Source of the DNA: Micrococcales bacterium 72-143
GTDB lineage: Bacteria > Actinomycetota > Actinomycetes > Actinomycetales > Microbacteriaceae
DNA length: 64,000 nt
Direction of reading: 5' to 3'
NCBI GenBank assembly: GCA_001898835.1
Contig: MKVM01000005.1
Coordinates: 310,001-374,000, forward strand
The notes beneath the pieces are model-generated. The model made no database searches, had not been told where the DNA came from, and saw nothing but the letters and a program-made list of their open reading frames with translations. Both the position numbers and the translations under genes were made by a program. Shown here piece by piece: positions 1 to 64,000 of the stretch (its first letter is position 1; each line of letters opens with the position of its first letter).

Positions 1-19
1 TCGGGAGTAGCCGCCGGCG

Positions 20-496
20 TCAGCCGCGCTTGCCGAAGGCCACGGGCGCCTCGACGTAGGGCGTGAACAGCTCGCGCAGCTCGTCGGGGATGCGGGACGG
101 GCGGCCGGTCGCCGCGTCGACCATCACGAGGGTCGTCGACGCGACCGTGTAGAGCACGCGCGGCTCGACGCCCTTCGGGGAGTACACCTCGTAGCAGATC
201 TGGAAGCTCGCGCCGCCGAGGTTGCCGATCCACAGCTCCACCTCGATGGGGCTGCGCTGGTAGGGGATGGGCGCGAGGTACTCGACCTCCTGACGGGCGA
301 TGAGGCTGATCGTCGCGGCGCCGGGCCGCGCGTCGATGACGGCGGTCGGACGCGCCTGCTCGGCCCCGGCATCCGGGCGCCAGAACGCGTCGATACGCGC
401 CTCCTCGAGCAGGCGCAGCATCTCGGCGTTGTTGACGTGCGCGTAGGCGTCGAAGTCGCTCCACCTCAGCCGGATGGGGATGTGGATGCGCGTCAT
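20..496 (-). CDS. Acyl-CoA thioesterase, 4HBT hotdog family
   Basis: A 158-residue cytoplasmic protein of the hotdog-fold 4HBT class, expected to hydrolyse acyl-CoA thioesters. The N-terminal motif RWSDFDAYAHVNN (residues 11-23) has the Asp and the HVNN signature of the family, with Asp16 the likely catalytic residue; the central segment on acyl-chain ester chemistry is followed by a strand pattern typical of a single hotdog domain. Length is normal for a one-domain thioesterase. The ATG is preceded by a weak AGCAGG. It lies downstream of ettA on the same strand, but a strong hairpin separates the two, so separate transcription is likely. The physiological substrate cannot be read from sequence. 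Confidence 0.85.
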   Translation of the reverse strand: MTRIHIPIRLRWSDFDAYAHVNNAEMLRLLEEARIDAFWRPDAGAEQARPTAVIDARPGAATISLIARQEVEYLAPIPYQRSPIEVELWIGNLGGASFQICYEVYSPKGVEPRVLYTVASTTLVMVDAATGRPSRIPDELRELFTPYVEAPVAFGKRG

Positions 497-553
497 GCCT
501 GCTGCCTGAGTGTGAGATGGTCGGTTTCCGGCGCCGGACGCGAGACGCGTCCG

Positions 554-598
554 GGGACTGACCGCGCGGAGGCCAGAAATGGCCTCCGCCCTGAGCGG

Positions 599-606
<8 letters not shown>
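554..606 (-). terminator. Two-tier hairpin overlapping the ettA stop codon
   Basis: An outer perfect 12-bp stem (554-565 with 595-606) encloses an inner perfect 10-bp stem (566-575 with 580-589) closed by a four-base loop. The outer right arm contains the ettA stop codon (599-601). No T-run follows, which is common for actinobacterial intrinsic terminators. It lies between ettA and the thioesterase gene. Confidence 0.7.
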
Positions 607-2278
<1,672 letters not shown>

Positions 2279-2324
2279 GAGAGTCGATCCTACGGGGCTG
2301 GCGCGCCCTCGGCCGTCGCGATGA

Positions 2325-2346
2325 AAACCGGCGGGGTCGCCGGTTT
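2325..2346. repeat. 9-bp inverted repeat between divergent genes
   Basis: AAACCGGCG (2325-2333) and its complement CGCCGGTTT (2338-2346) are separated by four bases. It sits between the divergent ettA and phosphotransferase genes, 55 bases before the latter, so it could be an operator or a leader hairpin of the 2401 gene. Confidence 0.4.
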
Positions 2347-2400
2347 CTGTTAGCCTCTCGACAGCCCTGCGTCCGGCGCGGGCAGGTCGAAGGGGATCCG

Positions 2401-3390
2401 ATGGAGAGCATCACCAAGAACCGCCAGTCGGTGGACACGCTGCGGGCGATGATCGCGCGGGCGTACGGGGCGGATGCCGTGCCGGCGGGCGACGACTTCG
2501 CCGCCGAGCTCGGGCACGGCTGGTTCAACGTCGCCTACCGCCTCACCCTGGCGGACGGGCGACGCGTCGTGCTCAAGATCGCACCGCCCCGCGGCGTGAC
2601 CGTGATGAGCTACGAGCACGACATGATGCGCAACGAGCTCACCGCGCTCGCGCTCGTCCAGGAGCACACCGACGTGCCGGTCCCCCGGGTCGACTTCGCC
2701 GACATCGACGGCGAGCTGATCGGCGTGCCGTGGTTCGCGATGCCGTTCATCGACGGCGACAACGTCGGCATCCTCGCCGAGGAGGGGAAGCTCGCCCCCG
2801 AGGAGCTCGCGGCGTACGACGAGCAGATCGGCGCCATGAACAGGAAGCTCAACGCCATCGTGGGCACCCACTTCGGCCCGCTCCGCGGCGCCGGTCACGC
2901 GAGCTGGCGCGGCGCGTTCGGGGCCATGATCGAGGACGTCGTCGCGGACGGCGAGCGCGCCGGCCTCGACCTCGGATGGGACTACCCCGTCGTCCGCGAG
3001 CTCATCGCCCGGGAGCTGCCCCTGCTCGACGTCGTCACCGAGCCCCGCTTCGTCGAGTGGGACCTCTGGTCGAGCAACGTGATGGTGCAGGACGGCCGCA
3101 TCGTCGCGATCATCGACCACGAGCGCGCGTTCTACGGCGACCCGCTCATCGAGGCGGGCTTCACCGCGATCGACCTGCCCGCGTTCGGCGACCCGGCCGG
3201 CTTCATGCGCGGCTACGGGCAGCCCCAGCTCAGCCCCGAGGAGGCGCGCCGGCGCCTGCTCTACTCGCTCTATCTCGTGCTCATCATGATCATCGAGACC
3301 CACTACCGCGGGCACGAGACGCCTACGCAGTACGACTGGGCCCGCGAGCGCCTCACGGAGCTCATGGCGCGCTACGGCCTGACGCGCTGA
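2401..3390 (+). CDS. Aminoglycoside-phosphotransferase-like kinase
   Basis: A 329-residue protein of the APH/choline-kinase fold. The N-lobe contains VVLKIAPP with the probable ATP-binding Lys near residue 60. The catalytic loop reads EWDLWSSNVMV, keeping the Brenner-motif Asp and Asn but replacing the usual His-Gly by Glu-Trp, and the metal-binding segment is IIDHERAFYGDP. This family phosphorylates small hydroxylated molecules; the substrate is unknown. AGGGG lies nine bases before the ATG. The MATE exporter starts five bases after its stop, so the two genes and the following tetR are probably one operon; a kinase with an exporter could form a detoxification unit, but that is inference. Confidence 0.8.
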   Translation: MESITKNRQSVDTLRAMIARAYGADAVPAGDDFAAELGHGWFNVAYRLTLADGRRVVLKIAPPRGVTVMSYEHDMMRNELTALALVQEHTDVPVPRVDFADIDGELIGVPWFAMPFIDGDNVGILAEEGKLAPEELAAYDEQIGAMNRKLNAIVGTHFGPLRGAGHASWRGAFGAMIEDVVADGERAGLDLGWDYPVVRELIARELPLLDVVTEPRFVEWDLWSSNVMVQDGRIVAIIDHERAFYGDPLIEAGFTAIDLPAFGDPAGFMRGYGQPQLSPEEARRRLLYSLYLVLIMIIETHYRGHETPTQYDWARERLTELMARYGLTR

Positions 3391-3394
3391 CCCC

Positions 3395-4762
3395 GTGCGT
3401 GCGACCCCCCGGCGGTCGCCGATCGACTCGGCGGACGCGCTCGGCACCCGGCCCATCGGCCGCCTGCTCTGGTACGCCTGCTCGCAGACCACGCTCTCCG
3501 TCGGCGTCTACGGCGTCTACGCGCTCAGCAACGCGTGGTTCGTCGCCCGCGGGGTGGGTGAGGAGGCGCTCGCCGCCGTGAACCTCGTGGCGCCCGTGCT
3601 GCTGCTGCTCGGCGCGATCTCGACGACCGTGGGCGTCGGCGGCGCCTCGCTCGTCTCCCGCGCCCTCGGGGCGGGGAGGCCGGATGCCGCGGCGCGTGCC
3701 GCCTCCGCCTCGTTCCTGATCTTCTGGGCCGTCGCCCTCCTCGTCACCGTGGTGGGCCTCGCCGCGATCGACCCCCTGCTGGGGCTGCTCGGAGCGACGG
3801 ATGCCACGTTCGCCGACGCGCACGACTACGCCGTCGTCATCCTCGCCGGCTCCGTGCTCGCCACCGGCTTCTCGGCGATCGTGCGCGCGGAGGGGCGGAT
3901 GCTGTTCTCGACGCTGCTCTGGGTCATCCCCGTTCTCGTGCAGCTCACCCTCGATCCGCTGCTGATCTTCGGGGCGGGGATGGGCGTGACGGGCGCCGCG
4001 CTCGGCACCGTCGGCGGGCAGGCCGTCTCGGCGGGCATGGCGCTCTGGTTCTTCTTCGCGCAGCGCGACCGCCCCTACCGGATCGGCATCGCGGCGCTGC
4101 GGCCCGACCCGCGGGTGTCGGCGGCGGTGCTCGCGATCGGGGCGCCGTCGTTCCTCGCGGGCTTCGGCGCGACCGTCCTCGTGGTGCTCGTCAACGCGAA
4201 CCTGGCGGCCCTCGCGGCCGGGGCGGGCGTCACGCTCGCCGCGTACGCGGTCGCATCCCGCGTGCAGACCTTCCTCTCGATGCCGCAGCTCGGGATCACC
4301 CAGGGTGTGCAGCCGATCGTCGGCTACAACGCCGGCCGCGGGCTCACGGGGCGGGTCGCCCGCACGCTGACCCTCTCGTTGCGCGCCACCGTGCTGTACG
4401 GGATCGCCGCGGCCGCGATCGTGCTCCTCGCGGCGCCCGTCGTCGTCGGCTGGTTCGTGTCGGAACCGGACACCGTCGCGGTGTCGACGACGGCGTTGCG
4501 CCTCGTCGCGATCGGGCTGGTGTTCTCCGGCGTGCCGCCCCTCGTCTCGGGCTTCTTCCAGGCGCTCGGTCGGGCGCGGCCGTCGTACCTGATCTCGATC
4601 GGCACGCTCGTGGCGATCAAGATCCCGCTCGTCGCGGTGCTGGGGATCTGGAGTCCGCTCGGGATCTGGGTCGCGCTGCCGCTCGGGGAGCTGCTCGCGG
4701 CGATGACGGCCCTCGTCGTGCTGCGACACGGGACACGAGAGGATCGACGCGATGATCGATGA
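3395..4762 (+). CDS. MATE family multidrug efflux transporter
   Basis: A 455-residue polytopic membrane protein with about twelve hydrophobic segments in two related halves, as in the MATE/DinF antiporters that expel cationic drugs using Na+ or H+. The first half shows ALAAVNLVAPVLLLLGAIST and the conserved GVGGASLVSRALGAG turn; the second half shows GITQGVQPIVGYNAG, a MATE hallmark. The GTG start at 3395 is four bases after the upstream kinase stop, suggesting translational coupling. The last codons overlap the start of the tetR gene by 11 bases. Export by a locally regulated MATE pump fits a drug- or metabolite-resistance operon. Confidence 0.9.
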   Translation: MRATPRRSPIDSADALGTRPIGRLLWYACSQTTLSVGVYGVYALSNAWFVARGVGEEALAAVNLVAPVLLLLGAISTTVGVGGASLVSRALGAGRPDAAARAASASFLIFWAVALLVTVVGLAAIDPLLGLLGATDATFADAHDYAVVILAGSVLATGFSAIVRAEGRMLFSTLLWVIPVLVQLTLDPLLIFGAGMGVTGAALGTVGGQAVSAGMALWFFFAQRDRPYRIGIAALRPDPRVSAAVLAIGAPSFLAGFGATVLVVLVNANLAALAAGAGVTLAAYAVASRVQTFLSMPQLGITQGVQPIVGYNAGRGLTGRVARTLTLSLRATVLYGIAAAAIVLLAAPVVVGWFVSEPDTVAVSTTALRLVAIGLVFSGVPPLVSGFFQALGRARPSYLISIGTLVAIKIPLVAVLGIWSPLGIWVALPLGELLAAMTALVVLRHGTREDRRDDR

Positions 4763-5369
4763 GGGGGATCTCGCAGCCCGCGGCTATCCGAAGGGGCGAC
4801 GCAAGCGCGCGGAGATCGTGAGCGCGGCGCTGCACGCCTTCGCCGTCGACGGCTACCGCAGCGCCTCGATGACCCAGCTCGCCGCGGCCTGCGGCGTATC
4901 CCGCGCGGGGCTCGCGCACCACTTCCCCACCAAGGAGAGCCTCCTCATCGCCGTGCTCACGGAGCGCGACCGGGTCAACGGTGAACTGTTCTTCACCGGT
5001 GCCGACGGCGGTGCCGACGGCCTCGACTACTTTCGACGCCTCGTACGCGTCATCGCTCACAACGTCTCGGTGCCCGGCGTGATCGGCCTGTACGCGACGC
5101 TGTCGACCGAGGCGGCCGACCCGGCGCACCCCGCCCACGACTACTTCGTCGACCGGTTCCGCTGGCTGCGCCGCGACATCCGCGCGGCGCTCGTCGACGT
5201 GACGGCGCGCGGGCTGGTGCACGACGGCCTCGACCTCGACGACGTGGCGTCGGACATCATCGCGCTCATCGACGGCCTCCAGGTGCAGTGGCTCATGGAG
5301 CCCGCGACGACCGACATGGCGGCGCGCCTCGAGTCGTGGCTGGAGCAGACGCTCGGGCTCCGGCTCTGA
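4752..5369 (+). CDS. TetR/AcrR family transcriptional regulator
   Basis: A 205-residue regulator. The N-terminal helix-turn-helix is clear: RAEIVSAALHAFAVDGYRSASMTQLAAACGVSRAGLAHHFPTK spans roughly residues 15-60 and is the canonical TetR DNA-binding domain (quoted here in outline; key recognition part GVSRAGLAHHF). The C-terminal part is a divergent helical ligand-binding domain. It overlaps the MATE gene by 11 bases in another frame, so it is translated with it, and it most likely represses this operon. No obvious operator is seen inside the operon; the inverted repeat at 2325-2346 is a candidate target. Confidence 0.88.
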   Translation: MIDEGDLAARGYPKGRRKRAEIVSAALHAFAVDGYRSASMTQLAAACGVSRAGLAHHFPTKESLLIAVLTERDRVNGELFFTGADGGADGLDYFRRLVRVIAHNVSVPGVIGLYATLSTEAADPAHPAHDYFVDRFRWLRRDIRAALVDVTARGLVHDGLDLDDVASDIIALIDGLQVQWLMEPATTDMAARLESWLEQTLGLRL

Positions 5370-5400
5370 CGCCGTCGGCCGTCACTGGCAGGGTGGCGCC

Positions 5401-5970
5401 ATGGCGATCGAGGTGCGACCGGCGACGGTGTTCGCGGACGTCGCGACGATGGTGGGGCCGAAGCGTCCGGATGCGAACGTCTGCTGGTGCCTCAGCTACC
5501 GCATCCCGTCGGCGCTGAACCGCGAGCTCGCGGGCACCGCGCGCGGCGCGCTCGTGGAGCAGCTCGTCGCCGAGACCCCGCCGCCCGGCGTGCTCGCCTA
5601 CGACGGGCCCGAGGTGGTCGGCTGGGCGGCGGTGCACCCCCGGGCCGACACGAGCTTCGCGCGCAACCGCCGCATCCCGCACGTCGACGAGCTCGAGGCG
5701 TGGTCGGTGTGGTGCATCCGCGTGCGCCCGGGCCACCGCGGCCGGGGCATCTCCCACGAGCTGCTCGACGGGGCCGTCGACTTCGCCCGCGCCAACGGCG
5801 CGCCCGCGATCGAGGGGTACCCGGTCGACAATCGCGGGGAGAAGGTCGACCTCACGATGGCCTACGTCGGCACGCGGAGGCTGTTCGAGCGGGCGGGCTT
5901 CCGCAAGGCGGCCGACACGACCTCCGTGCTCGCGGGGTTCCCCCGGGTGCTGATGCGCCTGGAGCTCTGA
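5401..5970 (+). CDS. GNAT family N-acetyltransferase
   Basis: A 189-residue acetyltransferase. The acetyl-CoA pyrophosphate-binding motif A is VRPGHRGRGISHELL (about residues 109-123), followed by helix and the GAPAIEGYP strand; the C-terminal GTRRLFERAGF is motif B. A CWC motif near residue 30 (NVCWCLSYR) is shared by a GNAT subgroup of unknown substrate. CAGGGT ends six bases before the ATG, a weak version of the leaderless promoter arrangement seen elsewhere in this window. It is convergent with the lipoprotein gene, four bases separating the stops. Confidence 0.85.
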   Translation: MAIEVRPATVFADVATMVGPKRPDANVCWCLSYRIPSALNRELAGTARGALVEQLVAETPPPGVLAYDGPEVVGWAAVHPRADTSFARNRRIPHVDELEAWSVWCIRVRPGHRGRGISHELLDGAVDFARANGAPAIEGYPVDNRGEKVDLTMAYVGTRRLFERAGFRKAADTTSVLAGFPRVLMRLEL

Positions 5971-5974
5971 GCGC

Positions 5975-6442
5975 TCAGGCGGGTCGGGGGGTGCCGATGA
6001 GGCAGCGGCCCGTCGCGAGCACCTCGCTCACGAGGCTCGTGTAGCCGATGTTGCCCCACTGCCCGAGCAAGCAGGTCTCCCCGAAACGGATCGAGAAGAC
6101 GACGTTGTCGGCGGGCTCGCCGATCGCCGTCTTGTCGGGGGTGACCTCCATGCTCTCCCGGGGGTAGCCGTGCGCGACGAGGTTGTCGACGAACGCGGGC
6201 CCGTTGAGCGCGCCCCCGGCCGCGATGAGCTCGCGGTTCACCAGGTCGAAGTAGCCCTGGTTGTCGGCGGCGGTTCCGTCGAAGACCGGCTCCGGGTCGG
6301 GCGTGGGGGTGGGCGACGGCTCGGCGCTCGAGGTGCCGCTCGTCGACGGGGTCGGCATGGGCCCGGGCGCGGTGCACGCCGTGAGCGCCAGGAGCGCCAC
6401 GGCGGCGACGGCGCAGGCGAGCGCTCGACGCGGTCGGGTCAT
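5975..6442 (-). CDS. Small secreted lipoprotein (DUF6993-like)
   Basis: A 155-residue exported lipoprotein. Residues 1-22 form a signal peptide with positive N-region (MTRPRR), hydrophobic core and lipobox LTAC, so Cys22 should be lipidated. A Ser/Thr/Pro-rich linker follows to about residue 50. The folded domain (residues 55-150) contains two further Cys residues that could form a disulfide. The pattern resembles the Microbacteriaceae DUF6993 family as I recall it; no biochemical role is known. GGAGG precedes the ATG by about seven bases. Confidence 0.7.
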   Translation of the reverse strand: MTRPRRALACAVAAVALLALTACTAPGPMPTPSTSGTSSAEPSPTPTPDPEPVFDGTAADNQGYFDLVNRELIAAGGALNGPAFVDNLVAHGYPRESMEVTPDKTAIGEPADNVVFSIRFGETCLLGQWGNIGYTSLVSEVLATGRCLIGTPRPA

Positions 6443-6490
6443 CGCATCCTCCGGAGCTCGGCCGGCGACGGCCGCGCGGCTGGGACGAGT

Positions 6491-6955
6491 CTAGAACGGC
6501 ACGGTGACGGGCTCCTGCGCGTCGACCGGGAATCCGGTCTCCTCGAGGACGCCCTCCGCGCTCGCAGCGCCGGCCGGGCCGGCGTCGGCCGACGCCGCAC
6601 GCGACGCGCGCGCGTACTGCGCCCTGCCCCACGCGAGGTCGGGGCCGATCGCATCCGCCACGATCTCGACGTTGCGGCCCTTCTTCTCGCCGTCCTGCCA
6701 GTCGCGCACCTTGAGCCGCCCCGAGACGAGGACGCGGTGCCCCTTCTCGAGCGAGGCCGCGACGTTCGCGGCGAGCTGCCGGAACGCGACGACGGTGAAC
6801 CAATTGGTCTCGCCGTCGACCCAGCTGCGCGTGGCGGGGTCGAAGCGACGGCTGCTCGACGCCAGCCGGAACTGGCTCACCTCGAGCCCCTCGCCCGTGA
6901 CCGTGTGCTTGACGGGCGTGGCCATGAGCCCCGCCACGGTGATGATGTCGACCAT
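6491..6955 (-). CDS. ssb: Single-stranded DNA-binding protein
   Basis: A 154-residue SSB. The first ~105 residues are an OB fold with the usual SSB order: ITVAGLMATPV, ETNWFTVVAFRQLAANVAAS and KGHRVLVSGRLKVRDW. The C-terminal third is Ala-rich and ends TVPF rather than the acidic DDDIPF tip of the essential housekeeping SSB, so this is probably a second, short SSB (as found in many actinobacteria, some linked to recombination or competence). AGGGAGG precedes the ATG with good spacing. No partner gene is adjacent. Confidence 0.85.
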   Translation of the reverse strand: MVDIITVAGLMATPVKHTVTGEGLEVSQFRLASSSRRFDPATRSWVDGETNWFTVVAFRQLAANVAASLEKGHRVLVSGRLKVRDWQDGEKKGRNVEIVADAIGPDLAWGRAQYARASRAASADAGPAGAASAEGVLEETGFPVDAQEPVTVPF

Positions 6956-6997
6956 CCGTACCTCCCTGCTCGGGCGCCCGCGGGCGCATGGACGGCG

Positions 6998-7026
6998 CCG
7001 GATGCGTCGTGCCGGTGCGCATCCGG
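6998..7026 (-). terminator. Possible stem-loop downstream of the 70-residue gene
   Basis: CCGGATGCG (6998-7006) pairs with CGCATCCGG (7018-7026) across an 11-base loop. It is about 105 bases past the stop of the gene at 7133-7345. A second short palindrome (6974-6987) lies just before ssb. No T-run, so termination is uncertain. Confidence 0.35.
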
Positions 7027-7132
7027 TCGCCGTCCGACCAGCGTGGCCGTGGCGCGAGGATCGCGCGCCGCAGCGCCCCTGATCCGGGGAGGAATCGGAC
7101 CGCGGGAGTCGGTGGAGGAGCGGACGCGCCGC

Positions 7133-7345
7133 TCAGTGCTCGCGGAACTCGGGCCAGTCCGAACCCGGGGTCAGGGCGGCGTGCAGCGCGCTCTTGGCGA
7201 CCTCGAGACTCGGGTAGCTGCCGCGATACTCCGCGTCGTCGATGAGCTTCACGTGGAAGCCGTCCCCCATCCGGTGGATCGACCCCACCGCGCCCGCGGC
7301 CCCGAAGGCCACCCAGCGCTGCTCGACGGTTGTGCTGTCGCTCAT
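7133..7345 (-). CDS. Conserved small protein of unknown function
   Basis: A 70-residue soluble protein starting MSDSTTVEQRWVAFG. I chose ATG 7345 because a strong AAGGAG sits seven bases upstream; the same frame stays open further upstream but only in antisense to the tetR gene. The sequence alternates short beta-like strands (GFHVKLIDDAEYRGSY) with a final helix (SLEVAKSALHAAL), resembling a small alpha-beta fold common in Microbacteriaceae. No catalytic motif and no membrane segment are seen. It stands alone between ssb and the tetR-hydrolase operon. Confidence 0.65.
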   Translation of the reverse strand: MSDSTTVEQRWVAFGAAGAVGSIHRMGDGFHVKLIDDAEYRGSYPSLEVAKSALHAALTPGSDWPEFREH

Positions 7346-7436
7346 GATCTGCTCCTTTGCATCCGTCTGCGTACGGTCGACGCTACCCCCGACGGGCCGG
7401 AAGGTCACGGGGCTTGCGCCGATGGTCGGCATTCCC

Positions 7437-8003
7437 TCAGGACACCGTCGCCAGCCCTGCCCACACCGCCGCGAGGAGGCGCTCGAAGCTCTCGTCCACG
7501 TCGTCCGGGAGGCCGAAGCCGCCCGCGGTCTCGAGCGCCACGAAGCCGTGAACCGCGGACCGCACGATGCGCACGGCGTCGACCTCGCGCGCCGCGGGGA
7601 TCCCGGCCTCACGCACGATCGCCGCGAGCGCGCCGACGCTGCGGTCCGCGACCGCCAGCAGCTCCGGGGATGCCTCGCGGCCGGGCGCCGGCTGGCTCGC
7701 GAGGTAGAGCGCCGGATGCGCGCGCGCCTCCGCCCGGATCGCCCGGCCCGCCGCGGCGAAGGCGGCGAACCCGGTGAGCCCGTGCGTGGCATCCTCGACC
7801 GCCTCCGCGAGCCGCGTCACCCCCACGACGGCGACCCCGTCGCGCAGCTCGTCGAGGGAGCGCACGTGCTTGTAGAGGCTCGGCACCGCGACCCCCGCCC
7901 GCGCAGCGACGGCCGCGAGGGTGAGCGGGGCGGCGGAGTCCGTCTCGAGCAGCTCGACGGCGATCGCGATGACGGCGCCGCGGCTGAGACCCGCCCTAGG
8001 CAC
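7437..8003 (-). CDS. TetR family regulator with WHG-type C-terminal domain
   Basis: A 188-residue regulator. The helix-turn-helix is PLTLAAVAARAGVAVPSLYKH at about residues 25-46. The C-terminal region includes AVHGFVALE, characteristic of the WHG (TetR_C_33-like) ligand-binding subgroup. It starts inside the last eight bases of the upstream hydrolase gene, so the two are translationally coupled. The probable target is the perfect palindrome at 8824-8854 in front of the hydrolase, making this an autoregulated repressor of its own operon; the inducer is unknown. Confidence 0.87.
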   Translation of the reverse strand: MPRAGLSRGAVIAIAVELLETDSAAPLTLAAVAARAGVAVPSLYKHVRSLDELRDGVAVVGVTRLAEAVEDATHGLTGFAAFAAAGRAIRAEARAHPALYLASQPAPGREASPELLAVADRSVGALAAIVREAGIPAAREVDAVRIVRSAVHGFVALETAGGFGLPDDVDESFERLLAAVWAGLATVS

Positions 8004-8823
8004 GCGCCGTCACCTCGGCGACGAAGCCGCGCACGGCGGGCAGCACGACATCCGGGCGCTGCCGGTGCGGGTAGTGGGCCGCGTCGTCGACGAGCAGCGT
8101 GCGCGCGCCGGGCAGCACCTCGGCGACGTGCGCGAGCTCGGCTGCGGGGTCGCGGTAGTCGGGATCGAGGGCGCCCACGACGGCGAGCACGGGCGCCTGC
8201 ACCCGGTCGAGCCGCGCCGCGGCGGGCGAGTGGTCGAGCACCTGGGTGAGCCGGCGCAGCTCGGCGAGACGCCCCGGCCGCGCGAGCGAGGCGCGGATGG
8301 CGGCGACGTGCGCATCGTGATCGGCCGGCGCCGCTCCCCGGTTGAGAGTGCCGCGGTAGTACGCAACCCACACCGCGACCCCCCAGGGGCGGGCGAACAG
8401 CACGCGGAACAGCATCCGGCTCGCGGCCTGCCCCCGGCCGCCGCCGCGCACGAAGGGCGAGAGCAGCACGAGCCCCCGCACCAGCTCGGGGCGCTCGGCC
8501 GCCGCGATGAGGGCGGAGGGCGCGCCCATCGAGGTGCCGACGAGCACCGCGGGCCCGCCGAGCTCCTCGACGAGCGCGATCAGGTCGGATGCGGTGGCCT
8601 CGTCGCCGAGCTCGTCGAAGCCGAGGTCGGAGTCGCCGTGACCGCGCAGCTCGAGCGTGGCGACGCGGTAGCCGTCGGCGACGAGCGCATCGGCGAGGCC
8701 GGCGTCGGCGGATCGCAGGTCGCCCATGCCGGGGACGGTGACGACGAGCGGCCCGTCGCCGCGCACCTCGTAGGCGACGCGGGCCGTTCGGGTGGCGGTG
8801 GGGCGGTCGAGGAAGGAGGTCAT
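7996..8823 (-). CDS. Alpha/beta-hydrolase
   Basis: A 275-residue alpha/beta-hydrolase. It has the oxyanion region VTVPGMGDLRS, the nucleophile elbow GTSMGAPSA (Ser about residue 98) and the C-terminal acid-His part ending DDAAHYPHRQRP. There is no signal peptide, so it acts in the cytoplasm, probably on an ester or similar small compound that also induces the repressor. The ATG at 8823 has no Shine-Dalgarno; TAGCTT (minus strand, 8830-8835) ends six bases upstream, so the mRNA is predicted leaderless and its -10 lies inside the operator. The downstream tetR overlaps by eight bases. Confidence 0.88.
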   Translation of the reverse strand: MTSFLDRPTATRTARVAYEVRGDGPLVVTVPGMGDLRSADAGLADALVADGYRVATLELRGHGDSDLGFDELGDEATASDLIALVEELGGPAVLVGTSMGAPSALIAAAERPELVRGLVLLSPFVRGGGRGQAASRMLFRVLFARPWGVAVWVAYYRGTLNRGAAPADHDAHVAAIRASLARPGRLAELRRLTQVLDHSPAAARLDRVQAPVLAVVGALDPDYRDPAAELAHVAEVLPGARTLLVDDAAHYPHRQRPDVVLPAVRGFVAEVTARA

Positions 8824-8854
8824 GCCGTAAAGCTAATGCCATTAGCTTTACGGC
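8824..8854 (-). promoter_or_regulatory. Perfect 31-bp palindromic operator over a leaderless promoter
   Basis: Fifteen-base arms (8824-8838 and 8840-8854, core TAAAGCTAATG) are perfectly complementary around one central base. The AT-rich arms stand out from the GC-rich surroundings. The element abuts the hydrolase start codon and covers the predicted -10 at 8830-8835. It is the obvious binding site for the co-transcribed TetR protein. Confidence 0.8.
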
Positions 8855-8867
8855 GCAAGCCCTGCGT

Positions 8868-9395
8868 CTACGCGACCTTCACATACTGCGCGTAGCTCTT
8901 GCGGATCTTGTTGACCTTCGGCAGCGCCACCGCGAGGCAGTAGCCCTGGCCCGGGTTCTTCGCGAAGAAGTCCTGGTGGTACTCCTCCGCCCGGTAGAAC
9001 TCGCCGAGCCTCGTGATCGTCGTCACGATGCCGCCGTCCCAGTACTCGGACGCGCGGTCGCGGGCCGCCTCGAACTCGGCCTTCTGCTCCTCGTCGGCGT
9101 AGAACATCGCCGAGCGGTACTGGGTGCCGACGTCGTTGCCCTGACGGTTCAGCTGACGCGGGTCGTGCAGGGAGAAGAACACGTCGAGGATGACGGACGA
9201 CGGGATCACGGTCTCGTCGAAGGTCACCGCGACCGCCTCCGCGTGATCCGTCGTGCCGGTGCAGACCTGCTCGTAGGAGGGGTTCGGCACGTTGCCGCCC
9301 GTGTATCCGGACACGACATCCGTGACGCCCTCGAGCGTGCGGTACACCGCGTCGAGGCACCAGAAGCAACCGCCGGCGAGAACGAAAGTGCGCAT
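8868..9395 (-). CDS. msrA: Peptide-methionine (S)-S-oxide reductase MsrA
   Basis: A 175-residue MsrA that repairs oxidised methionine (S-sulfoxide). The catalytic motif GGCFWC is at residues 8-13 with nucleophile Cys10; YTGG, the substrate-pocket segment HAEAVAVTF and GNDVGTQYRSAMF are all present, and the protein ends without the extra C-terminal Cys pair of the long forms. Electrons would come from thioredoxin. TAGGGT ends six bases before the ATG (minus strand, 9402-9407), so the transcript is predicted leaderless. It is divergent from the aldo/keto reductase gene. Confidence 0.95.
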   Translation of the reverse strand: MRTFVLAGGCFWCLDAVYRTLEGVTDVVSGYTGGNVPNPSYEQVCTGTTDHAEAVAVTFDETVIPSSVILDVFFSLHDPRQLNRQGNDVGTQYRSAMFYADEEQKAEFEAARDRASEYWDGGIVTTITRLGEFYRAEEYHQDFFAKNPGQGYCLAVALPKVNKIRKSYAQYVKVA

Positions 9396-9476
9396 GATGC
9401 GACCCTACTTTCCTGGGATGAGGGGGACACCGGATACAACGCGGCGGATGTCGCATCCGTTCCCTAGGGTGAGCAC

Positions 9477-10481
9477 ATGCCGTACACCGCCGCCGCCGAC
9501 CGCTACGACCAGCTCGAGTACGCCCGCGTGGGCCGATCGGGGCTCAAGCTCCCCCGCATCTCGCTCGGGCTCTGGAACAACTTCGGCCACGACAGGCCGC
9601 TCACCACGCAGCGCGACATCGTGCTGCGCGCGTTCGACCTCGGGGTCACCCACTTCGACCTCGCGAACAACTACGGCCCGCCGCCCGGATCCGCGGAGGA
9701 GAACTTCGGCCGCATCCTCGCGAGCGATCTGCGCCCCTACCGCGACGAGCTCGTCATCTCGTCGAAGGCCGGCTACGACATGTGGCCGGGGCCGTACGGC
9801 GAGTGGGGCTCGCGCAAGTACATCCTGAGCTCGCTCGACCAGTCGCTCACGCGCCTCGGGCTCGACTACGTCGACATCTTCTACCACCACCGCCCCGACC
9901 CCGAGACGCCCGTCGAGGAGTCGATGGGCGCGCTCGCGCACGCGGTCCGCTCGGGCAAGGCGCTGTACGCGGGCATCTCGAACTACGGTCCGGATGACAC
10001 CCGCCGTGCGTACCAGGCGCTCGCCGCCGAGGGGGTGCCGCTGCTCATCCACCAGCCCTCCTACTCCATGTTCAACCGCCTCCCCGAGGAGGGCCTGCTC
10101 GACACGATCGAGGAGCTCGGCATCGGCTCGATCGTCTTCTCGCCGCTCGCCCAGGGGCTGCTCACGAACCGCTACCTCGACGGGATCCCGGCCGACTCCC
10201 GCGCCGCCGAAGGGCGCTGGATCAACGCCGACACCATCAGCGACGAGTACCTCGAGCGCGCTCGCGGCCTCAACGCGATCGCCGAGGCGCGCGGGCAGAG
10301 CCTCGCGCAGCTCGCGCTGCTGTGGGTGCTGCGGCAGCCCGCCGTGACGAGCGCGCTCATCGGCGCGTCCAGCGTGCGGCAGCTGGAGGACAACCTCGGA
10401 GCGCTCGACGGCGCCCCGCTCACCGCGGAGGAGATCGCGGCGATCGAGCCGTTCGCCGTGCACGGCACCGTGCGCCGCTAG
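9477..10481 (+). CDS. Aldo/keto reductase, L-glyceraldehyde-3-phosphate reductase type
   Basis: A 334-residue NADPH-dependent reductase of the AKR14/YghZ-like group. The catalytic tetrad is visible: Asp and Tyr in FDLANNYGPPPGSAEENFG, Lys in ISSKAGYDMWPGPYGEWG, and His in FYHHRPDPETP. The C-terminal ASSVRQLEDN segment is the NADP phosphate-binding part. YghZ homologues reduce methylglyoxal and L-glyceraldehyde 3-phosphate; the exact substrate here is inferred. TAGGGT at 9465-9470 ends six bases before the ATG, predicting a leaderless transcript. Confidence 0.9.
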   Translation: MPYTAAADRYDQLEYARVGRSGLKLPRISLGLWNNFGHDRPLTTQRDIVLRAFDLGVTHFDLANNYGPPPGSAEENFGRILASDLRPYRDELVISSKAGYDMWPGPYGEWGSRKYILSSLDQSLTRLGLDYVDIFYHHRPDPETPVEESMGALAHAVRSGKALYAGISNYGPDDTRRAYQALAAEGVPLLIHQPSYSMFNRLPEEGLLDTIEELGIGSIVFSPLAQGLLTNRYLDGIPADSRAAEGRWINADTISDEYLERARGLNAIAEARGQSLAQLALLWVLRQPAVTSALIGASSVRQLEDNLGALDGAPLTAEEIAAIEPFAVHGTVRR

Positions 10482-10540
10482 CCCCCAGCGGCATCCGGCG
10501 ACGCAGCTCGCCGCCCTCGGTCCCGTGCGCCACGCGTCAT

Positions 10541-10636
10541 CCAGCCCGAGAAATGCAGGAGAACTCGGGCCGCTCGGGGGCTAGATCATGAGTTCACACA
10601 GGCCCGACGCCGACCCTCCTGCATTTCTCGGGCTGG
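10541..10636. repeat. Inverted pair of the AGAAATGCAGGAG motif
   Basis: Two 21-base arms (10541-10561 and 10616-10636) are perfect complements and each contains the 13-mer AGAAATGCAGGAG, in opposite orientation. The left arm also makes a local six-base stem (CCCGAG with CTCGGG). It follows the aldo/keto reductase gene. The same 13-mer forms a six-copy array at 41660-41867. Confidence 0.85.
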
Positions 10637-10746
10637 GGGATGGGCGCACACACGCCGCAGAGCGGACGATGGACGCGAGCGCCGCAATCCGACGGCGCGC
10701 GGGGGAAGACGGGCCGTTCCGCCACGCATCGACGTAGGGTGCCGCC

Positions 10747-11457
10747 ATGCAGTGGTGGAACAACCTGGTGGACTGGTTCTATTCGGAGGACGGCCAGCGC
10801 GTCCTCGTGAGCGCCGTCATCCCGTTCGTGGCGATCGTCGTCGCCGGCGTCGTCGGTGCGCTCATCGGGCGCGGTGCCGTCAAGCGCCTCGTGGCGCAGC
10901 GCGACCACGAGACCCGTGCCGCCGCCGTCACCGCCCTCATCTCGGCGGGGCAGAACGCGGCACGCTGGCACAGCCAGTCGCCGGCCGCCCGCGAGCACGC
11001 CGAGCACCTCGCCAACGACGCCGACGTCATGGTGCGCCTGCTCCCCATCTCGGGCGCCAGCTACGCCGCCGACTGGGCTTCGCATCAGCTCGCCGACATG
11101 CGCACCAACTCGGTCAGCTTCAGCTACCAGGCCGACCAGACCCTCGCCGAGTACCGCGAGCGCCTGGTGCTGTGGCTGCACAAGCCGAACAAGGGCCGCA
11201 AGATGTTCGCCGCCGACCTGGAGCGCTGGCGCTACGAGGACCAGGCGACGGACCCGGTGATCGTCGAGCAGCAGAAGTGGGCCGAGGAGCAGTTCACCGC
11301 GGCGACGGACCAGCCGGTCGCTCACGAGCCGCTCCTGGAGCCGGCGACCGACACGGCGGAGACCTCGGTGATCACGCCCGCCGCGGTGGTCGAGCCCGAG
11401 GACCGCTACTCGTCGCCGGTCGCATCCGAGCCGAGCACCGACACACCCGCCCGCTGA
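10747..11457 (+). CDS. Membrane-anchored protein of unknown function
   Basis: A 236-residue protein with one clear N-terminal transmembrane helix (about residues 19-41, VLVSAVIPFVAIVVAGVVGA) and a long cytoplasmic, helix-rich domain starting with RGAVKRLVAQRDHETRAAAV. The last ~50 residues are Thr/Ala/Glu-rich and look disordered. I do not recognise a named family; similar proteins occur as singletons in Microbacteriaceae. TAGGGT at 10735-10740 ends six bases before the ATG, so the mRNA is predicted leaderless. The convergent ABC operon ends 15 bases beyond its stop. Confidence 0.7.
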   Translation: MQWWNNLVDWFYSEDGQRVLVSAVIPFVAIVVAGVVGALIGRGAVKRLVAQRDHETRAAAVTALISAGQNAARWHSQSPAAREHAEHLANDADVMVRLLPISGASYAADWASHQLADMRTNSVSFSYQADQTLAEYRERLVLWLHKPNKGRKMFAADLERWRYEDQATDPVIVEQQKWAEEQFTAATDQPVAHEPLLEPATDTAETSVITPAAVVEPEDRYSSPVASEPSTDTPAR

Positions 11458-11472
11458 ACGGGGCCTCGGCGC

Positions 11473-12147
11473 TCAGGCGTCGAGGCGGCCGTCGTGGATG
11501 CGCAGCACGCGGTCCGCGCGCTCGGCGAGCGCCGTGTCGTGGGTCGCGACGAGGGCGGCCATCCCGGTCTCGGCGACGAGACGCTCGATGAGGTCCATGA
11601 TGGCCGCGCCCGTCTCGGAGTCGAGCTGGCCGGTGGGCTCGTCCGCGAGCAGGAGAGCGGGCCTCGCGACGATCGCGCGGGCGATGCCGACGCGCTGCTG
11701 CTGGCCGCCCGAGAGCTCGCCGGGCCGCTGGGCGGCGTGGTCGCCCAGGTCGACAGCGGCGAGCGCCTCCACCACCCGGCGCTCGCGCTCCGCGCGCGGT
11801 GTCCGCACGATGCGCAGCGGCACCTCGACGTTCTCGGCAGCGGAGAGCACCGGCAGTAGCCCGAAGGTCTGGAACACGGATGCGACCCGCGTCGAGCGCA
11901 GCTCGCGCAGCGCCGCCTCGTCGAGCCCCGCGAGGTCGCGGCCGTCGAGCTCGACACGCCCCGAGGTGGGCCGGTCGAGCCCGCCGAGCATCGTGAGCAG
12001 GGTCGTCTTGCCGGCACCGGAGCGCCCCTGCAGCACAACCAGCTCTCCCGGCGAGATCTCCAGCGTCACACCGTCGACGGCGCGCACCTCGCCCGCCGGC
12101 GTCGCGAACACGCGCGTCAGCTGTTCCGCGCGCAGTACGGCGGTCAT
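11473..12147 (-). CDS. ABC transporter ATP-binding protein, MacB/LolD type
   Basis: A 224-residue ATPase. Walker A is GRSGAGKTTLL (about residue 37), signature LSGGQQQRVGIARAI, Walker B ALLLADEPTG followed by QLD, and the H-loop is in VATHD. The compact size and LSGGQQQR/ADEPTGQLD wording are typical of ATPases that power FtsX-fold exporters or mechanotransducers rather than importers. It is the last gene of a four-gene operon and its ATG overlaps the stop of the preceding ATPase gene (ATGA). It probably pairs with one of the two permeases upstream. Confidence 0.92.
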   Translation of the reverse strand: MTAVLRAEQLTRVFATPAGEVRAVDGVTLEISPGELVVLQGRSGAGKTTLLTMLGGLDRPTSGRVELDGRDLAGLDEAALRELRSTRVASVFQTFGLLPVLSAAENVEVPLRIVRTPRAERERRVVEALAAVDLGDHAAQRPGELSGGQQQRVGIARAIVARPALLLADEPTGQLDSETGAAIMDLIERLVAETGMAALVATHDTALAERADRVLRIHDGRLDA

Positions 12148-13088
12148 CGCGTCTCCTCCTCGCCCGAGACGCCGGGCGCATCCGTCGCGTCTGCGGGCGG
12201 CGCCCCGTGGGGTTGCCCCGACCGCACCTCGATCCGGTCCGGCTCGAGGGTGAGCCGCACCCGGTCGCGCAGCCCGAGCGCGGTCTGGAACTCGGCCGGC
12301 AGCTGCATGCGACCCGCCCGGTCGAGCACCGCGAACTCCTCCGCCACGCGCACCCGCGCGCCCTCGGCATCCGTGTGGGTGCGCCGCAGCACCTCCGTGG
12401 AGGTGCGGCCGTCGCGGATGCGGATGGTGCGGTCGACGTGCTCGGCGACCGCGGGATCGTGAGTGACGACGAGCGTCGTGAGCCCGTGCTCGCGCCCGAC
12501 GGTCTCCATCGCCTCCAGCACCTGGGCGCTCGTGGCCTCGTCGAGTTCGCCCGTCGGCTCGTCGGCGAGCAGCACGCGGGGACCGTTGCTGAGCGCGACG
12601 GCGAGCGCGACCCGCTGCTGCTGACCCCCGGAGAGCTCGGCGGGGCGGCGGTCGGCGAGCTCGCCGATCTCGAGCAGCTCGAGCAGCTCCGTGCCGCGCC
12701 GCTCCCGCTCGGCACGTGGCACGACGCCCGCGACGTGCTGGGCGAGCGCGATGTTCTCGGCGGCGGTCAGGTAGCCGATCAGGTTGCGGCTGGTCTGCTG
12801 CCAGATGAAGCCGACGCTGCCGCGTCGGTACGCGATCCGCTCGCGCCGCCGCATCGTCGTCAGGTCATGCCCGGCGACGCGTGCCGCACCCGCGGTGGGG
12901 GTGTCGAGACCGGCCAGGATGCCGAGGAGCGTCGACTTCCCGGAGCCGGAGGCGCCGACGAGCGCCACGAGCTCGCCGTGCTCGACCCGCAGGTCGAGCC
13001 CTTGGAGGGCCTGCACCTCGACGCCCTGCGCCGTGAAGATGCGCACGAGTCCCTCGCACAGGATGTCGGGTTCGGCGAGCGCGGTCAT
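12144..13088 (-). CDS. ABC ATPase with C-terminal AbrB-like domain
   Basis: A 314-residue protein. Residues ~1-225 form an ABC ATPase: GASGSGKSTLLGIL, LSGGQQQRVALAVAL, LLADEPTGELD, VVTHD. After a short linker (DAEGARVRVAEE) comes FAVLDRAGRMQLPAEF then ALGLRDRVRLTLEPDRIEV, which reads as a swapped-hairpin AbrB/SpoVT-like domain, followed by a polar tail. The start ATG 13088 is supported by AGGAAGGA upstream and by a four-base gap to the permease stop. In some Streptomyces exporters a similar tail occurs; its role is unknown, possibly dimerisation or DNA/partner binding. The downstream ATPase overlaps by four bases. Confidence 0.88.
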   Translation of the reverse strand: MTALAEPDILCEGLVRIFTAQGVEVQALQGLDLRVEHGELVALVGASGSGKSTLLGILAGLDTPTAGAARVAGHDLTTMRRRERIAYRRGSVGFIWQQTSRNLIGYLTAAENIALAQHVAGVVPRAERERRGTELLELLEIGELADRRPAELSGGQQQRVALAVALSNGPRVLLADEPTGELDEATSAQVLEAMETVGREHGLTTLVVTHDPAVAEHVDRTIRIRDGRTSTEVLRRTHTDAEGARVRVAEEFAVLDRAGRMQLPAEFQTALGLRDRVRLTLEPDRIEVRSGQPHGAPPADATDAPGVSGEEETR

Positions 13089-13092
13089 CTGC

Positions 13093-15756
13093 TCATCCTT
13101 CCTCGTCGACGGTTCGGACGGCGCGGCTGGCGCCGGAACGGCGGGCGAGGGCCGCCGCGAGCAGGACGCCGACGAGCACGACGGCGACGAGCGCCGCGAC
13201 CACGGCGGCCGAGGTGCCGATCCCGAGCTCGATGGCCGGCTGGACGGCACCCCGCGTGAAGACGGTGAGGTCGCCCGCGCGCACCACGAGCGGCACGAGC
13301 GCGAGCCCCGCGGCGGCGCCGACCGGCACGGCCACGGCGAGGGCGGGCAGCAGCTCCCACAGCACGAGCGCGTACTCGGCGCGGGAGCGGGCGCCGAGCG
13401 CACGGAGCAGGCCGAACACGCGGGTGCGTCCCGCGGCGCCCGAGGTGAGGGCGAGCACGGCGGCGAGCACCGTGAGCACGGCGGATGCCGCGACCGCGAT
13501 CGCGGTGCCCGTGACGAGGGCGCGCACGGCGGGGGCGTCGCGGCGGTCCGCGAGCACCTGGTCGATCGTGCGCACGGTGCCGTTTCCGGCGAAGCGCTCC
13601 GCGAGGGCGGCCCGCACCCCGTCCTTCTCGGTGGGCGCGGCGTCGATGAGCAGCGCCCTCGTGTCGGCGTCCACGTCGAGGCCCGCAGCGGTGGCCGGGC
13701 TGACGGCGATCCACGCCGAGGCCCGCCCGAAGGGTCCGTCGTCGGGAACCACGGCGGCCACCGCCACGTCCACGCCGTCGACCGCGAGCGGCTCCCCCGC
13801 GAGCCGGGTCGCGACGGTCTCCGAGACGAGCGCCCCCGCATCCGGGATCACGAGCTCGCTCGTCGAGGACCGCGCGAAGTCGGCCGGGTCGGCGACGTAC
13901 ACCGTGATCCGCCCGTCGCCGTCGGGGAACTCGACCGTGATGTCGGGGTCGGATGCGACGGCGGCGACCGATCCGACGCCCGCGGTGCCCGCCACCACGG
14001 CGACGTCGTCGGCGTCGAGGTACCGGGCGTCGAGGCGCACGGCCGCGCCGACCTGGGCGCGCGCCGCGTCGTCGACGCCGGTCTGCACCGTCGCGAGCAG
14101 GCCCGCCCCGAGCACCGAGATCGTGACCGCCGTCACGAGCGCGAGCACCGGCACGATGCCGGTCGTGGCGTCACGGCCCGCACGCGCGGGCCCGAGCAGC
14201 GAGACGAGCCCCCGGGTGCGTCGCGCGCCGGCCTCCAGCGCCCGCACGAGGAGCGGCACGAGGCGCAGCGCGAGCACGCAGCCGGCCGCCGCGACCAACG
14301 CGGGCAGCAGCACGGCCGTCGGGGGCGGCGGGGCGCCGTCCTTCGCGGGCGCGAGCACGACGAGCACGGCTGCGGCGACCGCGAGCAGCGCGATTCCGGC
14401 GTCGAGGGCGCCGCGGATGCGCGACCGCCGCCGATCGGCGTCGTCCGGCCGTGGGCCCGCGCGCTCGAGCAGCGCGCCGTCGAGCGCGGCCGACGCCGCG
14501 GCGAGGGCGGCGATCCCCGCGACGACGAGGGCCAGCGTCGCGGGCGGGCCTCCTACGGTGCCGGACACGGCGGCTGCCGCGCCCGCCGCACCGAGCAGGG
14601 CGAGCATCCCGGTCGCCAGGGCGAGCGCGCCCGCTCGCGCCCCGTCGGACGCCCCACGCGCCGCGAGCAGGCGCAAAAGGCTGCGGCGTCGCGCCACGAG
14701 CGCGCGCACCGCGAGGGCGAGCACGGCGCCGCCCGCGAGCGCGACGCCCGACGCGAGCGTGCCGTGCAGCGCCGAGACGCCCGCGAGCAGCGGCCCGGTC
14801 GCCGTCACGATGCCCGGTGTCGTGCCGCCCAGCGAGATGTCGACATCCCAGGTGCCCCAGTCGGTGACGAGGGGGAGCGTGTGCGGGGTCGACTCGAGCC
14901 GGCGAAGCGCCGCGACCGTCTCGGCGGCGGCGTCCGCCTCGAACGCGGCGGGGTCGACCGGCAGCCAGGCCTCGAAGCGCGAGGCCGCGGCCAGCCACTC
15001 GAGCTCGGAGATGGAGGCGGCGTCGACGTAGCCCGCCCCCACGAAGGTCGGCGGCTGGTTGAAGTTGTCGATGACCTCCGGCTGCAGCGCGACGCCGACG
15101 TGGCTCCACTCCCCCGCATCCGGGTCGCGCGCGCGCAACAGCCCCACGAGGCGCAGCTCCACGTCGCCCGTGGAGTAGTGCGCCGAGCGCACCTCGCCGA
15201 GCCGCCAGCCGAAGGCGGTCGCGACCGGCTCGGTCAGTGCCACCGGGATGGGCTCGCCCTCCACGATGGGGCCGGGCAGCTCGCCGTCGACGACGTCCAC
15301 GAGCCGGTCCAGCAGGGGGTCCGCGCTCAGGATGATGCGGCTGTCGGGTGCCGCACTCCCGTCCGAGGGAACGGCGGGCGCCTGGTCGAAGCGCACGACG
15401 GCGTGCGGCGCGCGGAGCACGCGCGCGGCAGCCGGCTCGGCACCCGCCGCCATCGCATCGAGGGCGTCGAAGGTGGCACCCCACGCGGCGGCGACCTCCC
15501 GGGTGAGGCCGTGGTCGGTGCGACCGGTGCGCGACACGGGCACGCCGCGCGTCGCGTCGCCGAGGTCGCGCTGCGAGGGCGGGGAGGCCTCGACCGCCGA
15601 CCGCAGCACCTCCGAGCGCGCCGCGGAGGCCCAGGCGGACGCGCCCGCCGCCCCGCCCGCGAGCAGCGCCGCGAGCAGCACGACGACGATCGACGCCCCC
15701 GGCGCCTCGGCGAGGATCGCCCGGACGATACGGCCGTGCGACGGTCGGCGGCTCAC
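13093..15756 (-). CDS. FtsX-like ABC permease
   Basis: An 887-residue membrane protein. The N-terminal helix (IVVVLLAALLAGGAAGASAW, residues ~17-36) is followed by a large extracytoplasmic domain, then a block of hydrophobic helices around residues 320-620, a second external domain, and three C-terminal helices with the FtsX-like order. Start GTG 15756 overlaps the stop of the previous permease (GTGA), which also sets the correct frame; the frame stays open further upstream but that stretch is antisense-like low-complexity. It ends four bases before the ATPase start. Likely exports or acts on a lipid, peptide or envelope substrate. Confidence 0.85.
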   Translation of the reverse strand: MSRRPSHGRIVRAILAEAPGASIVVVLLAALLAGGAAGASAWASAARSEVLRSAVEASPPSQRDLGDATRGVPVSRTGRTDHGLTREVAAAWGATFDALDAMAAGAEPAAARVLRAPHAVVRFDQAPAVPSDGSAAPDSRIILSADPLLDRLVDVVDGELPGPIVEGEPIPVALTEPVATAFGWRLGEVRSAHYSTGDVELRLVGLLRARDPDAGEWSHVGVALQPEVIDNFNQPPTFVGAGYVDAASISELEWLAAASRFEAWLPVDPAAFEADAAAETVAALRRLESTPHTLPLVTDWGTWDVDISLGGTTPGIVTATGPLLAGVSALHGTLASGVALAGGAVLALAVRALVARRRSLLRLLAARGASDGARAGALALATGMLALLGAAGAAAAVSGTVGGPPATLALVVAGIAALAAASAALDGALLERAGPRPDDADRRRSRIRGALDAGIALLAVAAAVLVVLAPAKDGAPPPPTAVLLPALVAAAGCVLALRLVPLLVRALEAGARRTRGLVSLLGPARAGRDATTGIVPVLALVTAVTISVLGAGLLATVQTGVDDAARAQVGAAVRLDARYLDADDVAVVAGTAGVGSVAAVASDPDITVEFPDGDGRITVYVADPADFARSSTSELVIPDAGALVSETVATRLAGEPLAVDGVDVAVAAVVPDDGPFGRASAWIAVSPATAAGLDVDADTRALLIDAAPTEKDGVRAALAERFAGNGTVRTIDQVLADRRDAPAVRALVTGTAIAVAASAVLTVLAAVLALTSGAAGRTRVFGLLRALGARSRAEYALVLWELLPALAVAVPVGAAAGLALVPLVVRAGDLTVFTRGAVQPAIELGIGTSAAVVAALVAVVLVGVLLAAALARRSGASRAVRTVDEEG

Positions 15757-18191
15757 GAGCCGACCCCCGCGCGCCGGCGCACCCCGGCACCCGCACCGGC
15801 GGCGATGAGCAGCACCCCGATCAGCAGCACCGCGCCCAGCACGAGCGGCGCGAGGGATGCGAGATCCGCCACGGCGACCGCGCCCCCGACCGCGAGCCAC
15901 GTCGCGACCGCCCCCGCCAGACCGCCCGCGAGGGCGCCGGCGAGCGCCGTCAGCAGCAGCTCGACGAGTCGGCCCCGCGCCTGGGCGCCGGCCCCCACGC
16001 CCAGGGCGCGCAACGGCGTCACCTCGCCGCGCCGCAGGCGGGCGAGCCCCGCCGCGGCCGCCGCGAAGCCGCCGAGCGCCACGAGCACCACGAGAGCCGC
16101 GGACGCCGCCACGGCGAGCGTGCCCGCCTCGGTGACGGCGCGCGTACTCGCTCCCGCCGGCGTCAGCACCGTCGCGGCCCGGTCGCTCGCGGCGCGCGCG
16201 AGCGCCGCCGCGCGCTCCGGTGCGTCGGAGGCGAGCCACACCTCGTCGACCGCGAGGGCGGCCGCATCCGCCGGCACCTGCGCCCCGAGCGCGTCACGGT
16301 CGACGAGCATCCCACCGCCGCCGGCCCCGGGCACCGTGCCGAGCTGCGCGACGACGGCGGTGAGCGGCGAACGGATGCCGGGCACCGAGAGCGGGATGTC
16401 GTCGCCGACGCCGACGCCGAGCCGCGTCGCGAGCGCCGGTGCGACCCTGACCCGCAGCTCCTCGCCCGCGGGGGGTGCGGCGACGCCCGTCACCGCCGCG
16501 AAGCCCCCGCCCGCCACGACGAGCCCCACCGACGTCGACCCGGCCTGCGCGTCGACCAGCGCCACCTCGGTGGCCCCCTCCACCCCGTCGAGCGCCGCAT
16601 ATGGGCCCGCGGAGACCGGGTCGCGGTCGACACCGGAGAAACGGATGCGTACGTCGCCCCCCACGGCCGCACGCACCTGGGCGTCGTCGTCGCGCGCCAC
16701 GGCACCGCCGGCGAGCCCCGCGACCACGACGGCGCCCGCGCCGAGCGCGACCACGAGGAAGGCGCTCGCGACGGCGCGCGGCCGACGGCCCAGCTGACGC
16801 AGCGGAAGCACCGGGAGCAGTCCCGTCCCCCGCGCCGCGACGCGCTCCGCGAGACGCATGAGGGGCGCCAGCAGCAGACGCAGCACGAGCACGCCCGCGA
16901 CGAGCGCGAGGGACGGGCCGAGGTAGCGCACCGGCGAGGCGGGCACCGCGCTCGCCGTCACGAGGACGAACGCCGCGAGCGCCGTCACCCCGAGCGCCGG
17001 CACGATCGAGTCGGTCTCCGCGATGCCCCGGCGCGCCTCGACGGCCGGTCGCGACGCGGCGGCGACGAGCGCCACGCCCGCGAGGCCCGCGACGGCGGCC
17101 GCGAGCACCGCAGCCACCGGCACCGCCGCATCCGTCGCCGCGGCGATCAGCACGCTCGCCACCACGCCGAGCGCGACCCCGAGCCCCACCGCGATCGCCG
17201 CCTCCCCGAACCGCAGGGCGGCGCCGCGGCCGCGCGAGAGACCGCGCGCCTCGAGCAGCCGCCACTCGGCGGCTCGCACCTGCCCGAGGGCCCGTGCGAC
17301 CAGGGCCAGCACGATCCCCGCGGTCACGAGCGCGAGCACGACGGCCGTCGCGCTCAGCACGCGCGCCGCGGCCACCGCCTGCTCGGCGCGTGCGACCGTC
17401 GCCGCGAGGCCGCCCGACACCGTGACCGCGTAGCTCGTGCCGGACGCGAGGCCGCTCGTCGCGGCACGCACCCGGCCCTCGACGGGCGCGAGCGACGGCA
17501 GCGCGTCGGCCGTGAGCGCGGAGGCGTCGGGCACGAGCGTCCACGTCACGCGCGGCCGTGCCTCGAGCCCCGCGAGCTCGGCATCCGGCACGATCACCGG
17601 CCCGACGGCGTCCCCGAGCCGACCGGATGCGACGAGCGTCTCCCCGAACCACGCCGGGTCTGCCGCGTCACGGGCCCGCCAGACGCCGACGACGCGGTGC
17701 TGCTCGCCCGAGAACACGAGCGGGTCGCCGACACCGACGCCGAGCGCGGCCGCCGCGGGCTCGGCGAGCGTCACCTCGCCGTCGCCCGTCGCCCAGTCGC
17801 CCGCGATCAGCTCGGCGAGCCGGTCGAGGCCCTCCTGGGAGCCCAGCACGATCGAGCGCTCGGCGCCGCCCACGGATGCCGGCACCGGCTCGCTGCGGAC
17901 CGCCCGCACCAGCGAGAGCGGTGCCTCGCCCACCGCATCGGCGAGAGCGTCGCGCACGCGCGCGTCCTGCGCGCCGGGGTCGTCGCGGGCGAGCGCGGTG
18001 TCCACCCGCAGCGCGCCCGCGGTCGGCTCCGCCTCCGCGACGAGCGCCTCGACCCCGCGGTCGACGGCCGCCGCGGGGAGCGCGATGAGCGCCACGACGG
18101 CCCCCGCGCCGACGGCGGCCACGAGGAGCACGGCGAGGAGCTGGCCCGCCTGCACGGCGCTGCGGCGCAGCAGCGCTCGGGCAACGCGCAT
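15753..18191 (-). CDS. FtsX-like ABC permease
   Basis: An 812-residue permease, first gene of the exporter operon. It begins MRVARALLRRSAVQAGQLLA, with a helix at ~17-42, a large external domain, a middle group of helices (residues ~255-460, including LVTAGIVLALVARALGQVRA) and a final trio ending GAVLLIGVLLIAAG. ATG 18191 is chosen over an in-frame GTG at 18206 because GGAGGGGAG lies immediately upstream of the ATG. Together with the second permease and two ATPases it forms a heterodimeric MacB/FtsX-type system. Alanine and valine make up a striking share of its residues. Confidence 0.85.
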   Translation of the reverse strand: MRVARALLRRSAVQAGQLLAVLLVAAVGAGAVVALIALPAAAVDRGVEALVAEAEPTAGALRVDTALARDDPGAQDARVRDALADAVGEAPLSLVRAVRSEPVPASVGGAERSIVLGSQEGLDRLAELIAGDWATGDGEVTLAEPAAAALGVGVGDPLVFSGEQHRVVGVWRARDAADPAWFGETLVASGRLGDAVGPVIVPDAELAGLEARPRVTWTLVPDASALTADALPSLAPVEGRVRAATSGLASGTSYAVTVSGGLAATVARAEQAVAAARVLSATAVVLALVTAGIVLALVARALGQVRAAEWRLLEARGLSRGRGAALRFGEAAIAVGLGVALGVVASVLIAAATDAAVPVAAVLAAAVAGLAGVALVAAASRPAVEARRGIAETDSIVPALGVTALAAFVLVTASAVPASPVRYLGPSLALVAGVLVLRLLLAPLMRLAERVAARGTGLLPVLPLRQLGRRPRAVASAFLVVALGAGAVVVAGLAGGAVARDDDAQVRAAVGGDVRIRFSGVDRDPVSAGPYAALDGVEGATEVALVDAQAGSTSVGLVVAGGGFAAVTGVAAPPAGEELRVRVAPALATRLGVGVGDDIPLSVPGIRSPLTAVVAQLGTVPGAGGGGMLVDRDALGAQVPADAAALAVDEVWLASDAPERAAALARAASDRAATVLTPAGASTRAVTEAGTLAVAASAALVVLVALGGFAAAAAGLARLRRGEVTPLRALGVGAGAQARGRLVELLLTALAGALAGGLAGAVATWLAVGGAVAVADLASLAPLVLGAVLLIGVLLIAAGAGAGVRRRAGVGS

Positions 18192-18250
18192 CGGACTCCC
18201 CTCCACGTCGTCGGAGCGTGACCTCGGCGACGGACGTCAGAGCAGCACTC

Positions 18251-18256
18251 TACTTC
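18251..18256 (-). promoter_or_regulatory. Candidate -10 box of the ABC exporter operon
   Basis: TAGAGT on the minus strand lies about 60 bases before the first permease ATG, in the only AT-richer patch of this 185-base gap. No convincing -35 is visible. Confidence 0.3.
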
Positions 18257-18376
18257 GCGTCGCGTTCTGTCGGACGCTGCAGCAGACTGGGACGCGGGAA
18301 CGCGGCGAAAGGGGCGAGGCCCATCCGCTGCGACGAGGGCGATGAGGCACATCCGACACGAGAAGGAGACACGGCC

Positions 18377-18756
18377 ATGAGCATCGAGCTGCAGCCGGGT
18401 GACATCGACGAGAGCGCCCCGCCCTCCGGAACGGGGTGCCTGGAGTGCACCGAGACGGGCGGCTGGTGGCTGCACCTGCGCCGCTGCGCCGCGTGCGGCC
18501 ACGTCGGGTGCTGCGACAACTCCCCCTCGCAGCACGCCACTCCCCCTCGCAGCACGCCACCAAGCATGCCGAGGGCACGGGTCATCCCGTCACCCGGAGC
18601 TTCGAGCCCGGCGAGGAGTGGTTCTACGACTACCGGTCCGGCCAGTTCTTCCGGGGGCCGCACCTGGCTCCGCCCACGAGCCACCCGCAATCGCAGCCCG
18701 CACCCGGACCGGAGGGTCGCGTGCCGGCGAACTGGGAGGCGCTGCTGAACTCGTGA
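18377..18756 (+). pseudogene. UBP-type zinc finger protein, frameshifted by a 20-bp tandem duplication
   Basis: The ATG at 18377 has AAGGAG upstream and opens a protein rich in Cys/His pairs: CLEC, CAACGHVGCC, then SQHATKHAEGTGHPV, the signature of a zf-UBP domain. The frame is broken by an exact tandem duplication of 20 bases (18521-18540 and 18541-18560). As it stands frame 1 runs into unrelated sequence to 18748; the domain continues in the other frame (FEPGEEWFYDYRSGQFF) to the TGA at 18754-18756. Removing one copy restores a 119-residue protein. In bacteria this family is a small stand-alone zinc protein of unknown partner. Confidence 0.85.
18521..18560 (+). repeat. Exact 20-bp tandem duplication
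   Basis: Two identical adjacent 20-base copies beginning TCCCCCTCGC. Twenty is not a multiple of three, so the duplication breaks the zinc-finger gene that contains it. Confidence 0.95.
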
Positions 18757-18855
18757 TGGCGAGGATCGCGACGCACTTTCGGCCCCGGCACGACCTCGCG
18801 GTGGACGACGAGGCGTAGCCTGGGGTGAGCGATTCCAGCCGCGAAGGAGCACCCG

Positions 18856-19104
18856 GTGAGCAGCGACGAGTCCATCCACGCCCGCATCACGAGCGACATC
18901 GACGAGGAGCGCCGCCTGCGCGCCGCCCTGGCCGCCGGGGAGATCACGCAGGAATCCGAGCACACCAGGATCCGAGAGCTCGAGCAGCAGCTGGATCGGC
19001 TCTGGGACCTCCTGCGGTTGAGGAGGGCTGAGCGCGACGCCGGGCAGGATCCGGCGCGGGCACACGAGCGATCCGTGGAGCAGGTCGAGGGCTATCTCGA
19101 ATGA
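18856..19104 (+). CDS. DUF2630 family protein
   Basis: An 82-residue helical protein, strongly charged and free of membrane segments. The order SIHARITSDIDEERRLR, then EHTRIRELEQQLDRLWDLL, then RRAERDAGQDP and a closing VEGYLE matches the DUF2630 family of actinobacteria, predicted to form a helical hairpin or coiled coil. GTG 18856 has AAGGAG at good spacing and a TAGCCT -10 about 40 bases upstream. Its last four bases overlap the GMC oxidoreductase start (ATGA), so the two proteins are co-translated. No function is known. Confidence 0.85.
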   Translation: MSSDESIHARITSDIDEERRLRAALAAGEITQESEHTRIRELEQQLDRLWDLLRLRRAERDAGQDPARAHERSVEQVEGYLE

Positions 19105-20972
19105 GCGAGGCGCCGCCCGAGGACGTGTACGACTTCGTCGTCGTCGGATCCGGAGCGGGTGGCGGACCGCTCGCGGCGCGGCTCGCTCTCGCCGGCTACA
19201 CCGTGGCGGTGCTCGAAGCGGGAACCGACCACGATTGCCCGTACTACGACATCCCCATCATGCAGGCGTACGCGAGCGAGGACGCCGACCTGACCTGGAA
19301 CTTCTACGTCTCGCACTACGACGACGCCGATCGTGCGGCGCGCGACCCCAAATGGGTCGCCGACCGTGGCGGCATCCTGTATCCGCGAGGAAGCACCCTC
19401 GGTGGCAGTACGGCTGTCAGCGCCATGGTCCACATCGCCCCGCACGACGGCGACTGGGACCGGCTGGCAGCCCTGACCGGCGACGAGAGCTGGTCGAGCA
19501 CCCGCATGCGCGAGATCTTCGAACGGATCGAGCACTGGCAGGGTGTCGACGCCGCCCCGCTCCCCGGTGACGACGAACGCATCCGGGACCAGAAGGCGCA
19601 CCACGGCCACGACGGGTGGCTCAAGACGACCCGCGCCGATCCGAGAATCGCCGGGCGGGAGCCACGGTTCCTCGACATCATCAACGCGACCGAGGCGACC
19701 AGCCGCGAGCTGTTCGGCATCCCCGAGCAGGTCTCGCTGCCGCGCGACGTCAACGCGCGCGACACCGCGTCGACGTACCAGGGGATGTCGTTCGTGCCGG
19801 TCGCGGCCGGCGGCGGGCGGCGCAACGGCAGCCGCGAGCGGCTCCTCGCCGTCCGCGCGGCGCACCCCGAGCGACTCCACCTCGTGCTCGGCGCCCTCGC
19901 GACCCGTATCGTCATCGACGACGGGCGCGCGGTCGGCATCGAGTACCTGCGCGGCGAGGGCCTGTACCGGGCCACGCCGTCTCCCTCGTCCACCGATCGC
20001 GAGCCCGACGCACCCGAGCCGGAGCGGCGGCTGGCGCGGGCGCGCCGCGAGGTCATCGTCGCGGGCGGTGCGTTCAACACCCCGCAACTGCTGATGCTGT
20101 CGGGCATCGGGCCCGCCGACGAGCTGCACCGGCTCGGCGTGGATGTGGTCGTCGATGCACCGGGAGTCGGCGCGAACCTGCACGATCGCTACGAGGTCTC
20201 GGTCGTCTCCGAACTCGACCAGGACTACCCCATCTTCGCCGGCTCGACCCTCGACATCCCCGAAGACGGCGAGCCCGCGGACGCGCTGCTGCGAGAGTGG
20301 CGGGAGGACCAGGGCGGCCCGTACTCGACCAACGGATCCCTGGCAGCGATGCTCGCCCGCTCCACCGGAGCGCCGGCGCTCGACACCGATCTGGTCCTCT
20401 TCTCTCTTCCGGTCGACTTCCACGGGTACTACCCGAACTACTCCCACGAGGCGAAGCCCTTCCACAACCGGCTCAGCGTCCTCGTGCTCAAGGGCTACAC
20501 CTCCAATCGCGCCGGCACCGTCCGGCTGCGCAGCGCCGATCCGCGCGACGTCCCCGACATCCGACTGCACTACTTCGACGAGGGCTCACCGGGATGGGAC
20601 GCCGACCTCGACGGCGTGGTCGACGGCATCCGACTCGCCCGCGAAATCGTCGAACACCTCCGCGTCGCGAAGGCCGCAGAGGAGCTGATCCCCGGCGACC
20701 GGATCACCACCCGCGAGCAGCTGCGCGAATTCGTGCAACGTGAAGCGTGGGGACACCACGCGTGCGGCACCGCGAGGCTCGGCGCTCCCGACGATCCGTC
20801 CGCCGTGCTCGACGGCGACTTCCGAGTGCGCGGCGTCGAGGGGCTGCGCGTCGTCGACGCCTCGGTGTTCCCCGACATCCCCGGCTTCTTCATCGCCTCC
20901 GCGGTCTACATGATCAGCGAGAAGGCTGCGGATGTCATCCTCGCCACCCACGGCTCAGCGCGTTCGCAGTAG
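19101..20972 (+). CDS. GMC family FAD-dependent oxidoreductase
   Basis: A 623-residue flavoprotein of the glucose-methanol-choline family. The FAD Rossmann motif VVGSGAGGGPLAARLALAG is at residues ~14-32, GMC signature 1 is in YPRGSTLGGSTAVSAM, signature 2 is GGAFNTPQLLMLSGIGP, and the C-terminal active-site region is WGHHACGTARLG with the catalytic His pair. No signal peptide or twin-arginine motif is seen, so it is cytoplasmic. Substrates of the family are alcohols and sugars; the specific one is unknown. It overlaps DUF2630 by four bases. Its codon use includes more AT-ending triplets and GACGAC runs than neighbours, hinting at a different history. Confidence 0.92.
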   Translation: MSEAPPEDVYDFVVVGSGAGGGPLAARLALAGYTVAVLEAGTDHDCPYYDIPIMQAYASEDADLTWNFYVSHYDDADRAARDPKWVADRGGILYPRGSTLGGSTAVSAMVHIAPHDGDWDRLAALTGDESWSSTRMREIFERIEHWQGVDAAPLPGDDERIRDQKAHHGHDGWLKTTRADPRIAGREPRFLDIINATEATSRELFGIPEQVSLPRDVNARDTASTYQGMSFVPVAAGGGRRNGSRERLLAVRAAHPERLHLVLGALATRIVIDDGRAVGIEYLRGEGLYRATPSPSSTDREPDAPEPERRLARARREVIVAGGAFNTPQLLMLSGIGPADELHRLGVDVVVDAPGVGANLHDRYEVSVVSELDQDYPIFAGSTLDIPEDGEPADALLREWREDQGGPYSTNGSLAAMLARSTGAPALDTDLVLFSLPVDFHGYYPNYSHEAKPFHNRLSVLVLKGYTSNRAGTVRLRSADPRDVPDIRLHYFDEGSPGWDADLDGVVDGIRLAREIVEHLRVAKAAEELIPGDRITTREQLREFVQREAWGHHACGTARLGAPDDPSAVLDGDFRVRGVEGLRVVDASVFPDIPGFFIASAVYMISEKAADVILATHGSARSQ

Positions 20973-21004
20973 TGCGGGTCCGCGCCTCGGGAAGCTCCCA
21001 CGAG

Positions 21005-21077
21005 TGCCCTCGGCAGGAATCGAACCTGCGACCAAGAGATTAGAAGGCTCCTGCTCTATCCGCTGAGCTACGAGGGC
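21005..21077 (-). tRNA. tRNA-Arg (anticodon UCU)
   Basis: Cloverleaf on the minus strand: acceptor GCCCTCG with CGAGGGC, D arm GCTC/GAGC, anticodon loop CTTCTAA, T arm GCAGG/CCTGC with TTCGATT. Discriminator base is A; CCA is not encoded. The C31-U39 pair closing the anticodon loop is a mismatch, which I recall also in other actinobacterial tRNA-Arg(UCU). Confidence 0.95.
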
Positions 21078-21130
21078 GCCCGCTCAGGGTATCGCAGCAC
21101 CCGATCCCGCCCCGCGGTCGATGCATAAGC

Positions 21131-21157
21131 GAGTTATATAACTCAGGTATATACTTT
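21131..21157 (+). promoter_or_regulatory. MarR promoter with 14-bp palindromic operator
   Basis: GAGTTATATAACTC (21131-21144) is a perfect palindrome, directly followed by the -10 candidates TATACT (21150-21155) or TACTTT (21152-21157, six bases before GTG 21164). The AT-rich block contrasts with its surroundings. There is no Shine-Dalgarno before the start, so the marR mRNA is probably leaderless and self-repressed here. Confidence 0.65.
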
Positions 21158-21163
21158 CTCGAC

Positions 21164-21601
21164 GTGATGCATACCGACATCCTCGAATCCCTGCTCGTCT
21201 CCACCCACCGGCTTACGCGCACCGCCGCCCAGGCGACCGGAAGCACGACGCCCTCCGCGCAGTGGCGCACCCTCTCGATCCTCGCGACCGACGGCCCCAT
21301 GCGCATCGGCGAGCTCGCCGCCGCGAGCCGCGTCACCCAACCCGGCATGACCCGCCTGCTCACCACCATGGTCGAGGAGGAGCTCGTCTCCCGGATCGCC
21401 GACCGCGAGGACTCCCGCGCGTGGCTCATCGTCATCACGAAGAAGGGCGCCGCCGCGCTCGCCGAGTGGCGCGCGCAGCTCGCCGAGACGATGCGCCCCT
21501 GGTTCGGCGCCCTCTCCGACGAGGAGTGGGCGAGCCTCGCGACGACGGCCGCCCTGCTCGAGTCGCGCCTCGGCGCCGACTCCGCGGCGGTGGCGTCGTG
21601 A
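21164..21601 (+). CDS. MarR family transcriptional regulator
   Basis: A 145-residue winged-helix regulator. The DNA-binding part is MRIGELAAASRVTQPGMTRL then LTTMVEEELVSRIADREDSR (wing with the conserved DxR), at about residues 45-85. Flanking helices would form the dimer and ligand site. Start is GTG 21164 or ATG 21167; the first suits a leaderless transcript. The MFS gene begins in its stop codon (GTGA overlap), so it is the local regulator of that exporter, acting at the palindrome 21131-21144. Confidence 0.9.
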   Translation: MMHTDILESLLVSTHRLTRTAAQATGSTTPSAQWRTLSILATDGPMRIGELAAASRVTQPGMTRLLTTMVEEELVSRIADREDSRAWLIVITKKGAAALAEWRAQLAETMRPWFGALSDEEWASLATTAALLESRLGADSAAVAS

Positions 21602-22836
21602 GCAGGCACGGAGGCGGCGCCGGCATCCTGCGGCAGCCGCGCGCCGTCTGGGCGGTCGCCTTCGCGTGCGTCATCGCCTTCATGGGCATCGGCCTCGTCG
21701 ACCCGATCCTCCCCTCGATCGCCGAGGACCTGAAGGCGACACCCACCGAGACCGAACTGCTCTTCACGAGCTACCTGCTGGTCACCGGCGTCATGATGTT
21801 CTTCACCAGCTGGCTCTCGAGCCGCATCGGCGCCCGCTGGACCCTCCTCATCGGCCTCGCCCTCATCGTCGCGTTCGCGGCGGCGGCGGGCTTCAGCGGC
21901 AGCGTCGAGGCGATCATCGGGTTCCGCGCGGGCTGGGGTCTCGGCAACGCGCTCTTCATCTCGACCGCCCTCGCGACCATCGTGGGCGCCGCGGCGGGCG
22001 GCAGCGGTGCGGCCGTCATCCTCTACGAGGCGGCGCTCGGCATCGGCATCGCGATCGGCCCGCTCCTCGGGGGTCTTCTCGGCAACGTCAGCTGGCGGGG
22101 TCCGTTCTTCGGCACCGCGGCGCTCATGGCGGTCGCCCTCATCGCGATCCTCGTGATGCTGCCGAAGGACGCGGATGCCGCCCACCGCCCCGCACCCGCG
22201 AAGCTGTCGGCGCCGTTCCGCGCCCTCCGCATCCCGGCCCTCGCGGTGCTCGCGCTCGTCGCGCTGTTCTACAACGTCGGCTTCTTCATCCTGCTCGCCT
22301 ACACCCCGTTCCCCCTCGGCTTCGACGCCATCGGTCTCGGCCTGACCTTCTGCGCGTGGGGCATCTCGCTCGCGGTGACGAGCGTGTGGGTGGCGCCGCT
22401 GCTGACGGCCCGGATGCGGCGCACGACCGTGCTCGCGATCGTGCTGCCGCTGCTCGCCCTCGACCTCGTGGCCGCGGGGGTGTTCGTGGCCTCGCCCGCG
22501 GCGCTCGTCGCGTGCGTCATCGTCGGCGGGCTGCTGCTCGGCGTGATGAACACGGTGCTCACCGAGTCGGTCATGGAGGCGACCGACCTGCCGCGCGGGG
22601 TCGCCTCCTCGTCCTACTCCGGCGTCCGCTTCCTCGGTGCGGCGGTCGCCCCGCCGCTCGCGACGGTGCTCGCGGAGCTCGGCGGCGCCGGCCTCCCGTA
22701 CTTCGTGGGCGGTCTGTCGCTCGTGATCGCGACGACCCTCGTGCTCGCCTTCCGCGCCAAGCTGGCGCGCATCGACGCCGGCCCGGAGCCCGCCCTCGCC
22801 GAGGCGGAGGCGATCGGCCTCGGCGACGCAGCGTGA
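21598..22836 (+). CDS. MFS transporter, drug efflux type
   Basis: A 412-residue major facilitator with twelve hydrophobic segments. The first begins AVWAVAFACVIAFMGIGLVD; loop 2-3 carries SWLSSRIGARWTLLIG, the MFS motif A position; the long central loop after helix 6 contains LPKDADAAHRPAPAK. GTG 21598 is selected because it overlaps the marR stop and gives a protein of normal length; the frame upstream is only an antisense-like extension. Co-transcription with MarR suggests export of a toxic or signalling compound that MarR senses. It is tail-to-tail with the next gene, a single base separating the stop codons. Confidence 0.9.
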   Translation: MSRHGGGAGILRQPRAVWAVAFACVIAFMGIGLVDPILPSIAEDLKATPTETELLFTSYLLVTGVMMFFTSWLSSRIGARWTLLIGLALIVAFAAAAGFSGSVEAIIGFRAGWGLGNALFISTALATIVGAAAGGSGAAVILYEAALGIGIAIGPLLGGLLGNVSWRGPFFGTAALMAVALIAILVMLPKDADAAHRPAPAKLSAPFRALRIPALAVLALVALFYNVGFFILLAYTPFPLGFDAIGLGLTFCAWGISLAVTSVWVAPLLTARMRRTTVLAIVLPLLALDLVAAGVFVASPAALVACVIVGGLLLGVMNTVLTESVMEATDLPRGVASSSYSGVRFLGAAVAPPLATVLAELGGAGLPYFVGGLSLVIATTLVLAFRAKLARIDAGPEPALAEAEAIGLGDAA

Positions 22837-22837
22837 C

Positions 22838-24763
22838 TCAGCAGGGAGTCAGCGTCTCGACAGCTGGGCTGAGCGTCGCGGGACCACCCAGGACGACTAC
22901 ACGCGAGGCATCGAGTCGGTCGATCTCGTCGAGCACCCGCCGGGGAACGCACGTCGATGGAATGACATACAGCGGTGCATCGACGCGGCCTGCGAGTACG
23001 GCGCCAGCGAGAGCGTCCGGGTAGGTCAATCCTGAAGCGAGGTACACGGTGTCGGCGGAGACGAACGTCGCCGAGTTAATCGCCTGCGATGCACCGAAAC
23101 GATCCTGACCCCAGAGGCGGGACGTGGTCGCGGGCGTCGAGTAGTCGAGGGCGTATGCGACATCTGTCGAGAGCGTCGCAGGCCCCCCGACGATGGTCGC
23201 TCGAGACACCTGCGGCGGTCCGCGGAGAAGGTCGCGAGTGGGGGCGTCGATCGCTTCCAACGGGGCGTCGGGGCGAGTTGTGTTCGGCACCAGCAGCACC
23301 GGACTCCCCTCGTGCGACGCCGCCGGCGCCGCCGAAAGAGCGTCCGGGAAGTTCGCACCGGTCGCGATATAGACCGAGGTCGCAGCCGGGAACGACCGGC
23401 GCATGAGGTTGCGCGAGACCTCATAGCGGTCAGCACCGCTGACCTCCTCGACCACAGCAAGAGGAACGGCAGCGCGAATCGCGAGGCGCACGGCGGGACT
23501 CACGGACACCGGTCCGCCCACGATTACGACGCGCTCCGGATCGAGCCGCGTGAGTTCCTCGCGAACGCTCGCGGGCAGCTGATCGGATGCAGTGAGCAGC
23601 AGTGGTCCGGCTTCGGCGATTGCGGCGGGTGCCGCAGTGAGCGCATCAGGGAAGTTCATCCCGGACGCGACGTAGACGACGTCTGCGCCGCCGGGGTAGG
23701 CGGCTCGGGACATCCCGGCCGCCGCCGCGAATCTGTCCGCTCCGCCGATGCGCTCGACGACGGGCGTTGCGGGGGCGGGCGCCGTGACATCGAAACGTGC
23801 GACGACATGCGCTTCGGCGCTCGCGTACCAGACGGTGCGGCCGTCCGGCGAGATCGCGAGCCTGCTCGGGTTGTACGGGAGAGTCCAGGTCCTATCGGGA
23901 TGATCCCCGGTGATGCGGAATGAGCGGAGCTGCCCGTGATTCGGCCCGCTGCCGGGAATGATCGAGTATGCCCGGAGACCGTCGGGCGAGATGACGATCT
24001 CGATCGAGCCCGACGAGCCGAGCGGACGAGACGCCGAGTAGCGGTCCATCACCGTGTCGACACCTCCGGTTCCGCTCGGCACGTAGAACCGGGTCTGGTC
24101 AGGGTTCGCACGCACGCGTCCGTCGTAGCTGTACGCGGCTGCTGTCCAAATCGGGTAGGTGGCAGCGAGGTCGTACAGTCGCACACTTCCCCATCCGTCT
24201 CCGCCCGAATGCCAGCTGGATCCGGTGTTCACTACGAGTTGCGCGTCGCTCAGCAACGCGACACCGAGCGCCACGTCGTCGACGTACTGCGTGCGGCGTA
24301 CGGCACCTGTGCCGGTAGAAAGCACCGCGACGCTGTACCCCGCGGCGACAGCAAGTGACTCGCCGCTAGGTGAGACGACGAGATCAGTGAAGTAGATCAG
24401 GCCGACGTGCCAAGCCTGCTGTGCGCCGTCGGAGACGCGAATCGACAGGACGACGTCATCGACACCCCAGCAATCCGCCACGAAGAGTCGCCCGCCGTCG
24501 GGAGACACCGCCAGGAGGCACGGTCGAGTTCCTGTCGGGTAACTCGCCACCAACGTCAGGGTCGAGGCCGAGTAGGCGTCGACGCGGCCGTCATCAGGCA
24601 GCGCGACGTAGATCCGGTCGCCGAGCGGGGCTACGGCGATTCCGGCCGGTGCAGACGCGAAATCGATAGCGTCGACGTCCGCCGCGTAGGCAGGGGCCGC
24701 CGCGCCGGTCACCCCCAGCACCGTGGCGATCACGACGACCAGGGCAGCCCACGCTCGGCTCAT
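22838..24763 (-). CDS. Secreted protein with beta-propeller and three cell-wall-binding repeats
   Basis: A 641-residue exported protein. Residues 1-27 are a signal peptide (ALVVVIATVLGVTGAAAPAYA). Residues ~35-330 contain repeating blocks such as RIYVALPDDGRVDAYSAS, LLAVSPDGGRLFVADC and RLAISPDGRTVWYASA, the pattern of a YVTN/WD-type beta-propeller. Residues ~340-641 hold three CWB2 (PF04122-type) repeats, each with a RxxGxDRF/Y motif (RIGGADRF, EVSGADRY, RLWGQDRF) and a VVxVGGPxxLS-like end. The protein should be secreted and bind the cell surface. Base composition is noticeably less GC-rich and codons are more varied than in neighbours. GAGGAG precedes the ATG. Confidence 0.88.
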   Translation of the reverse strand: MSRAWAALVVVIATVLGVTGAAAPAYAADVDAIDFASAPAGIAVAPLGDRIYVALPDDGRVDAYSASTLTLVASYPTGTRPCLLAVSPDGGRLFVADCWGVDDVVLSIRVSDGAQQAWHVGLIYFTDLVVSPSGESLAVAAGYSVAVLSTGTGAVRRTQYVDDVALGVALLSDAQLVVNTGSSWHSGGDGWGSVRLYDLAATYPIWTAAAYSYDGRVRANPDQTRFYVPSGTGGVDTVMDRYSASRPLGSSGSIEIVISPDGLRAYSIIPGSGPNHGQLRSFRITGDHPDRTWTLPYNPSRLAISPDGRTVWYASAEAHVVARFDVTAPAPATPVVERIGGADRFAAAAGMSRAAYPGGADVVYVASGMNFPDALTAAPAAIAEAGPLLLTASDQLPASVREELTRLDPERVVIVGGPVSVSPAVRLAIRAAVPLAVVEEVSGADRYEVSRNLMRRSFPAATSVYIATGANFPDALSAAPAASHEGSPVLLVPNTTRPDAPLEAIDAPTRDLLRGPPQVSRATIVGGPATLSTDVAYALDYSTPATTSRLWGQDRFGASQAINSATFVSADTVYLASGLTYPDALAGAVLAGRVDAPLYVIPSTCVPRRVLDEIDRLDASRVVVLGGPATLSPAVETLTPC

Positions 24764-24837
24764 GACGTCACATCTCCTCAGACTCGGCGTGAGCCTAGCG
24801 CCACGCGTGCCACGGCGGGCACCCCTAAAGTGGAGGC

Positions 24838-25461
24838 ATGAGCCAGGCTTCCGATCGTCTCGTGTGGGTGGACTGCGAGATGACCGGCCTCGACCTCGAG
24901 GTCGACGAGCTCGTCGAGGTGGCCGTCGTCATCACCGACTACGACCTCGTGCCCGTCGACCCGGGCTTCTCGATCGTCATCAAGCCCGACCAGTCGGCGT
25001 TCGAGCACATGGGCGACTTCGTGCGCGACATGCACACCGCATCCGGGCTCCTCGAGGAGATCCCCGACGGCGTGAGCCTCGCCGACGCCGAATACCAGGT
25101 GCTCGAGTACATCCTGCGGTTCGTGCCCGAGAACGGCACGGCGCCGCTCGCCGGCAACACGATCGGCACCGACCGTGCCTTCATCGCCAAGTACATGCCG
25201 CGCGTCGACGCGCACCTGCACTACCGCAACGTCGACGTGTCGAGCATCAAGGAGCTGTCCCGCCGCTGGTTCCCGCGCGTCTACTTCCAGGCGCCCGCCA
25301 AGAACGGCGGCCACCGCGCGCTCGCCGACATCCTCGAGTCGATCCGCGAGCTCGACTACTACCGGCGCGTCGCGTTCGTCGCCGACCCCGGCCCCACGAG
25401 CGACGAGGCCCACGCCGCCGCGGCCGAGGTCGTGGCGAAATGGGCGCCGCGGATACCGTAG
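24838..25461 (+). CDS. orn: Oligoribonuclease
   Basis: A 207-residue DEDDh exonuclease that degrades 2-5-nt RNAs and pGpG-type dinucleotides. Catalytic residues are visible: Asp12 and Glu14 in WVDCEMTGLD, Asp in GNTIGTDRAF, and His/Asp in GGHRALADILES. YFQAPAKNGG is diagnostic of Orn rather than DnaQ. TAAAGT (24826-24831) ends six bases before the ATG, and GGAGG lies in the gap, so either leaderless or very short-leader initiation is possible. tRNA-His follows 27 bases after the stop, an arrangement I also recall from mycobacteria. Confidence 0.96.
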   Translation: MSQASDRLVWVDCEMTGLDLEVDELVEVAVVITDYDLVPVDPGFSIVIKPDQSAFEHMGDFVRDMHTASGLLEEIPDGVSLADAEYQVLEYILRFVPENGTAPLAGNTIGTDRAFIAKYMPRVDAHLHYRNVDVSSIKELSRRWFPRVYFQAPAKNGGHRALADILESIRELDYYRRVAFVADPGPTSDEAHAAAAEVVAKWAPRIP

Positions 25462-25488
25462 AATCTTCCAGTTGCGTGAGCAGCGTAT

Positions 25489-25565
25489 GGCGGTCGTAGC
25501 TCAGTTGGTAGAGCGCTGGCTTGTGGTGCCGGATGTCGCGGGTTCGAGTCCCGTCGATCGCCCCA
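25489..25565 (+). tRNA. tRNA-His (anticodon GUG)
   Basis: Acceptor GCGGTCG pairs with CGATCGC, with the extra G-1 (25489) opposite C73, the histidine identity pair. D arm GCTC/GAGC, anticodon loop with GTG, T arm GCGGG/CCCGT with TTCGAGT. CCA is encoded (25563-25565). Its last 28 bases recur at 25621-25648. Confidence 0.96.
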
Positions 25566-25594
25566 ATGATGTAGATGGTCACCCTGGGCTTGCG

Positions 25595-25621
25595 CCGCGA
25601 CCGAATGCCCCTCGGTCGCGG
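25595..25621 (+). terminator. Perfect hairpin after tRNA-His
   Basis: CCGCGACCGA (25595-25604) pairs with TCGGTCGCGG (25612-25621) around a seven-base loop. It could terminate the tRNA transcript. It runs straight into the duplicated tRNA fragment, so together they mimic the 3' half of a tRNA. Confidence 0.5.
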
Positions 25622-25648
25622 GGTTCGAGTCCCGTCGATCGCCCCAAT
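25621..25648 (+). repeat. Duplicated 3' end of tRNA-His
   Basis: Twenty-eight bases, starting GGGTTCGAGTCCCG and running through the encoded CCA, are identical to 25540-25567; the repeat distance is 81 bases. Direct repeats of a tRNA 3' end are the footprint left by site-specific integration into tRNA genes, but no integrase or cargo remains between them. Confidence 0.9.
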
Positions 25649-25936
25649 ACCTCGGGAACCCCCTCCTCCGTCCTCGACGAGGAGCTGCGGGCATCCCTCG
25701 ACGCCCCGTGGGTGCTCATCGTGTGGAACGACCCGATCAACCTCATGAACTACGTCGTGCACGTGTTCCGCAGCTACTTCGGCTACCCGCGGGAGGAGGC
25801 CGAGCGACTCATGCTGCTCGTGCACCACAAGGGTCATGCGGTCGTCGCATCCGGTCCCCGCGAGGAGGTCGAGCGGCACGCCCAGGCGATGCACGACTAC
25901 GGCCTGCAGGCGACGATCGCGAGGGACGCGCCATGA
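25649..25936 (+). CDS. clpS: ATP-dependent Clp protease adaptor ClpS, start codon unclear
   Basis: The C-terminal ~85 residues are a complete ClpS core: WVLIVWNDPINLMNYVVHVF, then FGYPREEAERLMLLVHHKG and AVVASGPREEVERHAQAMHDYG, which bind N-degron substrates and deliver them to ClpAP/ClpCP. The frame has no ATG, GTG or TTG between the duplicated tRNA end (25648) and GTG 25712, which is already inside the core; CTG 25685 is possible. Further upstream the frame runs back through the tRNA. The coordinate given is only the first codon after the repeat. The gene overlaps DUF2017 by four bases (ATGA). Confidence 0.8.
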   Translation, partial: TSGTPSSVLDEELRASLDAPWVLIVWNDPINLMNYVVHVFRSYFGYPREEAERLMLLVHHKGHAVVASGPREEVERHAQAMHDYGLQATIARDAP

Positions 25937-26385
25937 GGATCGCGGCGGCCCCCGACGGGGTGCGCATCGAGTTCGCCGCCGAGGAGGCGGGGCTGCTCAC
26001 GGTGCTGGCCCACCAGTTCGTCGACGTCGTGCGCGACCCGGAGCTCGACGACGCCCCGCTGCTGGCGTCCCTGTTCCCCGACGCCTACCGGGGCGACGCC
26101 GAGGCGTCGGCGGAATTCAGCCGGTACACCCGCGACGAGCTCGAGGAACGCAAGATCGCGGCCGCCGAGCGCATCTCGGGGACGGCGCGCGAGGGGCTCG
26201 TCGTGCTCGACGCGGACGAGGTGGAGGCCTGGGTGCGCGCGCTCACCGGCATCCGCACGATGGTGGGCACGCGGCTCGGCATCCGGGAGGACGGCGACGA
26301 GCCGGACGCGGGCCCCCTCGCGGAGATCTACGGCTGGCTCGGCGAGCTGCAATGGGTGCTCGTGGACACGATGGAGGGCGCATGA
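25933..26385 (+). CDS. DUF2017 family protein
   Basis: A 150-residue soluble, acidic protein. The order RIEFAAEEAGLLTVLAHQFV, FPDAYRGDAEASAEFSRYT, and a C-terminal AEIYGWLGELQWVLVD matches DUF2017, which in actinobacteria is almost always next to clpS. Its role is unknown; genomic linkage suggests ClpS-dependent proteolysis. The start overlaps the clpS stop and its stop overlaps the next start, so the three genes are translated as a chain. Confidence 0.88.
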   Translation: MRIAAAPDGVRIEFAAEEAGLLTVLAHQFVDVVRDPELDDAPLLASLFPDAYRGDAEASAEFSRYTRDELEERKIAAAERISGTAREGLVVLDADEVEAWVRALTGIRTMVGTRLGIREDGDEPDAGPLAEIYGWLGELQWVLVDTMEGA

Positions 26386-26735
26386 GCCTCACGCTCACGG
26401 CGGAGGAGTTCGAGGCGATCGTGATCGACGAGCTCGACGCGCTGCCCGACGAGATGGTCGACGGCCTCGAGAACCTGGTGTTCGTGTGCGAGGACCGCCC
26501 CGAGGACGGCTCCCTCGATCTGCTCGGCGTCTACGAGGGGGTCGCCCTCACGGAGCGGGACCGCTACGGCTTCGGCGAGCTCCCCGACCGGATCGTGCTG
26601 TTCCGCGAGCCGCTGCTCGCGATCTGCGCCGACGAGGACGAGCTGCGCGACGAGATCCACGTGACCCTCGTGCACGAGATCGCCCACTACTACGGCATCG
26701 ACGACGAGGAGCTCCACCGCCTGGGCTGGGCGTAG
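26382..26735 (+). CDS. Small zinc metallopeptidase family protein (zinicin-like)
   Basis: A 117-residue protein with the HExxH zinc site HEIAHYYGIDDEELHRLGW near its C-terminus (His-Glu-x-x-His then a downstream acidic/His ligand). The N-terminal part is FEAIVIDELDALPDEMVDG, typical of the minimal metallopeptidase family found beside clpS-DUF2017. No signal peptide, so it is cytoplasmic. The substrate is not known. The four-base overlap with DUF2017 places it in the same translational unit. Confidence 0.88.
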   Translation: MSLTLTAEEFEAIVIDELDALPDEMVDGLENLVFVCEDRPEDGSLDLLGVYEGVALTERDRYGFGELPDRIVLFREPLLAICADEDELRDEIHVTLVHEIAHYYGIDDEELHRLGWA

Positions 26736-26820
26736 GGCACCCGCGTCAACCCGCCGACGCCCCTCGCGCGTCGTGGAGGTGAGACCCTACGCTGCCCCTA
26801 CCACCACCCGAGGAGACCCC

Positions 26821-27462
26821 ATGTCCCGTCGTACCGCCGCCGCACTCGCGGTGCCGCTCACCCTCCTGTTCGCGCTCAGCGGGTGCGCGCTCCTCGGAGG
26901 CGGCCCCGAAAAGGAACCCGCGGATGGCACCGAGGAGGTGACGGACGACGGCTCGGATGCGCTGGGCCCGGCGCTCACCGACTGCGTCGACGGCTCATGG
27001 ACCGCCGACCTCGAGGACCTGACGGCGCAGCTCGCGGCATCCCTCACCTCGAGCGGCATGACGATCACGGGCAGCTCGGGAACCGGCACCATGTCGCTGA
27101 CGATCGACGGCGCGGGCTCGCTCGACTTCATCAACGACGCCGTGCTGCAGATCGACGCGGACCTGGGTGGCGGCCTCGCCATGACGGTCACGCAGCATCA
27201 CGTCGGGAGCGCGGTCGGCCAGTGGGCGTGGGACGGCTCCGCCGCCGCGGACGACGCCTCCGGTCACATGCTGTTCTCGGGCATGGACAACTCGAGCTAC
27301 ACGGTCGACAACACGATCACCGTCAACGGCGAGTCCTCGGATGCGCCCATCCCGATCCCGTCCGACGCCATCACCTCCGGCATGGCGGTCGGGTGCACGG
27401 GCGACACCCTCACGACGAAGCCCGACGGCGGCCCGTTCACAACCACCTGGTACCGGGACTGA
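26821..27462 (+). CDS. Secreted lipoprotein of unknown function
   Basis: A 213-residue lipoprotein. The signal peptide MSRRTAAALAVPLTLLFALSGC ends in a lipobox with lipidated Cys at about residue 22. An acidic spacer follows, then a beta-rich domain (residues ~55-213) with Cys pairs near residues 57 and 197 that could form a disulfide, and alternating Thr/Ser/Gly strands such as MTITGSSGTGTMSLTIDG. This resembles small cell-surface lipoproteins with a lipocalin-like or beta-barrel domain, but I assign no family. GAGGAG precedes the ATG and a TACGCT box lies 30 bases upstream. It is convergent with the kinase gene, three bases apart. Confidence 0.75.
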   Translation: MSRRTAAALAVPLTLLFALSGCALLGGGPEKEPADGTEEVTDDGSDALGPALTDCVDGSWTADLEDLTAQLAASLTSSGMTITGSSGTGTMSLTIDGAGSLDFINDAVLQIDADLGGGLAMTVTQHHVGSAVGQWAWDGSAAADDASGHMLFSGMDNSSYTVDNTITVNGESSDAPIPIPSDAITSGMAVGCTGDTLTTKPDGGPFTTTWYRD

Positions 27463-27465
27463 CGC

Positions 27466-27984
27466 TCAGTCGGGCAGCACGAGGTCCGCGAGCTCGCGCG
27501 AGCCCTCGGCGGCGGCGAACGCCACCTCCTGCGCGGCCCAGCGATCCCAGTGCGGGGCGTAGGCCTCGCCGTCGCGCGCGAGCGCACGGGCCTTGCGCTC
27601 CGCGGCGTCCCGCTCGAGCCACCACGCGTGGTCGGCCAGCGGGCGCGACGCACGGGAGATCGCCCCGCACCCCTCGACGACGAGCGATCCGGTGCGCTCG
27701 ACGGATGCCCCCTCGCCCGGGCGGTCCGTCGCCCAGTCCCAGCGTCGCCAGCGCCCGTCGCGGATGATGTCGGGTACGGCGGCGGCCCCCTCCGCGAGCC
27801 CGTCCCAGCCCGGGTAGACGTCGTCGAGCGACACGAGGTTCGCGCCCGTCGCCTCCGCGATGCGCGTCGCGAGCACCGTCTTGCCCGCCCCCGAACGTCC
27901 GTCGACGAGCAGCACCCACGGCTGCGGGCCCCCGGCGAGGCGCGCGAGCAGCGGGTCGAGGGCGAGCTCCGTCACAGCACCCAC
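27466..27984 (-). CDS. P-loop kinase, uridine-kinase-like
   Basis: A 172-residue P-loop protein. Walker A is GRSGAGKT at about residues 28-35, followed by LVSLDDVYPGWDGL, in which the Asp pair corresponds to the substrate/base position of uridine kinases, and a lid-like Arg-rich segment (RDGRWRRWDW). The VVEGCGAIS strand resembles Walker B of the uridine kinase family. It overlaps ykoC by 13 bases and is the last gene of a TPP-riboswitch operon, so it may phosphorylate an imported thiamine precursor or a nucleoside; this is inference from position only. Confidence 0.78.
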   Translation of the reverse strand: MGAVTELALDPLLARLAGGPQPWVLLVDGRSGAGKTVLATRIAEATGANLVSLDDVYPGWDGLAEGAAAVPDIIRDGRWRRWDWATDRPGEGASVERTGSLVVEGCGAISRASRPLADHAWWLERDAAERKARALARDGEAYAPHWDRWAAQEVAFAAAEGSRELADLVLPD

Positions 27985-28751
27985 CGCCAGGTGCCGAGCA
28001 GCAGCGCGGCAGCGACCGCCCCCGCGACGACGGCCGCGCCGACGACCATGAACACCACGTCCCGCACGCGCAGCACCGAGCGCCTGGCCCAGCTGCGTCG
28101 GCGTGTGCCACCGAAGCCGCGCGCCTCCATCGCGGTGGCGAGCTTGCCGCCACGACGCACCGCGAACACGAGCAGCGTGCCCGCCTGCACGAGGAAGCGG
28201 CGGATGCGGCCCCGGTCCGCGACGCCGCGCGCGCGTCGGGCGAGCCCGAGCGCCTCCCAGTCCTCGAGCAGCAGCCCGACGAGGCGCAGGGCCGCGAGGG
28301 CTCCCAACACGAAACGGGCGGGGAGCCTCGCGAGCTGCGCGAGCGCATCCGCGAGGTCGGTCGGGTCGGTCGTCGCGAAGAGCAGCACGGCCGGCACGCC
28401 CACCGCGAGCACACGCAGCAGGATCGCCGCCGCGAGCACGAGGGACCCCTCCGTGACCGTGACCGGACCGAGCCGGAGGAGCACGGATCCCGCGTCGACG
28501 CCGTAGAGCGCCGTCGCGATCCCTGCGAGCACCGCCGAGACGAGGATCGGCGCCGTGCGCAGCGCGAGCTGACGCGCGGACAGGCCCGCGAACGGCAGCA
28601 GCAGAACGACGACCGCGACGACCACCCCCGCCGAGACGACGTCGATCGAGAGCACGAGCGTGACCCCGACGAGCAGCGCCACGACGAGCTTGGCGAGCGG
28701 GTTGACGCCCGCCACCCAGCTGCGGCGGATCTCCGGGACGACGAGGCTCAT
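27972..28751 (-). CDS. ykoC: ECF transporter T component (EcfT/YkoC)
   Basis: A 259-residue membrane protein with about five hydrophobic segments. The N-terminal NPLAKLVVALLVGVTLVLS is the EcfT start signature, and ARLPARFVLGALAALRLVGLL with EARGFGG forms the coupling helices bearing the Ala-Arg motifs that dock the ATPases. It would couple ATP hydrolysis in YkoD to the substrate-binding YkoE. ATG 28751 overlaps the ykoD stop by four bases; a long frame further upstream is antisense-like and not used. Confidence 0.88.
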   Translation of the reverse strand: MSLVVPEIRRSWVAGVNPLAKLVVALLVGVTLVLSIDVVSAGVVVAVVVLLLPFAGLSARQLALRTAPILVSAVLAGIATALYGVDAGSVLLRLGPVTVTEGSLVLAAAILLRVLAVGVPAVLLFATTDPTDLADALAQLARLPARFVLGALAALRLVGLLLEDWEALGLARRARGVADRGRIRRFLVQAGTLLVFAVRRGGKLATAMEARGFGGTRRRSWARRSVLRVRDVVFMVVGAAVVAGAVAAALLLGTWRWVL

Positions 28752-30229
28752 CGCACCGCCTCCCGTTCGGTCGAACCCGTCAGCACGAGCCGGTCGTCGG
28801 CGAGCGCGTCGACCAGCTCGAGGTCGTGGGTCACGGTGACGAGGGCCGTGCCGCGCGACACGAGCTCGTCGAGCAGCCGCACGAGCTCCGCCCAGGTGAG
28901 GGCGTCCTGGCCGAAGCTCGGCTCGTCGGCGACGAGCACCCGAGGGGCGGTCGCGAGCACCGCGGCGACCGAGAGCCGACGCTTCTCGCCGCCCGAGAGC
29001 GTGAAGGGGTTCGCATCGAGCAGCGCGGTGAGCCGCAGCCGCTCGGCGAGCCGGTCGCGGCTCGCGACGATCTCGGAGGCAGGACGGCCGAGCGCGCGCG
29101 GACCGACCTCGAGCTCCTCGCGGACGGTACCGCGCAGGAACTGGTGCTCGGGGTCCTGGAAGATCGTGCCGATGCGAGCGACGAGCTCGCGCGAGCGCCA
29201 GCGGAGCGGAGCCGCGCCGAGGCCGGCGGCGAGCTCCGGCAGCGCCGTCACCTCGCCGGAGACGGGCGCGAGCAGGCCCGCGAGCGTCAGCCCGAGGGTC
29301 GACTTCCCCGCGCCGTTCGGTCCGAGCACGGCCGTCGTGCGGCCGGCGCGGACGACGACGTCGAGACCGGATGCGGCGACGCGCGGGGTGCGCTCGCCGA
29401 AACGGCGGCGGCCGACCGCGAGCCGCGAGCCGTGTAGCAACTCCGGCGCAGCATCCGGTCTCTCCCCGCGCGGCACCACCGGATGGTGCCCGGGCACCCA
29501 GATGCCCGCCGCCGCGAGCTCCGCGCCGCGCTCGCCGAGCACGGCATCCGGGGTGCCGTCCGCGCGCACGCCGCCGCCCGGCTCCAGCACCACGACGCGG
29601 TCGACGAGGTCGACCCAGGTCTCGACGCGGTGCTCGACGACGACGAGGGTCGTCTCGCGGGCCGCCACGAGGCGGCCGACCGCATCCCGCACCTCGGCGA
29701 CGCCCTCGGGGTCGAGGTTGGCCGTCGGCTCGTCGAGCAGCAGCAGGCCGGGCCGCATCGCGAGCACGCTCGCGATCGCGAGCCGCTGCTTCTGCCCCCC
29801 CGAGAGCTCCGAGGTGGGGTGGTCGAGCGGCACGTCGAGTCCGACCGCCGCGAGGGCCTCCCCGACGCGACGCCAGATCTCCTCGCGCGGGAGCCCCAGG
29901 TTCTCGCAGCCGAACGCCACCTCGTCGCCGACCCGGGCGAGCACCGTCTGCCCGTCGGGATCCTGCAGTACGAGGCCGACGCGCCCGCGCGCGGCGGCCG
30001 GGTCGAGACCGTCGACGAGCAGCTCGCCCGAGCGGTCGCCGTCCTCGGCGTCGCCGAGCACCCCCGCGAGGCCGGCGAGCAGCGTGGACTTCCCCGCGCC
30101 GCTCGCGCCGAGCAGCAGGGTCCGCTCCCCCGGCACGAGGTCGAGGTCGAGCCCGGCGACGGCGGGACGGGGCCGGTCGCCGTGGCGCCAGCCCCATCCG
30201 CGTGCCGTTACGCGCGCCGCCGGGCTCAT
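28748..30229 (-). CDS. ykoD: ECF transporter fused double ATPase (EcfA/YkoD)
   Basis: A 493-residue protein with two ABC cassettes in one chain. Cassette 1: LGASGAGKSTLLAGLAG, LSGGQKQRLAIA, LLLLDEPTANLD. Cassette 2 (from ~residue 265): LGPNGAGKSTLGLTLAG, LSGGEKRRLSVA, VLVADEPSFGQD. This fused EcfA1A2 layout is that of YkoD. ATG 30229 (MSPAARVTARG) is chosen because it follows the ykoE stop by 17 bases and begins the first cassette. It energises the YkoEDC importer of thiamine or its pyrimidine precursor HMP at the inner face of the membrane. Confidence 0.9.
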   Translation of the reverse strand: MSPAARVTARGWGWRHGDRPRPAVAGLDLDLVPGERTLLLGASGAGKSTLLAGLAGVLGDAEDGDRSGELLVDGLDPAAARGRVGLVLQDPDGQTVLARVGDEVAFGCENLGLPREEIWRRVGEALAAVGLDVPLDHPTSELSGGQKQRLAIASVLAMRPGLLLLDEPTANLDPEGVAEVRDAVGRLVAARETTLVVVEHRVETWVDLVDRVVVLEPGGGVRADGTPDAVLGERGAELAAAGIWVPGHHPVVPRGERPDAAPELLHGSRLAVGRRRFGERTPRVAASGLDVVVRAGRTTAVLGPNGAGKSTLGLTLAGLLAPVSGEVTALPELAAGLGAAPLRWRSRELVARIGTIFQDPEHQFLRGTVREELEVGPRALGRPASEIVASRDRLAERLRLTALLDANPFTLSGGEKRRLSVAAVLATAPRVLVADEPSFGQDALTWAELVRLLDELVSRGTALVTVTHDLELVDALADDRLVLTGSTEREAVR

Positions 30230-30246
30230 CCGCGATCCGTCCCGAC

Positions 30247-30870
30247 TCAGGCCGTGACCCGCTCGGCCTCGGCGGGCACGGTGCGCCGGCCGGAGGCGAA
30301 GCGGTTGAGGGCCCCGCTGCGCGCGAGCGCACGCACCGCGAGCCACGACAGCACACCCGCCACGGCACCCGAGACGATCGCCGAGATCGCGTAGACGAGC
30401 TTCGCGACCGGGTCGAAGCCCGCGATGGAGGAGAAGTTGGTGTCGAGGATCGCGACCGCGACGCCCGCGCCGGCGCCGGCGAGCGGGGCGACCCAGAACG
30501 ACCACACGCGGTACAGCAGCACGGCGAACACGAGCTCGGCGCCGAGACCCTCGATGGCACCCCAGATGAGCGTCTCGAAGCCCCACTGCGTGCCGATGAG
30601 AGCCGACACGACGGCCGCGACGAGCTCGGTGAAGACGGCCGCGCCGGGCTTGCGGATCACGAGGCCGCCGAGGATGCCCGCGAACAGCCAGCCGCCCGCG
30701 AGGAGGCCCGAGAGCCCCGGCGAGAAGGCGAGCAGGGTGCTGAGCGGGGTCCAGGCGAGCCCCCAGGCCCAGAACAGCACCCCGGAGGCGACGCCCAGCA
30801 CGGCGGCGGTGACGATGTCGACGACGCGCCAGCGCCAGATCGACGGACGGGTGATGGATTGCGTGGTCAC
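30247..30870 (-). CDS. ykoE: ECF transporter S component YkoE (thiamine/HMP)
   Basis: A 207-residue membrane protein with six hydrophobic segments. The diagnostic YkoE stretch is LVIRKPGAAVFTELVAAVV followed by ALIGTQWG and GLGAELVFAVL. It binds the vitamin and spans the membrane. GTG 30870 is preferred because GAGAAAGGG sits upstream at suitable distance; an upstream in-frame codon would add 11 residues. The gene lies directly behind a TPP riboswitch, so synthesis should fall when cellular TPP is high. It heads the ykoE-ykoD-ykoC-kinase operon. Confidence 0.9.
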   Translation of the reverse strand: MTTQSITRPSIWRWRVVDIVTAAVLGVASGVLFWAWGLAWTPLSTLLAFSPGLSGLLAGGWLFAGILGGLVIRKPGAAVFTELVAAVVSALIGTQWGFETLIWGAIEGLGAELVFAVLLYRVWSFWVAPLAGAGAGVAVAILDTNFSSIAGFDPVAKLVYAISAIVSGAVAGVLSWLAVRALARSGALNRFASGRRTVPAEAERVTA

Positions 30871-30935
30871 GATTCGTGCCCTTTCTCTCGATGAAAGCGG
30901 CACGGGTGGGCGGCTGGTCGCAGCCGAACCCCGAG

Positions 30936-31031
30936 ATGCCTCCCTGCGCCGGCATGATCCGGATCAGGTTCGACGGTCGAAGCTTGGATGAGCTTCCTCT
31001 CAGCCCGGCACACCGGACTCCCGTGTTCCGT
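30936..31031 (-). promoter_or_regulatory. TPP (THI-box) riboswitch
   Basis: On the minus strand the conserved CTGAGA (plus 30998-31003) and the block at 30939-30971 with GAACCTGATCCGGATCATGC are present, with CACGGGAGTCCGGTG upstream (31011-31025). These are the two halves of the TPP aptamer. A hairpin at 30911-30926 (CGGCTG/CAGCCG) lies between aptamer and Shine-Dalgarno and is a candidate expression platform. Confidence 0.96.
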
Positions 31032-31040
31032 GCCACCTTA

Positions 31041-31082
31041 CCGCTGGTCGAGTGCCGCGCGCAGCGCGGTGTATCGAGACCG
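31041..31082. repeat. REP-like element (copy 1)
   Basis: The stretch has TGGTCGAGT at one end, a GC-rich stem (GCCGCGCGC/GCGCGGT) and TATCGAGACC at the other. Related copies lie at 38986-39034 and 39092-39135. It fills the space between the riboswitch and the next gene. Similar elements are frequent in Microbacteriaceae genomes as I recall them. Confidence 0.7.
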
Positions 31083-31105
31083 CCTCCACCCGCTACGCTG
31101 CCGCC

Positions 31106-31612
31106 ATGCCCGACCCCGTCGCCAACCTGCCGCTGCGCAAGCGCCCCATCGATATCTTCTTCGCGGTGATGTTCACGATCTTCATCGTCACGTCATGCAT
31201 CGCCGACATGCTGCCGACGGTCGGCGTCGACTTCTCGCAGCCGACCGGCCAGTTCCTCGTCGACTCGAACTACTGGTACGCGCACGACGCCGATCCGCTC
31301 TTCATGCACCCGCCGGTGTGGATGCGGATCGTCACGGGCCTCTCGGCGTTCGTCTACCTGGCGTTCTACCTCGTGCTCGTGCCGGCGCTCATCCGCGGCT
31401 GGAACTGGATCCAGCTGCCGGCCGTGATCTACGCGACCGCCATCAGCGTCATCACGGGCGTCATCGTGTTCGGCGTCGAGTTCTTCGGCGAGCCGGAGTT
31501 CCAGACCCAGAATCCGGTCAAGTTCCTGGCCTTCAACCTGCCGTACGTGCTCATCCCGCTGCTGCTGCTCGTCCGGATGCGGAAGCCGCTACCGTTCACG
31601 CGGCGGTTCTGA
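31106..31612 (+). CDS. EXPERA/emopamil-binding-like membrane protein
   Basis: A 168-residue protein with four hydrophobic segments (about residues 15-35, 65-90, 98-120, 135-158). The motif PLRKRPIDIFFAVMF at the start, NYWYAHDADPLFMHPPVW and the following SAFVYLAFYLVLVPAL resemble the EXPERA domain of TMEM97/emopamil-binding proteins. Family members bind sterol-like molecules in eukaryotes; bacterial function is unknown. ATG 31106 is used because TACGCT (31094-31099) ends six bases upstream; an earlier in-frame GTG at 31052 would add residues encoded by the repeat. Confidence 0.72.
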   Translation: MPDPVANLPLRKRPIDIFFAVMFTIFIVTSCIADMLPTVGVDFSQPTGQFLVDSNYWYAHDADPLFMHPPVWMRIVTGLSAFVYLAFYLVLVPALIRGWNWIQLPAVIYATAISVITGVIVFGVEFFGEPEFQTQNPVKFLAFNLPYVLIPLLLLVRMRKPLPFTRRF

Positions 31613-31980
31613 TGGCGTCGCCTCGCGAGAACCCTGAGCTGCCGACGGCAGACATGTCGGCAGGACTGCTTCCGGGGGAACCGCGTCGCGCGCTCCGTGT
31701 CTTTCCCGACTACACGGAGTGGCCGCTGTGGGAGAGTTCGACGGACTGGCGGGACAGTCCATACACGATGGAACCCAGCGACTACGGTCTCTCCGCCGAC
31801 GTCACGGCCCTCCTTCGCGCCTGGCAGGACCTGTGGGATCGGCACTTCCGCCACGACTCGGGGTGGGACTCACCGGAACACGACGCGGAATGGACGCGGC
31901 TCGGCGATCGGACCGTCTCACGGCTGCGCGACGAGGTCGGGGCCTGGGCGGACGTGGAGTACGACGGGAAACCGTACTGA
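31612..31980 (+). CDS. Small hypothetical protein
   Basis: A 122-residue soluble, acidic, Trp-rich protein, starting MASPRENPELPTADMSAG and continuing with DYTEWPLWESSTDWRDSP and LRAWQDLWDRHFRHDSGWDS. The conserved-looking part is a helix pair with several Trp/Asp positions. I do not recognise a family; the pattern is like small immunity or adaptor proteins, but nothing supports that further. It starts in the stop of the EXPERA gene (TGATG), so it is translationally coupled. Its codon use is less GC-extreme than the neighbours. Confidence 0.6.
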   Translation: MASPRENPELPTADMSAGLLPGEPRRALRVFPDYTEWPLWESSTDWRDSPYTMEPSDYGLSADVTALLRAWQDLWDRHFRHDSGWDSPEHDAEWTRLGDRTVSRLRDEVGAWADVEYDGKPY

Positions 31981-32058
31981 CGCGCATCGACGCGTCGGAG
32001 CGCCGAAGGCTCGAGCCGCCATGGCGATGGGACGGCGCGACGCGCGTAGGCTGAACGG

Positions 32059-32358
32059 GTGACCGAGTTCCTCGCCCAGCTCATGCACGGCATCGCCGTG
32101 ACGCTCGGCGCCCTCGGCATCCAGGGGCCGGGCACCGCGCTCGCCACGATCGGCGCGCTCGCCCTCGTCGGGGCTCTCGCCGCCGCGATCGCGGCGCTCG
32201 TGCGCGCGACGCTCGCCTCCGCTCCCCGCCACATGACGGTCGGGCTGCGTGCCCGCCGTCACGCCGTGCTCCTCGGGCATCTGCCCGACGCCTCGCACCC
32301 GGATGCGCCCGGTCATGTGCGCTCCCGGGCACCGGGACTGGCGGCCTCGGCCGCCTGA
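32059..32358 (+). CDS. Small membrane protein (DUF6412-like)
   Basis: A 99-residue protein with one or two hydrophobic segments (residues ~9-50, including TALATIGALALVGALAAAIAALV) and a short basic/polar C-terminal tail with HLPDASHPDAPGHVRSR, which has three His residues and could bind metal. In Microbacteriaceae a DUF6412 protein commonly precedes a short yidC paralogue, and this matches that pairing. TAGGCT (32047-32052) ends six bases before GTG 32059, predicting a leaderless transcript. Confidence 0.65.
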   Translation: MTEFLAQLMHGIAVTLGALGIQGPGTALATIGALALVGALAAAIAALVRATLASAPRHMTVGLRARRHAVLLGHLPDASHPDAPGHVRSRAPGLAASAA

Positions 32359-32402
32359 CCCGCGCATCCGCGCACCGCTCCCCGGAGCCGGGCGGCCAGG
32401 GT

Positions 32403-32554
32403 GTGCCCCGCTGCCCGGCATTCGGACGAGGACGCGTCGCGGTCACGCGATCGCAAGGCGGAGGAGGTGCCGATAGCGGCGCTATCGGCACCGACGACAA
32501 CGCCGCGAGCGCGCGAGCGCGATGCGCCGCAGCGGATGCCGGGCAGCGGGGCAC
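32403..32554. repeat. 152-bp concentric inverted repeat
   Basis: Outer perfect 19-bp arms (32403-32421 and 32536-32554) surround a perfect inner palindrome of 27 bases (32466-32492, core TGCCGATAGC). The centres coincide within half a base, and the intermediate stretches are also partly complementary. It fills most of the 240-base gap before yidC. No T-run or coding capacity is seen. Confidence 0.85.
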
Positions 32555-32598
32555 GCCCTCCACGCATCCGTCTGCCCGCATCCGATCCAGGAGCATCC

Positions 32599-33315
32599 AT
32601 GAACCCTTTCGACTTCCCGCCCGTCGCCGCGATCCTCGCGGCCTCCGCCGACGCCCTCGCGGCGCTCGGCTCCCTCGTCACTCCCGTCGGCGCGATCGTG
32701 CTCGTCACGCTCGCCGTGCGCGCCCTGCTCGTGCCCGTCGGCGTCTCCGTCGCGAAGGGCGCGCAGGGGCGCCGCCGCATAGCACCCCGGCTCGCCGAGC
32801 TGCAGAAGCGCTACAAGAACAACCCCGAGAAGCTGCAGAAGGCGACCCTCGAGCTGTATGCGGCCGAGAAGGTGTCGCCTCTCGCCGGATGCCTGCCGAT
32901 GCTCGCGCAGGCGCCCGTCATCTCGCTCGTCTACGCGCTGTTCGCGTCGGCGACGATCGCGGGCGAGCCCAACGGGCTGCTCGACGCCTCGCTCCTCGGG
33001 GCCGGGCTCGGTCGCCACCTCGTGGACCTCGGCTCGGGTTTCCAGCCGAGCGACCTGGTGTTCGTGGCGCTGCTGCTCGTCATCGCGGTCACCGCGTGGG
33101 CCAACCGCCGCATGGCGCTGCGGGACGCGTCCGCGGTGCCCGCATCCGGTGCGCCGGGCGCCGCGCTGCTCGACCCGCGCGGCCCGCTCAGCTGGGCGCC
33201 CTTCCTCACCCTCGTGGCGGCGGCGTTCGTGCCCCTCGCGGCGACGCTGTATCTCGCGGTGTCGGGCGCGTGGTCGCACCTCGAGCGGCGTATCCTGCGG
33301 CGGATCTACGCGTGA
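32599..33315 (+). CDS. Short YidC/Oxa1 membrane insertase paralogue
   Basis: A 238-residue protein with the YidC core: VTPVGAIVLVTLAVRALLVP (TM1 of the core), the cytoplasmic helical hairpin GAQGRRRIAPRLAELQKRYK, AEKVSPLAGCLPMLAQAPVI, and three further hydrophobic segments. The intramembrane Arg expected in the hydrophilic groove may be the Arg in VRALLVPVGVS. It lacks the long C-terminal tail of the housekeeping YidC near rpmH, so it is probably a second copy. The ATG has GGAG at nine bases. It follows a 152-bp palindrome that may regulate it. Confidence 0.85.
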   Translation: MNPFDFPPVAAILAASADALAALGSLVTPVGAIVLVTLAVRALLVPVGVSVAKGAQGRRRIAPRLAELQKRYKNNPEKLQKATLELYAAEKVSPLAGCLPMLAQAPVISLVYALFASATIAGEPNGLLDASLLGAGLGRHLVDLGSGFQPSDLVFVALLLVIAVTAWANRRMALRDASAVPASGAPGAALLDPRGPLSWAPFLTLVAAAFVPLAATLYLAVSGAWSHLERRILRRIYA

Positions 33316-33385
33316 CCGCCGATGGACGACGGTTCGCATGTTTCGGGATCAACCCCGCATCTTTCGACCACCGCCCCGCATCCCC

Positions 33386-33401
33386 TAAAGTTGTGAACAA
33401 C
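33386..33401 (+). promoter_or_regulatory. Candidate promoter/operator of the SDR gene
   Basis: TAAAGT (33386-33391) looks like a -10 box and overlaps GTTGT-GA-ACAAC (33390-33401), a small inverted repeat near the probable transcription start. The leader then is A-rich up to AAAAGGAG, unusual for this genome. Confidence 0.35.
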
Positions 33402-33418
33402 AACAAAAGGAGATGACG

Positions 33419-34315
33419 ATGGCGTCGGATCAGCTCACCTTCGACAACCCGGTCGAGCGGCACTCGCACATCAAGCCACACGCCTCGTGGCAGCCGCTGC
33501 CGGGTCTCGACGCCGAGCTCGATCCCCGTGCCGACCACGGTGAGACCAGCTACCGCGGCACCGGCCGCCTCCCCGGGCGCAAGGCGCTCATCACCGGCGG
33601 TGACTCCGGCATCGGCGCGGCCGTCGCGATCGCGTTCGCGCGCGAGGGGGCGGATGTGGCGATCGGGTACCTGCCGGAGGAGCAGGTGGACGCCGAGGCC
33701 GTCGCGGAGGTCGTGCGGGCCGAAGGACGGAAGGCGATCCTGCTGCCCGGCGACATCCGCGACCGCGAGTTCTGCCGGACCCTCGTCGCAGACGCGGTGG
33801 CCGGGCTCGGCGGGCTCGACATCCTCGTCAACAACGCCGCCCACCAGGTGTACCACCCGTCGTTCGACGAACTCGACGAGGCCGACCTCGACCGCACCAT
33901 CCAGACCAACCTCTACGCGATGTTCTGGATCACGCGCGACGCGCTGCCGCACCTCGGGCCGGGCTCGACGATCATCAACAGCACCTCGGTGCAGGGCTAC
34001 AACCCCTCCCCCATGATCGTCAACTACGCCTCCACCAAGTTCGCGATCATCGGCTTCACCAAGGCGCTCGCGCAGGACCTCGCGCCGCGCGGCATCCGCG
34101 TGAACGCCGTCGCACCCGGACCGGTGTGGACGCCCCTGCAGGTGTCGGACGGGCAGCCGCCCGCGAAGCTCGAGGGCTTCGGCGAATCTTCGTGGCTCGG
34201 CCGCACGAGCCAGCCGGTGGAGCAGGCGCCCGCCTACGTCTTCCTCGCCTCCCCCGAGTCGAGCTTCGTGGTCGGCGAGGTGGTCAACGTCAACGGCGGA
34301 GCCAACGTGCCCTGA
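33419..34315 (+). CDS. Short-chain dehydrogenase/reductase with N-terminal extension
   Basis: A 298-residue SDR of the YghA/YhdF-type group. After an N-terminal extension (LTFDNPVERHSHIKPHASW) comes the cofactor motif TGGDSGIGAAVA (Gly-x-x-x-Gly-x-Gly), NNAA, the catalytic Ser in INSTSVQGYN, Tyr-x-x-x-Lys in YASTKFAI, and the C-terminal VVNVNGGANVP. It likely reduces an aldehyde or ketone with NAD(P)H; members are often stress-inducible. ATG 33419 has AAAAGGAG at six-base spacing, better than the ATG at 33413. A stem-loop follows the stop. Confidence 0.9.
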   Translation: MASDQLTFDNPVERHSHIKPHASWQPLPGLDAELDPRADHGETSYRGTGRLPGRKALITGGDSGIGAAVAIAFAREGADVAIGYLPEEQVDAEAVAEVVRAEGRKAILLPGDIRDREFCRTLVADAVAGLGGLDILVNNAAHQVYHPSFDELDEADLDRTIQTNLYAMFWITRDALPHLGPGSTIINSTSVQGYNPSPMIVNYASTKFAIIGFTKALAQDLAPRGIRVNAVAPGPVWTPLQVSDGQPPAKLEGFGESSWLGRTSQPVEQAPAYVFLASPESSFVVGEVVNVNGGANVP

Positions 34316-34331
34316 GCCGCATCCGCTGACC

Positions 34332-34378
34332 GGTCGCTTTCTGGCCTCAAACCCTCGGAATGACTCGAGAAAGGGACC
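34332..34378 (+). terminator. Candidate terminator after the SDR gene
   Basis: GGTCGCTTTCT (34332-34342) pairs with AGAAAGGGACC (34368-34378) with one mismatch, loop of 25 bases. It starts 17 bases after the SDR stop. Confidence 0.5.
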
Positions 34379-34438
34379 ACTCAGCGCCCCTGTGGAGAGC
34401 GGATGCCGCCCCGCCGCCCGGCGCGGCAGGGTGGGGGC

Positions 34439-35290
34439 ATGGTGCTGCGCCTCGACCCCGCGATCCCCTTCGTGTGGCGCGACCCCCGCACCCTGCAGTT
34501 CGGCGTCGACCCCGCGCTCGCCGTGCTCCCGGACCTCACCCCGGGCCTCGAGCAGCTCGTCGCGGCCCTCGCCACCGGGGTCTCGGCGTCCGGCTTCCGG
34601 ATGCTGGCCGACGTCCACGGGCTCGCGTCGCCCCGGCGCGAGCAGCTGCTCGCGAGTCTCGCGCCGTGCCTGCTGCCGGAGACGCCGCGCAACGGCCGCA
34701 GGCCCGGCGGCGCCGTCGTGCTCGGCGGCACGGCGACCGCCGTCTCGCTCGCGCGGCTGCTCGACGACGCCGGCCTGCGACGGCGTGACGGCCGGCGGCG
34801 CCCCGCGCTGGTGGTGCTCGTCGCGGATCGGGTGCTCCGGCCTGCCGACCACCGCGCCTGGCTGCAGCGCGACATCCCCCACCTCCCGGTCGTCACGGGC
34901 GACACGGCCGTGACGATCGGGCCGCTCGTCGTGCCCGGCGAGAGCGCCTGCCTGCACTGCGCGCTCCTGCACCGGCGCGACGCCGACGCCGCGTGGCCCG
35001 CGATCGCCGCACAGCTGGCCACCCTGCCCGCGCCGCCGCCGCATCCGCTGCGCACGGCTGCTGCGGTCGCGCACGCGGCCCGGCTCGTGGGCGCCGCCCT
35101 CCGCGGCGAGGCGAAGCCGGGCGTCGAGTGGCGCGTGGAGGGCGACGGCGCCTCCGTCAGCGAGCGCCCGATCGCCCCGCACCCGGAGTGCCGCTGCGCA
35201 GCTCCGCCAGGAAGCGACTGGGCTCCCGCGGGCGCGACCGCAGGCCCTCCGCCGACCAGTGCAGGGCGAGCGTCCGCCGTGCCCGGGTGA
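34439..35290 (+). CDS. ThiF/E1-like protein with cyclodehydratase-type zinc motif
   Basis: A 283-residue protein. Residues ~95-120 give a Rossmann-like VVLGGTATAVSLARLLDDAG. The metal site is CLHC at residues 171-174 and ECRC with Cys251 and Cys253, the Cys4 arrangement of E1-like/TOMM cyclodehydratase C proteins. No adenylating Arg finger or catalytic Cys is obvious, so it may bind a partner rather than activate it. Mycobacterial homologues sit beside uvrD2 too. ATG 34439 is supported by GGGTGGGGG upstream. Its last 134 bases overlap uvrD2 tail-to-tail, and the CRC motif is inside the overlap. Substrate unknown. Confidence 0.7.
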   Translation: MVLRLDPAIPFVWRDPRTLQFGVDPALAVLPDLTPGLEQLVAALATGVSASGFRMLADVHGLASPRREQLLASLAPCLLPETPRNGRRPGGAVVLGGTATAVSLARLLDDAGLRRRDGRRRPALVVLVADRVLRPADHRAWLQRDIPHLPVVTGDTAVTIGPLVVPGESACLHCALLHRRDADAAWPAIAAQLATLPAPPPHPLRTAAAVAHAARLVGAALRGEAKPGVEWRVEGDGASVSERPIAPHPECRCAAPPGSDWAPAGATAGPPPTSAGRASAVPG

Positions 35291-36857
35291 TGCCCACGTA
35301 GAGCAGCCGCCGCTCCTCGTCGATCGCCTCGAAACCCTTCGCGTGCGAGATCGGCAGCAGTCCCTCGGTGAGGCCCACGATGTGCACGTGGTCCCACTCG
35401 AGGCCCTTCGCGCCGTGCAGCGTCGAGAGCACGACGGATGGCATGGTCGGCTCGTGCTGGCTGCTCTGGCGCTCCTGCAGCTCGGCCACGAAGTCGGCCA
35501 GGGTCGTGCCGTCGGGTGCCTGGTCCGCGAGCTCCACGAGGGCGCCGAGCGCCTCCCACCGCTCGCGCACCGCGCCCTGGGCCTCCGGGGCGTGCGCCGA
35601 CCAGCCGTTCGAGAGGGCGACATCCGCGACCGTCTCGTACAGGCCCTTCGGCGAGCCCGTGCGGGAGAGGCTCGTGAGCTCGAGCACCGCGCGCTTGATC
35701 GCCTCGAGCTCGAAGAACCGCGTGCCGCCGAGCTGACGCGAGCTGACGCCGCGGCCCGCGAGCGACGTCTCGAGCGCGACCGCCTGCGCGTTCACCCGGT
35801 AGAGCACGGCGATCCGCTCCGGCGCGACGCCGACCGCGAGCTGCGCCGCGATCGCGTCGGCGACCCCGGCGGCCTCCTCGGCGTCCGATCCCCAACGCGT
35901 GACGCTCGGCTCGGGCGACACCGAGTCGCCGTCCACCGCGACGAGCTCGAGCGCGCCCGGCCGACCGCGCATGAGCCGGTTGGCGGCCCCGAGGATCGCG
36001 GGCGTCGAGCGGTGGTTGCGTTCGAGCCGCACCTCGACGGCATCCGGGTAGCGTCCCGCGAAGCCGAGCAGGTACTCGCTGGACGCGCCCGCGAAGGAGT
36101 AGATGGTCTGGGATGCGTCACCGACGACGCACACGTCGGTGCGCGGACCCAGCCAGAGCTGCAGCAGCTCCTGCTGCAGCGGGGAGACATCCTGGTACTC
36201 GTCGACGACGAAGAAGCGGTACTGCTCGCGCACCTGGTCGGCGACCCGCTGCTCGGCGTCGAGCATGCCGGCGGTCACGAGCAGCACGTCCTCGAAGTCG
36301 AGGCGGCGCTGCTCGTCCTTCAGATCCTCGTAACGCTGCTGCAGCTCGGTCACCGCCCCGAGGTCGAGCCCCGACGGCATCGGCCGCGAGGCGAGGCGGG
36401 CGTATTCCTCCAGCGGGATACGTCGCACCTTCCGCCACTCGATCTCGGAGGCGAGGTCGCGCAGCACGGCCGTGTCGACGCGCATCCGAAGCGACTCTGC
36501 CGCCTGCCCGAGGAGCCGCGCCTTGCCCGGGAGGATCTCGGGCAGGCGGCCGCCGACGAGCTGGGGCCAGAAGAAGCTCAGCTGCGCGAGGGCCGCCGAG
36601 TGGAAGGTGCGCGCCGCGACCCGGCCCGCGCCGAGCGCCCGCAGCCGGCCGCGGAGCTCCCCCGCGGCGCGCGTCGTGAAGGTGAGCGCCATCACCCGAT
36701 CGGGCGTGTAGACGCCCGAGGCGACACCGTGGGCGATGCGGTGGGTGAGCGTGCGCGTCTTGCCGGTGCCCGCGCCCGCGAGGATGCAGACCGGCCCGAG
36801 CAGCGTCTCCGCGGCGAGCCGCTGCTGCGCGTCGAGCGCGTCGAGCAGCTCGCTCAC
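35157..36857 (-). CDS. uvrD2: ATP-dependent DNA helicase UvrD2
   Basis: A 566-residue superfamily-1A helicase. Motifs in order: Walker A AGAGTGKTRTL (residue ~30), GRLRALGAGRVAARTFHSAA, motif II VVDEYQDVSPLQ, VVGDASQTIYSFAGAS, RLERNHRSTP, STLHGAKGLEWDHV (V) and LLYVGITRARRTLAL (VI). It ends soon after motif VI, so the HRDC and tetracysteine tail of mycobacterial UvrD2 is absent. GTG 36857 overlaps the nudC stop (GTGA). It unwinds DNA 3'-5' in repair. Unlike the order I recall in mycobacteria, no whiB7 gene lies downstream. Confidence 0.93.
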   Translation of the reverse strand: MSELLDALDAQQRLAAETLLGPVCILAGAGTGKTRTLTHRIAHGVASGVYTPDRVMALTFTTRAAGELRGRLRALGAGRVAARTFHSAALAQLSFFWPQLVGGRLPEILPGKARLLGQAAESLRMRVDTAVLRDLASEIEWRKVRRIPLEEYARLASRPMPSGLDLGAVTELQQRYEDLKDEQRRLDFEDVLLVTAGMLDAEQRVADQVREQYRFFVVDEYQDVSPLQQELLQLWLGPRTDVCVVGDASQTIYSFAGASSEYLLGFAGRYPDAVEVRLERNHRSTPAILGAANRLMRGRPGALELVAVDGDSVSPEPSVTRWGSDAEEAAGVADAIAAQLAVGVAPERIAVLYRVNAQAVALETSLAGRGVSSRQLGGTRFFELEAIKRAVLELTSLSRTGSPKGLYETVADVALSNGWSAHAPEAQGAVRERWEALGALVELADQAPDGTTLADFVAELQERQSSQHEPTMPSVVLSTLHGAKGLEWDHVHIVGLTEGLLPISHAKGFEAIDEERRLLYVGITRARRTLALHWSAEGLRSRPREPSRFLAELRSGTPGAGRSGAR

Positions 36858-37828
36858 GCGGGGTCCTCGAGCGCGCCGCCGAACCAGTCCTCCACGATCG
36901 CCCGCGCGATCGACGCGGGGCCCGGCAGCAGCACCGCGCCGCCCGCGACCTCGGCCGCGAGCTCGGCCCGCGTGAACCAGCGCAGCTCCCGCAGCTCCGT
37001 GCCGTCGGGCCGCGGCTCCGTCGACGCACCCGGCGCGACGCGCGCCTCGAACCCGACCATGAGCGAGGCGGGGAACGGCCACGGCTGGCTCCCGCGGTAC
37101 TCGGGGTCGGCCACCACGAGCCCCGCCTCCTCGAAGATCTCGCGGATGACGGCGGCCTCGAGCGACTCGCCCGGCTCCACGAACCCGGCGAGCAGCGAGA
37201 AACGCCGCGCGTCCCACTCGACGTTCGAGCCGAGCAGGATGCGGTCATCGTCATCGAGCACCGCGACGATGACGGCCGGATCGGTGCGCGGATAGCTCTC
37301 CCGCCCGGTCGACGGGTCGACCCGCACCCAGCCCGCCTGCGCGACGGTCGTCGGCTCGCCCGTCGCCGAGGAGAACGCCGCCGTGCCGTGCCAGTTCGCG
37401 AGCGCGAGCGCCTGCGTGAAGAGCCCCGCGTCGCGAGGCGCGAGCAACGCGCCCACGCGCCGCAGGTCGAGCCAGCTGCCCTCGGCGCCGAGGCGCGCGG
37501 CATCCCCCTCCGACACGACGAGGGCGAGCACCGCGGCGCCCCGCTCCAGGTCGGCGGATGCGGCGCGCGCCCGCCCGAGGAACACCACGGCATCCGGATC
37601 CGCCTCGAGGCGCGCCGGGTCGACGAGTGCGAGCGCCCCCGACTCAGTGCCGAGGGCGCGTCCCTCGTGCAGCACCACGAGGCGCGTGCCGGGCTCCTCG
37701 AGCAGCGCCGGGACGTCGCCGAGGCGCGAGAGGTAGTCGCGATCGAGCTCGGAGCGCGACAGCGCGGGGGCGACCGCGGGGCGCCGCGCGGGCCGAACCG
37801 ACCCGTCCGTCGAACCGCTCATCCGCAT
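36854..37828 (-). CDS. nudC: NAD(+) diphosphatase NudC, zinc-ribbon residues lost
   Basis: A 324-residue NUDIX hydrolase that splits NAD(H) and can remove NAD caps from RNA. The full NUDIX box GFVEPGESLEAAVIREIFEE (then AGL) and the NADH-diphosphatase signature SQPWPFPASLM are present. The region where other NudC proteins carry a four-Cys zinc ribbon reads NWHGTAAFSSATGEPTTVAQ here, and the whole protein contains no Cys at all. GAGGG lies six bases before ATG 37828. The downstream uvrD2 overlaps by four bases, as in other actinobacteria. Confidence 0.92.
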   Translation of the reverse strand: MRMSGSTDGSVRPARRPAVAPALSRSELDRDYLSRLGDVPALLEEPGTRLVVLHEGRALGTESGALALVDPARLEADPDAVVFLGRARAASADLERGAAVLALVVSEGDAARLGAEGSWLDLRRVGALLAPRDAGLFTQALALANWHGTAAFSSATGEPTTVAQAGWVRVDPSTGRESYPRTDPAVIVAVLDDDDRILLGSNVEWDARRFSLLAGFVEPGESLEAAVIREIFEEAGLVVADPEYRGSQPWPFPASLMVGFEARVAPGASTEPRPDGTELRELRWFTRAELAAEVAGGAVLLPGPASIARAIVEDWFGGALEDPA

Positions 37829-37917
37829 CCCATCCCTCGCCCCGTGACGCCTGTGAGAACCGCGCGTCGGGCGTGGCGTGCCGGGCGGCCGGGGCGGGGC
37901 AGACCTACCCTGTCGCC

Positions 37918-38910
37918 ATGGCCAGATCCCACCTCACTCTAGCGGCGCTCGCCACCTCGGCCGTCGCGGAGCTCGACGTCGTGGGTGCGGCGCCGTTCGG
38001 CTCCGCGGGACGCGGCGACTTCGACGCGGCCGTCATCACGGGGCGCGACGGACGCCACTGGATCGTGCGCGTTCCGCGCTCGGAGCGCGCCGAGCAGCAG
38101 CAGTCCGCCGACCTCGTCGCCCTCCGCGCGCTCAGCCAGGGCGTGCGCGCCCGGCTGCCGTTCGCGGTCACCACCTTCGCGGGCCAGACGCCCGTCGACG
38201 GCACGCGGGCCATCGTCTCCGAGTTCGTCTACGGCACCCCCGTCACGGGCGCCGGCATCGACCTCGCGCTCGGCACCTCCATCGGCGAGGCGATCGCCGC
38301 CATCCACGCGCTCCCCACGAGCCTCGTCACGGATGCCGGGCTTCCCGCGTACGCGGCCGCCGACGCCCACCGCGCCGCGCTCGCACTCATCGACCGCGCC
38401 ACCGCGACGAGCCTCGTGCCCGCGGCGCTGCAGAGCCGCTGGGAGCAGGCGGGCGAGGACGCCGAGCTCTGGCAGTTCACACCGACGGTCGTCAACGGCG
38501 ACCTCGGCTCCGCCTCGTTCCTCGCCCACTCGGGCGACGTCACGGGGCTGCTCGGCTGGCACGCGCTGCGCGTCGCCGACCCGGCGAGCGACCTCTCCTG
38601 GGCGGTCGGCCTCCGCCGGGACGGGGTCGCGGATGCCGTCTTCGACGCCTACATGCGCGTGCGCGGCGGCGTCGACCGCCGCCTCCGTCAGCGGGCCACC
38701 CTGCTCTCGGAGCTCGAGGTCGCGCGCTGGCTGCTGCACGGCACCGAGCAGCGCTCCACCGAGATCGTCGACGACGCCGTGCGGATGATGTCGCGCCTCG
38801 TCGACGAGCGGCTCAGCGACACCGCCGAGTCGATCTCGCCGCCCACGCTCCCCGTGCTCGCGGTGGACGAGGTCGAGGCGCTGCTCGACCGCGCGGAGCG
38901 CGTCTCCTAG
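37918..38910 (+). CDS. Aminoglycoside/macrolide phosphotransferase-like protein, degenerate active site
   Basis: A 330-residue kinase-fold protein. The N-lobe Lys may be absent: the strand reads HWIVRVPRSERAEQQQSAD. The catalytic loop is VVNGDLGSASFLAH, in which the usual His is Asn and the Mg-binding Asn is Ser, and the metal-binding motif normally IDW/DFG-like reads GLLGWHAL. Only the catalytic Asp is kept. It may therefore bind rather than phosphorylate. Position between nudC and adnB is conserved in relatives as I recall. TACCCT (37906-37911) ends six bases before the ATG, predicting a leaderless transcript. Confidence 0.75.
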   Translation: MARSHLTLAALATSAVAELDVVGAAPFGSAGRGDFDAAVITGRDGRHWIVRVPRSERAEQQQSADLVALRALSQGVRARLPFAVTTFAGQTPVDGTRAIVSEFVYGTPVTGAGIDLALGTSIGEAIAAIHALPTSLVTDAGLPAYAAADAHRAALALIDRATATSLVPAALQSRWEQAGEDAELWQFTPTVVNGDLGSASFLAHSGDVTGLLGWHALRVADPASDLSWAVGLRRDGVADAVFDAYMRVRGGVDRRLRQRATLLSELEVARWLLHGTEQRSTEIVDDAVRMMSRLVDERLSDTAESISPPTLPVLAVDEVEALLDRAERVS

Positions 38911-38985
38911 CCGTCCCCCGACGCGACCCCCGGCGCACGCTCGCCCCGCCGATCGGTAGCGCCGCCGCGACGGCCGTCCACCCCG

Positions 38986-39034
38986 CCGGTTGAGTAGCGC
39001 GCCGCCGCGAAGCGACGGCACGCGTATCGAAACC
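38986..39034. repeat. REP-like element (copy 2)
   Basis: Begins CCGGTTGAGTAGC and ends GTATCGAAACC, with an internal GC-rich stem around GCCGCCGCGAAGCGACGGC. It has the same end pattern (GAGT...TATCGA.ACC) as 31041-31082. Confidence 0.7.
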
Positions 39035-39091
39035 CTCCGCACCACGGATGGCGACCGGGCAGACATGCCCACACGCGGCCCGCGTGCCGAG

Positions 39092-39135
39092 GGCCTCGAT
39101 ACACCGCCGCTGTCGCGGCGGCACTCGACCAGCGG
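39092..39135. repeat. REP-like element (copy 3, inverted)
   Basis: Begins GGCCTCGATACACC and ends CACTCGACCAGCGG, with an internal stem CCGCCGCTGTCGCGGCGG. It is the inverted form of the neighbouring copy at 38986-39034, so the two make an inverted pair. Confidence 0.7.
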
Positions 39136-39288
39136 AAGGGCGCGACGCGGCGCACGCCTGAGCGCGGCGGCGGTGGGGATCGGTCTGCGAGACGCTGGCA
39201 GCGGGTCTGGCGGGAGCGCGCCGTTCAGGTGCGCGGGGGCATGCGGCTCGCAAGCCGATCCCCGCCGCCGCGACCCGCGAAGGGAGCC
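39136..39288. other. Rest of the intergenic region before the MFS gene
   Basis: No gene is seen. An imperfect inverted repeat (39164-39183 with 39255-39271, sharing GGGGATCGG and its complement) lies just after the MFS stop, in the right place to act as its terminator. With the REP pair, it accounts for the 378-base gap 38911-39288; 38911-38985 shows nothing recognisable. Confidence 0.45.
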
Positions 39289-40641
39289 CTACACCGCCTC
39301 CGGGCGGCGCACGATCGTGACCAGGCGCCGCGGCCGGCGCAGGTCGACGCGGATCTGAAGCTGGTGCCCACGCGCCAGCACGACGCCCACCACCAGCGCG
39401 ACGAGCAGCGGCACGGCGCCCGCCACGAGGAACGCCGCCGGCCCGCCGAAGCTCTGGGCGACCCACCCCATGATGACGCCGCCCGCGGCCTGCCCTCCCA
39501 TGAGCACCATGATGTAGAACGACACGACGCGTCCGCGGATGGCGGGGTTGGTCGACAGCTGGGTGAGGGCCTCCGCGCTCATCGCGAACAGCAGCCGGGT
39601 GACGCCGACCCCGACGAGGGCCGACAGGAACACCGGGTACCAGCCGTCCCATCCGGCGAGCATCGTGACCACGCCGTAGACGATCGCGAAACCGACGACA
39701 TCCCGCAGTCGCAGGCTGCGCCGCCGGGACGAGAGGATCGCGCCGAGGAATGCGCCGCCCGCGCACAGCGAGTTGTAGAGGCCGTACCCGGTCGCGCCCG
39801 TGCCGTAGGTGTCGTCGGCGGCGGAGGCGAGCAGCACGGGCAGGTTCATGCCGAAGGTGGAGACGGCGGCGAGTAGCACGAGGGTCCAGCGGATGGCGGG
39901 CTTGCGCCACGCGTAGCGCATCGCCTCGCGGATCTGGCCGCGTGAGCGCGGCTGCTTGGGGGTCGGCACGAGCTCGTGGCCGCGCATGAGGGAGATGGCG
40001 AGCACGGCGATCGCGGTCGTGCCGGCGTTGATCGCGATCGACCACCCGGAGCCGATGGCGGCGATGAGCACGCCCGAGAGCGCGGGGCCGAGCAGACCGC
40101 CGAGGTGGAAGGTGGTCGCGTTGAGGCTGATGGCACCGCGCAGCCGAGCCGTGCCGACCATCTCCGACACGAACGCCGAACGGCTGGGGCCCTCGATGGC
40201 GCCCGCCATCCCGCCGATGGCGGCGATGAGCATGACCTGCCACACGACGACGTGGCCGCTCAGCACGAGCAGGGCCAGCACGCCGTTGGAGACGGTCGCG
40301 ACGAGCTGCGTCGTGAGCAGCACGCGACGGCGGGGCAGCCGGTCCGACAGCACACCCGCCCACGGCCCGAGCAGCAGGGTGGGCGCGAACTGGAGCGCGA
40401 CGGCGACACCGACGAGCGCGACGTCGCCGGTGAGCTCGAGCACGAGCCAGTCGATGGCGACGCGCGCCATCCATCCGCCCGTGCTGCCGAGCATGAGGGC
40501 GCCGAGGTAGAGCCGGTAGTTGTAGGCGGCGAGCGCGGCGAAGCTCTCGCGGAAGCTCGGGCGGCGGTCGAAGACGGGGATGGGCTCGGTCACCGGATAC
40601 GGCACGCCGCCGAGGTCGGGCGGCGGCGGAGCGGGTGACAC
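39289..40641 (-). CDS. MFS transporter, EntS/MFS_3-like exporter
   Basis: A 450-residue transporter with twelve hydrophobic segments. The N-terminal region after a ~35-residue cytoplasmic leader (FRESFAALAAYNYRLYLGALM) and the loop VLSDRLPRRRVLLTTQLVAT (MFS motif A region) are typical of the MFS_3 group of siderophore/drug exporters. A charged central loop (PTPKQPRSRGQIREAMRYAW) separates the halves. GTG 40641 is supported by TAGCCT (minus, 40648-40653) six bases upstream, so it is predicted leaderless. It is divergent from the lysR gene, which probably controls it. Confidence 0.88.
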   Translation of the reverse strand: MSPAPPPPDLGGVPYPVTEPIPVFDRRPSFRESFAALAAYNYRLYLGALMLGSTGGWMARVAIDWLVLELTGDVALVGVAVALQFAPTLLLGPWAGVLSDRLPRRRVLLTTQLVATVSNGVLALLVLSGHVVVWQVMLIAAIGGMAGAIEGPSRSAFVSEMVGTARLRGAISLNATTFHLGGLLGPALSGVLIAAIGSGWSIAINAGTTAIAVLAISLMRGHELVPTPKQPRSRGQIREAMRYAWRKPAIRWTLVLLAAVSTFGMNLPVLLASAADDTYGTGATGYGLYNSLCAGGAFLGAILSSRRRSLRLRDVVGFAIVYGVVTMLAGWDGWYPVFLSALVGVGVTRLLFAMSAEALTQLSTNPAIRGRVVSFYIMVLMGGQAAGGVIMGWVAQSFGGPAAFLVAGAVPLLVALVVGVVLARGHQLQIRVDLRRPRRLVTIVRRPEAV

Positions 40642-40724
40642 GGTTCAAGGCTAGATAGCCCGTGACATTACTGCGAGCTATGGTGGCTATAACTCCTATT
40701 CGATTGCCGAATGGAAGGTTCCGG
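40642..40724. promoter_or_regulatory. Divergent LysR/MFS control region
   Basis: ATTCG-attgc-CGAAT (40699-40713) is a T-N11-A type LysR box, 12 bases before the lysR start. A second, imperfect symmetry (GATAGCC near 40653 and GGCTATA near 40685) surrounds the MFS -10 at 40648-40653. The region is markedly AT-richer than its flanks. Confidence 0.6.
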
Positions 40725-41567
40725 ATGTTCGACCCCGCGCTGCTGCGCACCTTCGTCGCGGTCGCCGACACGGCCAGCTTCACGCGCGCCGCCGAACTGC
40801 TCGGCATCAGCCAGCCGACCGTCAGCCAGCAGGTGCGCCGGCTCGAGAACGCGGCCGGGCGCATCCTCGTGGCGCGCGACACACGCGCGGTGCGGCTCAC
40901 CGACAACGGGGATGCGATGCTCGGTTTCGCCCGCACCATCCTCGCCGCCCACGACGAGGCCGCCGCGTACTTCGTCGGCTCGGCCATGCGCGGGCGCCTG
41001 CGGTTCGGCGCGGCCGACGACCTCGCCCTCACCCATCTGCCGCAGGTGCTCCGCGACTTCCGGCAGCTGTACCCGCAGATCAACCTCGAGCTGACCGTCG
41101 GCCAGAGCGGCTACCTCGCGCGCCGGCTCAGCGCCGGTCAGCTGGACCTCGTCTACGTCAAACAGGACCCGGGCAGCGGCGAGGGACGCACCGTGCGCCG
41201 CGAGCGTCTCGTCTGGGTCGCCCACCGCTCCCTGCGGCTCGAGCCCACCGCGACCGTGCCGCTCATCGTCTACCAGGCGCCCAGCTACTCGCGTGACACC
41301 GCGATCCGCGCGCTCGAGGACTCCGGACGCACCTGGCGCATCACCTGCAACGTGCGCGAGGTCAACGGTGCCCTCGCCGCCCTGCGCGCGGGCATCGGCA
41401 TCGCCGTGTTTCCCCGCGTGCTCATCCCCGACGACCTCGTCGAGGTCACGGGTGCGTTCGAGCTGCCGCGGCTCGGCGAGGTCGACTTCACGCTGCTCGC
41501 CAACCCGCGCTCCGCCCGCGAGCCCGCCGACGCCCTCGCGAACGCGATCCACGCGACCGCGCGGTGA
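40725..41567 (+). CDS. LysR family transcriptional regulator
   Basis: A 280-residue LTTR. The helix-turn-helix FTRAAELLGISQPTVSQQVRRLE is at residues ~18-40 (shown in part: GISQPTVSQQVRRLE). The effector domain (residues ~90-280) begins RLRFGAADDLALTHLPQVLR, the usual first strand and helix. ATG 40725 is preceded by GGAAGG; an upstream in-frame start would enter the control region. It is divergent from the MFS exporter, the standard LTTR-target arrangement, so it is likely to regulate it together with its own gene. The effector is unknown. Confidence 0.92.
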   Translation: MFDPALLRTFVAVADTASFTRAAELLGISQPTVSQQVRRLENAAGRILVARDTRAVRLTDNGDAMLGFARTILAAHDEAAAYFVGSAMRGRLRFGAADDLALTHLPQVLRDFRQLYPQINLELTVGQSGYLARRLSAGQLDLVYVKQDPGSGEGRTVRRERLVWVAHRSLRLEPTATVPLIVYQAPSYSRDTAIRALEDSGRTWRITCNVREVNGALAALRAGIGIAVFPRVLIPDDLVEVTGAFELPRLGEVDFTLLANPRSAREPADALANAIHATAR

Positions 41568-41659
41568 CCGACGCCGCCTCCGCCACTCCGCCCCCTCGGC
41601 TCCCTCCTCCCCCCTCCGTCCTCTTCATCCCCTCCGCCGCCTCCGCCCCTCCTCGGTCG

Positions 41660-41867
41660 AGAAATGCAGGAGCCCCGTCGCCCCCCACTCCAGAAATGCA
41701 GGAGCCCCATCGCCCCCTAACTCCAGAAATGCAGGAGAAGACACCGGATGTGAGCCGCGCGGCCGCGGATACGGGGCGCTCTCCCCCCACCTCCTGCATT
41801 TCTGGAAGAGGGCGGAGGGCAGCTCCTGCATTCCTGGATGAGGACGGAGGCCGGCTCCTGCATTTCT
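41660..41867. repeat. Mirrored six-copy array of AGAAATGCAGGAG
   Basis: Forward copies at 41660, 41692 and 41725; inverted copies at 41791, 41823 (one mismatch) and 41855. Steps are 32, 33, then 66, 32, 32 bases. Spacers of about 19 bases are C/T-rich and not conserved. The array fills the gap between the convergent lysR and adnB ends. The remaining gap (41568-41659, 41868-41973) shows no gene. Confidence 0.92.
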
Positions 41868-41973
41868 CCACGGAGGCCAGTGAATTCTCCCCGGAGGCGA
41901 GAGCGGTTCCCTCCGCTTGCGGCGCCGAGCCGCGCGCGACACCGCGGCATGCACGACGTTCCGGGGGCGGGGG

Positions 41974-44900
41974 TCAGGCGGGGAACACCGCGCGCCAGCG
42001 GGCGAGCAGCTCCTCCTCGGTGTCGATGTGCTCGGGGCGGATGACGCGGTCGTCCTGCACGAAGTAGAACGCCGCGTCGATGAGCGAGGGGTCGATGCCC
42101 TCCCACCGCGCATACGCGAGCCGGTAGAGGGCGAGCTGCAGCTGCTTGCGCTCCAGATCGGCGTCATCCCGCGGCGCCTTGCCCGTCTTCCAGTCGACCA
42201 CCTCCAACCGGTCGCCGTGCCGGTAGACGGCGTCGATCTTGCAGATCACGACGCGACCGTCGAAGGGGAGGTGGATCTCGCGCTCCACCTCGACGGGCGC
42301 GAGCTGCGCCCAGGGGGAGCGCTCGAAGGTGGCCTGCAGCTCGGCGAGCCGCTCCGCGTCCACGACCTCGCCCTCGTCGTCGAGCTCGAAGGGGGCCGCA
42401 TCCAGCTCGTCGGAGCCGCCCAGGCGTCCGTAACGCTCCTCCACCCAGGAGTGGAAGAGCGTGCCGAGCCGCGTCGCCCGGTAGGGGCGCTCGGGCATCG
42501 GGCGCCGCAGCTCCGCCGCGACGGCGTCCGGATCGGTCACGTAGTCCTTGAACGCCGACGCCGGGATGCGCACCGGCAACGGCACGACGCCCTCGCGGGT
42601 GCGACGCCGCTCCCGCTCCTCGAGCAGCAGCTCGGTCTCGCGCGCCCACCGCCCGGCGAGGGCCGGCCGCGTCACCCGCACGCGCTCGGCCGCGGCGCGT
42701 ACCGCGGCGCCACGCGAGCCGAACGGCTCGTTCGGCCACACCGTCCACTCCGCCTCCGCGCCCTCGGGCGGCTCGTCGGTCGCGGATGCGGCGGGCGGCT
42801 CCGCCACGATGCCCGCCGCTGCGAGCTCGAGCAGGAACCCGCTCGGCGTGCGCGGCTTCTTCTGGCCGGCCCAGAACGAGCCCGACACCAGCAGGTGGTC
42901 GCGCGCGCGGGTGACGGCGACGTAGGCGAGGCGCCGCTCCTCGGCCCGGTAGTGCTCGACCACGTCCCCGCGGAACCCCTTGACGGCGTCGACGTACTCC
43001 TTGCGGGTGGTGACGGCGTCGAGGTCGAGGCGCGGCAGCTGCGCCCGGTCGCCCCGCTCCGGCCACGGGAAGCGCCCGAAGCCGAGCCATCCGCCGTACC
43101 CCTCGATCGGCGCCGCCGGCAGCTCGTCCTCCACCCAGCGCGACACCGCCACGATGTCCCACTCGAGCCCCTTGGCCCCGTGGATGGTCAGCACCTGCAC
43201 GGTTCCGGGCTCCGGATCTTCGGGGCGCGGGGTGAGATCCTCGCGCTGCTCGGCCTCCCGCAACCAGGCGAGGAAGCCCGCGAGCGTCGCCGTCTCGGCG
43301 ATCGCCAGATAGCCCGACAGCGCGTCGAGCAGGGCGTCGAGGTTCGCCTCCCCCGCCGTGCGCGTCTCGTTGGCGGCGAGCTCGATGTCGAGGCGCAGCT
43401 CGTGCGCGACGAGCACGAGCAGCTCCGGCAGCTCGAGCGCGGCGCGCGAGCGGAGCCGGTCGAAGGTCGCCGCGGCCGACCGCAGTCGCGCGAGGCCCTC
43501 CGCGCTGAAGGCCTCGAGGACCCGATGCCCCTCGGCGGCACGACCCACGAACTCGAGCGCGTCGACGATGGAGCCGCCCTCGTCGCCGGCGACCGACTCG
43601 CCGAGCCGCTGCTGCACCTCGTCCGACAAGATGCCGCTCTCGGCGCTGTCGTGGCGGGACAGCCATCCGGCCACGTCGCGCAGCGCGTCGAGGTCGGCGA
43701 CGCCGATGCGCCAGCGCGCGCCCGCGAGCAGCCGCAGCAGCTCGAGGCCCGCATCCGGGTCGTCGAGCACGCGCAGGGCGCTCACCAGGTCGGCGATCTC
43801 GGGCTCGGCGAGCAGCCCACCGACGCCGAGCACGTGATACGGCACCCCCGCGGCGCGGAGCGCGTCGAGGAAGTGCGGTTGCGTCTTGCGCGCCCGCAGC
43901 AGGAGGGCGGCGGATGCGGGGCGCCCGGTGCGCGCGCGGGCCTCGGCGAGCCGGTCGCGCAGCCAGCCCGCCACCGCCTCCGCCTCCTCGGCGACCGTCT
44001 CGGGGTAGACGCTCGAGACGGCGAACCCGCTCGCTCCGGGGCGCGCCTCGAGCGTCGGCACCTCGGCGCCCTCGCCCGTGCTCGCCCCCACGAGGGTGTT
44101 CGCCGCGTCGAGGATGCTGGTGCCGTTGCGCCAGCTCGTCGCCAGCGTGAACCGGGTCGCCGGCTCGCCGTCGCGGCGCCGGAACCGGGGGCGGAACTCG
44201 CGCAGGTTGGAGGCGCTCGCGCCGCGCCATCCGTAGATCGACTGGTTCGGGTCGCCCACCGCCGTGACCGGCGTGCCGGCGAAGAGCTCGGACAGCAGCT
44301 CCGTCTGCACGACGGAGGTGTCCTGGTACTCGTCGAGCAGCACGACGCGGAAGCGCGCGCGGAGCTCGTCGATCGCGGCGCGCCGGGCGCGCACCGCATG
44401 GAGCGCGAGCACCACCTGGTCGGCGTAGTCGACCGCCCCCCGCAGCCGCTTGGCCCGCTCGTACTCGGCCGCGAGGTCGACGAGCAGCTCGAGCTGCGCG
44501 ACCTCGCGCATCCGCTCGACGTCGGACGCGTACTCGGCCTTGCCGCCGAGCGGCAGCTCGGGGAGCCCGGCGAAGCGACGCCCGATGGCGCGCACGCGCT
44601 CGGGGTCGGCGTCGTTGTCGGCGATGCCCCGCGCGATCTGCAGCGTCGCCTCGACGACGGAGTCGAGCCGCTTGTCGAGCTGCTCGAGTCGCGGGTCGTC
44701 ACTGCGCACGACGACGTTGCGGGCGAGCTGCCACGCCGCCGCCTCGCCGAGCACCACGCCGTCGCCGTCGCGGCCGAGCACGAGGGCGTTGTCGCGGAAC
44801 ACGGCGCTCGCGAAGGAGTTGTAGGTGGAGATCTCGGGGGCGTCGAAGAGGTCGTGGTCGTCGGGCGCGAGGCCCGCGGTGTGGAGCTCGGCGAGCCGGG

Positions 44901-45171
44901 TGCGGATGCGGTCGGCCAGCTCGCCAGCCGCCTTGCGCGTGAAGGTGAGGCCGAGAACCTCAGCGGGCTTCAGGTGCCGGTTGGCGACGAGCCACAGCAC
45001 GCGGTTCGCCATCGTCTCCGTCTTGCCGGATCCGGCGCCCGCCACGACGAGCGCGGGCTCGGCCGGGTCGGCCTCGATGACGGCCTCCTGCTCGCGCGTC
45101 GGGTAGCGCACCTCCTCACCCCGCACCTCGGCGAGCGCCTCCGCGATGCGCCGCGCACTCACCTCAGTCAT
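41974..45171 (-). CDS. adnB: Helicase-nuclease AdnB
   Basis: A 1065-residue UvrD-type helicase with C-terminal PD-(D/E)XK nuclease, the main motor of the AdnAB DNA-end-resection machine. Visible: AGAGSGKTETM (Walker A, residue ~44), LTFTRKAAGELADRIR, VVLLDEYQDTSVVQ (II), GDPNQSIYGWRGA, TSWRNG, IHGAKGLEWDIVAV (V), RRLAYVAVTRARDHLLV (VI). The nuclease motif is EVVDWKTGKAPRDDAD followed by QLQLALYRLAY near the end. It overlaps adnA by eight bases, so both subunits are co-translated. The 3' flank carries the mirrored repeat array. Confidence 0.94.
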   Translation of the reverse strand: MTEVSARRIAEALAEVRGEEVRYPTREQEAVIEADPAEPALVVAGAGSGKTETMANRVLWLVANRHLKPAEVLGLTFTRKAAGELADRIRTRLAELHTAGLAPDDHDLFDAPEISTYNSFASAVFRDNALVLGRDGDGVVLGEAAAWQLARNVVVRSDDPRLEQLDKRLDSVVEATLQIARGIADNDADPERVRAIGRRFAGLPELPLGGKAEYASDVERMREVAQLELLVDLAAEYERAKRLRGAVDYADQVVLALHAVRARRAAIDELRARFRVVLLDEYQDTSVVQTELLSELFAGTPVTAVGDPNQSIYGWRGASASNLREFRPRFRRRDGEPATRFTLATSWRNGTSILDAANTLVGASTGEGAEVPTLEARPGASGFAVSSVYPETVAEEAEAVAGWLRDRLAEARARTGRPASAALLLRARKTQPHFLDALRAAGVPYHVLGVGGLLAEPEIADLVSALRVLDDPDAGLELLRLLAGARWRIGVADLDALRDVAGWLSRHDSAESGILSDEVQQRLGESVAGDEGGSIVDALEFVGRAAEGHRVLEAFSAEGLARLRSAAATFDRLRSRAALELPELLVLVAHELRLDIELAANETRTAGEANLDALLDALSGYLAIAETATLAGFLAWLREAEQREDLTPRPEDPEPGTVQVLTIHGAKGLEWDIVAVSRWVEDELPAAPIEGYGGWLGFGRFPWPERGDRAQLPRLDLDAVTTRKEYVDAVKGFRGDVVEHYRAEERRLAYVAVTRARDHLLVSGSFWAGQKKPRTPSGFLLELAAAGIVAEPPAASATDEPPEGAEAEWTVWPNEPFGSRGAAVRAAAERVRVTRPALAGRWARETELLLEERERRRTREGVVPLPVRIPASAFKDYVTDPDAVAAELRRPMPERPYRATRLGTLFHSWVEERYGRLGGSDELDAAPFELDDEGEVVDAERLAELQATFERSPWAQLAPVEVEREIHLPFDGRVVICKIDAVYRHGDRLEVVDWKTGKAPRDDADLERKQLQLALYRLAYARWEGIDPSLIDAAFYFVQDDRVIRPEHIDTEEELLARWRAVFPA

Positions 45172-48100
45172 GCGTCACCTCCGGAACCCGCGGGAGCAGC
45201 GACTCGGGGACGGGCTTGCCGCGGAACTCCCGCGCCTCCCGCGGGCCGGGGAAGCTGGCCGCCGCCATGAGCTGGGCGGCCTCGAGGATCCGCTCGCGGA
45301 ACCCGGCGAGCGCCTCCTCGTCGAGCACGAGCTGCACGCCCTCGCGGTAGAGCTTGCCGCGCACCCCCGACTTCACGAACACGAGCTTGGCGCCGCCCGC
45401 GCGGTGCTCGCCGTGCGGCGCGAGGAAGGCGTCGAGCACGCCCTCCCGGTAGGCGAGCTGGTAGGTGGCGAGCTGCGGATGCACGTCGATCGCCGGCTGC
45501 GAGGTCTCGGGGGTGCCCGTCTTGAGGTCGACGATGACCACCTCCCCGTTCGGCGCGAGCTCGACGCGGTCGATGCTGCCCGAGACGATCACCTCCTCGG
45601 TGAGCGGGAAGCGGAACCTGCCCTCAGCGGCGACGAGGGTCTTGCCGTCGGCGGCGAAGTCGCGCAGGTACTCCGCGAGCGCCCGGACGAGGCCGAGCGT
45701 CGCGCGACGCTGGAACTCGGCGATCCAGGGCGCGTCGAAGGGCAGCTCGGGCCAGCGGCGCTCCACCTGCGCCCAGAGCGCCTCGACCTCGGGCGACTCG
45801 GCGGTCTCCATCGCCCAGTGCACGATCGTGCCGACGCTCATCGCGATCGACGAGCTGCCGCCGGCGAGACGCGAGACTGCCCAGTCGAGGGGCGACTCCT
45901 CGACGTTCGCGAGCTGCGAGGGCGACACGCGCACCGCCTCGCCCGAGAACAGCGGCGCATCCGTCGACGGCGCGCGCAGGCCGAGCCACTCGTCGGGATG
46001 CGCGCCGGGCAGCTGATGCTCGGCGAGCAGCGCGAGGAGCGCCGCGGACTCGCGCGCCTCCGACCCCGTCGCCTCGGCGCGCACGAGGTCGCGGCGCAGC
46101 AGGCCCGTCACCCCGCGCAGGGTGAGGGGGGCGGTGCTCAGCCGCGGCTGGCCGCCATCCTGCGGGCGCAGCAGCTCGACCGCGTCCGGCGCGAGCGAGA
46201 ACAGCACGCTCGAGGTCTCGTCGTCGTTGTCGACGGCGGCGAGCAGGACCCGCTCGGATGCGCGCGAGACCGCGAGCGCGAACATGCGCAGCTCGTCGTC
46301 GAGCACGAGCTTGCGTTCGTCGATCGATCCCGCATCACGCCCCTCCAGCACGCGGACCAGGCGCTGCGGTGCGAGCAGCGAGCCGCGGGGGCGCAGGTTC
46401 GGCCAGGCGCCGTCCTGGAGGGATGCGACGACGACCGTGCGGAACTCGAGCCCGACGAGCGCGGAGGGCGTCGCGACGAGCACGGCGTCGTCGACGCGGG
46501 GCGGTGCGAGCAGGTCGTCGGCGATGTCGGAGTCGAGCACGTGCTCGAGGAAGGTGTCGGGCCTGTCGACGGGACGCTGCTCCACGTAGCGCTTGGCGGC
46601 GGCGAACAGGGCGACGACGCCGTCGAGGTCGCGGTTCGCCTCGGCGGCCTCGATGCCGGAGCCGAGCGCCGCGCGCCGCCAGCGCTCGGCGACGCCGCTG
46701 CGCTCCCACGCCGTCCACAGCAGCTCCTCGATCGTGGCCTCGGCCGCCATGCCGCGCAGCGCCTCGAGGGTCTCGGCGAGCCGCGCCGCGCGCTTGGCCG
46801 CGCGACCCTCGATCGTCGCGAGCCGTCCGGGCGCGGCGAGCGCCTCCGCCACGAGCTCCGCCCCCGGACGGATGCCGCCGCCCGCGAGCTCCTCGTGGCG
46901 GAGGGCGAGCCGCAACCGGCGGAGGCCGAGCGGGTCGAGCCCGCCGAAGGGGCCCGTGAGCAGCTCGGCCGCCGTCTCGGGGTCAAGCGGACGGCGGCCG
47001 ATGCCGACCTCCACGAGCGCGAGCAGGGCGCGCGGGGCGGGATCGTCGCGCAGCGGGGTGCCCCGCCCCGTCGTGCGCGTGGGCACCTCGGCTCGCGCGA
47101 GCGCGCGGGCGAGCTCGGGGATCTGCGCGCCCGACCGCACCACGACCGCGAGTCGCGACCACGGAACGCCGTGCAGCAGGTGCTCCTCGCGCAGCACCCG
47201 TGCGATCGCGGCCGCGTGCCGCGCGGGCGTGGTCGCCCGCAGCGTCGCGATGGCCGGGCGATCCGGATGCCGCTCCGCCGCGTCGCCTGCGACCGTCGCC
47301 CGCCGCTGCGGTCCGGCCGCCGCGGTGCCGATGCGCTCGACGATGCGCGCGACAAGCGCGCGCAGCTCGGGCCCGCCGCGGTGCACGGTACCGAGCACGA
47401 GCCGGTCGCCCTCGGCGAGGCCGATGCGCTCCGCGAAGCGGCCCACCGCGTCCGCCTCGCCGCCGCGGAAGGCGTTCGCGGCGATGTCGGGGTCGCCGAA
47501 GGCGATCACCGCGACCCCGCGGTCGACGAGGGCGCGCAGCACGGCCATCGTCGACTCGGTGGCCTCCTGCAGGTCGTCGACGAGCACGAGGCGCAGCCGT
47601 GACACGCGGTCGCCCTCGGCACCCTCCCGGATGGCGCGCACCGCGAAGCTCACGAACTCGGCCGCGTCGAACTGCTCGGGCCGGTTCTGCGCCTGGAGCG
47701 CCGAGTACTCGGCCAGGAAGTCGGCGGCCGCGGCCCAGTCGGGACGCTCCGCCTCGCGGGCGAGCTCGCGGATGCGGCGCGCATCGGCGCCGTACTCGGT
47801 CGCGCGTGCCATGAACTCGCGCAGCTCGCTGCGGAACCCGCGCAGCTCGCGCACCTCGGGTGTGAGCGGCTCGGGCCAGTCGGGGCCCGTGCCGTCGGCG
47901 AGGTGCCCCGCCAGATAGGCGGCGATGTCGGCGTCCTGCTCGGTGCCCGTGAGGAGCCGGGGCGCCGGGCGCCCCGCGGCGCGCGCCTCGGCCCCGACGA
48001 CCTCGAAGGCGAGCGACGCGACCGTGCGCGCGAGCGGGCCGTCGGTCGGCACCCCGATGCGACGTGCGAGACCGTCGCGCAGGCGCGCCGCCGAGGCGCG

Positions 48101-48316
48101 CGAGGGGGCGAGCACGAGCAGCTCGCCGGGAGCCCAGCCCCGCGCCACCCGGTCGGCGACGAGCTCGACGAGCGTCGTGGTCTTGCCCGTGCCGGGCGCC
48201 CCGAGCACCGCGGCCGAGCGCCCGTCGGGAAGCGCGAGCACCGCGCGCTGCGAGGCGTCGAGCTCGATCGTCCCGACGGCCTCGGGCGCGTCGACGACGA
48301 AGCGGGTACCGGGCAT
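45164..48316 (-). CDS. adnA: Helicase-nuclease AdnA
   Basis: A 1050-residue partner of AdnB. Walker A is GAPGTGKTTTLVE near residue 40; motif II reads VLVDDLQEATEST, lacking the canonical DExx, so the motor looks weakened. The region after ~residue 880 is the nuclease: VEESPLDWAVSRL, VVIVDLKTGTPETSQ, HPQLATYQLAY. ATG 48316 (MPGTRFVVDAPE) is used because TACGGT (minus, 48323-48328) ends six bases upstream. The protein works with AdnB to unwind and cut double-strand breaks in mycobacteria; the same role is inferred here. Confidence 0.92.
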   Translation of the reverse strand: MPGTRFVVDAPEAVGTIELDASQRAVLALPDGRSAAVLGAPGTGKTTTLVELVADRVARGWAPGELLVLAPSRASAARLRDGLARRIGVPTDGPLARTVASLAFEVVGAEARAAGRPAPRLLTGTEQDADIAAYLAGHLADGTGPDWPEPLTPEVRELRGFRSELREFMARATEYGADARRIRELAREAERPDWAAAADFLAEYSALQAQNRPEQFDAAEFVSFAVRAIREGAEGDRVSRLRLVLVDDLQEATESTMAVLRALVDRGVAVIAFGDPDIAANAFRGGEADAVGRFAERIGLAEGDRLVLGTVHRGGPELRALVARIVERIGTAAAGPQRRATVAGDAAERHPDRPAIATLRATTPARHAAAIARVLREEHLLHGVPWSRLAVVVRSGAQIPELARALARAEVPTRTTGRGTPLRDDPAPRALLALVEVGIGRRPLDPETAAELLTGPFGGLDPLGLRRLRLALRHEELAGGGIRPGAELVAEALAAPGRLATIEGRAAKRAARLAETLEALRGMAAEATIEELLWTAWERSGVAERWRRAALGSGIEAAEANRDLDGVVALFAAAKRYVEQRPVDRPDTFLEHVLDSDIADDLLAPPRVDDAVLVATPSALVGLEFRTVVVASLQDGAWPNLRPRGSLLAPQRLVRVLEGRDAGSIDERKLVLDDELRMFALAVSRASERVLLAAVDNDDETSSVLFSLAPDAVELLRPQDGGQPRLSTAPLTLRGVTGLLRRDLVRAEATGSEARESAALLALLAEHQLPGAHPDEWLGLRAPSTDAPLFSGEAVRVSPSQLANVEESPLDWAVSRLAGGSSSIAMSVGTIVHWAMETAESPEVEALWAQVERRWPELPFDAPWIAEFQRRATLGLVRALAEYLRDFAADGKTLVAAEGRFRFPLTEEVIVSGSIDRVELAPNGEVVIVDLKTGTPETSQPAIDVHPQLATYQLAYREGVLDAFLAPHGEHRAGGAKLVFVKSGVRGKLYREGVQLVLDEEALAGFRERILEAAQLMAAASFPGPREAREFRGKPVPESLLPRVPEVTHD

Positions 48317-48439
48317 GCCGCTACCGTAGCGGGCGGCGGCGACACCGCATCCGCTCGCCTCCGCCGCCGCGTGCGGCGGGTTTTCCGCCCACGGTGAACG
48401 CCCCGGATGCGGCCCGTCGGCATCCTCTACGCTCGTCAC

Positions 48440-48664
48440 GTGGACATTCGCATCGGTATCGCCAACACCGCCCGCGAGCTCTCCTTCGAGAGCGCGCAGA
48501 CCGCCGCCGAGGTCGAGAAGGCCGTCGCCGCGGCGCTCGGATCCGACGCGAAGTTCCTCAGCCTCAGCGACGACAAGGGCAAGGTCTACCTCGTGCCGAC
48601 CGCCTCGCTCGCCTACGTCGAGATCGGCGGCGGCGAGAGCCGTCGCGTCGGCTTCGTCGCCTAG
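48440..48664 (+). CDS. DUF3107 family protein
   Basis: A 74-residue protein, MDIRIGIANTARELSFES then TAAEVEKAVAAALGS and a C-terminal VPTASLAYVEIG with GFVA, matching DUF3107, the family of mycobacterial TB9.4. It is small, soluble and mostly beta with one helix; function unknown. TACGCT (48428-48433) ends six bases before GTG 48440, so it is predicted leaderless. Its position next to adnAB and the ferritin-like gene is shared with mycobacteria. Confidence 0.9.
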   Translation: MDIRIGIANTARELSFESAQTAAEVEKAVAAALGSDAKFLSLSDDKGKVYLVPTASLAYVEIGGGESRRVGFVA

Positions 48665-48689
48665 CCCCCGACTCGCCTAGGATCGGCGC

Positions 48690-48986
48690 GTGGAGATCGT
48701 CTTCGTCACCGTCATCGGCGCCGGCATCGGGGGCGTCATCCGCTACCTCATCCCCGGACGCCGCAGCTACGGCCTCGCCCTGCTGCCCGCCGTCGGCGCG
48801 GCTGCGACCGCGGCCGCCTGGGCGATCCTGGTCTGGCTCGGCTGGCCCTTCGACGGCGGCTGGATCTGGACCGTCTCGATCCTCGCGGGGCTCGCCGCCG
48901 ACCTCGCGGTGGCGCTCATCCTGCCGCGCGTGCGCGACGCCGCCGACTCCCGCGCCCTGCACGAGCTCTCGGGCGGCCGCCTCTAG
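48690..48986 (+). CDS. Small membrane protein of unknown function
   Basis: A 98-residue protein with three hydrophobic segments: VFVTVIGAGIGGVIRYLI (1), ALLPAVGAAATAAAWAILVWL (2, about residues 30-51) and WTVSILAGLAADLAVALIL (3). The C-terminal tail is charged. No family is recognised. TAGGAT (48678-48683) ends six bases before GTG 48690, so initiation is predicted leaderless. It is convergent with the ferritin-like gene. Confidence 0.65.
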   Translation: MEIVFVTVIGAGIGGVIRYLIPGRRSYGLALLPAVGAAATAAAWAILVWLGWPFDGGWIWTVSILAGLAADLAVALILPRVRDAADSRALHELSGGRL

Positions 48987-49000
48987 CTGCGTGCCGACCG

Positions 49001-49714
49001 CTAGGCGGTCAGGCCGAGCTTGTCCATGCGGCGGGTGTGGGCCGCGATGAGCTCCGTGAACACCGGGTCCACCTTCTCCTCCACGGACGCCGACGGGTGC
49101 TGCTCGATCGCGAGCCGCGCCACGAGCATCGTGTCGCCCACGAGCCGACGGCCCCACATCGCGAGCCGCGACGCGAGCCGCGGGTTCTCCTCGATCGCGA
49201 GCCGCAGCTCCTCGACGAGCACCTCTTCGCCCTCGCGCCCCTGCAGCAGCTCCGCCGCGCGGTCGTCGAGGTCGTCCGGCAGCCCCGAGGCGAGCCCCGC
49301 GAAGAAGTCGAGCAGGAAGCCGTTCGTGAGGTAGCAGGTCACGAGGATCTCGTACCAGTCGGCGCCCTTCGTGCGGCGCTGGTAGTCGTCCAGCGGCAGC
49401 CGGAACGGCTCCATCTCCGCGGCCGGGTCCACGCCCAGCCGGTCGAGCTCCGCCACGAGCCCCTCGTGCATCCGCAGCATCTCGGATGCCGCGCGCGCGA
49501 GCCGCGACTTCGCATCCGTCGTCGGGGCGGTCGTCACCGCGCGGCCGAGGTTCTCGAACAGCACGATCGTCAGGTACGCCGTCTGACCGAGGAACCGGGC
49601 GGGCGCCGGGGCGAGCTCGCGCAGCTCCACCCGGGCGACGGCGACGGCCTCCGAGCGGGGGGCGACGCGGAGCGTCCCCGGGCGCGGACGCGAACGACGA
49701 CGGAACCAGGCCAC
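49001..49714 (-). CDS. Ferritin-like fold protein (MiaE-related)
   Basis: A 237-residue all-helical protein of the ferritin-like/MiaE_2 type family conserved in actinobacteria. Helices include TAYLTIVLFENLGRAVTT, KSRLARAASEMLRMHEGLV with conserved Glu/His pairs (EMLRMH), WYEILVTCYLTNGFLLDFFAG and EVLVEELRLAIEENPRLA. These Glu/His positions would bind a di-iron or other metal centre. GTG 49714 is preferred because TACACT (minus, 49721-49726) ends six bases upstream; an upstream in-frame ATG would place the start beyond it. Function unknown. Confidence 0.85.
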   Translation of the reverse strand: MAWFRRRSRPRPGTLRVAPRSEAVAVARVELRELAPAPARFLGQTAYLTIVLFENLGRAVTTAPTTDAKSRLARAASEMLRMHEGLVAELDRLGVDPAAEMEPFRLPLDDYQRRTKGADWYEILVTCYLTNGFLLDFFAGLASGLPDDLDDRAAELLQGREGEEVLVEELRLAIEENPRLASRLAMWGRRLVGDTMLVARLAIEQHPSASVEEKVDPVFTELIAAHTRRMDKLGLTA

Positions 49715-49806
49715 CGGTTCAGTGTAGGAGGTCGCGCCGCCGCCCGCGGCGTCCCGCACGACTCGCCCGGTAGACTGGCACCCTCCCCTACCCAGACAGG
49801 TATTCC

Positions 49807-51246
49807 TTGACTTTCCGCGATCTCAACATCGACCAGGACATGGTCGACGCACTGGCCGCCAAGGGCATCATCGAGCCCTTCCCGATCCAGACCCAGACCA
49901 TCCCCCTCGGCCTCGCCAAGCAGGACATCATCGGCCAGGCGAAGACCGGCACCGGCAAGACCTTCGGCTTCGGCCTCCCCGTCATCCAGGCCCTCGGCGA
50001 GAACCCCGAGCCCGGTGTGAAGGCGCTCATCGTCGTGCCCACGCGCGAGCTGTGCGTGCAGGTCGCCGAGGACCTCGAGCTCGCCGCATCCAACCGCCCC
50101 ACCCAGGTCGTCGCCATCTACGGCGGCAAGGCCTACGAGGGCCAGGTGGAGGCGCTCAAGGCGGGCGCCCAGATCGTCGTCGGCACCCCCGGCCGTCTGC
50201 TCGACCTCGCGAGCCAGCGCCTGCTGTCGCTGGCGAACGTGCAGGTCATGGTGCTCGACGAGGCCGACAAGATGCTCGACCTCGGCTTCCTCCCGGATGT
50301 CGAGAAGCTCTTCGCGCAGACCCCGGCCACCCGCCACACGATGCTGTTCTCGGCCACCATGCCCGGCCCCGTGGTCGCGCTGGCCCGCCGCTTCATGAAC
50401 CGGCCCATCCACATCCGCGCGAACGACCCCGACGAGGGGCTCACGCAGGCCAACATCAAGCACGTCATCTACCGGGCGCACGCGCTCGACAAGGACGAGG
50501 TCATCTCGCGCATCCTGCAGGCGGAGGGGCGCGGCAAGACGGTCATCTTCACGCGCACCAAGCGCGCGGCGCAGAAGCTCGTCGAGGAGCTGAGCGACCG
50601 CGGCTTCAACGCGGGCGCCGTGCACGGCGACATGAGCCAGGACGCGCGCGAGCGCTCCATGGCGGCGTTCAAGGCGGGCAAGAAGGACATCCTCATCGCG
50701 ACGGATGTGGCGGCGCGCGGCATCGACGTCAACGACGTCACGCACGTCATCAACCACACCGTGCCGGACGACCCCGACACCTACCTGCACCGCGCGGGCC
50801 GCACGGGGCGCGCGGGCAAGACCGGCATCGCCGTGACGTTCGTCGACTGGGACGACATGCACAAGTGGGGCCTCATCAACCGGGGGCTCGACTTCGGCAT
50901 CCCCGAGCCGACCGAGACCTACTCCTCGTCACCGCACCTGTACACCGACCTCGACATCCCGGAGGGCACGAAGGGGCGGCTGAAGCCCGCCGCCGCGCGC
51001 CCGCCGCGCGAGGGCTCCGGCTCCGCGGCCGGATCGGGATCGGGTTCGGGCGAGGGCCGCTCGAGGCGCCGCACCCGCGGCGGCGGCTCGGGCGACAAGC
51101 CCGCCGCGCGCCCCGAGGGCGCGGGCACGCACGACGGCAAGGGCCACGAGCACCACGACGGCAACGCCGCTCCGGCCAAGCGCCGCCGGCGGCGGCGCCG
51201 CAGCGGGGGCGCCGCGGGCGCTCCCACCCCGCCCCCCGCGGGCTGA
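49807..51246 (+). CDS. DEAD-box RNA helicase, RhlE-type
   Basis: A 479-residue helicase. Motifs: Q motif near residue 20 (PFPIQTQTIPL), AKTGTGKTFGFG (I), PTREL (Ia), TPGRLLDL, VLDEADKMLDLGF (II, DEAD), SATMP (III), IFTRTK, VHGDMSQDARE, ATDVAARGIDVNDV, HRAGRTGRAGK (VI). The last ~75 residues are Gly/Arg/Ser-rich (GGGSGDKPA and a run of Arg/Lys), typical of RNA-binding tails. TTG 49807 is the start; AGACAGG lies upstream, with TAGACT (49771-49776) as a -10. It acts in RNA unwinding, probably ribosome or mRNA decay related. Confidence 0.92.
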   Translation: MTFRDLNIDQDMVDALAAKGIIEPFPIQTQTIPLGLAKQDIIGQAKTGTGKTFGFGLPVIQALGENPEPGVKALIVVPTRELCVQVAEDLELAASNRPTQVVAIYGGKAYEGQVEALKAGAQIVVGTPGRLLDLASQRLLSLANVQVMVLDEADKMLDLGFLPDVEKLFAQTPATRHTMLFSATMPGPVVALARRFMNRPIHIRANDPDEGLTQANIKHVIYRAHALDKDEVISRILQAEGRGKTVIFTRTKRAAQKLVEELSDRGFNAGAVHGDMSQDARERSMAAFKAGKKDILIATDVAARGIDVNDVTHVINHTVPDDPDTYLHRAGRTGRAGKTGIAVTFVDWDDMHKWGLINRGLDFGIPEPTETYSSSPHLYTDLDIPEGTKGRLKPAAARPPREGSGSAAGSGSGSGEGRSRRRTRGGGSGDKPAARPEGAGTHDGKGHEHHDGNAAPAKRRRRRRRSGGAAGAPTPPPAG

Positions 51247-51268
51247 CGCGGCGCGAGAGCCTCGCGCC

Positions 51269-52129
51269 TCAGCGGGGCTCGGTGCGGAACGGCGCGGAGC
51301 CCGTCGCGCGCGCGACGATCGCCGCGTAGACCTCGGGCGCCGTGGTGTTCTCGCCGAGACGGTTGGGCTTGCCGGCCCCGTGATAGTCGCTCGACCCGGT
51401 CGTGACGAGACCGAAGCGGGACGCGAGCTCCGCCCAGTGGCGGCGCGACTCGGGCGGGTTGTCGCGGTGGTCGAGCTCCAGGCCGAACAGTCCGGCGTCG
51501 ACGAGGGCCCGCATCCGCGCGTCCGACAGCACGCGCTGCGGACCGCGGGCGCCCGGATGCGCGATGACCGCGACCCCGCCCGCGTCGGTGATGAGGCGCA
51601 CGCCGTCCACGGGGGGCGGCGCCTCGTGGGGGCGGTAGTAGCCGCCCCGCCAGTGCAGGATCGTGCGGAACGCCGCCGAGCGGTCGGGCACGTGGCCGCG
51701 CACCACGAGGGCATCAGCGATGTGGGGGCGGCCGATGGTCGCATCCGGGGTCGCCTGGGCGAGCACGTCCTCCCAGTCGAGGGCGTAGTCGCGCGAGATG
51801 CGCTGCACCATCGACTCCGCCCGGTGCAGGCGCTCCGCGCGGATGGCGGCGGTCGCCTCCACCAGGGCGGCGTCGGCGGGGTCGACGAGGTATCCGAGGA
51901 TGTGCACGCTCGCGTAGTCGAGCTGCGTCGACAGCTCGATGCCGGGAACGAGCTCGAGGCCCGTGCCGTCGGCGGCGACGAACGCCTGATCCCAGCCTGC
52001 CGTCGAGTCGTGGTCGGTGATCGCGAGCACCCCGAGGCCGGCGGCGACACCCGCGGCGACGAGCTCGGCGGGTGTCTCCGTGCCGTCCGACACGCTCGAG
52101 TGCGCATGCAGGTCGATCGGTCCGGGCAT
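51269..52129 (-). CDS. PHP-domain phosphoesterase (nucleoside 3',5'-bisphosphate phosphatase-like)
   Basis: A 286-residue PHP protein. Metal-ligand motifs in order: DLHAHSSVSDG, ITDHDST, VPGIELS, GRPHIADA, IAHPGA, TTGSSDYHG. This set matches the YciV/TrpH group that hydrolyses 3',5'-bisphosphonucleotides and short RNA ends. Cytoplasmic; no signal peptide. TAGCAT (minus, 52136-52141) ends six bases before the ATG, with GAGGGG in the gap. It is convergent with the RNA helicase gene. Confidence 0.9.
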   Translation of the reverse strand: MPGPIDLHAHSSVSDGTETPAELVAAGVAAGLGVLAITDHDSTAGWDQAFVAADGTGLELVPGIELSTQLDYASVHILGYLVDPADAALVEATAAIRAERLHRAESMVQRISRDYALDWEDVLAQATPDATIGRPHIADALVVRGHVPDRSAAFRTILHWRGGYYRPHEAPPPVDGVRLITDAGGVAVIAHPGARGPQRVLSDARMRALVDAGLFGLELDHRDNPPESRRHWAELASRFGLVTTGSSDYHGAGKPNRLGENTTAPEVYAAIVARATGSAPFRTEPR

Positions 52130-52253
52130 CCCCTCATGCTAGGCCGCGGCGCTTCGCGTCGCAGAAGCAGGCTGGGTCGCCGTCGATCTCCTTCCCAGCG
52201 GCGCTCGGAGCGCTTTCAGCCTGTAGTTCCGACGTGCACCTAGGCTCGATGCG

Positions 52254-53270
52254 ATGATCCGACGCATCCTCGCCGCCGCGATCACCCTCGCCCTCGCCGC
52301 CCTGCTGCTCGTCGCCTGCTGGCCACAGCTGCTCGGGCTCGAGCAGACGATGGGGGTCGTGCAGCTCGTCGCGCTCCGCGGGATCGCGGCTCTCGTCGCC
52401 GTGCTCGCGGCGGTGCTGCTGACGCTCTTCGCACTGCTGTCGCTGCGCGCGCGGCGCTTCTTCGCCGGGCTCGCGGTGCTGCTGCTCATCTTCGCGGTGG
52501 TGTCGACGGGTGTGCTCGCGATCCGCGGCTTCGGCGGCGGCGCGTTCCAGACCACCGCCGACGGCGACCTCGTCGTCCTGTCGTGGAACACCCTCGGCGA
52601 CGCGCCCGGCGCGGAGGCCATCGCCTCCCTCGCGCTCGAGAACGAGACCGACGTCGTGGCGCTGCCCGAGACCAGCCACGAGGCGGGCGAGCGGGTGCGC
52701 GTCCTCATGGAGAACGCGGGCCGCCCCATGCAGCTGCTCGAGAAGCGGTACGACACGGTCTCGAAGGCGCGCTCCACCGTGCTGCTCGTCAGCACCGCCC
52801 TCGGCGAGTACCGCATCGACGAGGAGGTCGGTTCGACCCCGACCCTCCCGAGCGTCGTCGCCGTTCCGGTCGACGGGAGCGGGCCGACGCTCGTCGCGGC
52901 CCACCCGGTGGCGCCCGTCCCCGGAGAGATGGAGAACTGGCGCGACGGCCTCGCGTGGCTCGCCGCGCGCTGCGACGACCCCGACGCCGACGTGATCGTC
53001 GCGGGCGACCTGAACTCGACGATCGACCACTGGGCCCGCTTCGGATCGGATGTGGGCCTCGCCTCCTGCCGCGACGCCGCACGTGCGGTGGGCGCGGCGG
53101 CGCTCGGCACCTGGCCCACCCTCATGCCGGCCGTCCTCGCCGCGCCCATCGACCACGTGCTCGCGACGGACGCGTGGGAGCCGATCGGATTCCGCGTGGT
53201 CGAGTCGCAGGACGGCGCGGGGTCCGATCACCGCCCGATCCTCGCGCAGCTGCGCCCCGCATCCGGCTGA
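52254..53270 (+). CDS. Membrane-anchored endonuclease/exonuclease/phosphatase-family protein
   Basis: A 338-residue protein with three N-terminal membrane helices (residues ~5-25, 36-60 and 67-88) and a C-terminal EEP domain that would face the outside. Domain motifs: VLSWNTLGDA (Asn), ALPETS (Glu), VAGDLNSTIDH (Asp, Asn) and GSDHRPILA (Asp, His). The substrate could be a phosphoester such as extracellular nucleic acid or lipid head group. TAGGCT (52241-52246) ends seven bases before the ATG. Confidence 0.88.
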   Translation: MIRRILAAAITLALAALLLVACWPQLLGLEQTMGVVQLVALRGIAALVAVLAAVLLTLFALLSLRARRFFAGLAVLLLIFAVVSTGVLAIRGFGGGAFQTTADGDLVVLSWNTLGDAPGAEAIASLALENETDVVALPETSHEAGERVRVLMENAGRPMQLLEKRYDTVSKARSTVLLVSTALGEYRIDEEVGSTPTLPSVVAVPVDGSGPTLVAAHPVAPVPGEMENWRDGLAWLAARCDDPDADVIVAGDLNSTIDHWARFGSDVGLASCRDAARAVGAAALGTWPTLMPAVLAAPIDHVLATDAWEPIGFRVVESQDGAGSDHRPILAQLRPASG

Positions 53271-53295
53271 CGGTCCGCGGTGGGAGGATGGGGGC

Positions 53296-54741
<1,446 letters not shown>

Positions 54742-54744
54742 CCG

Positions 54745-55500
54745 TCAGCGTCGCGGCAGGTTCTCCCGCGCGAACTCCAGGATCATCTCGGCGACCGGCA
54801 CGGCGCTCCGGATCATCGCCTCGTGTCCGCGCTCCGGAACCTCGCGCAGCTCCGCTCCGGGAATCGACGCCGCCACGAACCGCGCCCACTCCCGCGGGAC
54901 GACTCGATCGGTCTCGCCGCGGATGACGAGCGTGCGCGCCCGGACGAGCGGATAGCGCTCCTCCACGCGGTGCTCGAGCATCGTCCGGAGCTTGCGGACG
55001 AACCACCGTGGCCCCGCCTTCGCGTACTGCACGATCCCGAGGGCGAGCACCTTGGGGTGCTCTCCCCACAGGTCCTGCATCATCCGGAGTGCCTGCCGGC
55101 CCGCGGTCCGCTCGGCACGATTGACCGTCGGCGCGATGAGCACGATGCGGTCGCTGCACTCCGGATGCCGCACGACGGCCTCGACGACGACCTCGGTGCC
55201 CATCGAGTGGCCGACGAGAACCGGATCGGCGAGGCCGAGGGCGGAGACGAAGGCGGCGAGCAGCTCGCCCGTCTCACCCATGGAGTGCGCCGTCTCGGGC
55301 TCGGGCGAGTCGCCGAAGCCCGGCAGGTCGATCGCGTAGACGGTCGCGTGCGGGTCGAGCGCCTCGGCGAGCTCACGGAACACCCGGTGCCCCATCCCGA
55401 TCCCGTGCACGAGCACGATCGCGTCGGAGCCCTCGCCCGAGCGGGTGTAGACCATCCGCGTCCCGCGCCAGCGGAACTCGAGATCCTGCTCCCCGCCCAT
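54745..55500 (-). CDS. Alpha/beta-hydrolase
   Basis: A 251-residue hydrolase with oxyanion segment IVLVHGIGMGHRVF, nucleophile elbow LVGHSMGTE (Ser near residue 99), acid in VIRGETDRVVP and catalytic His in VPERGHEAM. Cytoplasmic. It belongs to the broad haloperoxidase/lipase-like group; substrate unknown. No clear Shine-Dalgarno or TANNNT box is seen at its start, so it may be transcribed with something upstream or have an unusual promoter. Confidence 0.87.
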   Translation of the reverse strand: MGGEQDLEFRWRGTRMVYTRSGEGSDAIVLVHGIGMGHRVFRELAEALDPHATVYAIDLPGFGDSPEPETAHSMGETGELLAAFVSALGLADPVLVGHSMGTEVVVEAVVRHPECSDRIVLIAPTVNRAERTAGRQALRMMQDLWGEHPKVLALGIVQYAKAGPRWFVRKLRTMLEHRVEERYPLVRARTLVIRGETDRVVPREWARFVAASIPGAELREVPERGHEAMIRSAVPVAEMILEFARENLPRR

Positions 55501-55513
55501 CGCGCGGCCGCCG

Positions 55514-55999
55514 CTAGGCGGGGTTGCGCGCCAGCGCGTCCTGGGCGCGGGCCAGCTGCCCGGGCTCCAGGACGATCTGGTAGTTGGCGGCGATGACCTG
55601 CGACACCGACTCGAAGTCGCGGCTGCGGCGGCTCACGGCGTAGCCGATGAGCTGCAGGAAGAGGCCGAGGGCGGCGCCGATGAAGACGGCCGCCGCGAAG
55701 AGCTGCCAGGTGAAGGTGGGCGAGATGAGGCTCAGCAGCAGCCCCATGAAGATGCCGAGCCAGGCGCCCGACAGGATGCCGGACATCGCCGCCCGGTTCC
55801 AGGACCGCTTGCGGGTGACGATCTCGACGCTCGTGAGACCGTTGCCGACGATCGCGAGCTTCGCGACGGGGAAGTCGGCCTTCGCGAGCCGGTCGACGAC
55901 CTTCTGGGCCTCCGGATAGCTGTCGTAGGTGCCGAGCACGTCGCCGTGCGGCACGGTCAGCGGGACGCCGGGACGCGCGAAGGGCGAGGGATTGCTCAC
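55514..55999 (-). CDS. General-stress-protein-like membrane protein
   Basis: A 161-residue protein with an N-terminal soluble part (VLGTYDSYPEAQKVVDRLAKA, FPVAKLAIVGNGL) matching the general stress protein 17M-type domain, two hydrophobic segments around residues 78-125 (AWLGIFMGLLLSLIS and FAAAVFIGAALGLFLQLIG), and a C-terminal tail ending ARAQDALARNP. GTG 55999 is chosen; GAGAAT (minus, 56006-56011) ends six bases upstream. It is divergent from the MgtE-N gene, which in relatives has the same partner. Role in stress or magnesium homeostasis is inferred. Confidence 0.8.
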   Translation of the reverse strand: MSNPSPFARPGVPLTVPHGDVLGTYDSYPEAQKVVDRLAKADFPVAKLAIVGNGLTSVEIVTRKRSWNRAAMSGILSGAWLGIFMGLLLSLISPTFTWQLFAAAVFIGAALGLFLQLIGYAVSRRSRDFESVSQVIAANYQIVLEPGQLARAQDALARNPA

Positions 56000-56035
56000 C
56001 CCGTCATTCTCGCATCCGGCGGGTAGGGTTTTCCC

Positions 56036-57349
56036 GTGAGCGCCACGAGAGTCTTCGTCGCCCGACTGGCCGGGTGCTCCGTCTTCGACCCCAACGGCGA
56101 CCGGGTCGGCAAGGTGCGCGACGTGCTCGTCGTCTACCGCCCCTCCGCCTCCCCGCGGGTCGTCGGCCTCATCGTGGAGATCCCCGGACGCCGCCGCGTC
56201 TTCGTCTCGATCGGCCGCGTCACGAGCATCGGCGCGGGCCAGATCATCACGACGGGCCTCATCAACCTGCGCCGCTTCGAGCAGCGCGGCGGTGAGGTGC
56301 GGGTGATCGCCGAGATGCTGGGCCGCCAGATGTCGCTGCGCGACGGATCGGGCCAGGCGACCATCGAGGACGTCGCGATCGAGGAGGCCGGCCCCGGTGA
56401 GTGGGTCGTGGGCGAGCTGTTCCTGCGCCGCCCGCGCAGCAACCCCGCCCCCTTCGGCAAGGGCACGACCGTGCTCGCCGGCTGGGACAAGGTCAGCGAG
56501 GTGAACGCGCCGGGCGAGGCGCAGTCTGCGGAGCAGCTCATCGCGACCTACGCCGACCTGCTGCCGGCCGACCTGGCATCCACCCTGCTCGACCTGCCCG
56601 AGGACCGCCGCTTCGAGGTGGCGGAGGAGCTGTCCGACGACCGGCTCGCCGACGCGCTCGAGGAGATGCCCGAGGACGACCAGGTGGAGATCCTCACCCA
56701 GCTCGACGACGAGCGCGCCGCCGACGTGCTCGACCAGATGCAGCCCGACGACGCCGCCGACCTCATCGCGCAGCTGCCCGAGGAGCGCGGCGAGGCCCTC
56801 CTCGAGCTCATGCAGCCGGAGGAGGCGGAGGACGTGCGCTTCCTCCTCAACTACGCCCCCGAGACGGCCGGCGGGCTCATGACGACGGAGCCCATCATCG
56901 TCTCGGCCGACGCGACCGTCGCGGAGGGGCTCGCCCTCATCCGCCGCCACGAGCTCGCGCCGGCCCTCGGCGCCGCGGTGTGCGTGACGCTGCCGCCGTA
57001 CGAGCCGCCCACGGGCCGCTTCCTCGGGGTCGTGCACTTCCAGCGGATGCTGCGCTACCCGCCCCACGAGCGCCTCGGCACCCTCGTCGACACGAGCCTC
57101 GAGCCCGTCACGCCGCACACGAGCGCGGCCGAGGTGGCCCGCATCCTCGCCTCCTACAACCTCGTCTCGCTTCCCGTCGTCGACGAGAAGCACCGCCTCG
57201 TCGGGGTGGTGACCATCGACGACGTCCTCGACTACCTGCTGCCGGATGACTGGCGAAGTTCGCACGACGAGCATGAGCCCGAACCCGTGAGCACGGGCAC
57301 CGCAGCCATCCCGACCCGAGGAAGGAGGACCTCGCATGGCACGACGTAA
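56036..57349 (+). CDS. Soluble MgtE-N/CBS protein with PRC-barrel-like N-terminus
   Basis: A 437-residue cytoplasmic protein. Residues ~1-75 (VFVARLAGCSVFDPNGDRVGKVRDVLVVY) look like a PRC barrel. Residues ~170-270 are an MgtE N-domain made of repeated acidic helices (DDRLADALEEMPEDDQVEIL, LDDERAADVLDQMQPDDAAD). Residues ~280-410 are two CBS domains (LMTTEPIIVSADATVAEG and LVSLPVVDEKHRLVGVVTID). The MgtE membrane channel is missing, so it may be a Mg2+/nucleotide sensor. TAGGGT (56024-56029) ends six bases before GTG 56036. It overlaps the DUF1003 gene by 14 bases. Confidence 0.88.
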   Translation: MSATRVFVARLAGCSVFDPNGDRVGKVRDVLVVYRPSASPRVVGLIVEIPGRRRVFVSIGRVTSIGAGQIITTGLINLRRFEQRGGEVRVIAEMLGRQMSLRDGSGQATIEDVAIEEAGPGEWVVGELFLRRPRSNPAPFGKGTTVLAGWDKVSEVNAPGEAQSAEQLIATYADLLPADLASTLLDLPEDRRFEVAEELSDDRLADALEEMPEDDQVEILTQLDDERAADVLDQMQPDDAADLIAQLPEERGEALLELMQPEEAEDVRFLLNYAPETAGGLMTTEPIIVSADATVAEGLALIRRHELAPALGAAVCVTLPPYEPPTGRFLGVVHFQRMLRYPPHERLGTLVDTSLEPVTPHTSAAEVARILASYNLVSLPVVDEKHRLVGVVTIDDVLDYLLPDDWRSSHDEHEPEPVSTGTAAIPTRGRRTSHGTT

Positions 57350-57842
57350 CGAGCCGCGGCTCGACTCGCCCAAGGGCATCCGGCCCGCCTGGGGGTTCCG
57401 CCCCTCCGGACGCGACCGGATGGGCCGCTTCTCCGAGTCGTTCGCGCGCGCGATGGGCACGAGCTGGTTCCTCATCGGCATGACGGTGTTCGTCACCATC
57501 TGGCTCGTGTGGAACTCCGTCATGCCGGTGGAGCTGCAGTTCGACCCCCGCGCCCTGAACTTCACGCTGCTGACGCTCATCCTGTCGCTGCAGGCCTCCT
57601 ACGCCGCGCCCCTCATCCTGTTGGCGCAGAACCGGCAGGACGACCGCGACCGGGTGCAGATCGAGCAGGACCGCCAGCGGGCCGAGCGCAACCTCGCCGA
57701 CACCGAGTACCTCGCGCGCGAGGTCGTCGCCCTGCGCCTCGCGGTGAAGGAGATGGCCACGAAGGACTTCATCCGCGCCGAGCTGCGTGCGCTGCTCGAG
57801 GAGCTCGACAGGGAGAAGGAGCCGGACGAGGTCGCGAAGTGA
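57336..57842 (+). CDS. DUF1003 membrane protein
   Basis: A 168-residue protein with two hydrophobic segments: SWFLIGMTVFVTIWLVWNSV and FTLLTLILSLQASYAAPLIL, separated by FDPRALN, followed by a long charged helix (RQDDRDRVQIEQDRQRAERN) that should form a coiled coil. This is the DUF1003 family. AGGAAGGAGG lies before the ATG, inside the 3' end of the MgtE-N gene. The close coupling suggests that it and the MgtE-N protein work together. The mrp gene overlaps by four bases (GTGA). Confidence 0.9.
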   Translation: MARRNEPRLDSPKGIRPAWGFRPSGRDRMGRFSESFARAMGTSWFLIGMTVFVTIWLVWNSVMPVELQFDPRALNFTLLTLILSLQASYAAPLILLAQNRQDDRDRVQIEQDRQRAERNLADTEYLAREVVALRLAVKEMATKDFIRAELRALLEELDREKEPDEVAK

Positions 57843-58909
57843 CCTCCCCGGCGTCCGGCGCCTCCACGGATGCCGTGCACGCCGCCCTCGCGCGCGTGCA
57901 GGATCCCGAGATCCGGCGCCCCATCACCGAGCTCGACATGGTGCGCGAGGTGTCGGTGACGGACGGCGTCGCGCACGTCGGCCTGCGGCTCACGATCGTG
58001 GGCTGCCCGGCCGCGGACCGCATCGAGCGGGACGTCACGGACGCGGTGCTCGCGGTGCCCGGGGTCACCTCGCTCGACCTCGAGGTGGGCGTCATGACGC
58101 CCGCGGAGCGCGAGGCGCTCGTGACGCGCCTGCGCGGAGCGCGGCGGATGCCGTTCGGCCCGGGCACGCTCACGCGGGTGCTCGCGATCACCTCCGGCAA
58201 GGGCGGGGTCGGCAAGTCGACCGTCACGGCGGAGCTCGCGGTCGCGCTCGCGGCGCGCGGCCTCGCGGTGGGGCTCGTCGACGCCGACGTGTTCGGCTTC
58301 TCGATCCCCGGAATCCTCGGCATCCCGGATGCGAAGCCCACGCAGGTGGGCGACATGATCCTCCCGCCCGTGGCGCACGGGGTGAAGGTCATCTCGATCG
58401 GCATGTTCGTCGAGGACCGCACGCCCGTGTCGTGGCGCGGGCCGCTGCTGCACCGCACGATGCAGCAGTTCCTCTCCGACGTGTACTTCGGCGACCTCGA
58501 CGTGCTGCTGCTCGACCTGCCGCCCGGCACGGGCGACGTCGCGATCACGCTCGGGCAGCTGCTGCCGAACGCCGAGGTGGTGGTCGTGACGACGCCGCAG
58601 GCGGCCGCCGCGGACGTCGCGGAGCGCTCGGGCCTGCTCGCCCGGCAGACCGGCCAGACCGTCATCGGGGTGGTCGAGAACATGGCGGGCGGCGTGTTCG
58701 GGTCGGGCGGCGGCGACGAGGTGGCGCGGCGGCTCGAGGTGCCCGTGCTCGCGCGCGTGCCGCTCTCAGGTGCCGTCGCGGCGGGGGGCGACGCGGGGGC
58801 GCCGGTCGTGCTGGGCGATCCCTCGGATGCGGCGGCGGTCGCGCTGCAGGGGCTCGCGGATGCCGTGGTCGCCCGCGGACGCGGCCTCGCGGGTCGCTCG
58901 CTGCTCTAG
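57839..58909 (+). CDS. mrp: Mrp/NBP35-type Fe-S carrier ATPase
   Basis: A 356-residue P-loop ATPase. Residues ~1-95 form a MIP18-like domain (VQDPEIRRPITELDMV). The deviant Walker A is ITSGKGGVGKSTVTAELA at ~residue 119, followed by LVDADVFGFSIPGILGI. The central region VISIGMFVEDRTPVSWRGPL leads to the usual DLPPGTGDVAITLGQL. The C-terminal part has VIGVVENMAGGVFGSGGG, where relatives carry a CxxC cluster-binding pair; here no CxxC is visible. GTG 57839 overlaps the DUF1003 stop. It should deliver iron-sulfur clusters in the cytoplasm. Confidence 0.92.
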   Translation: MTSPASGASTDAVHAALARVQDPEIRRPITELDMVREVSVTDGVAHVGLRLTIVGCPAADRIERDVTDAVLAVPGVTSLDLEVGVMTPAEREALVTRLRGARRMPFGPGTLTRVLAITSGKGGVGKSTVTAELAVALAARGLAVGLVDADVFGFSIPGILGIPDAKPTQVGDMILPPVAHGVKVISIGMFVEDRTPVSWRGPLLHRTMQQFLSDVYFGDLDVLLLDLPPGTGDVAITLGQLLPNAEVVVVTTPQAAAADVAERSGLLARQTGQTVIGVVENMAGGVFGSGGGDEVARRLEVPVLARVPLSGAVAAGGDAGAPVVLGDPSDAAAVALQGLADAVVARGRGLAGRSLL

Positions 58910-58916
58910 GGGCGGA

Positions 58917-60386
58917 TCATCCGCGCGGCTCGACGAGCCGCCCGAGCAGCTCCACGAGCAGGCGCTCCGCGACGGGCGCCGGGAGCGCCTCGATGAGCGC
59001 CACGAGCGGCGCCTGCGCATCCGGCAGCTCCCCCGCGCCGCCGATGCCGACGCCCTGGAGCAGCCCCCACGCGGTGTCCGAGTCGAGCGCGGCGGGGTCG
59101 AGCGGCGGCAGCCCGGCGAGCAGCGCCGCACCGTCGACGTGCGGCACGCCGCGCACGGCATCCGCGCCCGCAACGAGCGCCGTGCTCAGCTCGCCGAGCA
59201 CCGACTCCGTCACCGGCGTGACGGTGAGGTGGGTCGTGGGGGGCAGCTGCGGGCCGTCCGGCTGCGCGAGCGCCGGCTGCAGCTGCAGCACGAAACCGTG
59301 CCGCCGCACGGCGTCGGCCCAGTGGTGCGGGTCGACGCGCCGTTCCGGCGGCACGCGCTCGTCGGCGGTCACCGCGAAGAGCGGGCCGACCGGGTCGCCG
59401 ACGACGCGGAGCCCCTCGATCCCGGCCACGACGGTGCGCAGGGCGCGTGTGCTGCGCGCGGTGGACGCCGCGAGCTCCGCGAAGCCGTCCGCACCGAGCC
59501 ACTCGGCGATCGCCCAGCCCGCCGCGAGCGGCGAGGCCGACTTGGAGCCGAGCATCGTGGGGTTGACGACCGGGTAGCCGGGCCAGCGGGTCGTCGCGAA
59601 GTACTGGTGGCGCTGGCGGTCGCGGCCGCGCTGCAGCAGCACCGAGACCCCCTTCGGGGCGTAGCCGTACTTGTGCAGGTCGGCGCTGATGCTCGTCACG
59701 CCGGGCACCCGGAAGTCCCACGCGGGCAGGGGCGCCCCCGCGTCGTCCGTCCAGAACGGCAGCACGAGTCCGCCGATGCACGCGTCGACGTGCACGGGGA
59801 TGCTGGCGGCGGATGCGGCCGCCGCGACCTCCCCGACGGGGTCGAGCCCCGCGAACGGGTAGTTGGGTGCCGAGACCACGACGAGCGCGACGTCGTCGCC
59901 GAGGCGCGCCACGACATCCGCGGCGGAGACGACACCCTCGGGCGAGACGGGCACGAGGTCGAGCACGAGGTCGAAGTAGGCGGCCGCCTTCTGGAAGGCG
60001 GCGTGCACCGTGACGGGCGCGACGAGCCGGGGGCGACCGTCCGGATGCGTCCGTCGCCACACGTCGCGCGCGGTCTTGACGGCGAGCAGGCAGCTCTCGG
60101 TGCCGCCGCTCGTCGCGGAGCCCACGACCCCCTCGTCGCCGTGCAGCAGCTCGCGCATGAAGCCCACGAGCTCCGCCTCGAGCACGCCCACCGAGCCGAA
60201 GGTGGTCGGGTCGAGGCCGTTCACGGGGAGCGCCGCCTGCACGGCGCGCGCCACGAGCAGGTCGAGCTCGCCGAGTCCCGGGTCGTACACGTAGCTCAGC
60301 ACGCGGCCCCCGTGGGTGGGCGGATCCTCGCCCCGCAGCGCTGCGAGGCGCTCGATGATCGCGTCGGCGTCGCCGCGACGGCTCAT
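58917..60386 (-). CDS. PLP-dependent decarboxylase/lyase, sphingosine-1-phosphate lyase-like
   Basis: A 489-residue fold-type I PLP enzyme. The PLP lysine lies in SADLHKYGYAPKG, the group II decarboxylase/S1P-lyase signature; other cofactor contacts are SGGTESCLLAVKTARD and VHVDACIGG. The last ~90 residues add a helical tail. It may decarboxylate an amino acid or cleave a phosphorylated amino alcohol. ATG 60386 overlaps the stop of the transporter gene (ATGA), so they form an operon. Neighbouring ALDH could oxidise the aldehyde product; the pathway is inferred. Confidence 0.88.
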   Translation of the reverse strand: MSRRGDADAIIERLAALRGEDPPTHGGRVLSYVYDPGLGELDLLVARAVQAALPVNGLDPTTFGSVGVLEAELVGFMRELLHGDEGVVGSATSGGTESCLLAVKTARDVWRRTHPDGRPRLVAPVTVHAAFQKAAAYFDLVLDLVPVSPEGVVSAADVVARLGDDVALVVVSAPNYPFAGLDPVGEVAAAASAASIPVHVDACIGGLVLPFWTDDAGAPLPAWDFRVPGVTSISADLHKYGYAPKGVSVLLQRGRDRQRHQYFATTRWPGYPVVNPTMLGSKSASPLAAGWAIAEWLGADGFAELAASTARSTRALRTVVAGIEGLRVVGDPVGPLFAVTADERVPPERRVDPHHWADAVRRHGFVLQLQPALAQPDGPQLPPTTHLTVTPVTESVLGELSTALVAGADAVRGVPHVDGAALLAGLPPLDPAALDSDTAWGLLQGVGIGGAGELPDAQAPLVALIEALPAPVAERLLVELLGRLVEPRG

Positions 60387-61780
60387 CGGACGTCCCCGCT
60401 CGCGTCGACGGATGCCGCGGCCGTCCCGTCGATGTCGACGCGCCGGAGCGGGTACCTGCCGAGCGCCCACAGGCTCAGGCCGATCATGATGGCGGGCATG
60501 ATGCTGAAGCTCAGCACGATGCCGGCCACGGCGTTGGCGCTCTGCTCGACGGTCTGCCCGGCCACGGCCTCCTGGTACCCGGTGGCCGCCAGCACGAGCG
60601 TCAGCAGCACCGCGCCGAGGGCCATGCCGGTGGTCTCGCCTGCCGTCCAGACGCCGCCGAAGATGCCCGCGCGTCCGGGACCGTTGCGGGTCGCGTCGTC
60701 GCTGATGACGTCGGGCAGCATCGCCATCGGGAGGGTCTGCATGCCCGCGTACGCCGCGCCGGCGAGCGCGACGGGCGCGTAGAGCCACGGCCCCGGCATC
60801 CAGACGAGCAGCACGAGCGAGAGCGCGGCGAGGCCGAACAGCACCGAGGCGAGGCCGAACGCCCACTCCTTGCCCGTGCGCCGCGAGATGACCGCCCACA
60901 GCGGCGCGCAGACGAGGGCGGGTGCGATGAGGGCGATGAAGAGGAAGGTCGTGCCGCTCGGATCGCGCAGCACCCACTTGGCGATGTAGGCGGCGCCGGC
61001 GAGCATCATGCCGGTCGCGAGCGCCTGGAGCAGGAAGGTCGCGAGCAGGGTGCGGAACGGGCGGCTCCCGCGGAGGGCGGCGAGGCCGTCACGGTAGAAG
61101 CTCGCGATCGAGACGCGGGTGGGCGGCGCGCCGACCGGGCCGCGCTCTGCCGAGGTCACGGCCACAAGCATCCCGGCACCGAGCAGCACGCCGGCGACGA
61201 CCGCCATCCCGAGGTAACCCGTCTGGGTGAGGCTTCCGTCGGCCGTGCCGCTGAACGCCTTGACGAGCTCGGGGCCGCCCGCGCCGAACAGCAGGATCGC
61301 GAGCGTCAGTACCACGACACGGGCGGAGAGCAGGCGGGTGCGGCCGTCGTAGTCGGAGACCAGCTCGGCGGGGAGCGCGATGTAGGGCACCTGGAAGAGG
61401 CTGAACGCGGTCGCCGCGAGCACGAAGGCGACGAGCACCCACACCCCCGCGACCGCGGGACCCGCGCCGGGCACGACCGCGAAGGTGAGCACGAAGAACA
61501 CGGGGAGCAGCAGCGCGCCGAGCAGCATGAAACGCCGCCGGGATCCGGTGAGGGCGAGGCTGCGGTCGCTGCGTCCGCCGATGACCGGGTCGATGACGAC
61601 GTCCCACAGCTTCGCCGTGCCGATGATGACGGAGGCCCAGATCGCGGCGACCCCGAGGGTGTCGGTGAGGTAGATCGCGAGCACGAGCCCCGGCAGCGTG
61701 GCGAACCCGCCCGTGCCGATCGACCCCGCGGCGTAGCGGGCGATCACGGATGCGCTGAGGCCTCGGGACGGCGTCGTCAT
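60383..61780 (-). CDS. MFS transporter of the GPH (MFS_2) type
   Basis: A 465-residue symporter with twelve hydrophobic segments. The GPH signature is in GTAKLWDVVIDPVIGGRSDRS, together with RRRFMLLGALLLP, and the central VPYIALPAELVSDYDGRTRL. GPH members import sugars, sugar acids or related compounds with a cation. ATG 61780 is supported by TAGGGT (minus, 61788-61793) seven bases upstream, giving a leaderless transcript. The decarboxylase follows with four bases of overlap, so it likely imports the decarboxylase substrate or a relative. Confidence 0.88.
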   Translation of the reverse strand: MTTPSRGLSASVIARYAAGSIGTGGFATLPGLVLAIYLTDTLGVAAIWASVIIGTAKLWDVVIDPVIGGRSDRSLALTGSRRRFMLLGALLLPVFFVLTFAVVPGAGPAVAGVWVLVAFVLAATAFSLFQVPYIALPAELVSDYDGRTRLLSARVVVLTLAILLFGAGGPELVKAFSGTADGSLTQTGYLGMAVVAGVLLGAGMLVAVTSAERGPVGAPPTRVSIASFYRDGLAALRGSRPFRTLLATFLLQALATGMMLAGAAYIAKWVLRDPSGTTFLFIALIAPALVCAPLWAVISRRTGKEWAFGLASVLFGLAALSLVLLVWMPGPWLYAPVALAGAAYAGMQTLPMAMLPDVISDDATRNGPGRAGIFGGVWTAGETTGMALGAVLLTLVLAATGYQEAVAGQTVEQSANAVAGIVLSFSIMPAIMIGLSLWALGRYPLRRVDIDGTAAASVDASGDVR

Positions 61781-61875
61781 GCGGGCCACCCTACCGGCCG
61801 TCGCGGCCCGCCACCCTCGCTGATCGGGTGCCGGCCGCAGGCCGGTGCACCGGCATCCCCCGCACAGGGGACACG

Positions 61876-61902
61876 AACTTGGACACCCGTCCAAGTTAGA
61901 CT
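61876..61902 (+). promoter_or_regulatory. ALDH promoter with palindromic operator
   Basis: AACTTGGAC (61876-61884) and GTCCAAGTT (61889-61897) are perfect complements with a four-base spacer. The right arm runs directly into the -10 TAGACT (61897-61902), which ends six bases before the ATG. This spacing is typical of TetR-type repression. No tetR gene lies next to it. Confidence 0.75.
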
Positions 61903-61908
61903 CGCCGC

Positions 61909-63459
61909 ATGCCCGGCCAGCCGCTGCCCCGGACGCTCGCCGACGAGCTCACCACCGACCTCGCCGGCCGCGCCGCCGCCCCCGTCTCCGTCATCGCCCC
62001 GTTCACCGGCGAGGAGCTCTACACCCTCCCCCACGCGACCGTCGAGGAGGTGCAGGATGCCGCCCTGCGCGCCCGCGACGCCCAGCGCGCCTGGTGGGCC
62101 GCCGGCGACGCGCACCGCCGGGCCGTGCTGCTGAAGGGCCACGACCTGTTCCTCGAGCGGCGCGAGCTGCTGCTCGACGCCGTGCAGACCGAGACCGGCA
62201 AGACGCGCGGTCAGGCCTTCGAGGAGGTCTTCAACTCGGCCGCCGCCACGCGATACGCCGCCCTCACCGCCCGGCGCGTGCTGCGCACCGAGGGCCGCCG
62301 CGCCGGCATCCCGCTCGTCATGCGCACGCGCGTGCGCCGCACGCCGAAGGGCCTCGTCGGCGTCATCACGCCCTGGAACTACCCGCTGAGCCTCGCCCTC
62401 ATGGACATCGCACCGGCCCTCGCGACCGGCAACGGCGTCCTGCAGAAGGCCGACGACCAGGGCACCCTCTCAGTGCTGCTCGCCCGCCGCGCCTTCGTCG
62501 ACGCGGGGCTGCCGCCCGAGCTCTGGCAGGTCGTCGCGGGCCCCGGCGCCGACGTCGGCTCGGCGGTCGTCGACGCCGCCGACTACGTGTGCTTCACGGG
62601 CTCGACCGCCACGGGTCGCACGGTCGCCCAGCGCGCCGCCGGGCGCCTCATCGGCGCCTCGATGGAGCTCGGCGGCAAGAACCCCCTCATCGTGCTCGAC
62701 GACGTGAACCCCGAGAAGGCGGCCGCCGACGCGGCCTACGGATGCTTCTCCGCGGCCGGCCAGCTGTGCGTCTCGATCGAGCGCATCTACGTCGAGAGGG
62801 GCGTCGCCGACCGCTTCGTGTCCGCCTTCGCCGAGCGTGTGCGCAACCTCTCGCTCGGCACCGACTTCGACTTCACGGCCGACGTCGGCTCGCTCGCCTC
62901 GAAGGCCCAGCTCGAGCGCGTCACGTCGCACCTGGACGACGCCCTCGCGAAGGGCGCCACGGTGCTCGCGGGCGGCACGGCGCGGCCCGACCTCGGGCCG
63001 TACGTCGTCGAGCCGACCGTGCTCACCGACGTCACCGAGGGGATGCAGTGCTTCGCGGGCGAGACCTTCGGGCCCCTCGTCGCGGTCACCGTGGTCGACG
63101 ACGCGGATGCCGCGGTCGCCGCCGCCAACGACACCGCGTACGGGCTCAACGCATCCGTCATGTCGGGATCGCGAGCGCGGGCCCGCCGGGTCGCCGCGCG
63201 GCTCAAGGCCGGCTCCGTCAACATCAACGAGGGCTACCGCGCCACCTTCGGTTCGATCGACGCCCCCATGGGCGGCGTCAAGCAGTCCGGCCTCGGCCGC
63301 CGCAACGGCGTCGACGGCCTCCTGCGCTTCACCGAGGCGACGACGGTCGCCGAGCTCACGGGCGTCATGCAGCTGCCGCGCACCGGACCCGAGTTCGCGA
63401 AGATGACGGGCCTCATGGTGACCGCGCTCAAGGCGCTCAAGGCCGTGCGCCGCCGCTGA
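61909..63459 (+). CDS. Aldehyde dehydrogenase, succinic-semialdehyde dehydrogenase type
   Basis: A 516-residue NAD(P)-dependent ALDH. Motifs: TPWNYPLSLALMDIAPALA, GSTATGRTVAQRA, MELGGKNP with general base Glu253, and catalytic Cys287 in AAGQLCVSIERIYV. The C-terminal YGLNASVMSGSRARARRVAA and the MGGVKQSGLGRRNG segment match the succinate-semialdehyde dehydrogenase subgroup (GabD2-like). It oxidises an aldehyde to its acid in the cytoplasm. The ATG is six bases after TAGACT, so the mRNA is predicted leaderless, under the operator at 61876-61897. Confidence 0.92.
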   Translation: MPGQPLPRTLADELTTDLAGRAAAPVSVIAPFTGEELYTLPHATVEEVQDAALRARDAQRAWWAAGDAHRRAVLLKGHDLFLERRELLLDAVQTETGKTRGQAFEEVFNSAAATRYAALTARRVLRTEGRRAGIPLVMRTRVRRTPKGLVGVITPWNYPLSLALMDIAPALATGNGVLQKADDQGTLSVLLARRAFVDAGLPPELWQVVAGPGADVGSAVVDAADYVCFTGSTATGRTVAQRAAGRLIGASMELGGKNPLIVLDDVNPEKAAADAAYGCFSAAGQLCVSIERIYVERGVADRFVSAFAERVRNLSLGTDFDFTADVGSLASKAQLERVTSHLDDALAKGATVLAGGTARPDLGPYVVEPTVLTDVTEGMQCFAGETFGPLVAVTVVDDADAAVAAANDTAYGLNASVMSGSRARARRVAARLKAGSVNINEGYRATFGSIDAPMGGVKQSGLGRRNGVDGLLRFTEATTVAELTGVMQLPRTGPEFAKMTGLMVTALKALKAVRRR

Positions 63460-63462
63460 GGC

Positions 63463-63843
63463 TCAGGTGGCCTCGGCGTCGTAGGGCGGCACGGGCCCCT
63501 TGCCGAGGCGGCGCTGACGCAGCTCGTAGGCGGTCGCGGTCGAGCGCGTCGGCGTCGCGGGGCCGGCGGGCACGGGTGCGGCCGGATCCTCCTCGAGGAG
63601 GGCGTCGCGGATGATGCGGCGCGGGTCGTACTTGCGGGGGTCGAGCTTCGCCCAGTCGACCTCGTCGAACTCGGGCCCCATCTCCTCCCGCATCCGGTCC
63701 TTCGCGCCGTTCGCCATGTCGCGCAGCGACCGGGTGAGGCGGGCGAGCTGGGCGGCGTAGCCCGGAAGACGCTCCGGGCCGACGAGGAAGATCGCGATCA
63801 CCAAGATGATCAGGATCTTGTCGAAGGTCAACCCGAAGGACAC
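63463..63843 (-). CDS. tatB: Sec-independent (Tat) translocase subunit TatB
   Basis: A 126-residue protein with the TatB layout: MSFGLTFDKILIILVIAIFL forms the short hydrophobic helix ending LVGPERLPG, followed by the amphipathic helix QLARLTRSLRDMANGAKDRM and a Pro/Ala-rich acidic tail. It binds Tat signal peptides with TatC. GTG 63843 is selected because TATCCT (minus, 63850-63855) ends six bases upstream, and because homologues begin at this point. It is convergent with the ALDH gene, the stops three bases apart. Confidence 0.92.
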   Translation of the reverse strand: MSFGLTFDKILIILVIAIFLVGPERLPGYAAQLARLTRSLRDMANGAKDRMREEMGPEFDEVDWAKLDPRKYDPRRIIRDALLEEDPAAPVPAGPATPTRSTATAYELRQRRLGKGPVPPYDAEAT

Positions 63844-63901
63844 CCGCCCAGGATAACCGTCGCGGCTGCGGCCCGGGCCTACGCTGGGGGGCGGAGGCGA
63901 C

Positions 63902-64000
63902 GTGAGCGACAAGGACCTGAGCTGGAAGTTCGCGGAGGAGTTCCCGGTGGAGCCCCCCGCGACGCAGACGGCGCGTCAGCACTCGCTCGAGCTCGGCATC
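63902..64000 (+). CDS. O-methyltransferase, 5' end only
   Basis: The first 33 codons of a gene that runs off the window. The translation MSDKDLSWKFAEEFPVEPPA followed by QTARQHSLELGI matches the N-terminus of the SAM-dependent O-methyltransferase that precedes tatB in many actinobacteria. GTG 63902 has GGAGG upstream and TACGCT (63880-63885) as a -10. It is divergent from tatB. Nothing can be said about the catalytic part. Confidence 0.75.
   Translation, partial: MSDKDLSWKFAEEFPVEPPATQTARQHSLELGI

Follow-up and report, generated by a model that had tools for sequence, protein, structure and literature searches.

The feature that was first noticed as a 32-bp array is real, widespread and strongly conserved. 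Its genome-wide unit is an inverted pair, in which AGAAATGCAGGAG is followed by 54 free bases and then by CTCCTGCATTTCT, and the array is one such pair, at 41725-41803, with its arms repeated outward at 32-33-bp steps. There is, in our judgement, an even chance that these pairs are the paired binding sites of a putative chromosome protein, spread over the chromosome in the manner of Noc or SlmA sites. Unless another genome, contig or locus is named, positions refer to the window, the whole 64,000-nucleotide stretch of DNA that was analysed.

The window holds six copies of AGAAATGCAGGAG in the array, three forward and three inverted, at the positions that the earlier note on this DNA had given. 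Open reading frames and Pfam matches bear out the flanking genes that it had named, a LysR-type gene and a convergent UvrD-helicase/nuclease gene; the product of the latter fits AdnB, the name it had been assigned. Two further copies, missed at that time, lie at 10549 (+) and 10616 (-) and form one inverted pair behind an aldo/keto reductase gene. The features are the following.

10549-10561, + strand: left arm of the single pair, exact match
10562-10615, no strand: interior of the single pair, 54 bases between both arms
10616-10628, - strand: right arm of the single pair, exact match, 67 bp start to start
40662-41567, + strand: LysR-type regulator gene left of the array (ORF; PF03466, PF00126)
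41568-41973, no strand: spacer with the array, 406 bp between the two convergent genes
41660-41672, + strand: outermost forward motif copy, left half of the array, exact match
41692-41704, + strand: middle forward motif copy, left half of the array, exact match, 32 bp after the first
41725-41737, + strand: left arm of the core pair of the array, exact match, starting 66 bp before the inverted copy at 41791
41738-41790, no strand: interior of the core pair of the array, 53 bases between both arms
41791-41803, - strand: right arm of the core pair of the array, exact match
41823-41835, - strand: middle inverted motif copy, right half of the array, one mismatch
41855-41867, - strand: outermost inverted motif copy, right half of the array, exact match
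41974-45171, - strand: UvrD-helicase/PD-(D/E)XK nuclease gene right of the array (ORF; PF00580, PF13361, PF12705)

Chance is ruled out for the window copies because eight matches to the motif with at most two mismatches were found against 0.37 expected, and none of 100 shuffles reached eight. Tandem Repeats Finder assigned a 32-bp unit to both halves of the array, with 2.4 copies at 93% matching in one and 2.5 copies at 83% in the other. A pyrimidine-rich run (CCT/CTCC repeats) at 41572-41654 directly precedes the array, and C-rich outer flanks are a general trait of the pairs.

The motif extends well beyond the window. The source genome (G000; 3.33 Mb in six contigs, three of them shorter than 3 kb) contains 74 exact copies of AGAAATGCAGGAG and none of the reversed control; with up to one mismatch there are 89 motif copies and one control match. 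Nearly all copies are paired, giving 43 pairs, and the spacing in 42 of them is 67 bp in 35, 68 bp in five and 66 bp in two. The 32-33-bp period reported previously therefore stands inside the array, where the steps are 32 and 33, then 66, then 32 and 32, but not genome-wide, where the inverted pair at 66-68 bp is the rule and the shorter step is rare beyond 41660-41867. Small arrays with steps of 43-67-33 or their mirror image occur at C5:467613 in the source genome, at 710309 in G003 and at 1895062 in G005; those of the source genome and G005 are located in different spacers, at opposite ends of one TetR-ABC gene group (gene names by eye). Strict helical phasing of the extra copies was rejected, as same-strand steps of 22, 32, 33 and 43 fit it and steps of 18, 19 and 36 do not.

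These counts bear directly on the suggestion of an uptake-signal-like sequence, that is, a DNA-uptake or other sorting word that sits in pairs by chance. The motif is indeed short and conserved, and it recurs through the genome as inverted pairs near gene ends. Known uptake words, however, are far more numerous than 74 copies in 3.33 Mb, and nearly all copies here are paired at one spacing, which leaves this explanation very improbable.

Pairs with the 10-base core AAATGCAGGA were found in 32 of 398 Microbacteriaceae genomes, representing 16 of 85 genera, and the family-wide scan gave no control match among the matches listed. Within the genus of the source genome, eight of nine genomes carry between 1 and 43 pairs each and G008 carries none. 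Among the matches listed, the named records with at least two pairs are Homoserinibacter gongjuensis, Homoserinibacter sp. GY 40078, Protaetiibacter mangrovi and Pseudolysinimonas kribbensis, and the metagenome-assembled records with at least two belong to Cryobacterium, Frigoribacterium, Salinibacterium, Schumannella and Rhodoglobus. The end words depend on lineage, being AGAAATGCAGGAG in the source genome and TGTCGAAAATGCAGGAG, with one base more inside, in H. gongjuensis. Matches in Thiohalomonas, Clostridium and Bacillus were set aside for their low G+C content and other flanks, and single matches of that scan may be chance. The Thiohalomonas metagenome assembly (L084, L088) has long near-perfect palindromes that contain AAATGCAGGA and are repeated between contigs, unrelated to the Microbacteriaceae pairs. 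A virus origin was rejected: the one viral match, at 43% G+C and with other flanks, was taken as chance. No plasmid match to 10440-10740 was found. Judged by titles and the opening parts of abstracts, the literature retrieved with AGAAATGCAGGAG and CTCCTGCATTTC consists of unrelated work, and at the same depth neither publications on Microbacteriaceae nor those on nucleoid occlusion and matS/MatP in actinobacteria describe such repeats.

Comparison between species separates the arms from the DNA that they enclose. At nine non-coding loci common to species, which were selected for having a pair in both, the two core arms are preserved together with their spacing, and the interiors score 0.34-0.48 in 15 comparisons, where the random baseline is 0.43 (95% point 0.51); parallel gain could account for any single one of these loci. 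Three shared loci lie within genes, and there the interior scores are 0.93 in tlyA, 0.91 and 0.87 in a PF03601 gene, and 0.49 and 0.54 in the smc linker. The tlyA and PF03601-gene interiors are retained as coding sequence and the smc linker interior is not. The smc pair of L188 (gene 3200-6847) lies in the linker before the second ATPase part, and L136 and L065 likewise have a pair in smc.

The constraint on the arms extends to codon choice. In the PF03601 membrane-protein gene the arm-encoded LPAF is written CTT CCT GCA TTT in four of four genomes, with codons used for 0.6, 1, 3.7 and 0.4% of their amino acids, respectively, and the codons between the arms vary across the same four genomes. 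This gene was not found in the stretches examined of G001, G002, G003 and G008, and the comparison therefore covers motif-bearing genomes alone. Beside an arm of the gene in L195 (about 13750-13800), a TCATCC/GCATCC run codes for Ser/Ala; it is missing in G007 and G006. Arms that keep every letter and their distance, even where this takes rare codons, with the DNA between them replaced, point to a conserved binding event.

Decayed pairs are rare. Over 22 core positions, with up to three mismatches allowed, 59 of 72 pairs have none, 13 have one and none has two or three (all pairs listed for G003, G005, G006 and G007, with G000 left out). Scored over the 13-base arms, the 43 pairs of G000 comprise 25 that are perfect, 11 with one change and seven with two or more, several of which have the GAAAATG form of other lineages. 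One copy, at C5:447419 of G000, has a visibly damaged partner arm.

The interiors carry little common sequence. Among 36 equal-length pairs, the best match between two interiors is 33 of 54 positions, which equals the 95% point in a column-permuted control, so no recent copy was seen together with its donor. Their mean best match, 28.9, is slightly above the 27.2 of that control (sd 0.34), and their folding is slightly stronger than that of shuffles (mean z -0.83, s.e. 0.23). In other genera, sub-words recur at fixed places within the interiors and differ by genus: G045 has GAGTCACACG on one side, and G174 has CGGCGTGTCG. We read these as extra contacts.

The sites also turn over. Both window sites are absent in all eight same-genus relatives, and sequence comparison suggests that both are recent gains. 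The array spacer contributes 408-424 unaligned bases here versus 6-42 in seven of the eight relatives. In the eighth, G003, it has 152 bases with an unrelated repeat, and the stretch of that genome (L209) that matches 41568-41973 holds variants of CTACTCGATCAGCGGGAGG in both orientations; this spacer seems to attract repeats. The pair at 10549 is accompanied by 120-207 extra bases relative to the same genomes. Sites thus arise anew, bringing more DNA than the 80-bp unit, and this is the main support for a mobile-element reading. At a place in G007 (L234, about 9528-9946) that matches a pair locus of the source genome, there is another inverted repeat, TGTCAAACGCTGTAGCGGTTGGCCA with its mirror image, perhaps a separate element family.

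Such a reading would make the pairs REPIN-like mobile hairpins, non-autonomous elements with two inverted end words and a loose spacer, copied by a non-RAYT enzyme that requires the words and their spacing. We regard it as a possible but tentative explanation. Gains with extra bases of 120-207 for the pair at 10549 and about 250-410 for the array speak for it; the copy number of 0-43 within the genus and the intergenic location, often behind genes, are consistent with it, and new master copies would explain why end words and spacings differ between genera. However, no Y1_Tnp (RAYT) protein was detected in the nine genomes of the genus by a search that was positive in five of 14 control genomes, and no interiors in the source genome match beyond the control's 95% point. 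Old shared sites retain their arms after interior turnover, and pairs with two or three core mismatches are missing in four genomes, whereas an excerpt of PMC8049555 describes decayed remnants as typical of REPINs. If the pairs are mobile, they would represent a REPIN system without its transposase. A transposase between widely spaced copies was rejected as a candidate on one case, viewed by eye, in which the frames (L183) encode PadR-like and membrane proteins.

The placement behind genes that had been described for the array holds for most pairs, and the pairs are not scattered at random with respect to gene ends. With genes called by a simple composition script, 16 of the 43 pairs lie between convergent genes, 19 between tandem genes, five between divergent genes and three inside genes, whereas the background of intergenic bases (the window and 20 stretches of G007) is 12.9% convergent, 57.1% tandem and 30.0% divergent. 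Convergent spacers are favoured, and 15 of the 19 tandem cases are closer to the end of the upstream gene than to the start of the next. A shared regulon was rejected, the neighbours being mixed genes (names by eye).

A position behind genes raises the question of an RNA hairpin: the two arms would base-pair once transcribed and would terminate, protect or cleave the mRNA of both strands. The preference for convergent spacers and gene ends agrees with this, the RNA fold of the array is far better than that of shuffles (z -8.7), and the outer flanks of pairs are somewhat more complementary than swapped flanks (z 1.6-3.1), an excess that comes mainly from a few pairs such as 10549 and one in L179. 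The array fold, however, is accounted for by the words and base composition: when motif copies were kept and the spacers shuffled, 52 of 500 controls paired as well as the array halves, and a long RNA hairpin as the purpose of the array was rejected. Among 18 changed pairs only one has a change shared by both arms and 17 are uncompensated, the inner flanks pair no better than swapped flanks, and the letters of the arms are conserved beyond what mere pairing would ask. Pairs also occur within five divergent spacers and three genes. These observations make an RNA hairpin unlikely, and the compound terminator proposed in the earlier note is weak on the same grounds, as no terminator-like site is present; a search for intrinsic terminators (a G+C-rich stem, a short loop and a T run) gave none in 41500-42000, where 0.2 were expected. 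No Rfam family at threshold supports the hairpin. A known RNA family was likewise rejected for the window, which at threshold yields two tRNAs only and at relaxed settings yields chance matches, the best of them to a miRNA model with 25 bits versus a threshold of 58. Reading of double-stranded DNA is favoured over RNA structure because arm changes are unmirrored, inner positions pair at chance and the fold of the array is explained by words and base composition.

Along the chromosome, the pairs are scarce opposite the origin. In a dnaA-based test, without dif or a control repeat, the quarter farthest from dnaA holds five of 75 site clusters versus 18.7 expected by random rotation, with a rotation p of 0.0014 or 0.0021 depending on the placement of the second contig of G045. 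The test used one genome for each of six genera and counted clusters within 10 kb once; G045, G087, G169, G174 and G017 were chosen from pair-bearing genomes outside the genus, and G000 (which has several large contigs) was left out, as were G114, G316 and G364, in which dnaA had been located. Most single genomes are not significant alone and G169 shows nothing, so that depletion of dispersed sites round the terminus, a trait of the Noc/SlmA type, is present in the pooled six-genus test and weak in single genomes. A core-gene gradient could contribute to this scarcity.

From the arms, their spacing and their placement we infer a protein that binds and bridges the pairs and takes part in chromosome organisation. 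Each pair would act as a single bipartite site with mirror symmetry, about 80 bp long, to which a sequence-specific chromosomal protein would bind. Each half-site of 13-17 bp would be read, as double-stranded DNA, by one of two protein units or by one of two domains in a symmetric oligomer. That the distance is fixed and the interior free suggests that the complex is rigid and symmetric and that it spans or wraps about 80 bp. The rigid 66-68-bp offset would keep the half-site readers in register, and the interior sequence would be largely free because the complex would simply bridge or wrap it. Selection would maintain up to about 40 of these sites in a genome, mostly behind genes and with few of them farthest from dnaA. 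Like Noc and SlmA sites, they might label the origin side and the middle part of the chromosome for a role in the cell cycle or the nucleoid. In the array, outward duplication of the arms at 32-33-bp steps, about three turns of DNA, could bring further bound units onto the same face of the DNA. The analysis found no binding protein, and HTH_ParB proteins number one per genome in 12 of 12 genomes, which leaves no second, Noc-like ParB paralogue. A binding array and a genome-organising site still appear the best of the options in the earlier note; its terminator and its uptake signal have lost ground.

The anatomy of the pairs is closest to that of REPINs, and the elements that define it, two inverted conserved words, a fixed spacing and a less conserved spacer, are all present. 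According to an excerpt of PMC3116915, group I REPINs in Pseudomonas fluorescens SBW25 carry two invariant 16-mers at a distance of 71 bp, and the spacer between them is less conserved. This distance is close to the 66-68 bp found here, mostly 67 bp, and in both cases the sites are mostly intergenic. Unlike REPINs, the pairs have no accompanying RAYT in nine of nine genomes, their interiors are not recognisably copied, damaged copies are rare and shared arms are kept between species. We do not class the pairs as REPINs, because the RAYT and clear mutual copies are missing, though they may work like one. MITEs also have short inverted ends, an intergenic location and gains at empty places, but MITE copies share their interior and the pairs do not (best match 33 of 54); a search of nine genomes for Y1_Tnp only showed no autonomous partner. 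Nucleoid-occlusion sites resemble the pairs in number and placement. According to an excerpt of PMC4726725, there are about 70 Noc sites in B. subtilis and 24-52 SlmA sites in E. coli, both underrepresented near Ter, and the pairs are likewise a few dozen dispersed sites, up to 43 pairs, underrepresented near the terminus. The known sites, however, are single palindromes (14 bp for Noc), whereas each pair consists of two asymmetric words at 66-68 bp that enclose free sequence, and there is no ParB paralogue; we do not class the pairs as a nucleoid-occlusion site set because the binding protein is only putative. If this protein organises the chromosome, Microbacteriaceae would have their own counterpart of Noc or SlmA sites. 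We tentatively picture a chromosome-marking system of this family in which a complex reads two inverted half-sites of 13-17 bp at 66-68 bp and skips the interior, and in which avoidance of the terminus might tie division or segregation to the course of replication; such a system would parallel Noc and SlmA on another site architecture.
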